32,562 nucleotides of DNA from Candidatus Wildermuthbacteria bacterium. GTDB lineage: Bacteria > Patescibacteriota > Minisyncoccia > Minisyncoccales > UBA10102. How positions within the stretch are numbered: position 1 is the first letter of the stretch; every line of letters starts with the position of its first letter. This document shows positions 1 to 32,562 of this stretch, one piece after another. The position numbers were made by a program, and so were the translations under genes. Below the pieces are notes generated by a model. That model was not told the origin of the DNA and made no database searches. It was given only the letters and a program-made list of their open reading frames with translations. Location: the NCBI GenBank assembly GCA_016203455.1, contig JACQMR010000009.1, positions 70,524 through 103,085 on the forward strand, written 5' to 3'.

Positions 1-1191
1 AAACTGGACATATCAAACGACGATTTTATTCGCACCACAGACGCAATCCGCCACTGGCCCGCGGTGCAAACGGTATGGAAACAACTAAAAGAACATAGCG
101 ACTTGGAGAAACGCTCCTACGAAGGATTATATTGCGCGGGGTGCGAGGCGTTCATGGCGGAAAAGGATTTGGCAGAAGGGCTGTGTCCCATACACAAGAA
201 GGCGCCGGAACCCGTGAAGGAGGAAAACTGGTTCTTTTTGCTTTCAAAATACGGGCCTGCGTTGAAAGAAAAACTAGAGTCAGGAGAATTGCGCATTGTA
301 CCTGAAAGCAGGAAAAACGAGATACTTGAATTGATAAAGCAAGGGTTGCAAGATGTGAGTTTTTCCAGGCCCAAAGAGAAACTGCAATGGGGTATTCCGG
401 TTCCAGACGATGATACGCAGGTTGTGTATGTATGGGCGGACGCGCTTACGAATTACATCTCCGCTTTGGGGTATCCCTCGGGAGAAAAATTCAAGGAATA
501 CTGGCCTGCCAGCGTGCATGCGGTTGGGAAGGATATTTTAAGGTTCCACGCGACAATATGGCCCGCAATGCTTTTGTCGCTGGGCTTGCCGTTGCCCAAG
601 ATCATCTTTGTTCACGGATTTATCACCGTGGAGGGGCAGAAAATGTCAAAGTCCTTGGGAAATGTGATAGACCCTTTTTCTCTGATTGAGAAATATGGAG
701 CGGATGCCGTTCGGTATTTTTTCTTGCGGGAAGTTCCCGCCGCGGAAGACGGGGATTTTTCTTTTGAACGGTTTGAACAGAGATATAATGCTGATTTGGC
801 TTCGGGGCTGGGGAATTTGGTTGCGAGGGTTTTGAAAATGGGGGATATGGCGTTTGGAGAAACGCTACCGGTCCCGGCCGGATTTTCAGATAAGCAGTTT
901 CAATCTGTCGCGGACGAAGCCAGAAAAGGCATAGACGGCGCCCTGGACAATTTTCAATTTGGCTCCGCGCTTGAGAAGATATGGGAGGTCATGCGGTTTT
1001 GCGACAAATATATAGATGAAAAAAAGCCCTGGGAGCAGAAAGACGGAAGCCGGGAGGTTATCGGCGATTTGTTGTTCGCGATTCATGAGCTGGCGGATTT
1101 TCTGGAGCCGTTTTTGCCGGGCGCCGCGCGCAAGATAACAATACAGCTCGCGGGACGGGATCGCGCCGCGTTGTTTCCCCGCGCTGTTTAG
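1..1191 (+). CDS. metG: Methionyl-tRNA synthetase, C-terminal part (5' end outside window)
   Basis: Class I aminoacyl-tRNA synthetase that charges tRNA-Met in the cytoplasm. The reading frame is open from base 1, so the gene is cut by the window edge; the ORF-track start (GTG at 64) is internal. Visible are a zinc-knuckle-like segment (YCAGC...CPIH), the catalytic-core stretch VVYVWADALTNYISALGYP, and the signature KMSKS followed by LGNVIDP at codon 214 of the visible part. The all-helical anticodon-binding domain follows (ADLASGLGNL... KPWEQK). There is no C-terminal EMAP/tRNA-binding extension: the protein ends soon after the helical domain, as in short MetRS forms. The N-terminal HIGH motif must lie upstream of the window. 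Identification is firm from the motifs. Confidence 0.96.
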   Translation, partial: KLDISNDDFIRTTDAIRHWPAVQTVWKQLKEHSDLEKRSYEGLYCAGCEAFMAEKDLAEGLCPIHKKAPEPVKEENWFFLLSKYGPALKEKLESGELRIVPESRKNEILELIKQGLQDVSFSRPKEKLQWGIPVPDDDTQVVYVWADALTNYISALGYPSGEKFKEYWPASVHAVGKDILRFHATIWPAMLLSLGLPLPKIIFVHGFITVEGQKMSKSLGNVIDPFSLIEKYGADAVRYFFLREVPAAEDGDFSFERFEQRYNADLASGLGNLVARVLKMGDMAFGETLPVPAGFSDKQFQSVADEARKGIDGALDNFQFGSALEKIWEVMRFCDKYIDEKKPWEQKDGSREVIGDLLFAIHELADFLEPFLPGAARKITIQLAGRDRAALFPRAV

Positions 1192-1231
1192 TGAGCATAG
1201 ACGGGCATGATATAAAGAAACGCCGGTTTTT

Positions 1232-2542
1232 ATGGCAATACCAAAAACGGTACAATCGGGGAATCAGGAGGGAGAGCTGTTTCGGCTGGGACAGTTGCGC
1301 TACTCTTTGTTTGTCGTGATTCTCACCGGGCTTTCCGCGCCGCTGTTATATTTCTTTTTGGAGTTTCCCTGGGCAACGAACCGCACGGGAGCGGTTTTGT
1401 CTTTGTTTGTTTTGTTTTGTTACATTATTTTTGCCAGATACGCCGTGAAGGGCAGGTGGGTGCGCGCGGTGGTCGTGGCCGATCACTTTGTTACGGTGGC
1501 GTGCGTTGCTTCTCTGGCGTATTTTACGGGGGGCGCGCTTAGCCCGTTTAATTTCTTTTTGATTATTCCCATCGCCTTCGGGTCTTTTCTTGCCGGCAGA
1601 AAGTTCGGCATTGCCATGATGGGGATCTCTTTGGGCGTGTTGGCTTCTTTTCTGTTCCTGCCTGGCACGGCGGGCGCTGAATTTTCAATACGGCTTGCCT
1701 TTGTTCTTTCATACGGCGTTTTGATTTTGTATTTGTCCTATGTCCTGCTTTTTTTGAGAGAAATGCTTGTGCGTCTGGACCGGGCGCGGAAAATTGCCCA
1801 AGAACGAGTGTCGTATTTAGAGCATGTAACGGCCCGGCTAAAAGAATTGGACGAAGTGAAAAGCGAGTTTATCACAAGAACTTCTCATCAGCTTTTAAGC
1901 CCTTTGAACAGAATTTCCTGGGTGCTGGGCAGTGTTCTTGAGGGGCAGTTTGGCCAGGCGCAGATAGAGCAGAAAGCTCGCGTGGAAGTGGCGCAAAAGA
2001 GCGCGAAGGACTTGATCAAACTGGCAACGGATCTTTTGGATTTGGGCAAAATTGAAGAAGGGGTGCGCGGAGCAAAAAGAGAGCGGGTTGTTCTGGCGGA
2101 TGTTGTTTCTCGCGCCTTGAAAGACCAGGAAGAAGCTATTCGGGCGAAGCGGCTGGAAGTATCGGTTAAAGACGGCAAACAAACGGCCGTGGTGTCAGAT
2201 GTTTCTCTTTTGAGTTCCGCGATCGGGCATGTTATTGACAACGCGGTACGGTATAACAAAAAGGGCGGAAAAGTTGCCGTTGATATTTTAGAAAAAGAAG
2301 AAATGGCGGTTATGAAGGTTTCAGACACGGGCATAGGGATTTCCGAACAAGACATGCCCAATGTGTTTAAACGATTTTACAGAGGAGAAAACGCGTCTCG
2401 TTTTGTGGCGGACGGCACGGGCTTGGGACTTTCTTTCGCCAAAGCCGTAATAGAAAAAGAGGGGGGGTCCATTGCGTTGCAAAGCACAGAAAACGAAGGC
2501 ACTGTGGTTACCATAACCTTACCCATCCAGCCCAATCCTTAA
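1232..2542 (+). CDS. Orphan membrane-bound sensor histidine kinase
   Basis: 436-residue transmembrane histidine kinase. Residues about 20-180 hold roughly six hydrophobic segments, with no obvious large extracytoplasmic sensor loop. After a linker helix come the HisKA dimerisation/phosphoacceptor domain with H219 in the motif RTSHQLLSPLNR, then the HATPase_c domain with N box (HVIDNAVRYN), G1 box (DTGIGIS) and G2 box (GTGLGLSFAKAV). It should autophosphorylate on His219, but no response regulator lies next to it, so its partner is elsewhere. It starts 40 nt after metG; a TATAAA at 1211 might be its -10 box. The last two codons and stop (NP-stop) lie inside a palindromic repeat that also closes topA. 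The ligand cannot be read from sequence. Confidence 0.9.
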   Translation: MAIPKTVQSGNQEGELFRLGQLRYSLFVVILTGLSAPLLYFFLEFPWATNRTGAVLSLFVLFCYIIFARYAVKGRWVRAVVVADHFVTVACVASLAYFTGGALSPFNFFLIIPIAFGSFLAGRKFGIAMMGISLGVLASFLFLPGTAGAEFSIRLAFVLSYGVLILYLSYVLLFLREMLVRLDRARKIAQERVSYLEHVTARLKELDEVKSEFITRTSHQLLSPLNRISWVLGSVLEGQFGQAQIEQKARVEVAQKSAKDLIKLATDLLDLGKIEEGVRGAKRERVVLADVVSRALKDQEEAIRAKRLEVSVKDGKQTAVVSDVSLLSSAIGHVIDNAVRYNKKGGKVAVDILEKEEMAVMKVSDTGIGISEQDMPNVFKRFYRGENASRFVADGTGLGLSFAKAVIEKEGGSIALQSTENEGTVVTITLPIQPNP

Positions 2543-2556
2543 CGGGGTTAAGGATT
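2534..2556. repeat. Palindrome at the histidine-kinase stop codon
   Basis: Perfect inverted repeat with 10-bp arms AATCCTTAAC / GTTAAGGATT and a 3-nt loop. It contains the TAA stop of the kinase. Nearly the same sequence closes topA at 27568-27613. With no T-run behind it, it is a weak terminator at best on the + strand. Confidence 0.8.
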
Positions 2557-2559
2557 GAT

Positions 2560-2589
2560 TTGACAAAACCTTTTTGGGTTTGCTATAAA
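2560..2589 (+). promoter_or_regulatory. Promoter of leader unit A
   Basis: TTGACA, 18-bp spacer, TATAAA, with TTTGC directly before the -10 (extended -10 type). Predicted start near 2596, about 20 nt before the leader ATG. Confidence 0.75.
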
Positions 2590-2615
2590 AAATATATCAA
2601 AAACAAGAACGCGGC

Positions 2616-2693
2616 ATGACACAGCAAAAAACGCAAAAGAATATCGCAGTCGCCATTATTGCCTCCTTTACCGGACTGGGCGGGTTTATGTAG
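2616..2693 (+). CDS. Putative leader peptide of unit A (25 codons, Ile/Val/Ala run)
   Basis: A 25-aa mini-ORF too short for the ORF track, beginning MTQQKTQKN and running through IAVAIIASF to a stop at 2691. It lies between a good promoter and a perfect 12-bp terminator hairpin, the same layout as the Phe and Leu leaders further on. The run of Ile, Val and Ala codons sits just ahead of CTGGGCGGGTT, which can pair with the 5' arm of the terminator. No Shine-Dalgarno sequence is visible. The coding call is inferred from architecture; with only moderate enrichment in any one amino acid the sensed residue is uncertain (Ile, Val or Ala). Confidence 0.5.
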   Translation: MTQQKTQKNIAVAIIASFTGLGGFM

Positions 2694-2714
2694 AAATACT
2701 CTTTGAGAAATTGC

Positions 2715-2750
2715 AAAGAACCTCCCAGCCAACGGGAGGTTCTTTCTTGT
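2715..2750 (+). terminator. Intrinsic terminator / possible attenuator of unit A
   Basis: Perfect 12-bp stem AAAGAACCTCCC / GGGAGGTTCTTT with a 7-nt loop, followed by CTTGT (the T-rich part is partly in the stem). A competing pairing of 2676-2686 with 2719-2728 (CTGGG and GG/TT segments) could form an antiterminator. Confidence 0.75.
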
Positions 2751-2868
2751 AGCACATAGTTTGCATATTCGTGACTTGCGGATTGCGGATTGGAAAAGTA
2801 CGGTTTTTAATCCGGAGCCCGAAAGTAGGCACTTTCACAATTTACAACAAAGGAGCGGGAGGGTTTTT

Positions 2869-3066
2869 ATGGATTCTTTTCTCTATGAGATGACCGAGGG
2901 GCAAGAAAGAAGATGGCGTCGTGCCTGTGCGCTTGGCGATCAAGCGGTCGCCTTGCGCAAAATTGTGGCGGAACAAATTAAGGCCCGAGGGGCGGCGGTT
3001 GATTGTTCCGGCCATTTATCGGCGCAGGCGTATCATCTGCGCCGAATACGGGACAAGTTCTATTAA
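2869..3066 (+). CDS. Small protein of unknown function, 65 aa (unit A)
   Basis: I do not recognise this family. The start chosen is ATG 2869, because GGGAGG sits 5 nt ahead of it; the ORF-track start at 2761 (TTG) has no such site. The protein is basic and helical in character (ERRWRRACALGDQAVALRKIVAEQIKARG), with a single cysteine, no membrane segment and no signal peptide. It is followed within 2 nt by an intrinsic terminator, so it forms a closed unit with the upstream leader/terminator. By analogy with the Leu and Phe units it may be a regulatory or ligand-binding protein, but the sequence itself shows no known domain. Confidence 0.6.
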   Translation: MDSFLYEMTEGQERRWRRACALGDQAVALRKIVAEQIKARGAAVDCSGHLSAQAYHLRRIRDKFY

Positions 3067-3067
3067 G

Positions 3068-3096
3068 AAGGGTTCATTTGGGACCCTTTTTCTTTT
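3068..3096 (+). terminator. Intrinsic terminator after unit A
   Basis: Stem AAGGGTTC / GGACCCTT (one G-T pair) followed by TTTTCTTTTT. Confidence 0.8.
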
Positions 3097-3108
3097 TCCG
3101 CCATGCCA

Positions 3109-3136
3109 TTGACATTGCCTCTTGCGCCTGTATAAT
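3109..3136 (+). promoter_or_regulatory. Consensus promoter of leader unit B
   Basis: Perfect TTGACA and TATAAT hexamers with a 16-bp spacer. The predicted start falls at about 3143, directly at the ATG of the following mini-ORF (leaderless). Confidence 0.85.
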
Positions 3137-3143
3137 TCCAATT

Positions 3144-3230
3144 ATGATGCGAAATCAAACAAAGTGGTTTATCTCTTATCATATGAGACCCAAGAGACGG
3201 GGCCTGTTGTTTGATGCGCGGAAGTTTTAG
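3144..3230 (+). CDS. Putative leader peptide of unit B (28 aa)
   Basis: Mini-ORF beginning MMRNQTKWFISYHMR directly behind a consensus promoter and followed by a terminator hairpin. It contains the aromatic cluster WFISYH, so an aromatic amino acid could be sensed, but there is only one Trp, and the pairing that would act as antiterminator (GGGGCC at 3199-3204 with GGCCCT at 3267-3272) is short. The predicted transcript would be leaderless. It may alternatively be a short untranslated RNA. The evidence is weaker than for the Phe and Leu units. Confidence 0.4.
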   Translation: MMRNQTKWFISYHMRPKRRGLLFDARKF

Positions 3231-3264
3231 GTATAGCTTGGAAGATTTCTTTACGCAATCAGCG

Positions 3265-3299
3265 GCGGCCCTTTCCCAAGAGGGGTCGCTTTGTTTTTT
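3265..3299 (+). terminator. Intrinsic terminator / possible attenuator of unit B
   Basis: Stem GCGGCCCTT / AGGGGTCGC (9 bp with two G-T pairs) followed by TTTGTTTTTT. Confidence 0.75.
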
Positions 3300-3414
3300 G
3301 CAAGGAAAACGGATTGGGGTTCCCGGGTAATTAATGGCCCGGGATCTCCAGGCCGCGTATGGTTCGCGAAAAACAACAAACAGAGTTTGCCTGGAGCTCT
3401 GCCGGAGAAAAAGC

Positions 3415-3591
3415 ATGTGCTACGATTTGTATGAGCCCGGGCTGAATAGGGATCAACAACTCGCCGCATGTCCCAAGGGCATGTGGGACGGGCGGTGGAA
3501 TCCCGCGCCGCGCGCGCGGGGGGAGGAGGGCAAGGTTGGGGAGCCCCTGACCGTGCCGGTCCCAACCAAAGAGGACTACTGCGCGTTGTAG
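3415..3591 (+). CDS. Small protein of unknown function, 58 aa (unit B)
   Basis: Not a family I recognise. The frame is open from 3334, but ATG 3415 is preferred because GGAGAAAAAGC precedes it with good spacing; starting at 3334 would add 27 residues. The product (MCYDLYEPGLNRDQQLAACPKG...) has three Cys, three Tyr and two Trp and a proline/charge-rich middle, with no membrane segment. The ORF track also shows a long overlapping frame from 3468 that merges into the M20 peptidase; that part is an artefact of an open frame upstream of the peptidase start. A terminator-like hairpin follows at 3607. Coding status is probable, function unknown. Confidence 0.45.
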   Translation: MCYDLYEPGLNRDQQLAACPKGMWDGRWNPAPRARGEEGKVGEPLTVPVPTKEDYCAL

Positions 3592-3606
3592 TCAACAATG
3601 GGGCAG

Positions 3607-3646
3607 AGGGCGGCATTGTGTCTCTCTCTGTCCCGCCCCTTTTATT
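3607..3646 (+). terminator. Terminator-like hairpin after unit B
   Basis: GGGCGG / CCGCCC stem with a long pyrimidine-rich loop, followed by CTTTTATT. Confidence 0.55.
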
Positions 3647-3656
3647 GGTTAGAGGA

Positions 3657-3662
3657 TATAAT
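3657..3662 (+). promoter_or_regulatory. -10 box of the M20 peptidase gene
   Basis: Perfect TATAAT 18 nt before the chosen ATG; no convincing -35 hexamer is visible. Confidence 0.5.
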
Positions 3663-3680
3663 TCATGTAATTATGATGAT

Positions 3681-4772
3681 ATGAATAAAGAACTTTTCGC
3701 AAAACTTGTTTCTTTCAAGACCACGGCGGATAATCCCGAGGAAATCAAAAAAGGATTTGAATATATCGCGGGCCTTTTTGACGAGAATGTTTTTGAGGCA
3801 AAGATACTGGAGAAAAATGGCAAGTATTCCCTCTTGGTTTCTTTTGCTGGCAAAGACGGCTTGCGGCCCCATATTCTTTTGAACGGGCATTTTGATGTGG
3901 TGCCGGCTGAAGATGAGAGCCAGTTTGTTTTGCGCGTTGAGGGCGATAAGGCGTTTGGCAGAGGAACCATGGACATGAAAGGCATGGCGTGCGTTCTCAT
4001 TGAAATGATGCTGGAGCTGGGGAAATTTCCAGATAAAAAAGATGTTGCTTTATTGCTGAACGGGGACGAGGAGGTGGGCGGAGAAAACGGGGCCGGGTAT
4101 ATTGCGCGGGAGCTTGGCATGCGCCCCGAGTTTATGCTGTGCGCCGATGGCTCTGGCGAAAAAAGTTTTTCTATTGTTACCAAAGGCAAGGGCGTTTTGT
4201 GGTTGGAGTTGCAAGCGCGAGGCAAGACGGCGCACGGCGCGTATCCGTGGTTGGGCGAGAATGCTTTAGATATGGTTGTTTCTGCGATACGGAAGATTCA
4301 AGAGTATGTTGGTGAAATCAAAGCGGATGCGTGGAAAACCACGGTAAATGTGGGGGTTATAGAAACCGGCAATAAAACGCCCAATAAAGTGCCGGCAGAC
4401 GCCAGAGCGGTGCTGGATATTCGTTTTACGGGAGAATTTGCAAAAACTCCGGATGAACTTTTGCAAGCCATACAAAAACTGGTGCCCGGCGTTGAGACGC
4501 GAGCTTTGGAAAAAGGATCTCCCCTGCTTGTTCGGGAAGATAACTCCATTCTCGCGAAATTTCGGGAATCGGCCGAAGCCGTGCTGGGCAAAAAAGTTCC
4601 GTATTCATTTGAGCACGGAGCGGTGGACGCCAGGTATTTCGCGGGAGCGGGCGTGCCGGTTGCCGTGTTCGGGGCCGTGGGAGCCAATATGCACGCCCAA
4701 GGGGAATGGGTGGATATAAAGACACTAGAGCAAAACAAAGAAATCTTGCGGAAGTTTCTTGCGGGCGTATAA
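3681..4772 (+). CDS. M20 family metallopeptidase (DapE/ArgE/CPG2-like)
   Basis: 363-aa zinc amidohydrolase that cleaves amide bonds of small peptides or N-acylated amino acids. Conserved pieces appear in order: GHFDVVP with the first metal His, GRGTMDMKG with the bridging Asp, GDEEVGG with the catalytic and metal Glu, the dimerisation-domain segment GKTAHGAYPWLGENA, then AVDARYF and NMHAQGEWVD with the C-terminal His. I chose ATG 3681 because family members start close to this point; the ORF-track extension to 3468 runs through unit B and is not conserved. A TATAAT lies 18 nt upstream. In an organism that probably lives on scavenged peptides, a di- or tripeptidase role is more likely than lysine or arginine synthesis, but the substrate cannot be read from motifs. 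Confidence 0.9.
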   Translation: MNKELFAKLVSFKTTADNPEEIKKGFEYIAGLFDENVFEAKILEKNGKYSLLVSFAGKDGLRPHILLNGHFDVVPAEDESQFVLRVEGDKAFGRGTMDMKGMACVLIEMMLELGKFPDKKDVALLLNGDEEVGGENGAGYIARELGMRPEFMLCADGSGEKSFSIVTKGKGVLWLELQARGKTAHGAYPWLGENALDMVVSAIRKIQEYVGEIKADAWKTTVNVGVIETGNKTPNKVPADARAVLDIRFTGEFAKTPDELLQAIQKLVPGVETRALEKGSPLLVREDNSILAKFRESAEAVLGKKVPYSFEHGAVDARYFAGAGVPVAVFGAVGANMHAQGEWVDIKTLEQNKEILRKFLAGV

Positions 4773-4783
4773 CCAAAGAGCTG

Positions 4784-5059
4784 TTATATTCTTTTCTCCA
4801 GATTTTTATATATCACAGAACGATGCTGAATCGCCAGAATTTTAACAAGCGCGTTTTCAATGCGAAAGATAACCCGATAATCCCCAACCCGCAGTTTTCG
4901 GTATCCTTTTAGAGAGGCATGGAGAGGTTTTCCGAATACTTCAGGATGTGTTGTTAGTTTTTCCTCAATAGCCTGTTTAACCGCGCCTCTCCATTCTTGG
5001 GAGAGTGGGGGAATGTCTTTTGTTATTACATCTGTATGGTATTGTATCGCAAAACCCAT
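4784..5059 (-). CDS. RelE/ParE-superfamily toxin
   Basis: 91-aa protein with the RelE-type core: an early helix (EWRGAVKQAIEEKL), LHASLKGYRKLRVGDYRVIFRIE and LAIQHRSVIYKNLEKRI. RelE-type members cut ribosome-bound mRNA while ParE-type members poison gyrase; the RVGDYRVIFRI and HR..IY pieces fit the RelE branch. It lies 16 nt downstream of a small antitoxin-like gene on the same strand, the normal antitoxin-first order. It ends 11 nt from the convergent M20 gene, with no terminator between them. Confidence 0.87.
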   Translation of the reverse strand: MGFAIQYHTDVITKDIPPLSQEWRGAVKQAIEEKLTTHPEVFGKPLHASLKGYRKLRVGDYRVIFRIENALVKILAIQHRSVIYKNLEKRI

Positions 5060-5075
5060 GCCTCATTGATTCTAG

Positions 5076-5306
5076 TTAAGGCCTTTTAGTCCAGGCCTTT
5101 GCATGGGAGATAAATTTTGCCTTTTGGGAATCTCGTTTGCTTGCGATCTGATTCCAAACCATGTCCTCTTCTAGCTCCAGAGCAAACCGCAAAAGATTTA
5201 CGGCTTTTGTTGCTTGAGGCATATTGTCTCTTTTCGCCACCAGTGCCAGCGCGTATTCCATGGCGTCGGTAAGAGTTATGTTAATTCTTTTTTTTGCAGT
5301 AGCCAT
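5076..5306 (-). CDS. RelB/RHH-like antitoxin
   Basis: 76-aa protein beginning MATAKKRINITLTDAMEYALALVAKRDNMPQATKA, which fits a ribbon-helix-helix DNA-binding N-terminus (beta strand RINITLT followed by two helices), then an acidic/helical tail for toxin binding. It precedes the RelE-like toxin. Its promoter region carries two direct copies of GATACACTA (as read on the minus strand) spaced 11 bp, a likely operator for autoregulation by the antitoxin-toxin complex. Confidence 0.82.
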   Translation of the reverse strand: MATAKKRINITLTDAMEYALALVAKRDNMPQATKAVNLLRFALELEEDMVWNQIASKRDSQKAKFISHAKAWTKRP

Positions 5307-5309
5307 ATG

Positions 5310-5351
5310 TAGTGTATCTTTAGTGTATCACCAATGCGAAGGTGCTGTCAA
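5310..5351 (-). promoter_or_regulatory. Promoter and direct-repeat operator of the TA pair
   Basis: On the minus strand: TTGACA (5351-5346), 18-bp spacer, TACACT (5327-5322). The -10 lies within one of two direct repeats (TAGTGTATC on the + strand at 5310-5318 and 5321-5329), one helical turn apart, as expected for RHH repressor binding. Confidence 0.75.
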
Positions 5352-5375
5352 TCTTTGCAGCGCGTAGGGCAGACA

Positions 5376-5409
5376 AACAGAGGAGGGGGCAGTTCCTCCT
5401 CTGTTTTTT
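5376..5409 (+). terminator. Strong terminator between the TA promoter and trpR
   Basis: Perfect 11-bp stem AACAGAGGAGG / CCTCCTCTGTT, 8-nt loop, then T6. No gene on the + strand leads into it; it may insulate trpR or end an unseen short transcript. Confidence 0.75.
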
Positions 5410-5418
5410 GGATGCCTA

Positions 5419-5456
5419 TTGACATTGTTGTTTGGTGTTGATAGTGTACTAGTACA
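5419..5456 (+). promoter_or_regulatory. trpR-like promoter with overlapping TrpR-type operator
   Basis: TTGACA at 5419, 17-bp spacer, TAGTGT at 5442. The -10 overlaps a perfect 12-bp palindrome TGTACTAGTACA (5445-5456) that abuts the ATG. The ACTAGT core is the one used in E. coli TrpR operators. The predicted transcript is leaderless. Confidence 0.75.
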
Positions 5457-5789
5457 ATGGCAAAAGGAGAAAAAGATGGTTGGCGCGGGGAAGAACAAAA
5501 AGAATCGCAGAAAGACAAAAGAGCCGAGGAGCTCGTTGGGGTAATCCAAAAGATTGCCATCAATAAGGAGCTCTTGAGGGAGTTTTTGATAGATCTTCTT
5601 TCTCCGGCGGAGTATCGCGAGTTGGGAGTGAGGTGGCAGATTGTACAGCAATTGAACCGAGGGGTTTCCCAGAGAGATGTGTCTGAAAATCTGCGCGTAG
5701 GCATAGCAACCGTAACCCGCGGTTCTCGTGAACTGGCAAATCCCAAAGGGGGGTTTAGAAGAGTTTTGAAGATATTGGAGAAAAAATAA
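5457..5789 (+). CDS. trpR: TrpR-family repressor
   Basis: 110-aa protein whose residues about 48-95 match the Trp repressor core: LLSPAEYRELGVRWQIVQ, then the helix-turn-helix QRDVSENLRVGIATVTRGS. Residues equivalent to E. coli TrpR Arg54, Arg84 and Gly85 (here R59, R88, G89) are kept and Thr44 is Ser49, so tryptophan binding looks possible; this separates it from the YerC/YecD relatives that lack GIATxTRGS. The N-terminal 25 residues are charged and probably disordered. It reads out from a promoter overlapped by an ACTAGT palindrome, suggesting autoregulation. No trp biosynthetic gene is in the window. Downstream lies the four-codon ORF MQGW. Confidence 0.88.
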   Translation: MAKGEKDGWRGEEQKESQKDKRAEELVGVIQKIAINKELLREFLIDLLSPAEYRELGVRWQIVQQLNRGVSQRDVSENLRVGIATVTRGSRELANPKGGFRRVLKILEKK

Positions 5790-5850
5790 AGAGTTTTTGT
5801 GCCTTGACGCATGGATCGTTCTATGCGCCAGCGCATAAATCAGCGCGCGG

Positions 5851-5881
5851 AAAGGAGGTAGTCATCATGCAGGGCTGGTAA
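5851..5881 (+). other. Strong SD followed by four-codon ORF MQGW-stop
   Basis: AAAGGAGGT at 5851-5859, 7 nt, then ATG CAG GGC TGG TAA (5867-5881). It is the strongest Shine-Dalgarno sequence noted in the window and serves only four codons, the last being Trp. GGAGG of the SD can pair with CCTCC at 5896-5900, which can instead pair with GGGGG at 5887. It lies 61 nt after trpR. This could be a translated Trp-sensing mini-cistron or a chance ORF. Confidence 0.4.
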
Positions 5882-5910
5882 ATAATGGGGGATTATCCTC
5901 CAAAATAAAA

Positions 5911-5952
5911 AAGCGGTGGCGGCGTTTGCTGTCCACCGCTTCACTATTTTTT
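5911..5952. terminator. Bidirectional-looking terminator hairpin
   Basis: Perfect 9-bp stem AAGCGGTGG / CCACCGCTT with a 13-nt loop. On the + strand the T-run comes late (TCACTATTTTTT); on the minus strand a T-rich run follows the stem at once, so minus-strand termination looks stronger. Confidence 0.6.
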
Positions 5953-5978
5953 GCGTTCTGAAAAATCTTTGCTATAGT
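5951..5978 (+). promoter_or_regulatory. Promoter of the zinc-ribbon gene
   Basis: TTGCGT, 16-bp spacer ending in TTTGC, TATAGT. It has the same TTTGC extended -10 as units A, Phe and Leu. Confidence 0.6.
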
Positions 5979-6005
5979 GTTGCCAACCTGTTTTGGGGGC
6001 GACTT

Positions 6006-6248
6006 ATGCAGTACCCATGTCCACATTGTGGCAAGGCAATGCGGTATATGCAGGGTTCTTTTGGATTATATTTCCATTGTTCTTGCGGGCAAGAGGTGTA
6101 TGGGGAGGGAACGCCTCAAGAAGGGTCAAAGCGCGGGCCGCGCTTTGATTGCGATAAGCCAAAGAACAGCTCTAACCCGCCCCCTGATTTTAGCAGGGTT
6201 CGTGTCGCAAGGGGGACGGCGCGAACAAGCAGAAAAAGTCATTTGTAG
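6006..6248 (+). CDS. Small zinc-ribbon protein, 80 aa
   Basis: Start ATG 6006, chosen because the conserved-looking zinc ligands begin at once (MQYPCPHCGKAM) and a promoter ends at 5978; the track start at 5916 would place the promoter inside the gene. CPHC and CSCG (at about residues 5-8 and 25-28) form a four-cysteine zinc-ribbon-like site; the C-terminal half is low-complexity and basic (ARGTARTSRKSHL). No enzyme motif and no membrane segment. It stands in a unit of its own, the stop codon lying at the first base of the terminator stem. Function unknown; nucleic-acid or protein binding is the usual role of such ribbons. Confidence 0.65.
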   Translation: MQYPCPHCGKAMRYMQGSFGLYFHCSCGQEVYGEGTPQEGSKRGPRFDCDKPKNSSNPPPDFSRVRVARGTARTSRKSHL

Positions 6249-6277
6249 GGGCGGCAATATATAACCGCCCCGTTTTT
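6248..6277 (+). terminator. Terminator of the zinc-ribbon gene
   Basis: GGGGCGG / CCGCCCC stem, 10-nt loop, GTTTTT. Confidence 0.85.
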
Positions 6278-6279
6278 AT

Positions 6280-6308
6280 TTGACAAAAAATTTGAGGTTT
6301 GCTAGGAT
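6280..6308 (+). promoter_or_regulatory. Promoter of the Phe attenuator unit
   Basis: TTGACA, 17-bp spacer ending TTTGC, TAGGAT. Predicted start near 6315, 5 nt before the leader ATG. Confidence 0.8.
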
Positions 6309-6319
6309 TATTTTACAAC

Positions 6320-6394
6320 ATGAAACAGTCCAATCGCTTTTGCTTTTATTTCTTTTTTACCGGCCCCGCGAAGAGCCAGGACTTTTTGATGTAA
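6320..6394 (+). CDS. Phe-rich attenuator leader peptide (24 aa)
   Basis: Mini-ORF ATG 6320 to TAA 6392-6394, absent from the ORF track because of its size. It contains RFCFYFFFT, i.e. five Phe codons and one Tyr codon within seven codons (6338-6358), and a sixth Phe near the end: 6 Phe of 24 residues. This is the pattern of the pheA leader of enterobacteria. It is followed by a 12-bp terminator and then by a prephenate-dehydratase/ACT-like gene, a Phe-pathway family. A ribosome stalled at the Phe codons would leave 6371-6383 free for the antiterminator; one reaching the stop would cover it. Initiation is probably leaderless, as no SD is present. Confidence 0.85.
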   Translation: MKQSNRFCFYFFFTGPAKSQDFLM

Positions 6395-6454
6395 CAGCAA
6401 CATCTTGAATCTAGTCCCCGGCCTCTTTGTATAAAGAGGCCGGGTTTGTTTTTG
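6371..6454 (+). promoter_or_regulatory. Phe transcription attenuator (antiterminator and terminator)
   Basis: Terminator: perfect 12-bp stem CCCGGCCTCTTT (6417-6428) / AAAGAGGCCGGG (6433-6444), 4-nt loop, then TTTGTTTTTG. Competing antiterminator: AAGAGCCAGGACT (6371-6383) pairs with AGTCCCCGGCCTCTT (6413-6427) through AAGAG/CTCTT, CC/GG and GGACT/AGTCC, capped by an inner GATGT/ACATC hairpin. The two structures share the terminator 5' arm and exclude each other, the classical attenuation design. A low-Phe state should allow read-through into the downstream gene. Confidence 0.83.
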
Positions 6455-6579
6455 TGGAGAGAATGGTTTTTTGGCGGCAGTCCTTTGATTTTAATCGGGG
6501 TTGCCTCCAGGAAATCACGAGTAATCCTGGCGCTTTCAAAAGCGAGAGTTCTTTTATAACTGGAACAAGAGGAGTATCT

Positions 6580-7470
6580 ATGGTTATTAAAGTCGGGTTC
6601 CTGGGACCAATGGGCAGTTATAGCGAGAAAGTGGCGCGCGATATGGCGAGGCATCCTGAATCTTCGCAATGGGTTGAAATTGGGACAATCCCGGAGGTTA
6701 TTGAAAATGTTGCCACGGGTCTGGTTGGCGAGGGCATTGTTCCGTTGCGTACGGCATACGGAGATGTGCCGGAAACATTGGACGCTTTGCATCGGGCCGT
6801 TGTTGGCATGGGGAGCCAGGGCGGGAGCATCTTCATCACTGGATACTCCGACAGAACCATTAAATTTTGGCTCGGAGGACTCCCGGGGGCAACTTTGGCT
6901 GACATAGCAGAGGTTGTAACAAAGCAAGAAGCGGTCCAGGCATGCGCTTCCGAAATCAGTCGCTTGGTGCCTGGCTATGCTCCGGTTTATCAGGCAAGTA
7001 CCGCGCTTGGAGCGCGTATGGTTGCCACCAGTGGGCATAGAACACGGGCCACGCTTTGCTCATTGGAAGCACTCCATGAAAACGGCTTGGTTCCATTGCT
7101 GTCCTCGCCGATTATTCGGGTGACAAGTTTCATCCGTGTCGGGCCGCGCCGTTACGCAGGGGCGCAATACGACGAAAGCGCCGTAATGGTCCGAGTTCTG
7201 CAGGATCGTCCAGGGATCCTCAAGTCCATAGGTGAGGCCGTGGATCCCCTGAATCTTGTGGACTTCTCTGTGCTAAAAAATCGCCTTGATGTTGGCGACA
7301 AGATGGCACAGGTTGTGTTTCTCCTGCGGATTAAGGCGGGAGTTAGGGAGGCCGAACTCGTCGTGGAGTTTTTGCGGGCAATGTTCCGGGTGAAGGAGGA
7401 GCTTTTTGGAGTTCCCGAGGATTTGCGGTCGTTGGTCACGAACCTCGGCAGTTATCCGGTATTGCTCTAG
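6580..7470 (+). CDS. Prephenate dehydratase/ACT-like protein with lost catalytic motifs
   Basis: 296-aa protein from ATG 6580 (AGAGGAG 5 nt upstream; the track start at 6427 lies in the terminator). Residues 1-190 follow the PheA dehydratase domain: GFLGPMGSYSEKVA, GIVPLRTAYGDVPETLDAL, a VTKQEAVQAC...ASTALGA stretch, and VTSFIRVG. The normal ENS of the PIENS motif is RTA (57-59) and the Thr-Arg-Phe motif is Thr-Ser-Phe (182-184), so dehydratase activity is doubtful. Residues about 200-255 form an ACT domain (VRVLQDRPGILKSIGEAV), although the ESRP Phe-site motif is not kept. It sits under a Phe attenuator and ends before its own terminator. I infer a phenylalanine-responsive regulator derived from PheA; an active but divergent enzyme cannot be excluded. 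Confidence 0.8.
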   Translation: MVIKVGFLGPMGSYSEKVARDMARHPESSQWVEIGTIPEVIENVATGLVGEGIVPLRTAYGDVPETLDALHRAVVGMGSQGGSIFITGYSDRTIKFWLGGLPGATLADIAEVVTKQEAVQACASEISRLVPGYAPVYQASTALGARMVATSGHRTRATLCSLEALHENGLVPLLSSPIIRVTSFIRVGPRRYAGAQYDESAVMVRVLQDRPGILKSIGEAVDPLNLVDFSVLKNRLDVGDKMAQVVFLLRIKAGVREAELVVEFLRAMFRVKEELFGVPEDLRSLVTNLGSYPVLL

Positions 7471-7483
7471 TATTCGTTTCATT

Positions 7484-7511
7484 AAGAGCGTTCAAAAAAC
7501 GCTCTTTTTCT
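7484..7511 (+). terminator. Terminator of the Phe unit
   Basis: Perfect 9-bp stem AAGAGCGTT / AACGCTCTT followed by TTTC. Confidence 0.88.
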
Positions 7512-7618
7512 TATGATAGATTGGTACTTTGCATTAAGGAATTAAGGATAATTAGGAATAATCTCCAAGATAGCGCAAAGAATTACACGAGTTTTCTTTT
7601 TGTAAAACGCTAGCGGAG

Positions 7619-7647
7619 TTGACACGAAGGAGCGCGGTTGGTACATA
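7619..7647 (+). promoter_or_regulatory. Promoter of the 76-aa protein gene
   Basis: TTGACA, 17-bp spacer, TACATA; start expected near 7654. Confidence 0.7.
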
Positions 7648-7687
7648 AAGAGTATCTTTTTTTTGCGCCGTACGCGCGGGGGAAAGC

Positions 7688-7918
7688 ATGGCTCTTTTTG
7701 GCTTCACTCGTCATGAGCAAGATCGTCAGGATTTTCGCGTCCGGGCGCCGGGGGCGCAGGCGGGTTTTGAGCGGATTCAGGCCGCTCTTCCCCAGGAGGT
7801 CGTTGCGTATCTCCGAAGTTCCCTTGAGACGCGGGGCTTGTCACTGGCCGAGATTACCGCGGCCGATGTCGTCAAACTATGGGAAGTCCAGCGGAGGCGT
7901 GCTCAATCTCATGGTTAA
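7688..7918 (+). CDS. Small protein of unknown function, 76 aa
   Basis: Not recognised. ATG 7688 follows GGGGGAAAGC, a weak SD, and lies about 35 nt after the expected transcript start. The N-terminus is charged and Gln/Arg-rich (GFTRHEQDRQDFRVRAPG); the rest has helical character, including LPQEVVAYLRSSLETRGLSLAEITAADVVKLWEVQ, which resembles a small helical domain but matches no family I can name. There is no cysteine and no membrane segment. It forms a closed unit: promoter at 7619, terminator at 7920. It lies between the Phe and Leu attenuator units but shows no leader peptide of its own. Confidence 0.6.
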   Translation: MALFGFTRHEQDRQDFRVRAPGAQAGFERIQAALPQEVVAYLRSSLETRGLSLAEITAADVVKLWEVQRRRAQSHG

Positions 7919-7919
7919 A

Positions 7920-7946
7920 GCGGTCTTTCTTGGACCGCCTTTTTTC
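7920..7946 (+). terminator. Terminator of the 76-aa protein gene
   Basis: GCGGTC / GACCGC stem, 7-nt loop, CCTTTTTT. Its T-run touches the -35 of the Leu unit. Confidence 0.8.
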
Positions 7947-7975
7947 TTGACATTCTTTTTCGTTTTTGCTATACA
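7947..7975 (+). promoter_or_regulatory. Promoter of the Leu attenuator operon
   Basis: TTGACA, 17-bp spacer ending TTTGC, TATACA. Predicted start around 7982, about 5 nt before the leader ATG. Confidence 0.85.
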
Positions 7976-7986
7976 TATCGCATAGT

Positions 7987-8061
7987 ATGATTTCTTCACA
8001 GCGAAACAATCTGTTGTTGGGATTGTTGCTCCTCTTGAATACGGGGAGTGTTTCGCGTTGA
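7987..8061 (+). CDS. Leu-rich attenuator leader peptide (24 aa)
   Basis: Mini-ORF ATG 7987 to TGA 8059-8061, not in the ORF track. The core NNLLLGLLLLLN contains eight Leu codons in nine positions (CTG, TTG x5, CTC x2; 8011-8037). This is a leuL-type leader. The Leu run ends exactly where the antiterminator arm begins (8037), so a ribosome starved for Leu-tRNA would stall with that arm free, while one finishing at the stop would cover it. The downstream cistron is a leucine-binding domain and the operon ends in a tRNA-Leu(CAG), which reads the CTG codon present in the leader. No SD is visible; initiation is probably leaderless. Confidence 0.9.
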   Translation: MISSQRNNLLLGLLLLLNTGSVSR

Positions 8062-8125
8062 AGAGCAGGCAGATAGGCCATATTCTTTAAACGCACGCAC
8101 TCCCCGATTCAATCGGGGAGTTTTT
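8037..8125 (+). promoter_or_regulatory. Leu transcription attenuator (antiterminator and terminator)
   Basis: Terminator: ACTCCCCGATT (8099-8109) / AATCGGGGAGT (8111-8121) with a T-run TTTTTG; in practice an 8-bp ACTCCCCG/CGGGGAGT stem with a 7-nt loop. Antiterminator: 8037-8059 pairs with 8090-8110 as GAAT/ATTC, CGGGGAGTG/CACTCCCCG and GCGTT/AACGC, 18 bp in all with a one-base bulge and one small internal loop. The CACTCCCCG segment is shared, so the structures exclude each other. Confidence 0.88.
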
Positions 8126-8237
8126 GTTTGTTTCGACGATTGTATATTGGGGAAAGTGAAATATACAATCGTCGGCACATTAACAACAAAATGAAAAAAA
8201 AGGAGAATGCTTTGGGTGCCGAAAGCAAAATTGTACT

Positions 8238-8657
8238 GTGAATGCGAGGACGGTTTTTTCCTGGGGTCGCGCAAGCTATTCTGGCGGCGATGGAGATGAC
8301 ATCCACACAGCTACCATACAATTGATTCGGGACGGGAAGGAGTACACTGAAGCCGCAGTGGGCAATGGCCCCGTGGACGCCTTGTGCAGGGCCATTGACC
8401 GTGTTGTGGGCGAACATTGTACTGTGGGCAATTTTACTGTTCGGGCTATGGATAAAGGAGTGAATTCCATTGGCCTGGTAGTCTTGCATGTTGAAAGAGA
8501 CGGCAAGATTTATCCCGGGCGCGGCGAATCTCACGACATTATCATTGCCAGCGGAAAGGCGTATTTGAATGCCTTGATGTTGGCGCTGTCGGCCGACGGG
8601 GAACAAGAAATTATTATTCCCGTCGTGCTGGGCGTAGCACACACCCCCATGAGTTAG
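8238..8657 (+). CDS. Stand-alone LeuA allosteric (LeuA_dimer) domain
   Basis: 139-aa protein matching only the C-terminal regulatory domain of 2-isopropylmalate synthase, the domain that binds leucine. Diagnostic stretches are TATIQLIRDGKEYTEAA, GNGPVDALCRAIDRVVG, FTVRAMDKGVNSIG, and GRGESHDIIIASGKAYLNAL. There is no TIM-barrel catalytic part before it. The start is uncertain: GTG 8238 is the only usual start in frame and overlaps the TGA of a 16-codon ORF (8191-8241) as GTGA, which could give translational coupling; AAGGAG at 8200 is too far to serve it. It follows the Leu attenuator and is 5 nt from tRNA-Leu, so both are probably co-transcribed. Likely a leucine sensor or a modulator of another protein; the partner is unknown. 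Confidence 0.87.
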   Translation: MNARTVFSWGRASYSGGDGDDIHTATIQLIRDGKEYTEAAVGNGPVDALCRAIDRVVGEHCTVGNFTVRAMDKGVNSIGLVVLHVERDGKIYPGRGESHDIIIASGKAYLNALMLALSADGEQEIIIPVVLGVAHTPMS

Positions 8658-8662
8658 ATTGT

Positions 8663-8761
8663 AGGGCGGTAGCTCAACCAGGCAGAGCGCCGGGTTCAGA
8701 GCCCGGAGGTAGCCGCATTCTAATGGCTGTATTATCGGTTCAAATCCGATCCGCCCTACCA
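8663..8761 (+). tRNA. tRNA-Leu (anticodon CAG)
   Basis: Class II tRNA: acceptor AGGGCGG / CCGCCCT, D arm GCTC...GAGC, anticodon stem CCGGG / CCCGG with loop TTCAGAG (anticodon CAG at 8697-8699, reads CUG), long variable arm with AGCC/GGCT stem, T arm ATCGG-TTCAAAT-CCGAT, discriminator A and encoded CCA. It starts 5 nt after the LeuA-domain stop, and no strong promoter is seen between them. Confidence 0.95.
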
Positions 8762-8773
8762 AGAATTAAAACC

Positions 8774-8807
8774 ATGGCCTATCTGATAGATAGGCCATTT
8801 TCTTTTG
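8774..8807 (+). terminator. Terminator of the Leu operon
   Basis: Perfect 11-bp stem ATGGCCTATCT / AGATAGGCCAT with 3-nt loop, then TTTCTTTTG. Confidence 0.88.
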
Positions 8808-8831
8808 TTTAATTTTCTCTACAATAGATTT

Positions 8832-9791
8832 ATGCTCATAGACACCCACGGTCATGTTTCTTTTTACGCGTTTAAAGACGATGCTGACGCCGTGTTACAG
8901 CGTACTCTTGAGGGAGATACTTGGGTTGTGATGCCTGGTACGCAGTTTTCCACCTCTAAAAGGGCCGTGGAGCTTGCGGAAAAGTATGATCAGGGGGTGT
9001 ACGCCGCTATCGGGCTTCATCCTATTCATCTTACGGAGAACAGGAGAGTTGACGAGCTGGAAACGCAGTCGGAGATCCTTCAGCAAGTTCAGCATGAAAA
9101 ATCATGGATGACTTTTCAGACAAAAGGGGAGGAGTTTGATTACGCGAAATACAAGGAGCTGGGGCAGAGTAAAAAGGTGGTTGCCGTAGGGGAATGCGGC
9201 CTGGATTATTACTGGGAGCCCAAAGGCAAAGAAAAACGCGAAGCCCAGCGCGTGAAGCAAAAATCAGCTCTTGCGTTGCAGGTAAAACTCGCGGGTGAAC
9301 TCGGTCTCCCCGTTATTTTGCATTGCCGCAAAGCTCACGAGGATTTGATTGAGTTTCTTGATACAAGATACAAAATACAAGATACAAGATTGCGGGGCGT
9401 TGTTCACTGTTACACCGGCGACTTAAAGCAGGCAGAACAATTTTATGGACTGGGCCTGTATTTCGGGTTCAACGGCCTGATTTTTAAGCATGTGCCCGCT
9501 TTGCCAGACCCAAAAGAAATTATAGCCGCCTTGCCTTTAGAAAGAATTGTGCTGGAAACCGACTCGCCGTATCTAACTCCTGCCATAGCAGGGACTGTCC
9601 CTGCTACTTTGGCTCGCCGTAGTCTCGAAGAAAAAAGGGACGAAGGCGGCCCTCATGATGAAAGAAATGAGCCCCTGTTTGTAAAGTATGTGGCTGAAGA
9701 AATCGCCCGCATAAAAGGTATTTCGTTGGAAGAAGTGGCAAGAGTTACAACGCAAAACGCGAAGGACCTTTTTTCTCTGGATACAAAATAG
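8832..9791 (+). CDS. tatD: TatD-family metal-dependent hydrolase/DNase
   Basis: 319-aa TIM-barrel metallohydrolase; family members act as Mg-dependent 3'-5' exonucleases or, in some cases, D-aminoacyl-type deacylases. Metal motifs are present in order: DTHGH near the N-terminus, GECGLDYY with the bridging Glu, LPVILHCRKAHEDL, VVHCYTG and VLETDSPYLTP. Start ATG 8832, six nt after TACAAT (leaderless); the track start at 8805 precedes that -10. Two oddities: a simple-repeat stretch coding DTRYKIQDTR (9358-9389), and about 25 extra residues (AIAGTVPATLARRSLEEKRDEG) between LTP and the conserved RNEPLFVKYVAE, containing a 21-bp palindrome at 9586. Confidence 0.92.
   Translation: MLIDTHGHVSFYAFKDDADAVLQRTLEGDTWVVMPGTQFSTSKRAVELAEKYDQGVYAAIGLHPIHLTENRRVDELETQSEILQQVQHEKSWMTFQTKGEEFDYAKYKELGQSKKVVAVGECGLDYYWEPKGKEKREAQRVKQKSALALQVKLAGELGLPVILHCRKAHEDLIEFLDTRYKIQDTRLRGVVHCYTGDLKQAEQFYGLGLYFGFNGLIFKHVPALPDPKEIIAALPLERIVLETDSPYLTPAIAGTVPATLARRSLEEKRDEGGPHDERNEPLFVKYVAEEIARIKGISLEEVARVTTQNAKDLFSLDTK
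9358..9389. repeat. ATACAAG simple repeat inside tatD
   Basis: Four to five tandem copies of ATACAAG/ATACAAA, kept in frame and translated as a DTRYKIQDTR segment. Confidence 0.8.
9586..9606. repeat. GGGACTGTCCC palindrome inside tatD
   Basis: TAGCAGGGAC-T-GTCCCTGCTA, perfect 10-bp arms. The same core occurs in mfd at 31773-31791. Confidence 0.8.
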
Positions 9792-9794
9792 TAT

Positions 9795-12191
9795 ATGCGC
9801 GGCGCACCCATGTATATCGCTTGGCTTGGGGATGTATCCCAAAAAGATGTCGCGCTTGTCGGTGGCAAGGCCGCCGGGCTTGGAGAACTTGCGCGAGCGG
9901 GGGTTCTTGTGCCTGAAGGATTTGTTGTGACAACGAGCGCGTACGGGGCGTTTGTAAAAGAGAGCGGTATAGATAAAGAGCTGGAAAAGATATTCGCGGG
10001 AGCGGACGGGCGCGGTGAACAGGTCTTGCGAAAAAGCTCCCGGCTTGCCAGGGAGTGTATTTTGAACGCGCCGTTTCCCGCGGTTCTTGAGCAAGAGATT
10101 TTGCAAGCATACGAGAAGCTTTCTGCCAAACACAAGGGACGGGCGCGCGTGGCAGTGAGATCTTCCGGGGTTCACGAGGACTCGGCAGAGGCGTCTTTTG
10201 CTGGTCAGCACGACACATTTTTGAATGTTTCGGGAGCGCGGGCCGTTCTTTTGGCTGTGCGGGCGTGTTTTGCTTCTTTGTATTCTGAACGGGCGGTGTT
10301 TTATGCGAAAGAGCGCGGCATTGTTTTTTTGCATAGCGCGCTCGCGGTGTGCGTGCAGGCAATGGTGAGGAGCGATATAGCCGCAAGCGGGGTGGCGTTT
10401 ACCGCTGAACCCGAAACCGGATGCAAGACCGCTCTCGTTATTACCGGGTCTTATGGTCTTGGAGAAACCATTGTGCAGGGTAAAGTTGAGCCGGATGAAT
10501 TCGTGGTGTTTAGGCCCTCTTTGCTTTTGGGATATTCAGCGATTATCTCTCGTACGCTCGGCAGGAAAAGCAAAAAGTCAACGCGCGCGAGTAAAGGCGT
10601 GCGCGAACAAGAGGTTTTGCAAAAAGACGCGGAACGATTTTGTCTTTCAGACAGGGAAGTTTTACATTTGGCTTGTTCATGCGTTGCCATAGAGGAGCGG
10701 TTTTCCGGATTGGCCGGACATTCCGTTGTTCTGGATATTGAGTGGGCAAAAGACGGCATAGACGGCAAAATATATATTGTGCAGGCGCGGCAAGAAACTG
10801 TGCATTCGCAAGGCGCGTCTGTTCGGGGGTATGCGATATATAAAAGACAGGGCACGGGGAACATATTGGCGCAAGGCGTTGCCGTTGGGCGCGGAATGGC
10901 AGTTGGAAGGGCGCGGGTTGTTCGCAATAAAAAAGATATTTTGGCAATACAAAAAGGAGATATTCTGGTGGCTGAACGCACGGATCCCGATTGGGAGCCG
11001 GTGTTGAAGCGTGTTGCGGGCGTTGTTGCAGAAACCGGAGGAAGAACGAGTCATGCCGCGATTGTTGCCCGGGAGCTGGGCATTCCCACGATTGTGGGCG
11101 CGAGAGGAGCAATGCGGGTTCTTGCCGGAAAGGAGATTACCCTTGATTGCAGTGAGGGCGTTGGCATTGTGTACGAGGGCCGCGTGCCGTTTACTGTCGC
11201 AGTACAGAACGCGCCCGGCATTGTTCAAACAAAGACAAAAGTGATGGTGAATATAGGATCTCCCGCCTCGGCGTTCCAGCATTCTTTTTTGCCTGTGCAG
11301 GGAGTTGGCCTCGGCCGTCTGGAGTTTTTGATTGCTTCTCATATAAAAATTCATCCGAACGCTCTTTTGCGGTACGGCGAACTGAAAAATCTTGCAAAAA
11401 CAAACGCGAAGATTCGCCGCATTGCGAAAGACATAGACGGACTGACCGCGGGCTATTCCAATAAATCGCGGTTTTATCTGGACAAACTGTCTGAAGGCAT
11501 GGGAACGATAGCCGCGGCGTTCTGGCCGCGCGAGGTTATCATTCGTTTTTCGGATTTTAAAACAAATGAATATCGTTCTTTGATTGGCGGGGAGTTATAC
11601 GAGCCGTTTGAAGAAAATCCCATGCTTGGATGGAGAGGGGCTTCCCGCTACGGCGATCCCAGGTTTGCCGAGGCCTTTGGCCTGGAGTGCAAAGCCATGC
11701 TAAAGGCGCGGAATGAATGGCGCCTTACCAACATTATACCCATGGTTCCTTTTTGCCGCACCGTAGAGGAGGGCAAAAGAACGATTGAGATGATGAAAAA
11801 GCATGGATTGAGCAGGGAGCAAGACAAAACACTCAAGGTGTATGTGATGTGCGAGATTCCTTCCAATGTTTTGCTTGCCGATGAATTTTTGGATGTGTTT
11901 GATGGTATGTCTATCGGTTCAAACGATTTAACCCAGCTTGTGCTTGGAAGAGATAGGGATAGCGGGGAAAAAGAACCGGACGAAGAGAACAACGAGGCGG
12001 TGCGGCGCATGGTGCGTATGGCCATTCGGGCGTGCAAAAAGCGGGGCAAGTATGTTGGTATTTGCGGGCAGGCGCCTTCTGACAGCCCCGCGTTTTTGAA
12101 ATTTTTAATTCAAGAAGGCATAGACAGCGTTTCTTTAAACCCGGACAGCGTTATTTCGGCGCTATCTCGCATAGCAAGGCATGCCGGTTGA
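9795..12191 (+). CDS. ppsA: Phosphoenolpyruvate synthase
   Basis: 798 aa, the usual PpsA length. It converts pyruvate, ATP and water to PEP, AMP and phosphate (gluconeogenic direction). N-terminal ATP-grasp-type domain: DVALVGGKAAGLGEL and VRSSGVHEDSAEASFAGQHDTFLNV. Central swivelling domain with phosphocarrier His420 in GRTSHAAIVARELGIPTIVG. C-terminal TIM barrel with LGWRGASRY, VMCEIPSNVLLADEFL, MSIGSNDLTQL and the acid/base cysteine in GICGQAPSD. Start is ATG 9795 or ATG 9810 (MYIAWLGDV); neither has an SD. It follows tatD by 3 nt and may be co-transcribed with it. A stand-alone RAM domain follows. Confidence 0.95.
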   Translation: MRGAPMYIAWLGDVSQKDVALVGGKAAGLGELARAGVLVPEGFVVTTSAYGAFVKESGIDKELEKIFAGADGRGEQVLRKSSRLARECILNAPFPAVLEQEILQAYEKLSAKHKGRARVAVRSSGVHEDSAEASFAGQHDTFLNVSGARAVLLAVRACFASLYSERAVFYAKERGIVFLHSALAVCVQAMVRSDIAASGVAFTAEPETGCKTALVITGSYGLGETIVQGKVEPDEFVVFRPSLLLGYSAIISRTLGRKSKKSTRASKGVREQEVLQKDAERFCLSDREVLHLACSCVAIEERFSGLAGHSVVLDIEWAKDGIDGKIYIVQARQETVHSQGASVRGYAIYKRQGTGNILAQGVAVGRGMAVGRARVVRNKKDILAIQKGDILVAERTDPDWEPVLKRVAGVVAETGGRTSHAAIVARELGIPTIVGARGAMRVLAGKEITLDCSEGVGIVYEGRVPFTVAVQNAPGIVQTKTKVMVNIGSPASAFQHSFLPVQGVGLGRLEFLIASHIKIHPNALLRYGELKNLAKTNAKIRRIAKDIDGLTAGYSNKSRFYLDKLSEGMGTIAAAFWPREVIIRFSDFKTNEYRSLIGGELYEPFEENPMLGWRGASRYGDPRFAEAFGLECKAMLKARNEWRLTNIIPMVPFCRTVEEGKRTIEMMKKHGLSREQDKTLKVYVMCEIPSNVLLADEFLDVFDGMSIGSNDLTQLVLGRDRDSGEKEPDEENNEAVRRMVRMAIRACKKRGKYVGICGQAPSDSPAFLKFLIQEGIDSVSLNPDSVISALSRIARHAG

Positions 12192-12215
12192 CGATATGTT
12201 GGTATTTGGTATCCT
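12188..12215 (+). promoter_or_regulatory. Likely promoter of the RAM-domain gene
   Basis: TTGACG overlapping the ppsA stop, 16-bp spacer, TATCCT. Confidence 0.5.
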
Positions 12216-12247
12216 TGAAGCGAATCTTTATTGCAGGAGGGTGCGAG

Positions 12248-12517
12248 ATGATGTCCAGGGTGTTCTTTCTGGTTCAGGTGAAAATCGGGCAGAATATGGC
12301 GGCTTTGGAGGATATTCGGAGATTGCTCCAGAGCCATAATTTGGAAGGGCCGGATGTTGTGTCTGGTCCGTATGATATTATTGTTGCGGTATTGTTGAGT
12401 GAGATGATGGCAATGGAAGACATAGGCCGTTTGAGAGAAGCCATTGAAACGGCCCGCGGAGTTTCACGCGTCATTCCTTGTATTTCTTACTCCCCCGTGC
12501 TTTCGCCAACGGGATGA
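12248..12517 (+). CDS. Stand-alone Lrp/AsnC-type RAM domain protein
   Basis: 89-aa protein consisting only of the ligand-binding domain of Lrp/AsnC regulators (RAM, AsnC_trans_reg): a first strand RVFFLVQVKIGQN, helix ALEDIRRLLQSH, the signature VVSGPYDIIVAVLL and the last strand region VSRVIPCISYSPV. There is no helix-turn-helix. Start ATG 12248 has AGGAGG 8 nt upstream; the track start at 12188 lies in the promoter. Family members bind amino acids and assemble as dimers or higher rings; a lone RAM domain can act by joining full-length Lrp proteins or by modulating an enzyme. Closed by its own terminator. Confidence 0.88.
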   Translation: MMSRVFFLVQVKIGQNMAALEDIRRLLQSHNLEGPDVVSGPYDIIVAVLLSEMMAMEDIGRLREAIETARGVSRVIPCISYSPVLSPTG

Positions 12518-12522
12518 GTATG

Positions 12523-12551
12523 GGCGCGATCGCAAAGATCGCGCCTTTTTA
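12523..12551 (+). terminator. Terminator of the RAM-domain gene
   Basis: Perfect 9-bp stem GGCGCGATC / GATCGCGCC, 5-nt loop, TTTTT. The minus-strand mutY ends 5 nt beyond. Confidence 0.9.
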
Positions 12552-12555
12552 CTCT

Positions 12556-13377
12556 TTACAGCGCGTAGGAGTCAGTCGTTTTTTTGAGCAACCCGTCTTT
12601 TACAAGATCATTGAGTATTTCTTGAGATGAGAATGTTGAGTTTTCTTTTGTAAGTTCTTGTTCCAAAAAGTTCCGTACTTTTTGCGCGGGGAGTTTGTCG
12701 CGCGGGGAATTGAGAAGGAGTTTTACAACCTTGGTTCTAAACGATCTGAAAGACCCTTCAAATTTGTTTTGTTTGTCATAGTGTTTGCTTTGCCTGTTTA
12801 TTTTTTTGTTTTTGAGAACCATGGCGCCGTAATCAAACAGGGCGTAATGCCACCGTCTTGAATCTTTTTTCCAAACTGCTTTTTGGGCAACGGGCAAAAT
12901 CTCCGAATCGGCGACATTATGGCGTTTTGGGAAAAAGAAATGGAGATACACCCTGCGAATGTTTGTGTCTAAAAACGCCTCTGTATTTCCAAAAGCAAAA
13001 CACGCAACCGCGCGGGCGGTGTACGGGCCAATGCCGGGGAGCGTTTGCAAGGTTTTTGGATCTCTTGGCAGTGAACTTCCAGATAACCGATGCGCGGTTT
13101 CTTTGAGAAATTTTGCCCTTCTCCAATATCCCAGGCCCTGCCAAACCTTAAGTAGTTTTTTGTCTTCAGCTCTGGCGAGTTTTTTTATAGTTGGAAACGC
13201 TTTGAGAAATTCTTTGTATTTTGGCAGTACTCTTGAAACCTGGGTTTGCTGGAGCATAATTTCAGACACCAGAATTTTGTACGGGTCTTTTGTATTTCTC
13301 CACGGCATACTTCTGCGGTTGGTTTTGTACCAATCCAAAATGATTTTTTGAAACTTTTGCAGAGTCATCTGTCCCAT
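12556..13377 (-). CDS. mutY: MutY-type A/G-specific adenine glycosylase lacking the Fe-S cluster
   Basis: About 273 aa. HhH-GPD base-excision glycosylase fold: PWRNTKDPYKILVSEIMLQQTQV with the catalytic Glu, the hairpin LPGIGPYTARAVACFAFG and LDTNIRRV with the catalytic Asp. It removes adenine opposite 8-oxoguanine. The four cysteines that normally bind a 4Fe-4S cluster after DLGAM are missing: DYGAMVLKNKKINRQSKHYDKQ follows, and the whole protein has one cysteine, in AVACFAFG. The C-terminal NUDIX-like 8-oxoG domain is also absent and is replaced by about 70 residues with a winged-helix flavour. Start ATG 13377 or 13368 (MTLQKFQ); a TATAAT at 13381-13376 fits leaderless initiation at 13368. 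The track start at 13446 reads through an inverted repeat and overlaps the leuS promoter region. Confidence 0.85.
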   Translation of the reverse strand: MGQMTLQKFQKIILDWYKTNRRSMPWRNTKDPYKILVSEIMLQQTQVSRVLPKYKEFLKAFPTIKKLARAEDKKLLKVWQGLGYWRRAKFLKETAHRLSGSSLPRDPKTLQTLPGIGPYTARAVACFAFGNTEAFLDTNIRRVYLHFFFPKRHNVADSEILPVAQKAVWKKDSRRWHYALFDYGAMVLKNKKINRQSKHYDKQNKFEGSFRSFRTKVVKLLLNSPRDKLPAQKVRNFLEQELTKENSTFSSQEILNDLVKDGLLKKTTDSYAL

Positions 13378-13386
13378 TATATCCTT

Positions 13387-13409
13387 AAAACTTAGTTTAA
13401 CTAAGTTTT
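13387..13409. repeat. Inverted repeat between mutY and leuS
   Basis: Perfect 10-bp arms AAAACTTAGT / ACTAAGTTTT with 3-nt loop, in the divergent control region of mutY and leuS. It could be a shared operator or a terminator-like hairpin. Confidence 0.6.
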
Positions 13410-13482
13410 TATAAGAATGGACAGGAGTGTGAAAAGGGGCTACCATAAACCATTGATTATTGAAGATATCGGCGGTAAAAAT

Positions 13483-15933
13483 ATGGACAACTACGCCCCA
13501 AAAGACATAGAGAAAAAATGGCAGGAAAAGTGGGAGGAACAGGGGTTGTATAAAGCGGAAGACGGATCAAAAAAGCCCAAATGCTATGTGCTGGACATGT
13601 TTCCGTATCCTTCGGGTTCTGGGCTTCATGTGGGTCATGTAGAGGGATATACGGCAACGGATATTTATTCCAGGTTCAAGAGAATGCAGGGGTATAATGT
13701 TTTGCATCCCATGGGGTGGGACGCGTTTGGTTTGCCCGCCGAAAACTACGCCATAAAGAGCGGAGTGCATCCAAAAGAAACTACTGAAAGCGCGATTAAA
13801 ACATTTACCAGGCAAATCAAATCCTTGGGTCTTTCGTATGACTGGAGCAGGGAGATTGGCACTCATACCCCGGAATATTACAAATGGACGCAGTGGTTTT
13901 TTTTGCTTTTGCACAAAAATGGTCTGGCGTATAAAGCAAAAGCAAATGTAAACTGGTGTGATTCGTGCAAGACCGTGCTTGCAAACGAGCAGGCGGAAGG
14001 CGGGGTATGCGAGCGATGCAAAAATCCGGTGGCGCAAAAGGAAATGGAGCAGTGGTTTTTTAAGATCACGGATTTTGCGGAGGATTTAATCAAAGATTTA
14101 GACGGCGTGGACTGGCCCGTATCCACAAAGCTGAATCAGAGGAATTGGATCGGCAAAAAAGAAGGGATTAGTATTGTCTACGAGATTGAAGGGGTGGATG
14201 AAAAAGTTGTATGTTTTACAACACGACCGGATACAAATTTTGGCGCGACATTTATTGTTCTTGGAGCGGAGCATCCGCTCGTTGAAAAAATTACGATACC
14301 AAAATATCAGAACGAAGTTCAATCGTATGTAGAAAAAACTCTTGGGCAAACCGAAGAAGATCGTATTATTCAGGGGCGAGTGAAAACAGGAGTATTTACG
14401 GGGAGATATGCGATTAACAATTTAAACGGGAAGAAATTGCCGATTTGGGTTAGTGACTTTGTGCTTGGATATATTGGAACAGGAGCCGTTGTTGGTGTGC
14501 CTGGGCACGACATGCGCGACTTTGAATTTGCAACGGCGTTCGGCATCCCCGTGGAGCGGGTCGTAATCGCGTCCGATGGAGACGCTTCTTTGATTACGCG
14601 CGCGGAACAGGTGCAAGAAGCAGAAGGGGAAATGGTGAATTCAGAATTTCTTGACGGTATGGATATCCATGAGGCGAAAGAAAAAATGATGGATTACCTG
14701 GAAGAAAAAAGGTGGGGGAAGCGAGTAACGACCTATCATTTGCGAGATTGGCTGGTTTCGCGCCAGAGATATTGGGGCGCTCCCATTCCCATTGTGTATG
14801 ATCCTGAAGGCAAGGCGCATCCGGTGCCGGAAGAACATCTGCCGTGGGTTTTGCCCGCCGATGTTGAGTTTAAGCCCACGGGGTATTCGCCTTTGGCTGA
14901 CTCCAAAGAGTTTGCGCAAAGAACCGAGAAAATTTTTGGCAAGGGATGGAAACCGGAAGTAGATACCATGGACACATTTGTGTGTTCTTCCTGGTATTAT
15001 TTTCGTTTCGCGGACCCCGAAAATAAAGAGGAGTTCGCGGGGAAAAAGGCGATTGAACAGTGGCTTCCGGTGGATATGTATGTGGGGGGCGCCGAACATA
15101 CGGTTCTGCATTTAATGTACGCGAGATTTTTTACAAAAGCGCTGAAAAAATTCGGGTATGCGAAGTTTGACGAACCGTTTTTGAAATTGCGCCACCCGGG
15201 AACCATTCTGGCTCAAGACGGCAGGAAAATGTCCAAATCTTTGGGCAATGTCATCAATCCAGACGAAGTGATTGAGCAATACGGGGCTGATGCCTTGCGG
15301 TTGTATGAAATGTTTGTGGGGCCATTGTCTGACGCTAAGCCCTGGAATACAAAAAACATTGTGGGAGTCAAGCGATTTCTAGAAAAAGTGTGGCGCTTGC
15401 GAGAGAAAGCAAGAGCGGGTCATAAGGATTCTGCCGAATTGGAATACGCGGTTCATTTTGCGGTGAAAAAAGTGGGAGAAGATATGGAGGCGTTTGGATG
15501 TAACACCGCGATCAGCCAGTTAATGATTTTAGCTAACGCAATGGAAAAAGAGGAGGCAATAAGCGAAAGCGCGTGGGAGTCGTTTCTTTTGTTGTTAGCC
15601 CCCCTTGCTCCCCATATTGCGGAGGAATTGTGGTTCCTTCTAAAAACTATCCTTCCACGCTGGTCAGGGCAAGTAAACTATAAACTAGAAACTAGCATTC
15701 ATGTCCAGTCCTGGCCTCAATACGATCCAGCCGCGCTTATGAAAAAGAAAGCGCGCATAGTTGTGCAGGTAAACGGCAAGGTGCGAGATGCCATAGATGT
15801 TGCTCGGGGCGCAGACGAGGAGCAGGTGAAAAACCTCGCGTTATCAAGTGAAAAGGCGCAAAAGTGGCTGGCGGGGAAGATCCCCGTAAAGTTTATCTAT
15901 GTGCAAGATAAGTTGCTGAATATTGTTGTATAA
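13483..15933 (+). CDS. leuS: Leucyl-tRNA synthetase
   Basis: 816 aa from ATG 13483, where the family-typical opening MDNYAPKDIEKKWQEKWEE begins; the 22 extra residues of the track start are not family-like. HIGH motif as PYPSGSGLHVGHVEGY; zinc-type insertion WCDSCKTVLANEQ...CERC; CP1 editing domain with TTRPDTNFGATF and GTGAVVGVPGHDMRDFEFA; class signature SSWYYFRFADP; KMSKS in DGRKMSKSLGNVINP; C-terminal helical domain and ARIVVQVNGKVRDAI. Near 15640-15695 an in-frame AT-rich insertion (LLKTILPRWSGQVNYKLETS) precedes SIHVQSWP. It charges tRNA-Leu, two of which lie in this window, and so feeds the Leu attenuator logic. Confidence 0.96.
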   Translation: MDNYAPKDIEKKWQEKWEEQGLYKAEDGSKKPKCYVLDMFPYPSGSGLHVGHVEGYTATDIYSRFKRMQGYNVLHPMGWDAFGLPAENYAIKSGVHPKETTESAIKTFTRQIKSLGLSYDWSREIGTHTPEYYKWTQWFFLLLHKNGLAYKAKANVNWCDSCKTVLANEQAEGGVCERCKNPVAQKEMEQWFFKITDFAEDLIKDLDGVDWPVSTKLNQRNWIGKKEGISIVYEIEGVDEKVVCFTTRPDTNFGATFIVLGAEHPLVEKITIPKYQNEVQSYVEKTLGQTEEDRIIQGRVKTGVFTGRYAINNLNGKKLPIWVSDFVLGYIGTGAVVGVPGHDMRDFEFATAFGIPVERVVIASDGDASLITRAEQVQEAEGEMVNSEFLDGMDIHEAKEKMMDYLEEKRWGKRVTTYHLRDWLVSRQRYWGAPIPIVYDPEGKAHPVPEEHLPWVLPADVEFKPTGYSPLADSKEFAQRTEKIFGKGWKPEVDTMDTFVCSSWYYFRFADPENKEEFAGKKAIEQWLPVDMYVGGAEHTVLHLMYARFFTKALKKFGYAKFDEPFLKLRHPGTILAQDGRKMSKSLGNVINPDEVIEQYGADALRLYEMFVGPLSDAKPWNTKNIVGVKRFLEKVWRLREKARAGHKDSAELEYAVHFAVKKVGEDMEAFGCNTAISQLMILANAMEKEEAISESAWESFLLLLAPLAPHIAEELWFLLKTILPRWSGQVNYKLETSIHVQSWPQYDPAALMKKKARIVVQVNGKVRDAIDVARGADEEQVKNLALSSEKAQKWLAGKIPVKFIYVQDKLLNIVV
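15640..15695. repeat. AT-rich in-frame insertion in leuS
   Basis: CTAAAAACTAT ... AAACTATAAACTAGAAACTAG, a low-complexity segment placed between the conserved AEELW and SIHxxSWP blocks; it adds roughly a dozen residues. Confidence 0.55.
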
Positions 15934-15948
15934 TGCGATAGCTGGCAG

Positions 15949-15999
15949 TTGACAGAGAGCGTGGGGGAATATATAATGCGATTGTAATAAACTGTAATA
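15949..15999 (+). promoter_or_regulatory. Consensus promoter and operator repeats of the second TA pair
   Basis: TTGACA (15949), 17-bp spacer, TATAAT (15972), all consensus. Two direct repeats TGTAATA (15983-15989, 15993-15999) lie between the -10 and the antitoxin ATG, spaced one helical turn: a likely RHH operator. Confidence 0.85.
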
Positions 16000-16004
16000 C
16001 ACAT

Positions 16005-16220
16005 ATGCGATCTATCATCAATATATCCCTTCCCGGCGAGTTCAACGAAATTATTGAAAAAGAAGTGAAAAAAAGGCGTTACGCGAGTAAGAGCGAATTT
16101 TTTCGCGCCCTTCTGCGGGCATGGATAGAGGGAAGATTGCTTTCTGATCTTCATGAAAGCAAGCGGGAGTTTGAGGCAGGAAAAGGTAAATTGCTTCGTT
16201 CTCTTGCCGATCTGGATTGA
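16005..16220 (+). CDS. CopG/RHH-type antitoxin
   Basis: 71-aa ribbon-helix-helix protein: strand RSIINISLPGEF, helices NEIIEKEVKKRRYASKSEFFRALLRAWI, then a toxin-binding tail rich in charged residues. It stands first behind a consensus promoter with direct-repeat operator sites and 2 nt before the toxin gene. It should repress its own promoter and neutralise the toxin. Confidence 0.87.
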   Translation: MRSIINISLPGEFNEIIEKEVKKRRYASKSEFFRALLRAWIEGRLLSDLHESKREFEAGKGKLLRSLADLD

Positions 16221-16222
16221 GT

Positions 16223-16498
16223 ATGAAGATTCAGAAGATTTATTATTCAAGCAAGTTTGAGAGGGAGTACAAAAAACTTCCAGCGGCTGTGCGAGAAACA
16301 GCAAAAACCAAAGAAGCTTTGTTTAGGATAAATCCATTTGACCCGTCCTTAAAGACCCATAAGCTGAAAGGAGGATTGCGCGAGTTCTTTTCATTTTCAC
16401 TTAGTCATCGGTATCGTATTATTTTTGTTTTTGGGAAGACGGGGATTGCGCATTTCTATTCTGTGGGCGACCACTCGGTTTATCAATTATTTGATTGA
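16223..16498 (+). CDS. RelE/YafQ-type mRNA interferase toxin
   Basis: 91 aa from ATG 16223 (the track uses a TTG two codons earlier that overlaps the antitoxin stop). RelE-superfamily pattern: YSSKFEREYKKLPAAV, DPSLKTHKLKGGLREFFSFSLSHRYRIIFVF and the C-terminal VGDHSVYQLF, close to YafQ-like toxins that cut mRNA on the ribosome. glmS begins 4 nt after its stop with no visible terminator or good promoter between, so the toxin-antitoxin promoter probably also drives the amino-sugar genes. Confidence 0.87.
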   Translation: MKIQKIYYSSKFEREYKKLPAAVRETAKTKEALFRINPFDPSLKTHKLKGGLREFFSFSLSHRYRIIFVFGKTGIAHFYSVGDHSVYQLFD

Positions 16499-16501
16499 TA
16501 T

Positions 16502-18334
16502 ATGTGCGGAATTGTTGGATATATTGGAAAGCAAAAAAATATAAAGATCGGGCTGGACGCATTAAAACGGCTGGAATACCGCGGGTATGATTCTGCCGGC
16601 ATGGCGGTATATAACCAGGAAAAAAAGCGCGTGGATCTGGTTCGTTCGGTTGGCCGCGTCGCGAATTTGGAAGCAAAACTTGAAGGCATGGGGTTGGAGG
16701 GCAGTCCGTTTTTGTTCTATACCCGCTGGGCAACGCACGGAGCGGCCACCGAGGAAAACTGCCATCCGCACAGGGACTGCAAAGACAGCATGTTTGTTGT
16801 TCATAACGGCATTATTGAAAACTACCTTGAACTGAAAGAAAGACTTGTTGCCAATGGCCATGAATTTCGTTCAGAAACCGATACCGAAGTAATTCCCCAT
16901 CTTCTTGAGGAATTTTTTACTGGTAATTTGGAAGAGGCGGTGCGTAAAGTTGTGCCTTTGTTGCGCGGCGCGTTTGCCCTGGCTGTCATCTCGCGGGACG
17001 ATCCCCAAAAACTTGTGGCTGTAAGGTTTTCCGCTCCTTTGCTCATTGGCGTTGCCGAGGGAGAATATCTTGTTGCTTCAGATCCTTCCGCGGTTGTAAC
17101 GCATACGGACAAGGTTATATATCTTGAAGACCGCGAAATTGCCGTTTTGACTCCTTTGGGATTTGCCATTGAAGATTTTTCGCGCCGCGCGATTGAAAAG
17201 GCAATGAGCACTATTGATTGGAATGTCCAAGACGCGCAAAAAGGAGGGTACGAGCATTTCATGCTTAAAGAAATTATGGAGCATCCAGAGAGCATTACAA
17301 ACGCTCTGCGCGGAAGATTGAATACGGAGGAAGGGTTGGCGTTGCTTGGGGGGCTGGACGCGCATAAAGAAACGATGCGGGGAATGGAACGGGTTCAGGT
17401 TTTAGCTTGCGGCAGTGCGTATCTCGTAGGCCGCGCCGGAGAGTATATGCTTGAAGAATGCGCGGGTATGCCGGTTGAGGTTGATACCGCTTCGGAATTT
17501 AGGTACAGAAAGCAGGCATTTGATTCAAAAACCCTTTCCGTTTTTATTTCTCAATCCGGAGAAACCGCAGACACCATCGCCGCGCTCAAAGAAGTAAAAG
17601 AAAAAGGCGGTTTTGCTTTGGGCGTGGTGAATGTCGTGGGTTCCACGGTGGCGCGGGGCGTGGACGCGGGCGTGTACGCCCATTCGGGTCCCGAAATAGC
17701 GGTAGCCGCTACCAAATCCATTACGGGACAGCTCGCGGTTATGGCTCTGCTTTCCCTGTTTTTGGGGCGGCAACGGCAGATGTCTTTGGATGCCGGAAAA
17801 CAGATCGCGCGAGAGCTTGCTTCTTTGCCGGACCTCGCGAAAAAGATTTTAGAAACCGGGGAACATATACGGGGTATCGCGGAAAAGTACAAGACATGCC
17901 GCAACTTTTTTGTGATTGGCAGAAAATACAGCTTGCCGGTTGCCTTTGAGGGAGCTCTGAAGTTAAAGGAGGTTGCGTATGTTCACGCGGAAGCGTTTGG
18001 AGGAGGGGAGTTAAAACACGGGTCTCTCGCGTTGATTGACGAGGGGTTTCCAACCATAGCCGTTGTTCCTTCTGATTCCGTGTATGAAAAGATGATTTCA
18101 AATATCCAGGAAATCAGGGCAAGAAAGGGGCCGGTCATAGCGATAGCAACCGAGGGGAACGATGCCATCGGGCAATTCGCCGACGATGTCATGTATATTC
18201 CAAAAACTCTGGAAATGCTTTCGCCCGTTCTTTCCGTGATACCTTTGCAGTTGTTTGCCTATTACGCGGGAGTTCTGCGTGGTTGCGATGTGGACAAGCC
18301 AAAAAATATAGCAAAATCCGTAACAGTGGAATAA
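16502..18334 (+). CDS. glmS: Glucosamine-6-phosphate synthase (isomerizing)
   Basis: 610 aa, normal GlmS length. It makes glucosamine-6-phosphate from fructose-6-phosphate and glutamine, the first step to UDP-GlcNAc and cell wall. N-terminal class II glutamine amidotransferase with Cys2 as nucleophile after Met removal (MCGIVGYIG), then RWATHG and DTEVIPHLL; two SIS sugar-isomerase domains with ACGSAYL, SQSGETADTIAAL and the loop AVAATKSITGQ; C-terminus ends KPKNIAKSVTVE. Gaps to the toxin gene and to the next gene are 3 nt each. No glmS ribozyme is possible here because there is no 5' leader. Confidence 0.97.
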   Translation: MCGIVGYIGKQKNIKIGLDALKRLEYRGYDSAGMAVYNQEKKRVDLVRSVGRVANLEAKLEGMGLEGSPFLFYTRWATHGAATEENCHPHRDCKDSMFVVHNGIIENYLELKERLVANGHEFRSETDTEVIPHLLEEFFTGNLEEAVRKVVPLLRGAFALAVISRDDPQKLVAVRFSAPLLIGVAEGEYLVASDPSAVVTHTDKVIYLEDREIAVLTPLGFAIEDFSRRAIEKAMSTIDWNVQDAQKGGYEHFMLKEIMEHPESITNALRGRLNTEEGLALLGGLDAHKETMRGMERVQVLACGSAYLVGRAGEYMLEECAGMPVEVDTASEFRYRKQAFDSKTLSVFISQSGETADTIAALKEVKEKGGFALGVVNVVGSTVARGVDAGVYAHSGPEIAVAATKSITGQLAVMALLSLFLGRQRQMSLDAGKQIARELASLPDLAKKILETGEHIRGIAEKYKTCRNFFVIGRKYSLPVAFEGALKLKEVAYVHAEAFGGGELKHGSLALIDEGFPTIAVVPSDSVYEKMISNIQEIRARKGPVIAIATEGNDAIGQFADDVMYIPKTLEMLSPVLSVIPLQLFAYYAGVLRGCDVDKPKNIAKSVTVE

Positions 18335-18337
18335 CGC

Positions 18338-20644
18338 ATGGAATTTACGCCGCCTATTAAAAATTTGAGAACTCATATCGCGGTTCTGGCAAAGAAATAT
18401 CCCGCCAGAGCCGCGCTTTTGGCATGCGATGAGGAGGGGGGTATCGTAAAGACGATTTCCTATAAAGATGTGGAACTGTTCACGGAACGGATCGCGTCTG
18501 CGCTGGCGTCTTTGGGGGTCAGGTCCGGGGGGGTTGTCGCGCTCGCCCTGCCAAACTGCGTAGAACTGATTTTGATAAGCTGGGCGGCATGGGCCGCGGG
18601 TATCATTACCGTGCCGTTGGATGTGAGGCGGGATACCGCGAAAGAGTACGCGTATAAAATGAAGTTGACCGGCGCGACCCTGCTGGTCTTAAAAAAGGAT
18701 TTGGTTCCAAAAGCAGAGCAAGGACACCTGGCGAATATCGCAAAGATTATAGACGCGGACGAGTTTTTTCATACGCGAGCGCGGAACGCGCCGCCCGTTG
18801 TTTGGGCAAAAGATTTGCTTCATACCGCTTTGTTTTTGTTTACTTCCGGCACCACAGCTTTGCCAAAAGGCGCGGAACTTACGCTTTGTAATCTTGTGGC
18901 GAACGCTGACGGCATTGTTGACTGGCTGAATATAAAACAAACGGACAGATTTTGCGCCCTTCTGCCTTTGTATCACATTAACTCAACCACATTTTGTTTA
19001 TCTTCTTTGCTGGCCGGCGCGGGAATAGCGGTGCCTCCGCAGTATTCAAACTCTCGTTTTTGGCAACAATTGGCAAAGACAAGAAGCACTTTTACATCCA
19101 TTGTGCCTACCATTTGCTATGACCAGCTTTCCAGGCAAAAAGAATATGTTTTGGTAAAAACCAAGCTCCGCGTTTCAAGAATTCAGATTGGGTCTTCTCC
19201 GGTGGTTGCCAGCGATGTTTTGGAGTTTATGAAGCTGTACGATATTCCTTTGTTTCAGGGATACGGTCAGACAGAAACCGCTTTGCGGGTTACCGGAGTT
19301 CCCATGGGTCTTGAGCAAAAGACATACGCAAAACTCGTGCGTGACAACAGCGTGGGAGCGGCAATGAAATGGGCGGAAGTGGTTGTCATGGACAAGCAAG
19401 GCAATATATTGAAAGAAAAACAAGAGGGACAGATCGTCTCGCGGGGTCCGGTTGTCATGAAGGGGTATCTTAAAAACGATACCGCGAACAATGAGGCGTT
19501 TCTCAACGGCTATTTTCTTACGGGAGACATAGGGTATTGGAAGACGATGCAAAAGACAAAGTTTTTTTTCCTGAAAGGCAGGGCGAAAGAGATTATTATC
19601 AAAGGAGGCGTAAATTTATCTCCTGTTGCCATTGAGGACAAGTTAAAAAGGATTAACCGGCATATTGACCAGGTATTCGTGGTTGGGGTTCCAGACAGAA
19701 GGTACGGAGAAGAACCCGGGGCTGTCATCTGCTGGAAAAAGACGGGGAAATCCCAAAGAGACCTGGAAACCGCGTTAAAAAACCAGCTGTTGGGCGCTCC
19801 AAAATATCTTGCCCCCGTTGAGAGGCCGCAATATATCGCAACTATTGACGCGACTGCCTTGCCTGTTACCTCTACGGGTAAGGTGCAAAGGTCCGTGCTA
19901 AAGACCTCTATTCTTGCGTCTGCGTTTCAGTCCATTCATGAGATTTCGCGGAGCGGGGGGCATAGATTCTTGCGTTTGAATGAGAATCAAAAGTCCTTCA
20001 TGGCGCAAGCATTGCAGTTAGTAAACTATTGCTGGAGTCCTCTTGTTACGGAAGCGTCTGACTTTCTTAATCAGGTGCGGCACGGCACGGTTATCATTGC
20101 GGTTGATGCGAAAGATGTTGTCCGGGGCGCGCTTGTTCTTTTGCGGGTTTCTTTGCGAAAGAACGAATTGAGGCGGATGACATATAGTCAGGTTATGAAA
20201 AAGTTCGCGCCCGGGCGGAGCAATGCAAAACCAAACGCCGTGGTATGTGTTTCCATCTGCGTGTCCAGCTATAAAAGACCGGACGGTATTTCAAAAAAGA
20301 TTGTTGCCGATCCCGGGGCGGAACGCATGCTCGCGTATCTCCGTTCCGGGAAAGATATGGTGTATAATTTTCATCAAAAGCCGAAAGGGGGCATGTCTCG
20401 CGGGGCGGAATTGCTGGCGGCGCTGCCCGGTTCCAGGCCGGAGGACCAGATGTCATTGGGGTACAATCTTTTGTTGCGGTATCCTCCCGTTTCGCGCAAA
20501 ACGAGCATTGATATTAACGCGGACGCTTCTTTGGCTGTCCAGCTTATTGAGTGCGCGTTTCTTGTTGCGCAACAGGCGGGCATACAAGATGTCTTTGCTT
20601 TTTCGCGTCCCGCGGGCGCGTATGAGTTTTTTAAACAACCATGA
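18338..20644 (+). CDS. Acyl-CoA synthetase-like AMP-forming ligase fused to a GNAT-like domain
   Basis: 768 aa. Residues about 1-540 are an ANL-superfamily ligase: P-loop-like LFLFTSGTTALPKGAE, GYGQTETALR, LTGDIGYW, GRAKEIIIKGGVNLSP and the C-terminal lysine motif PVTSTGKVQRS. It should activate a carboxylic acid as acyl-AMP, then transfer to CoA or a carrier. Residues about 560-768 look like a GNAT acyltransferase fold: RGALVLLRVSL, AVVCVSICVSSYKRPDG, AELLAALPGSRPEDQMSLGYNLLLRYP, FAFSRPAGAYEF. A fusion of acid activation and N-acyl transfer in one protein would suit acylation of an amine, perhaps an amino sugar given glmS and GlmU-like neighbours; that is inference. yvcK overlaps its stop by 4 nt. 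Confidence 0.82.
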   Translation: MEFTPPIKNLRTHIAVLAKKYPARAALLACDEEGGIVKTISYKDVELFTERIASALASLGVRSGGVVALALPNCVELILISWAAWAAGIITVPLDVRRDTAKEYAYKMKLTGATLLVLKKDLVPKAEQGHLANIAKIIDADEFFHTRARNAPPVVWAKDLLHTALFLFTSGTTALPKGAELTLCNLVANADGIVDWLNIKQTDRFCALLPLYHINSTTFCLSSLLAGAGIAVPPQYSNSRFWQQLAKTRSTFTSIVPTICYDQLSRQKEYVLVKTKLRVSRIQIGSSPVVASDVLEFMKLYDIPLFQGYGQTETALRVTGVPMGLEQKTYAKLVRDNSVGAAMKWAEVVVMDKQGNILKEKQEGQIVSRGPVVMKGYLKNDTANNEAFLNGYFLTGDIGYWKTMQKTKFFFLKGRAKEIIIKGGVNLSPVAIEDKLKRINRHIDQVFVVGVPDRRYGEEPGAVICWKKTGKSQRDLETALKNQLLGAPKYLAPVERPQYIATIDATALPVTSTGKVQRSVLKTSILASAFQSIHEISRSGGHRFLRLNENQKSFMAQALQLVNYCWSPLVTEASDFLNQVRHGTVIIAVDAKDVVRGALVLLRVSLRKNELRRMTYSQVMKKFAPGRSNAKPNAVVCVSICVSSYKRPDGISKKIVADPGAERMLAYLRSGKDMVYNFHQKPKGGMSRGAELLAALPGSRPEDQMSLGYNLLLRYPPVSRKTSIDINADASLAVQLIECAFLVAQQAGIQDVFAFSRPAGAYEFFKQP

Positions 20645-21612
20645 AACTAAAATCCGCCGCTCAAGTTCGGGGCAAGAATATCGTTGTCATGGGAGGAGGC
20701 ACCGGAACCTACACCGTGCTTTCCGGATTAAAAAAATATCCGGTGAATCTTGCGGGCGTGGTGTCTATGGCAGACGACGGAGGGTCCACGAGAGTTATCC
20801 GGGAGGAATTCGGGATACTTCCTCCGGGGTCCGTGAGGCCCGCTTTGGTTGCCTTGTCTGATTCTGAAGAAACACTCGCGAAGCTTTTTTCATACCGGTT
20901 TGAGAAAGGGACGCTCAAGGGTCATAACTTCGGCAACCTGTTTATCACCGCGCTTACAGAGCAGTTGGGGAGTTTTGAAAAAGCATTGGAGGAAACCGGC
21001 CGCATTCTGCATATTCGGGGCAAGGTTCTGCCTTCCACCGCGGACAATGTCAGGTTGTGCGCCCGTCTTGAAGACGGAACTGTTGTAAAGGGGGAAGCGG
21101 AAATTGATGTGCCAAAACATAATCCCGACTTGAAAATCGTAAAGATATGGACGGAACCAAGCGCGAAAGCGTCAAAAAACGCCTTGGAGGCGATAGGCAA
21201 GGCAGATCTGATTGTCATTGGCCCCGGCGATTTGTTTACCAGTATTCTGCCGAATTTTCTCGCGCGCGGCATCTCCAATGCCGTGCGGAAAAGCAAAGCA
21301 AAAAAGGTTTTTGTATGCAATCTTATGACAAAACCCGGGGAAACCGCAGGTTTTTCCGTAAAGGACTTTGTCGCGTGGATTGAAAACTATATCGGGGAAG
21401 GAACGCTGGACTGGATTTTGGTAAATACAAAAAAACCAAGCGAAGTTCGCGTGAAAAAATACGAGAAAGCGGGCGCCCGCGCGGTACAATACGAAAAAAC
21501 CGATTTTACAAATGCGAGATTTGGCGTTATTCTAAAACCCTTGGCGCGACAAGAGGGATTTATACGGCACGATCCCGATGTATTGGCTCGGGTATTGTTG
21601 AAATTATTGTAA
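20641..21612 (+). CDS. yvcK: YvcK/GlmR-type gluconeogenesis factor (CofD-like fold)
   Basis: 323 aa. CofD/YvcK fold: NIVVMGGGTGTYTVLSGLKKYP nucleotide-sugar-binding N-terminus, VVSMADDGGSTRVIREEFGILPPGSVRPALVAL, GHNFGNLFITAL, TADNVRLCARLEDG and LIVIGPGDLFTSILPNF. In Bacillus and relatives this protein (GlmR) binds UDP-GlcNAc and stimulates GlmS; its place three genes after glmS in the same run supports the same role here. ATG overlaps the previous stop as ATGA. Confidence 0.93.
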   Translation: MKLKSAAQVRGKNIVVMGGGTGTYTVLSGLKKYPVNLAGVVSMADDGGSTRVIREEFGILPPGSVRPALVALSDSEETLAKLFSYRFEKGTLKGHNFGNLFITALTEQLGSFEKALEETGRILHIRGKVLPSTADNVRLCARLEDGTVVKGEAEIDVPKHNPDLKIVKIWTEPSAKASKNALEAIGKADLIVIGPGDLFTSILPNFLARGISNAVRKSKAKKVFVCNLMTKPGETAGFSVKDFVAWIENYIGEGTLDWILVNTKKPSEVRVKKYEKAGARAVQYEKTDFTNARFGVILKPLARQEGFIRHDPDVLARVLLKLL

Positions 21613-21613
21613 T

Positions 21614-22882
21614 ATGCAGGCAATAATCATAGCGGCGGGAGAATCATCCAGATTTTGGCCATTGGCTAATGGGATACACAAATCCCAAGTTTTTCTCATG
21701 GGGAAGCCCATTATTTACTGGACCTTAAAAGGACTCGCGGAAAATGGCATTAAAGACGCGATTATTGTATGTTCTCCGGATTCTTCCATGCAAACCATGC
21801 TAGAGCAAGAGAACGATCTTGGCATGCGCCTGTCTTTTGTTGCGCAAGAAAAGCCGTTGGGAACCGGCAACGCGCTTTGGCAGGCGCGTGAGTTTGTGAA
21901 AGGGCCGTTTTTGGCGGTGTGGCCCAATAAGGTGAACGCGGGGGAACTTGTAAAGCAAATGAGAATGAAACAAGAAGAAACCGGAGCCGCGGTATGCCTG
22001 GCGGGCGCTAAAACCGAAACCCCATGGGATTACGGCATGGCCCGTTTTGACGGAGATCGGGTTGTTGAGATTGCGGAAAATCCGGAGAGAGGCAAAGAGC
22101 CCTCGCGGTTTAAGGTTATCGGGGCGTATATGCTGGAGCCGGATTTTTTTTCATACTATGAAGGTCTTGAGCAACATCATGAGGCCGACTTTATTTCCGC
22201 GTTAAACGCGCGTATAAAAAACGATCCCGCGGCTTTTGTAGAGCTTGCAGATGATGTGCCGGCGTTAAAGTATCCGTGGGAGCTTTTTTCTTTGCGGGAT
22301 ATTTTATTTTCTTCCGCGTATTTTAAACCGGAAATCTCAAAGACCGCGCGCGTCGCAAAAAGCGCGGTTCTCGCGGGAGCTGTGCGCGTGGAAGACGGAG
22401 CAGTTGTGAAAGAAGGCGTTATTATTGAAGGTCCGTGCTACATAGGCAAGGGGTGTGAAATTGGCTATAATTCCGTGTTGAGAGGCCCGGTGGATCTGGA
22501 GGAGGGAGTGAAGACGGGCGCGTTTTGTGAAATGAAAAATGCCGTGGTGCAAAAAAATACGCATTTTCATTCAGGATATATCGGCGATTCTTTGTTTGGG
22601 AGAGATTGCAGGATAGGCGCGAATTTTTCCGCGGCGAACAAGCGGCTTGATAGAGGCGAGATTGCGTGCGCGGTAAAAGGCAAAAAGATCATGACGGGAC
22701 GCGTTGCTCTTGGAGCGATTGTTGGGGATAACGCGCGCATTGGGATACACGCGGGTACCATGCCCGGCGCGTGCATTGGTTCAGATGTTGTGGTGGGTCC
22801 CGGGACTATTGTGTTTAAAAATCTTGAGGACAAGAGCGCGGTTTACGCCAAGCAGGATACGGTTTTCAAGCAAGGCGATTGA
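21614..22882 (+). CDS. GlmU-like nucleotidyltransferase with left-handed beta-helix
   Basis: 422 aa. N-terminal sugar-nucleotidyltransferase domain: AIIIAAGESSRFWPL with the loop and a conserved Lys (HKSQVFLMGKPI), EKPLGTGNALW, and WDYGMARFDGDRVVEIAENP. From about residue 245 hexapeptide repeats form a left-handed beta helix (ISKTARVAKSAVLAGAVRV..., GPCYIGKGCEIGYNSVLRG, GAIVGDNARIGIHAGTMPG). The layout is that of bifunctional UDP-GlcNAc pyrophosphorylase/GlcN-1-P acetyltransferase, but the sequence is divergent and other sugar-1-phosphate uridylyl/thymidylyltransferases share it. It follows yvcK by 1 nt and closes the amino-sugar run. Confidence 0.83.
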   Translation: MQAIIIAAGESSRFWPLANGIHKSQVFLMGKPIIYWTLKGLAENGIKDAIIVCSPDSSMQTMLEQENDLGMRLSFVAQEKPLGTGNALWQAREFVKGPFLAVWPNKVNAGELVKQMRMKQEETGAAVCLAGAKTETPWDYGMARFDGDRVVEIAENPERGKEPSRFKVIGAYMLEPDFFSYYEGLEQHHEADFISALNARIKNDPAAFVELADDVPALKYPWELFSLRDILFSSAYFKPEISKTARVAKSAVLAGAVRVEDGAVVKEGVIIEGPCYIGKGCEIGYNSVLRGPVDLEEGVKTGAFCEMKNAVVQKNTHFHSGYIGDSLFGRDCRIGANFSAANKRLDRGEIACAVKGKKIMTGRVALGAIVGDNARIGIHAGTMPGACIGSDVVVGPGTIVFKNLEDKSAVYAKQDTVFKQGD

Positions 22883-22909
22883 CAGAATTGTCTTGGGATG
22901 TTTTAGTAT
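22879..22909 (+). promoter_or_regulatory. Possible promoter of the hairpin-array RNA
   Basis: TTGACA overlapping the TGA of the GlmU-like gene, 19-bp spacer, TAGTAT (or 18 bp to TTAGTA). An alternative is TTGGGA-17 bp-TATATC starting at 22893. Confidence 0.45.
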
Positions 22910-23259
22910 ATGCAGTATATCCTTTCGGTCTCCTTTGGGTTCCTCCTCTCCCGGGGAGACCGAATTTCTCTTATTGCATTCTGTTGAGAGGAGTTGCCGT
23001 TCTCCTCTCTTTGTCTGCCACAGGCGATGCCGGTGTTTCTCCTCCGGTGTCGCCTTGTCATCGCGGGAAGGTCGCATTCTGGCGTGTGGCTTTCTCGCGC
23101 TCTATGCCGTTGCCGTTTCTCTTCCCCCCCCGGAAGAAACGGCAATGGCAATTTTCCCTCCCCCTTTCTTGCCGGTAGCGTTTGGCAGGCGCGCCGCCGG
23201 CAAGAGAGAAAATAATAAAGACCAAGATACGCGATATCTTGGTCCTTTCATTTTTTCTT
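22910..23259 (+). ncRNA. Candidate structured RNA: array of six hairpins
   Basis: 397 bases lie between the GlmU-like gene and tsaC. Six successive inverted repeats fill them: H1 22926-22962 (CGGTCTCC/GGAGACCG); H2 22986-23009 (GAGAGGAG/CTCCTCTC); H3 23022-23054 (12 bp with two G-T pairs, AGGCGATGCCGG/CCGGTGTCGCCT); H4 23106-23149 (15 bp, GCCGTTGCCGTTTCT/AGAAACGGCAATGGC); H5 23168-23204 (CTTGCCGG/CCGGCAAG); H6 23220-23244, a terminator. A promoter-like pair lies at the 5' end. I see no rnpB or tmRNA hallmarks. ORFs called here (e.g. 22704-23270) have arginine- and proline-rich products typical of non-coding palindromic DNA. It may be an RNA gene or a cluster of palindromic repeats. Confidence 0.5.
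23220..23259 (+). terminator. Terminator before tsaC
   Basis: Perfect 10-bp stem GACCAAGATA / TATCTTGGTC, 5-nt loop, CTTTCATTTTTTCTT. Confidence 0.88.
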
Positions 23260-23279
23260 GCGTTTGTTAGTATTTTACC

Positions 23280-23870
23280 ATGATGCTTTTTACTGTGTTT
23301 AATGAAGATAAGGACGAGGCGATACGAGAGGCCGCGCGCGCCCTGCAAAAAGGCATGGTTGTCGTTTGTCCAACAGATACCGTGTATGGATTGCTCGCGG
23401 ACGCGAGAAACAAAAAAGCGGCGCGAAGGATTTTTGTGGTTAAGGGGAGAGAACAAGGGAAAGCATTGCCTATTTTTGTGTCCGGTATGGCCCAGGCAAA
23501 ACGCCTGGCAAAGATTTCAAAAGCGCAAGAAAAAAAAGCGCGGGCGGCATGGCCGGGACGCGTTACTCTTGTGTTTGAAAGCAAGGGGACCTTGCCCAAA
23601 GAAACGGGCACCACAAAAAAGATCGGGTTGCGCATTCCCGCGCACCCCGTGGTTTTAGCAATCATGAAAAAGACGCGCGCGCCTTTGGTTGGAACCTCCG
23701 CCAATGTTTCCGGGTTGCCTTCGTGCCGAAGTTCCGCGGAAGTTTTGGCGCAGTTCGCGGGCAGAAAGAATGTTCCCGATATTGTGCTGGACGCCGGGCT
23801 TTTGCCTTTGCGCAGACCCTCCAAAATTATAGATATTACGGGGAAAAAGCCGGTTGTTCTGCGGAAATAA
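23280..23870 (+). CDS. tsaC: L-threonylcarbamoyladenylate synthase (Sua5/YrdC/TsaC family)
   Basis: 196 aa, YrdC domain only (no Sua5 extension). It makes threonylcarbamoyl-AMP from Thr, bicarbonate and ATP for the t6A37 modification of ANN-decoding tRNAs. Seen: GMVVVCPTDTVYGLLADARN, the basic VKGREQGKALPIFV (usual KxR...KP), WPGRVTLVFESKG, IGLRIPAHP, and the SAN motif in PLVGTSANVSG. TAGTAT ends 6 nt before ATG 23280, so initiation is probably leaderless; ATG 23283 is possible. Confidence 0.94.
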   Translation: MMLFTVFNEDKDEAIREAARALQKGMVVVCPTDTVYGLLADARNKKAARRIFVVKGREQGKALPIFVSGMAQAKRLAKISKAQEKKARAAWPGRVTLVFESKGTLPKETGTTKKIGLRIPAHPVVLAIMKKTRAPLVGTSANVSGLPSCRSSAEVLAQFAGRKNVPDIVLDAGLLPLRRPSKIIDITGKKPVVLRK

Positions 23871-23916
23871 ACCTTTCTTTTCGGCGATATAGGTGATACA
23901 ATCCGCGTATATTGAT

Positions 23917-25248
23917 ATGGACAAAAAGCCGTTAAAAACCGCGGATCCCGCCATATATGATTTGATTCAGGCAGAGCTTTCCCGCAGAAGGACTGTGCTT
24001 GAAATGATTCCGTCAGAAAATCACACTTCTTTGGCCGTGCTTGAGGCATCCGGCTCCATTCTTACGGATAAATATTCAGAAGGGTATCCGGGTAAAAGAT
24101 ATTACGCGGGGAATGAGTATATAGATAAGATTGAAAACCTGGCCATCAGCAGGGCAAAGCAGGCGTTTGGCGTACCCCACGCGAATGTGCAGGCGTATTC
24201 CGGCACCCCGGCAAATTTCGCGGTGCATTTTGCCGTGTGTCAGGCGGGAGACCCTATCATGGGCCAGAATCTTTTGGATGGAGGGCATTTGACGCACGGC
24301 TGGAAAACAAGTTTTTCCGGCGCCTTTTACAAGAGTGTTCAGTATCATGTAAAAGCGGACGGTTATATTGATTTTGACGAGGCGAGAGCGTTGGCAAGAG
24401 AGCATAAGCCAAAACTTATCTGGGTTGGGGCATCCGCGTACGCAAGGCAGTTTCCGTTTAAAGAAATGGCCGAGATCGCAGATGAAGTCGGGGCGTTTCT
24501 TGCCGCCGATATCGCCCATATCGCGGGGCTCGTGCTGGGGGGAGCTCATCCAAGCCCGGTGCCGTACGCGCATATTGTAACCACCACGACACATAAGACA
24601 TTGAGGGGTCCCAGGGGGGCTTTGATCATGGCTACGGAAAAAGGCCTGCAAAAAGATCCCGAGCTTGGAGACAAGATTGATAAGGCGGTGTTCCCGGGTT
24701 TGCAGGGAGGCCCTCATAATCACCAGACAGCCGCAATCGCGGTTGCTTTGGGAGAAGCCATGTGGCCGGATTTTAAGACATACGCTCATCAGGTTGTGAG
24801 CAACGCAAAGGCATTGGCGCAGTCGCTCATGGCGCGCGGGCTCAAGCTGGTTTCCAATGGCACGGATAATCATTTAATGCTTGTTGATCTTACTCCGTTT
24901 GCCAAAGGTTTGGGGGTATTCGCGCAAGACGCTTTAGACAAGGCGGGCATCACGCTCAACAAGAACACGATTCCGCAAGATCCGTCTTCCCCGTTTTATC
25001 CAAGCGGCATACGGCTTGGCACTCCCGCCATTACCACCAGGGGCATGAAAGAAAAAGAGATGGAACAGATTGGCGCGTGGATTGCCGAAGTTGTGCAAGA
25101 AGTGCAGGACCGTCGGCTTCCCGAGACAAAAGAAGAACGGTCTGTGTATTTAAAGCAGTTTGCCCGAGATATCGCGGAAAATGAAAAGCTGAAAGAGATA
25201 AAAAAGAAGGTGGAGGAGTTATGCTCTCAATTCCCGCTTCCTTACTAA
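23917..25248 (+). CDS. glyA: Serine hydroxymethyltransferase
   Basis: 443 aa from ATG 23917 (MDKKPLKTADPAIYDLI); the track GTG at 23893 adds eight residues. PLP enzyme interconverting serine and glycine with tetrahydrofolate. Motifs: LEMIPSENHTSLAVLEASGS, KYSEGYPGKRYYAGNEYID, SGTPANFAVHF, LTHGWKTSFSGAFY, the active-site lysine region TTTTHKTLRGPRGALI, and GLQGGPHNHQTAAIAVAL. folD follows after 126 nt, so this region serves one-carbon metabolism. Confidence 0.97.
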   Translation: MDKKPLKTADPAIYDLIQAELSRRRTVLEMIPSENHTSLAVLEASGSILTDKYSEGYPGKRYYAGNEYIDKIENLAISRAKQAFGVPHANVQAYSGTPANFAVHFAVCQAGDPIMGQNLLDGGHLTHGWKTSFSGAFYKSVQYHVKADGYIDFDEARALAREHKPKLIWVGASAYARQFPFKEMAEIADEVGAFLAADIAHIAGLVLGGAHPSPVPYAHIVTTTTHKTLRGPRGALIMATEKGLQKDPELGDKIDKAVFPGLQGGPHNHQTAAIAVALGEAMWPDFKTYAHQVVSNAKALAQSLMARGLKLVSNGTDNHLMLVDLTPFAKGLGVFAQDALDKAGITLNKNTIPQDPSSPFYPSGIRLGTPAITTRGMKEKEMEQIGAWIAEVVQEVQDRRLPETKEERSVYLKQFARDIAENEKLKEIKKKVEELCSQFPLPY

Positions 25249-25335
25249 ATCTTGCAGGCGGATACAAAATTTTAATTTCTAGTTCATTCCATTCTGAATG
25301 CAAAGAAGAAATAAAGTATTGGAGTATTAAGGCAT

Positions 25336-25370
25336 TGATTAGAAATTAAGAATTAGAAATTAGGAATTTT
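25336..25370. repeat. AT-rich direct repeats before folD
   Basis: ATTAGAAATTA recurs with interruptions (GATTAGAAATTAAGAATTAGAAATTAGGAATT). The 25249-25374 gap holds otherwise only AT-rich sequence. A related stretch lies at 7541-7566. Confidence 0.55.
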
Positions 25371-25374
25371 GATC

Positions 25375-26193
25375 ATGGCTGTCATTCTTTCGGGCGACCA
25401 AATCGCAAAAACAGTTCTTGGAGCGCTTGCAAAAAATATTGCGGGAAAGAAACCATTGCTTGCCGTGATTCAGGTTGGCAAGAATCCGGTTTCAGAAAAA
25501 TATGTGGGGGAAAAAGAAAAAATAGCTATTGTTTTGGGAGCTGGGTTTAAGAAGTATGATTTTGCGGAGGATATTCCGCAGGAAGATTTGGAAAAGGAGA
25601 TAGCGGCAATCGGGAAAGACCCCGCGGTTTCCGGAATGATCGTGCAACTGCCTTTGCCGCGGCATATCAGAGCGCAAAAAGCTCTGGATCTGATTCCGGA
25701 AGAAAAAGACGCGGACATTCTTTCTTCCTCTTTATTCGGGAAATTCGCGCTTGGGGAATGTTCCATGCTTCCTCCCACGGTGGAGGCCATAGCTTTGTTG
25801 CTTGAGAAAGCCGGCGTTCATTTGCGCGGAGCAACAGTAGCCGTTGTTGGAGCCGGCAGATTGGTGGGGCTTCCTTTGATATTTTGGCTTATTCGCCAGG
25901 GCGCCACGGTTTTCGTAGCGCACAAAGACACCAAAGACCTGGCAAGCTGTACGCTGTCGGCGGATGTTGTTATTTCCGGAACAGGCAAGGCCGGACTGAT
26001 CACCGGAGGCATGATAAAAGCCGGAGCCGTGGTGATTGACGCAGGCACGAGCGTGGAAGACGGCCAGACCAAAGGCGATGTTGATTTTGCAAGCGTATCA
26101 GAAAAAGCGGGATTTATAACTCCGGTGCCCGGAGGGGTGGGGCCTCTTACCGTGGCCTGCCTTTTTAAGAATCTGTTTTCTTTGCATGAATAG
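25375..26193 (+). CDS. folD: Bifunctional methylene-THF dehydrogenase/cyclohydrolase
   Basis: 272 aa from ATG 25375 (two codons inside the track ORF). It oxidises 5,10-methylene-THF to methenyl-THF and hydrolyses it to 10-formyl-THF. Seen: VIQVGKNPVSEKYVGEKEKIA with the catalytic Tyr-x3-Lys arrangement, MIVQLPLPRHI, PEEKDADIL, the NAD(P)-binding VAVVGAGRLVGLPLIFWL, and the C-terminal signature FITPVPGGVGPLTVACLFKN. The usual CTP near the middle is MLPPTVEA. It overlaps the next gene by 8 nt and works with GlyA. Confidence 0.96.
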   Translation: MAVILSGDQIAKTVLGALAKNIAGKKPLLAVIQVGKNPVSEKYVGEKEKIAIVLGAGFKKYDFAEDIPQEDLEKEIAAIGKDPAVSGMIVQLPLPRHIRAQKALDLIPEEKDADILSSSLFGKFALGECSMLPPTVEAIALLLEKAGVHLRGATVAVVGAGRLVGLPLIFWLIRQGATVFVAHKDTKDLASCTLSADVVISGTGKAGLITGGMIKAGAVVIDAGTSVEDGQTKGDVDFASVSEKAGFITPVPGGVGPLTVACLFKNLFSLHE

Positions 26194-26659
26194 CGTCATT
26201 GTTTTTTTCGCGGAACCTTTGGGGTATATACTGCTGGCGTTTCTGCTGGTATTTTTTTGGGAGAATAGAAAAAAATATCCCCGGTTTTTGTTTGAGGCGG
26301 CAAGCGCGGCTTTTCTTTCCCGCGGCGTTGTTACCGAGGCGATCCGTTTTTTCTGGCATAATCCCAGGCCCTTTGTGGAGCAGGGAACCATGCCTTTAAT
26401 AGCCGAGTCGCCGTTGTCGTGGTCGTTTCCTTCGGGACACGCCACATTTTTCTTTGCCCTGGGAGCGGTGTTATACTCGTACAATAAAAAAGCGGGCATC
26501 GCGTTTCTCGCGTTTTCCGGCCTCATGGGAATTGCCCGCGTGCTTGCCGGAGTTCATTGGCCCTTGGACATCGCGGGCGGCGCGGTCATTGGCATGGTTT
26601 CCGGTTTTATTGTGGTGCGATTATTTTGTTCGCGCGGGAATCGTTTTTTTTCGTACTGA
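26186..26659 (+). CDS. PAP2-family membrane phosphatase
   Basis: 157 aa, mostly hydrophobic with about five membrane segments. The three PAP2 motifs are present: RFFWHNPRP (R-x6-RP), FPSGHA, and ARVLAGVHWPLD (usually SRxxxxxHxxxD, here Ala for Ser). Such enzymes dephosphorylate lipid pyrophosphates; the size and motifs fit undecaprenyl-diphosphatase of the BcrC type, which would recycle the lipid carrier for wall or glycan synthesis. It overlaps folD by 8 nt. Substrate is inferred. Confidence 0.85.
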   Translation: MNSVIVFFAEPLGYILLAFLLVFFWENRKKYPRFLFEAASAAFLSRGVVTEAIRFFWHNPRPFVEQGTMPLIAESPLSWSFPSGHATFFFALGAVLYSYNKKAGIAFLAFSGLMGIARVLAGVHWPLDIAGGAVIGMVSGFIVVRLFCSRGNRFFSY

Positions 26660-26760
26660 TTGCAAGAGAAGATAACGGATGTGCATTTTCGCATTTGCGG
26701 GAAGCGCGAGTCGTTTTGGGCAAAGCACGGGTTTGAGCTTCTTTTTCAATACCTTTTGGA

Positions 26761-26793
26761 AATAAAACAACCCTAACTATGTGAGTCAGGGTT
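26761..26793 (-). terminator. Terminator of the minus-strand small gene
   Basis: On the minus strand: AACCCTGACT...AGTTAGGGTT stem followed by GTTTTATT. Confidence 0.75.
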
Positions 26794-26811
26794 TTAGGGC
26801 TTGCGCGTATG

Positions 26812-27111
26812 TTAAAGCGCGAGGGGGGTTACCAGAAAGACGGTCGCGCCCCAACGGGCCGCGTCTTGCAGTACTGCGACGATTGCCGGATCTTGTTGAG
26901 CCGCGGCGAGGTTTTCTTGCGTCGTTCTGATGGTGACGACGCGCGGATACTCATCTTTACCGATTTGAATTTGTACTTCTACAAGGTTGAGTAGATTTGT
27001 ACGGCGCACATCCAAGATGTGCTGTGGATACCATTCCTCAAACTGCTCCCGGGTTACTCCTTCCGGGAGCCGGTATATTTCCATGAGCGTGATTTCGGGG
27101 TTTCCTGCCAT
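26812..27111 (-). CDS. Small protein, possibly EthD/ferredoxin-fold like (99 aa)
   Basis: Start ATG 27111 has AGGAGG 8 nt upstream and a promoter further up; the track start at 27189 would begin in the -35. The sequence MAGNPEITLMEIYRLPEGVTREQFEEWYPQHILDVRR resembles the beta-helix opening of dimeric alpha-beta barrel proteins (EthD/Dabb type), where a strand is followed by a helix with an E-x-W-Y-x-x-H pattern; the rest (VEVQIQIGKDEYPRVVTIRTT...ATVFLVTPLAL) has matching strand-helix-strand character. No catalytic motif is certain. It is a single-gene unit with its own promoter and terminator. Family assignment is tentative. Confidence 0.6.
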   Translation of the reverse strand: MAGNPEITLMEIYRLPEGVTREQFEEWYPQHILDVRRTNLLNLVEVQIQIGKDEYPRVVTIRTTQENLAAAQQDPAIVAVLQDAARWGATVFLVTPLAL

Positions 27112-27154
27112 TCCGTCCGCCTCCTGAATTTTTGGGGTGCAAGAACCTATATTG

Positions 27155-27183
27155 AAAGTATCTGGAAGCGCAGATCGTGTCAA
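27155..27183 (-). promoter_or_regulatory. Promoter of the 99-aa protein gene
   Basis: Minus strand TTGACA (27183-27178), 17-bp spacer, TACTTT (27160-27155). A second TTGACA copy lies at 27189-27184. Confidence 0.7.
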
Positions 27184-27207
27184 TGTCAAAAAGAAAGCCC
27201 AGAAATC

Positions 27208-27382
27208 CTTAGTCTGCCTTAGTTATCCCCAGCCCTGAACCGATCTCCGATCTGGTTCAGGGCGCAGGATACCAGAGTTGCCTTTGGCAACACGGTACCC
27301 TGTAGTCCCGAACCGTATCCCAAGGCGTACTCTGTTCTATTTTGGGGATTCTGGTTCGGGGACACAGCTTAGGCAGACTAAG
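27208..27382 (-). ncRNA. Candidate four-way-junction RNA downstream of tRNA-Leu
   Basis: A 175-base segment closed by a 15-bp stem with one mismatch (27208-27222 with 27368-27382). Inside are three hairpins: CCCTGAACC/GGTTCAGGG (27233-27262); CAGG-TACC/GGTA-CCTG with inner GTTGCC/GGCAAC (27265-27302); GTCCCGAACC/GGTTCGGGGAC with inner ATCCC/GGGAT (27305-27363). Together they form a cloverleaf. The strand is uncertain since both fold alike; minus is preferred because tRNA-Leu lies 28 nt upstream and a T-rich run follows. I do not recognise a known RNA class. Confidence 0.5.
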
Positions 27383-27410
27383 TTTGAATATATTCCGAAA
27401 AAGTTAGTTT

Positions 27411-27497
27411 TGGTGCCCAGGGAGAGAGTTGAACTCTCATGAGGTTGCCCTCGCGGGATTTTGAGTCCCGTGCGTCTGCCAGTTCCGCCACCCGGGC
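27411..27497 (-). tRNA. tRNA-Leu (anticodon CAA)
   Basis: Minus strand class II tRNA: acceptor GCCCGGG / CCTGGGC (one G-T), D arm, anticodon stem CGGGA / TCCCG with loop CTCAAAA (anticodon CAA, reads UUG), variable arm, T arm GAGAG-TTCAACT-CTCTC, A73 and encoded CCA. UUG is the most frequent Leu codon in the attenuator leader at 7987. Confidence 0.94.
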
Positions 27498-27514
27498 AAA
27501 ATAAATACGGAGTC

Positions 27515-27543
27515 AGTATACTGATATTTTCTTTTTTTGTAAA
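27515..27543 (-). promoter_or_regulatory. Promoter of tRNA-Leu(CAA)
   Basis: Minus strand TTTACA, 17-bp spacer, TATACT; start expected about 10 nt upstream of the tRNA 5' end. Confidence 0.8.
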
Positions 27544-27567
27544 CCGCACCTGCCCCTTTTTGGGCGC

Positions 27568-27613
27568 ATCCTTAACCCCGTTAAGTTATTCACGCCTTAA
27601 CGGGGTTAAGGAT
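27568..27613. terminator. Long palindrome at the topA stop codon
   Basis: Perfect 18-bp arms ATCCTTAACCCCGTTAAG / CTTAACGGGGTTAAGGAT with a 10-nt loop. Each arm is itself nearly palindromic and matches the repeat at 2534-2556. It contains the topA TAA. It has no clear T-run, so it may be a repeat element acting as a transcript-end hairpin. Confidence 0.7.
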
Positions 27614-29711
27614 TGATGGGTGAGGGTTTGCCGGCAAGACATTCTTTGTTGGAACAAGTGATGGCTTGGCTTTGCCGGCCATCATCCTGAATTTGGTGAA
27701 GGACATCCTTATTTCTGCCTGTTTCAACCATGAGAGAGCCGCATTGCTCGCAGGTTTTTCCGGTTGGTTTTTTCCAGAGGGCAAAGTCGCACTCGGGATA
27801 CGCCGTGCATCCGTAAAAGATCCGCTTTGTTTTTGTTTTGCGGGGAGCGATCTCGCCTTTTTTGCATTTGGGGCATTGAACGCCGAGGGACGCGGTTTTT
27901 TCTTTTTGCATGGACTCGGTAAATTTGCACGCCGGAAACGCGGAACACGCGTAAAACTGGCCGTATCTTCCAAAGCGGGCGAGAAGAGGGGAGTTGCATT
28001 TTGGGCATGTTCTGCCCTCCACTTCTTTGACGGTGTCTTTTTTGGAGACCTCCTCGTATTTTTCTTTGAGTATTTTTTCAAAAGGCATATAGAAATCGCT
28101 TAACATGGGAACCCACTCTTGTTTGCCTTCCGCGATGTTGTCCAGCCGTTCTTCCATGCCCGCGGTGAATTGAATGTCCACTATGGAAGGAAAGTGTTTT
28201 ACCAGCAGGGCGTTTACCGCTTTCCCAAGGTCTGTTGGGAACAGCCGCCTGCGTTCGTCTTTTTCCACATATCCTCTGTCTTGAATGGTTGAGATAATAG
28301 GGGCGTATGTTGAAGGCCTTCCCACGCCGTATTCTTCCAGAGTTTTAATGAGCGTTGCCTCTGTGTATCTGGGAGGGGGTTCGGTAAAATGCTGGCTTCC
28401 TTTGAGATCTTCAAGTTTTAGTATTTCCCCCGTGGTAAGTTCCGGGAGCTCCGCCTCTTCAAATTTCATGGGATATACTTTGAGGAATCCGTCAAATTTC
28501 AGCATTTGTCCTCCCGCTTTGAATGTGTATTCTTTCGCGCTGATTTCCAGAGATGTCGCGTTGAACAACGCCGGATTCATTTGAGAAGCCATGAACCTTT
28601 TCCATATAAGGGTGTAGAGTTTTGCCGTTTGCAAGGGCAGGTTCGCTACTTCCGGAGTTTTGTCTGCAATAGTGGGGCGGATCGCTTCGTGCGCTTCTTG
28701 CGCTCCTTTCGCCTTGCCTTTGAAGACGCGAAATGTTTCGGGCCGGTACTCTTTGCCAAAGGTTTTTTCTATATATGTTTGCGCGGCCGCGAGCGCGGTT
28801 GCAGAGAGATTGAGCGAGTCGGTGCGGTGGTAGGTGATGAGTCCCTGTTCATAGAGCTGTTGGGCAATTTGCATGGTGCGCCTTGCCTGGTATCCCAGCC
28901 GTTGGCCGGCTGTCTGCTGAAGCGTAGAGGTGGTGAATGGCGGCATGGGATTGCGCCGCGTTTCTTTTTGCTGAAGGGTTTCTACTTTATATTCGGCATT
29001 TTTCAGGTCGGCGAGAATACTGTCCGCCTCCTCTTTGTTTTTAATCTCCAGTTTTTCAATTGATTTCCCGTCTTTTTTCGCGAGAACAGAGGTAAAGTTT
29101 TGTACTGCGGTATTTGTATTGTTTGATTTTTTCAGCAGTGCTTCTATGCTCCAGTATTCTTGCGCTTTGAACGCCTGGATTTCTTCTTCTCGGTCTGCGA
29201 TTAAGCGCACGGTTGCCGACTGCACTCTTCCTGCCGAGAGCCCCCGGGCAACTTTTTTCCAGAGAAACGGGGAAAGTTTATATCCTACAAGGCGGTCAAG
29301 AATGCGCCTTGCCTGCTGGGCGTTTACCTGGTTGATGTCCACGGTTCTCGGATGCAGGAGCGCCGCTTCTATTGCCGGTTTTGTGATTTCGTGAAACACG
29401 ATTCGTTCCGCGTCTTTGAGCCCCAGGATTTCAGACAGATGCCAGGCAATGGCCTCGCCTTCTCTGTCTTCATCGGTTGCGAGTATGACTTCGCTTGTTG
29501 TTTTTGCCGCGTTTTTGAGAGCGGTTACCGTTTTTTTGGATTTTGTCGGGATAACATAGGAGGGTTCAAAGTTTTTTTCGGTGTCAACGCCAAGTTTCCC
29601 TTTTGGCAGGTCTCTGATATGGCCGAACGAGGAAAGCACCTTGTATTCTTTGCCCAGAAAGCTTTCAAGCGTTCGCGCTTTCGCTGGCGATTCCACAATA
29701 ATAAGTTTCAT
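27606..29711 (-). CDS. topA: DNA topoisomerase I (type IA)
   Basis: 701 aa from ATG 29711, where the family start MKLIIVESPAKARTLESFLG lies; the 46 extra track residues come from the repeat-rich upstream gap. It relaxes negative supercoils. Toprim domain with VESPAKA and ATDEDREGEAIAWHL; active-site tyrosine in QGLITYHRTDSLNLS; GRPSTYAPIISTIQDRGYV; QFTAGMEERLD. C-terminal zinc fingers follow: CPKCNSPLLARFGRYGQFYACSAFPACKF is the first, then CPKC...CTAYPEC and CEQCG. The last residues NP and the stop lie inside a palindrome shared with the histidine-kinase gene. Confidence 0.96.
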   Translation of the reverse strand: MKLIIVESPAKARTLESFLGKEYKVLSSFGHIRDLPKGKLGVDTEKNFEPSYVIPTKSKKTVTALKNAAKTTSEVILATDEDREGEAIAWHLSEILGLKDAERIVFHEITKPAIEAALLHPRTVDINQVNAQQARRILDRLVGYKLSPFLWKKVARGLSAGRVQSATVRLIADREEEIQAFKAQEYWSIEALLKKSNNTNTAVQNFTSVLAKKDGKSIEKLEIKNKEEADSILADLKNAEYKVETLQQKETRRNPMPPFTTSTLQQTAGQRLGYQARRTMQIAQQLYEQGLITYHRTDSLNLSATALAAAQTYIEKTFGKEYRPETFRVFKGKAKGAQEAHEAIRPTIADKTPEVANLPLQTAKLYTLIWKRFMASQMNPALFNATSLEISAKEYTFKAGGQMLKFDGFLKVYPMKFEEAELPELTTGEILKLEDLKGSQHFTEPPPRYTEATLIKTLEEYGVGRPSTYAPIISTIQDRGYVEKDERRRLFPTDLGKAVNALLVKHFPSIVDIQFTAGMEERLDNIAEGKQEWVPMLSDFYMPFEKILKEKYEEVSKKDTVKEVEGRTCPKCNSPLLARFGRYGQFYACSAFPACKFTESMQKEKTASLGVQCPKCKKGEIAPRKTKTKRIFYGCTAYPECDFALWKKPTGKTCEQCGSLMVETGRNKDVLHQIQDDGRQSQAITCSNKECLAGKPSPINP

Positions 29712-29800
29712 ACTATTTGGTTTATCTATGTATTTGTTCGGGGTGTGTATATTTTTGGCTATCGCGCTTCTCTCCCGCCCCCTCTCTCCAGAACCGCTTG

Positions 29801-29937
29801 TCCCCGCCTCCAGCTGGCGGGGCAAGCCCCGACGAGTATATCGGGGCAAGCCCCGACGAGCATATAAACTGCTCGGGGCAAACTTGGCTCTCGCCCTGCC
29901 GACCCCTCGTTGCTACTCGGGGACCAAGCTCGGCAGG
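29801..29937. repeat. Tandem hairpin repeats between mfd and topA
   Basis: CGGGGCAAGCCCCGACGAG occurs twice exactly (29818-29836, 29842-29860), each forming CGGGGC-AA-GCCCCG; a decayed third copy begins at 29874. They are flanked by CCCCGCC/GGCGGGG (29802-29822) and CCTGCCGA/TCGGCAGG (29895-29937). No gene is seen in the 29712-30007 gap. In the sense of topA this would be its 5' region. Confidence 0.75.
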
Positions 29938-30007
29938 ACTGCGAGGCATTCTTCCGAGATGGAGCGGGAGAACGCGCGCCATAGACAACACGATTAATTA
30001 TTCCAGT

Positions 30008-31957
30008 TTATCGCGCGTGTTTTAATTTTTCCACCGCTTCGCTTAACATTTGGCAGTAGAGATTGAGTCCCAAAGCGTTTACCGAACCGGATTGTTCTTT
30101 GCCCAGAATATTTCCGGCTCCGCGTATTTCCATGTCCCTCAAAGCTATCTTGTATCCCGATCCCAGTCCGGCTTCTCGCAATGCCGACAGGCGAAGCTTT
30201 GCTTTTTCTTGCAGGCGAGAGCCGTAGAGGAAGTACGCGTATGACTGCGCGCTGGATCTGCCCACCCGGCCTCTGATCTGGTAGGCCTGTGAAAGTCCGA
30301 GTTTGGTAGCGTCTTCCACAATGAGCGTGTTGACATTGGGAAGGTCAATGCCGTTTTCAATGATGGTGGTGGCAACCAGAATATCGTACTCTTTATCGCG
30401 GAATCCGTCCATGGTTTTTCTTAATTCTTGCTGGCCGATCTGCCCGTGAATCGCGCGGATTTTTGCTCTGGGGAACAATCGGTTAAGATGTTTCGCAACC
30501 GTATATATGGTTCCTATCCTGTTATGGAGATAGTACACTTGACCTTCGCGGTCAAGTTCTTGCGTTATCGCTTTTTTAATGACGGATTCTTTTCTGCGTT
30601 CCACGAATATTTGAACCGGTATCCTGCCTTGGGGAGCGGTTTGCATGATGCTTAATCCTTTGAGAGACGCCAGGGACATGTACAGAGTTCTTGGTATGGG
30701 GGTGGCGGATAAAGAAAGCGTGTCCATGCCTGTTCTCATCTGGCGGAGTTTTTCTTTTTGCTTTACTCCAAATCGTTGCTCGTCGTCAATCACAAGAAGG
30801 CCCAGGTTTTTAAACTGCACATCGCGGGAAAGCAGGCGGTGGGTGCCTACAATAATGTCTGCCGTGCCTTCCCGTATGTTCTGAAGGGTTTTTTGTTCTT
30901 CTTTCGCGTTTTGCAGGCGCGAAAGAACGGAGATGGTTAGGGGAAGGTCTTTGACCCGTTCCGTAAAATTTTGGAAATGTTGCAGAGCTAAGATTGTGGT
31001 GGGAGAAAGAATTGCCGCCTGGTATCCTTGTTCCACGGCGCGGATCATCGCGCGCAAGGCAATCTCTGTTTTTCCAAAGCCCACATCACCGCATACGATG
31101 CGATCCATTGGCTCTTGTTTTAAGAGGTCGCGTTCAATGTCTTTGAGCGCCTGTATTTGATCCGGGGTTTCTTGATAGGGGAAACTGTGCTGTACGCGCA
31201 GGGTGAGTTCTTCGGGCGGGCCGTACGGCGGCCGGAGAGACACCTCTCTTTGCGCGTACAATTCCAGCAGTTCTTTTGCCGTTTTTTCTATGTCCTCTCG
31301 CACGCGCTTTTTTGTTTTGGTCCACACAGAAGACCCAAGCCGAGATATCGGGGGATCGGCAAACCCCACATAGCGGGAAAGTTTTCTTTCTAGCCCAACC
31401 GGAACAAAGAGCTTGTCTTCTTGCGCATATTGCAGAAGGTAGTATTGAACGCTCCCAATTGACTTAATGCCGGCGAATTTTGCGACTCCGTGGTCTATAT
31501 GCACCAGAAAATCTCCGGGTTTCAGGTCTTGAAGATCGGAAAATGTTTTTTGGGATTGCAGGCGTTTTTTAAGTATGGTTTTCGTTGTTTCTTCGTCCGC
31601 GTTTACCGCGAGTTCTTCCATGGACTCAACGGTATTTCCTAAAAATTCAATTCGCACCGCGTTGGTTTTTGTTATGGGAAATATCTCCAGGGTTCCGCCA
31701 AGCCGCGAGAATTCCCCCGGGTCTCTTACCTGAAATACCTTTTCATACCCGAATTCATCCAGTTTTCGCAATAGGAGGGACAGTCCCTCCTCTGCTCCTT
31801 GCCTAAGATAGAGGGTGTTGTCTTGAAAAAACGACTGGTTTTTTCGCGCTTCCAAGATCTCATCCATGTGTTCTTCAAACCAAACATTGCCCTTTTCCAG
31901 AAAATACGGGTCAATGGAAGTGATAAGCAATCGCGAAAGGAGTTTTGGCCGGTCCAT
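30008..31957 (-). CDS. mfd: Short Mfd-type transcription-repair coupling factor
   Basis: 649 aa against about 1100 for typical Mfd. Parts present: a remnant of the N-terminal region (GYEKVFQVRDPGEFSRLGGTLEIFP), the RNA-polymerase-interacting CarD-like domain (LKPGDFLVHIDHGVAKFAGI...EDKLFVPVGLERKLSRYVG), and the RecG-like translocase with Walker A GDVGFGKTE, DDEQRFGV (usual DEEQRFGV), LSATPIPRTLYM, IENGIDLPNVNTLIVEDA and QIRGRVGRS. Missing: most of the UvrB-like UvrA-binding region and the whole C-terminal D7 domain; it stops at NLYCQMLSEAVEKLKHAR. Start ATG 31957 is supported by its own promoter and an in-frame stop upstream. It should displace stalled RNA polymerase; UvrA recruitment and autoinhibition are doubtful. 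Confidence 0.9.
   Translation of the reverse strand: MDRPKLLSRLLITSIDPYFLEKGNVWFEEHMDEILEARKNQSFFQDNTLYLRQGAEEGLSLLLRKLDEFGYEKVFQVRDPGEFSRLGGTLEIFPITKTNAVRIEFLGNTVESMEELAVNADEETTKTILKKRLQSQKTFSDLQDLKPGDFLVHIDHGVAKFAGIKSIGSVQYYLLQYAQEDKLFVPVGLERKLSRYVGFADPPISRLGSSVWTKTKKRVREDIEKTAKELLELYAQREVSLRPPYGPPEELTLRVQHSFPYQETPDQIQALKDIERDLLKQEPMDRIVCGDVGFGKTEIALRAMIRAVEQGYQAAILSPTTILALQHFQNFTERVKDLPLTISVLSRLQNAKEEQKTLQNIREGTADIIVGTHRLLSRDVQFKNLGLLVIDDEQRFGVKQKEKLRQMRTGMDTLSLSATPIPRTLYMSLASLKGLSIMQTAPQGRIPVQIFVERRKESVIKKAITQELDREGQVYYLHNRIGTIYTVAKHLNRLFPRAKIRAIHGQIGQQELRKTMDGFRDKEYDILVATTIIENGIDLPNVNTLIVEDATKLGLSQAYQIRGRVGRSSAQSYAYFLYGSRLQEKAKLRLSALREAGLGSGYKIALRDMEIRGAGNILGKEQSGSVNALGLNLYCQMLSEAVEKLKHAR
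31773..31791. repeat. GGGACTGTCCC-core palindrome inside mfd
   Basis: AGGAGGGAC-A-GTCCCTCCT, perfect 9-bp arms, translated in frame in mfd. Same core as the palindrome in tatD (9586-9606). Confidence 0.75.
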
Positions 31958-31965
31958 TCGTTGAT

Positions 31966-31994
31966 AGCATAGGAATATCGCGGGCGGTCGTCAA
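31966..31994 (-). promoter_or_regulatory. Promoter of mfd (leaderless)
   Basis: Minus strand TTGACG, 17-bp spacer, TATGCT; eight nt separate the -10 from ATG 31957. Confidence 0.7.
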
Positions 31995-32014
31995 CAACCC
32001 GTAATCCTCTCTCG

Positions 32015-32548
32015 CTATTGCAGTAAAGAGAAGATTGCTTTTGCCGTGGCTTGGATCGCGGTTTGAAGTTGGGGGAGTTCTTCCGCGGCGAATTTTTGCA
32101 AGACAAAGTCCTCAACATTCCCCGGCTTGCCTCCTGACGGGCAAATGCCCACCCGTATTCTGGTGAAATCTTTTGTTCCCAGGTTTTGAATGATGGATTC
32201 CACCCCTTTGTGTCCGGCAGAACCCTTGTTGGATGCGATTTTCATACTGCCAAGAGGGAGATCTATATCGTCGTGAACGAGGAGCAAGTTTTTAGTTTTT
32301 AGTGGGTAGTTTTTAGACAAAGCTCCGACGGAGGAGCCGGAGTTGTTCATAAATGTTTGGGGTTTTGCCAGCAGAACTTTGGCAGGCCCTATGGCTCCTT
32401 CCGAAAGCATCGCCCCGTCTTTTTGAGAAAGCCGAAAGGCGGGGAAATTATACTCTTTTCCAATGGCATCAAGCGCCATAAATCCGGCGTTGTGCCTGGT
32501 GTTTTGATATTCTTTGCCCGGGTTTCCCAGTCCTATGATGATTTGCAT
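32015..32548 (-). CDS. pth: Peptidyl-tRNA hydrolase
   Basis: 177 aa. It releases tRNA from drop-off peptidyl-tRNAs. Motifs: GLGNPGKEYQNTRHNAGF with the catalytic His20, LAKPQTFMNNSG, LLLVHDDIDLPLGSMKI, GSAGHKGVESIIQNLGTKDFTRIRVGI. An AT-rich repeat (32287-32319) is translated in frame as part of LSKNYPLKTKNLLL just before VHDDID. TATAGT (32560-32555) ends 6 nt before ATG 32548, so initiation is probably leaderless. The coding end lies 57 nt from the start of mfd. Confidence 0.96.
   Translation of the reverse strand: MQIIIGLGNPGKEYQNTRHNAGFMALDAIGKEYNFPAFRLSQKDGAMLSEGAIGPAKVLLAKPQTFMNNSGSSVGALSKNYPLKTKNLLLVHDDIDLPLGSMKIASNKGSAGHKGVESIIQNLGTKDFTRIRVGICPSGGKPGNVEDFVLQKFAAEELPQLQTAIQATAKAIFSLLQ
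32287..32319. repeat. AGTTTTT simple repeat inside pth
   Basis: AGTTTTTAGTTTTTAGTGGGTAGTTTTTAG pattern, in frame in the minus-strand gene. Confidence 0.7.
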
Positions 32549-32554
32549 ATCACC

Positions 32555-32560
32555 ACTATA
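32555..32560 (-). promoter_or_regulatory. -10 box of pth
   Basis: TATAGT on the minus strand, 6 nt from the ATG; the -35 would lie outside the window. Confidence 0.6.
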
Positions 32561-32562
32561 CC

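Follow-up and report, generated by a model that had tools for sequence, protein, structure and literature searches.

What does a reading frame of only 24 codons, rich in phenylalanine and followed by a terminator, do in front of a prephenate dehydratase (PDT)-like gene in one of the Parcubacteria, and what could it still control there? The locus lies in a window (the whole stretch of DNA analysed, 32,562 nucleotides) from a genome, G000, of 519 kb at 83% completeness, in keeping with the initial annotation, which had placed it in a reduced bacterium. That annotation had also described five Phe codons and one Tyr codon within seven positions of the leader, a perfect 12-bp terminator stem, a competing antiterminator and an apparently leaderless start. 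All of these parts were recovered (Table 1). The run FCFYFFF, with its Phe/Tyr codons at 6338-6358, is read directly within the leader ORF, and so is the terminator stem: 6417-6444 reads CCCGGCCTCTTT-GTAT-AAAGAGGCCGGG, followed by TTTGTTTTTG. A duplex calculation gives the antiterminator 15 pairs and -19.0 kcal/mol. No Shine-Dalgarno sequence precedes the ATG, which stands 11 nt past the -10 box and about 5 nt past the predicted transcription start, making the leader almost leaderless. The fold of the attenuator has a z-score of -2.7, with 1 of 200 shuffles equally stable. We scanned 68.7 kb (the window plus related loci) for short ORFs that contain a run of one amino acid type and are accompanied by a TTGAC promoter and a terminator; 14 leaders were returned, against none in each of 12 dinucleotide shuffles.

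Table 1. Coordinates of the attenuators and associated genes in the window
Feature	Coordinates (strand)	Sequence	Details and basis
Phe attenuator promoter	6280..6308 (+)	TTGACA; TAGGAT	-35 at 6280-6285, 17-nt spacer, -10 at 6303-6308; read directly
Phe leader ORF	6320..6394 (+)	MKQSNRFCFYFFFTGPAKSQDFLM*	ATG 6320, stop 6392-6394, 24 codons
Segment 1 (protector)	6327..6331 (+)	AGTCC	pairs with GGACT 6379-6383, can block the antiterminator; minimum-energy fold
Segment 2, antiterminator 5' side	6368..6383 (+)	GCGAAGAGCCAGGACT	duplex energy; core pairs covary
Segment 3, antiterminator 3' side	6413..6430 (+)		overlaps terminator 5' arm; duplex energy, covariation
Phe intrinsic terminator	6417..6454 (+)		perfect 12-bp stem 6417-6428/6433-6444 plus U-tract
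PDT-ACT-like protein	6580..7470 (+)		296 aa; Pfam PDT 78.9 bits (cut-off 25.2); alignment; AlphaFold model
Leu attenuator promoter	7947..7975 (+)	TTGACA; TATACA	17-nt spacer
Leu leader ORF	7987..8061 (+)	MISSQRNNLLLGLLLLLNTGSVSR*	8 Leu in 9 codons
Leu antiterminator	8042..8106 (+)	CGGGGAGTG; CACTCCCCG	8042-8050 with 8098-8106; folding
Leu terminator	8099..8129 (+)	ACTCCCCG/CGGGGAGT	plus U-tract
Orphan LeuA allosteric (leucine-sensing) domain	8238..8657 (+)		139 aa; Pfam PF08502, 83.1 bits; without catalytic domain
tRNA-Leu(CAG)	8663..8761 (+)		6 nt past orphan LeuA gene; terminator 8774-8798
Likely Ile/Val attenuator	2560..2744 (+)	MTQQKTQKNIAVAIIASFTGLGGFM*	promoter 2560-2589, leader 2616-2693, terminator 2716-2744
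Possible aromatic attenuator	3109..3299 (+)	MMRNQTKWFISYHMRPKRRGLLFDARKF*	promoter 3109-3136, leader 3144-3230, terminator 3264-3290

We consider it very likely that 6280-6454 is a ribosome-mediated transcription attenuator that would report the supply of Phe-tRNA, a reading taken from sequence in the absence of RNA or protein data. RNA polymerase would start some 5 nt upstream of the leader's ATG, with the ribosome following behind. When Phe-tRNA is scarce, the ribosome would halt on the FCFYFFF codons and cover segment 1, leaving segment 2 (6368-6383) to pair with segment 3 (6413-6430), so that no terminator forms and the PDT-like gene is transcribed. When Phe-tRNA is plentiful, the ribosome would reach the stop codon (6392-6394) and cover segment 2, upon which the 12-bp terminator would form and transcription would end near 6454. 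Without any ribosome, segment 1 would pair with segment 2, and termination would be the default. The start of transcription, translation, stalling and readthrough, including a rise in readthrough when charged tRNA is limiting, are inferred.

Ribosome placement was modelled by masking the RNA beneath the ribosome, followed by folding. With the ribosome at the stop codon the computed probability of the terminator is 1.00, and with the ribosome at Phe codons 7 or 9 that of the antiterminator is about 0.8. For the full transcript at equilibrium, the terminator remains favoured with the ribosome at Phe codons 11-13, which means that stalls at these codons would work only kinetically. A stall at the late Phe codons favours the antiterminator only as long as the 3' arm of the terminator has not been made: in a transcript that reaches only to 6432, its computed probability is 0.98 with the ribosome stalled at any of the Phe codons tested, and 0.0 with the ribosome at the stop. 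Masking also gives the antiterminator at the early Leu codons of the Leu attenuator described below. The antiterminator and the terminator are mutually exclusive and so placed that the position of the ribosome would decide between them, a dependence that is computed.

To place the locus among its relatives, 34 attenuator leaders were collected across the order, most of them picked by promoter shape. All carry a TTGAC -35 box, with a median -10-to-ATG distance of 11 nt and a stop-to-terminator gap of 19-37 nt, and the layout of the Phe promoter matches theirs; since most leaders were selected on that shape, these promoter statistics follow in part from the selection. The leader type agrees with the downstream gene wherever that gene can be named, which is informative because the amino acid was left free in the scan. 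Intact pheA stands behind a Phe/aromatic-rich leader of the same layout in G009, G021, G233 and G057, and a variant pheA in G013. DAHP synthase follows an aromatic/Phe leader in G014 and G063, and aroA follows a Phe/aromatic leader in G083 and, with one small ORF intervening, in G064. For leuA the leader is a Leu leader (G011, G063 and G064), and for citramalate synthase in G102 it is an Ile leader. Within the family, 7 of 25 genomes carry a PDT gene, preceded by a Phe leader in G000, G009, G013 and G021; the Phe/aromatic leaders of G233, G057, G079, G063, G064 and G083 lie outside it. In G011 the contig ends within the region, and in G014, likewise one of the seven, the aromatic leader stands before DAHP synthase in place of the PDT gene. 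Neither leader nor terminator was found upstream of the intact pheA of G001, and the switch is therefore dispensable. A pattern of Phe runs, searched across the order, was not specific enough in these AT-rich genomes (217 of 243 matched, with a similar result for the backward control), and its matches were used only after a second scan for promoter and terminator. No relative was found among the viral contigs searched for related loci. Two further Phe leaders (L060, L062) are each followed by an ORF of about 300 aa without a confident Pfam match.

The leaders of the compared relatives have kept their Phe codons, and the helices show the compensatory changes for which the initial annotation had proposed to look; both are observed directly. 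Among six Phe/aromatic leaders, 5 of the 8 pairs of the antiterminator core change on both sides, with a covariation of 0.558 against at most 0.267 when the pairing is slid and no equal in 500 shuffles. In the terminator 5 of 12 pairs do so (0.283 against at most 0.156). This covariation evidence comes from six sequences only. Across all 34 leaders, the segment past the regulatory codons pairs with its own terminator arm at -15.8 kcal/mol, compared to -10.4 kcal/mol with the arms of others (0 of 20,000 permutations), and the test is conservative because related leaders share arms. The conserved Phe codons and compensatory changes lend support to the pheA-leader type of mechanism suggested earlier, which remains an inference from sequence.

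What, then, would the switch control? The initial annotation had assigned the downstream gene to the PheA/ACT family, and the homology to PDT stands; its lost motifs and the absence of chorismate synthase speak against a working PheA. The ENS, TRF and ESRP motifs have been lost: in the alignment their places are taken by RTA (ENS), TSF (TRF) and, in the ACT motif, KNR (ESR). ENS and TRF are conserved active-site motifs of prephenate dehydratase. The protein scores 57.9 bits against an NCBIfam PheA equivalog cut-off of 219, and its AlphaFold model resembles Phe-bound prephenate dehydratases (TM 0.63-0.72 in a fold search), with low confidence in the ACT part. Chorismate synthase was detected in 14 of 14 control genomes and in none of the 25 genomes of the family (G000 and 24 relatives), and only 9 of 243 genomes of the order have it. 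At 83% completeness its absence from G000 alone would be weak evidence, which does not apply to its absence throughout the family. Judged by these motifs and this pathway gap, the protein is probably not a working prephenate dehydratase here, and most likely represents a diverged PDT/ACT protein retained for another, unidentified use.

The Phe switch stood up as described, while the picture of a single attenuator did not: a sister Leu attenuator lies 1.6 kb downstream, and two weaker candidates lie upstream. The Leu attenuator precedes an orphan LeuA allosteric domain, of which the structure model matches Leu-bound LeuA, and no promoter was seen between this gene and the tRNA-Leu(CAG) behind it. 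The HMGL-like catalytic domain of LeuA is absent from G000, a weak negative for a genome 83% complete, with only PF08502 being present for 8238-8657. An intact leuA in G011 carries a near-identical Leu leader, and the two loci share 87% identity across leader and untranslated region; the coding part of the orphan shares 63% of its DNA with the G011 gene, 43% at third positions, with dN 0.32 and dS 1.80. Selection on the orphan is suggested and unproven, since these pairwise values also cover the G011 branch. Seven orphan LeuA_dimer ORFs score above the Pfam cut-off (G000, G023, G048, G195, two in G100, and G226), a count that leaves out weaker candidates in G032, G181 and G232 and a stop-containing one in G214. 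Six of the seven stand behind a branched-chain leader and terminator, six loci in five genomes and four families (f1, f25, f21, f40); for the second orphan of G100 the leader was missed by the automatic scan and found by eye, and for G226 no branched-chain leader was seen. Past the terminator, the 5' UTR of this orphan in the window contains a strong hairpin (8126-8185) that G011 shares, its stem altered on both sides.

Could the leader be something other than an attenuator read by a translating ribosome? Neither short ORFs nor terminators are rare, and a small ORF does lie upstream, which leaves room for a Phe-rich ORF that merely happens to precede the ordinary terminator of that upstream gene. 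However, the small ORF already has its own terminator (6248-6271), the shuffles gave no scan matches, and the conservation and covariation are left unaccounted for; the comparative data refute such a coincidence at reasonable confidence, and we give it next to no credence. T-boxes and metabolite-binding or protein-controlled switches govern the same genes in other bacteria, and the TrpR-like gene only 0.5 kb upstream might be taken to favour a leader under protein control. Yet no T-box or riboswitch reaches its Rfam cut-off in the window, only two tRNAs were found, and what is conserved is an ORF that can be translated, with an amino acid type that follows the pathway encoded downstream, so that a leader of this kind is very improbable.

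A different question is whether the attenuator, whatever its identity, is still in use, for it and the PDT-like gene could be relics of a lost Phe pathway that decay together without a present function. The missing chorismate synthase (0 of 25, with all 14 controls positive) and the lost catalytic motifs fit such decay, as does G079 (Gribaldobacteria), where a Phe/aromatic leader of the same kind stands before a pheA pseudogene broken by an internal deletion. Against it, the frame of 296 codons has remained open at only 19-25% identity to relatives, with second codon positions best conserved, the leader and both helices are intact, and the neighbouring orphan LeuA looks constrained, in an arrangement that recurs in other families. 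We regard a functionless relic as unlikely. For the target itself, relic or reused sensor remains undecided, with conservation and recurrence tilting towards reuse. Both nameable genes behind the attenuators of the window look like leftover sensor parts instead of working biosynthetic enzymes. Given the absent pathway genes, the lost PDT motifs and the recurrence of orphan LeuA, the attenuators have therefore outlived biosynthesis, or moved away from it. Tentatively, and at somewhat less than even chances, we suggest that near-leaderless attenuators serve Parcubacteria as sensors of amino-acid starvation, and that what they control are free-standing sensor domains without enzymatic function (the orphan LeuA allosteric domain, the diverged PDT-ACT protein) along with other small proteins, so that remnants of lost biosynthetic pathways would make up a starvation response.

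The kind of mechanism is already known; what is new is where it occurs, its nearly leaderless start and the orphan nature of its targets. With the enteric pheL-pheA attenuator the Phe system shares a Phe-rich leader peptide, a protector/antiterminator/terminator set and a pheA-type gene downstream, and it differs in being almost leaderless, in belonging to Parcubacteria, in a target without catalytic motifs and in the absence of the pathway. Its best match among 4227 Rfam families is the full-length Phe_leader model (RF01859), which scores 24.7 bits and so falls short of the cut-off of 55; no match to the Rfam Leu leader was obtained for the Leu attenuator, which resembles the Leu-rich leaders before leuA in G011, G063 and G064, whereas the window retains no more of LeuA than the allosteric domain, with tRNA-Leu behind it. 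The mycobacterial polycysteine attenuators (Canestrari 2020, cited in PMC9031893) are likewise reported to have a short leaderless ORF on which the ribosome senses a single amino acid, with Cys in place of Phe or Leu and in another phylum. A literature search that did not extend to most subscription journals or to any preprints found no description of leader-peptide attenuation in Patescibacteria. If our reading is true, tiny genomes with few biosynthetic pathways have not cost these bacteria the ability to sense single amino acids through translation, an ability now directed at proteins that have ceased to be biosynthetic enzymes. The reading would also make amino-acid-responsive genes findable from their DNA alone, and provide a testable handle on how uncultured organisms respond to a failing amino acid supply.

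The two upstream candidates are less secure. The likely Ile/Val attenuator, in front of a 65-aa ORF (2869-3066), is less clean than the Phe and Leu attenuators because its start codon lies 26 nt past the -10 box, and the possible aromatic one, in front of a 58-aa ORF (3415-3591), has mixed codons and is the weakest of the four in the window. Our survey of G000 itself used one leaderless-promoter pattern, which missed the Ile candidate at 2560, and is no census. No convincing Pfam match was obtained for the small ORFs that follow branched-chain leaders. Three of them, small helical-looking proteins of 60-79 aa beside attenuators in three genomes (L116, L013, L006), are related to each other, and the 65-aa ORF of the window is not detectably related to them. 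Elsewhere in G000 (L027, G000:C6:4023), an apparent ribosomal protein L3 gene is preceded by a very short leader-like ORF, MAVLLLL, together with a hairpin and a run of T. The TrpR-like gene (5419-5789; Pfam 64.3 bits) has a promoter that overlaps a perfect, trp-operator-like palindrome, TGTACTAGTACA (5445-5456), and self-repression is possible; a TrpR regulon could not be shown, the palindrome having a single further occurrence, which carries a mismatch and falls within what appears to be coding sequence. The small ORF at 5986-6246 carries CxxC and CxC motifs, a possible zinc ribbon, without a Pfam or NCBIfam match. Finally, 12263-12514 encodes a stand-alone Lrp/AsnC-like ligand-binding domain (14.7 bits, below the Pfam cut-off), perhaps another orphan sensor domain.
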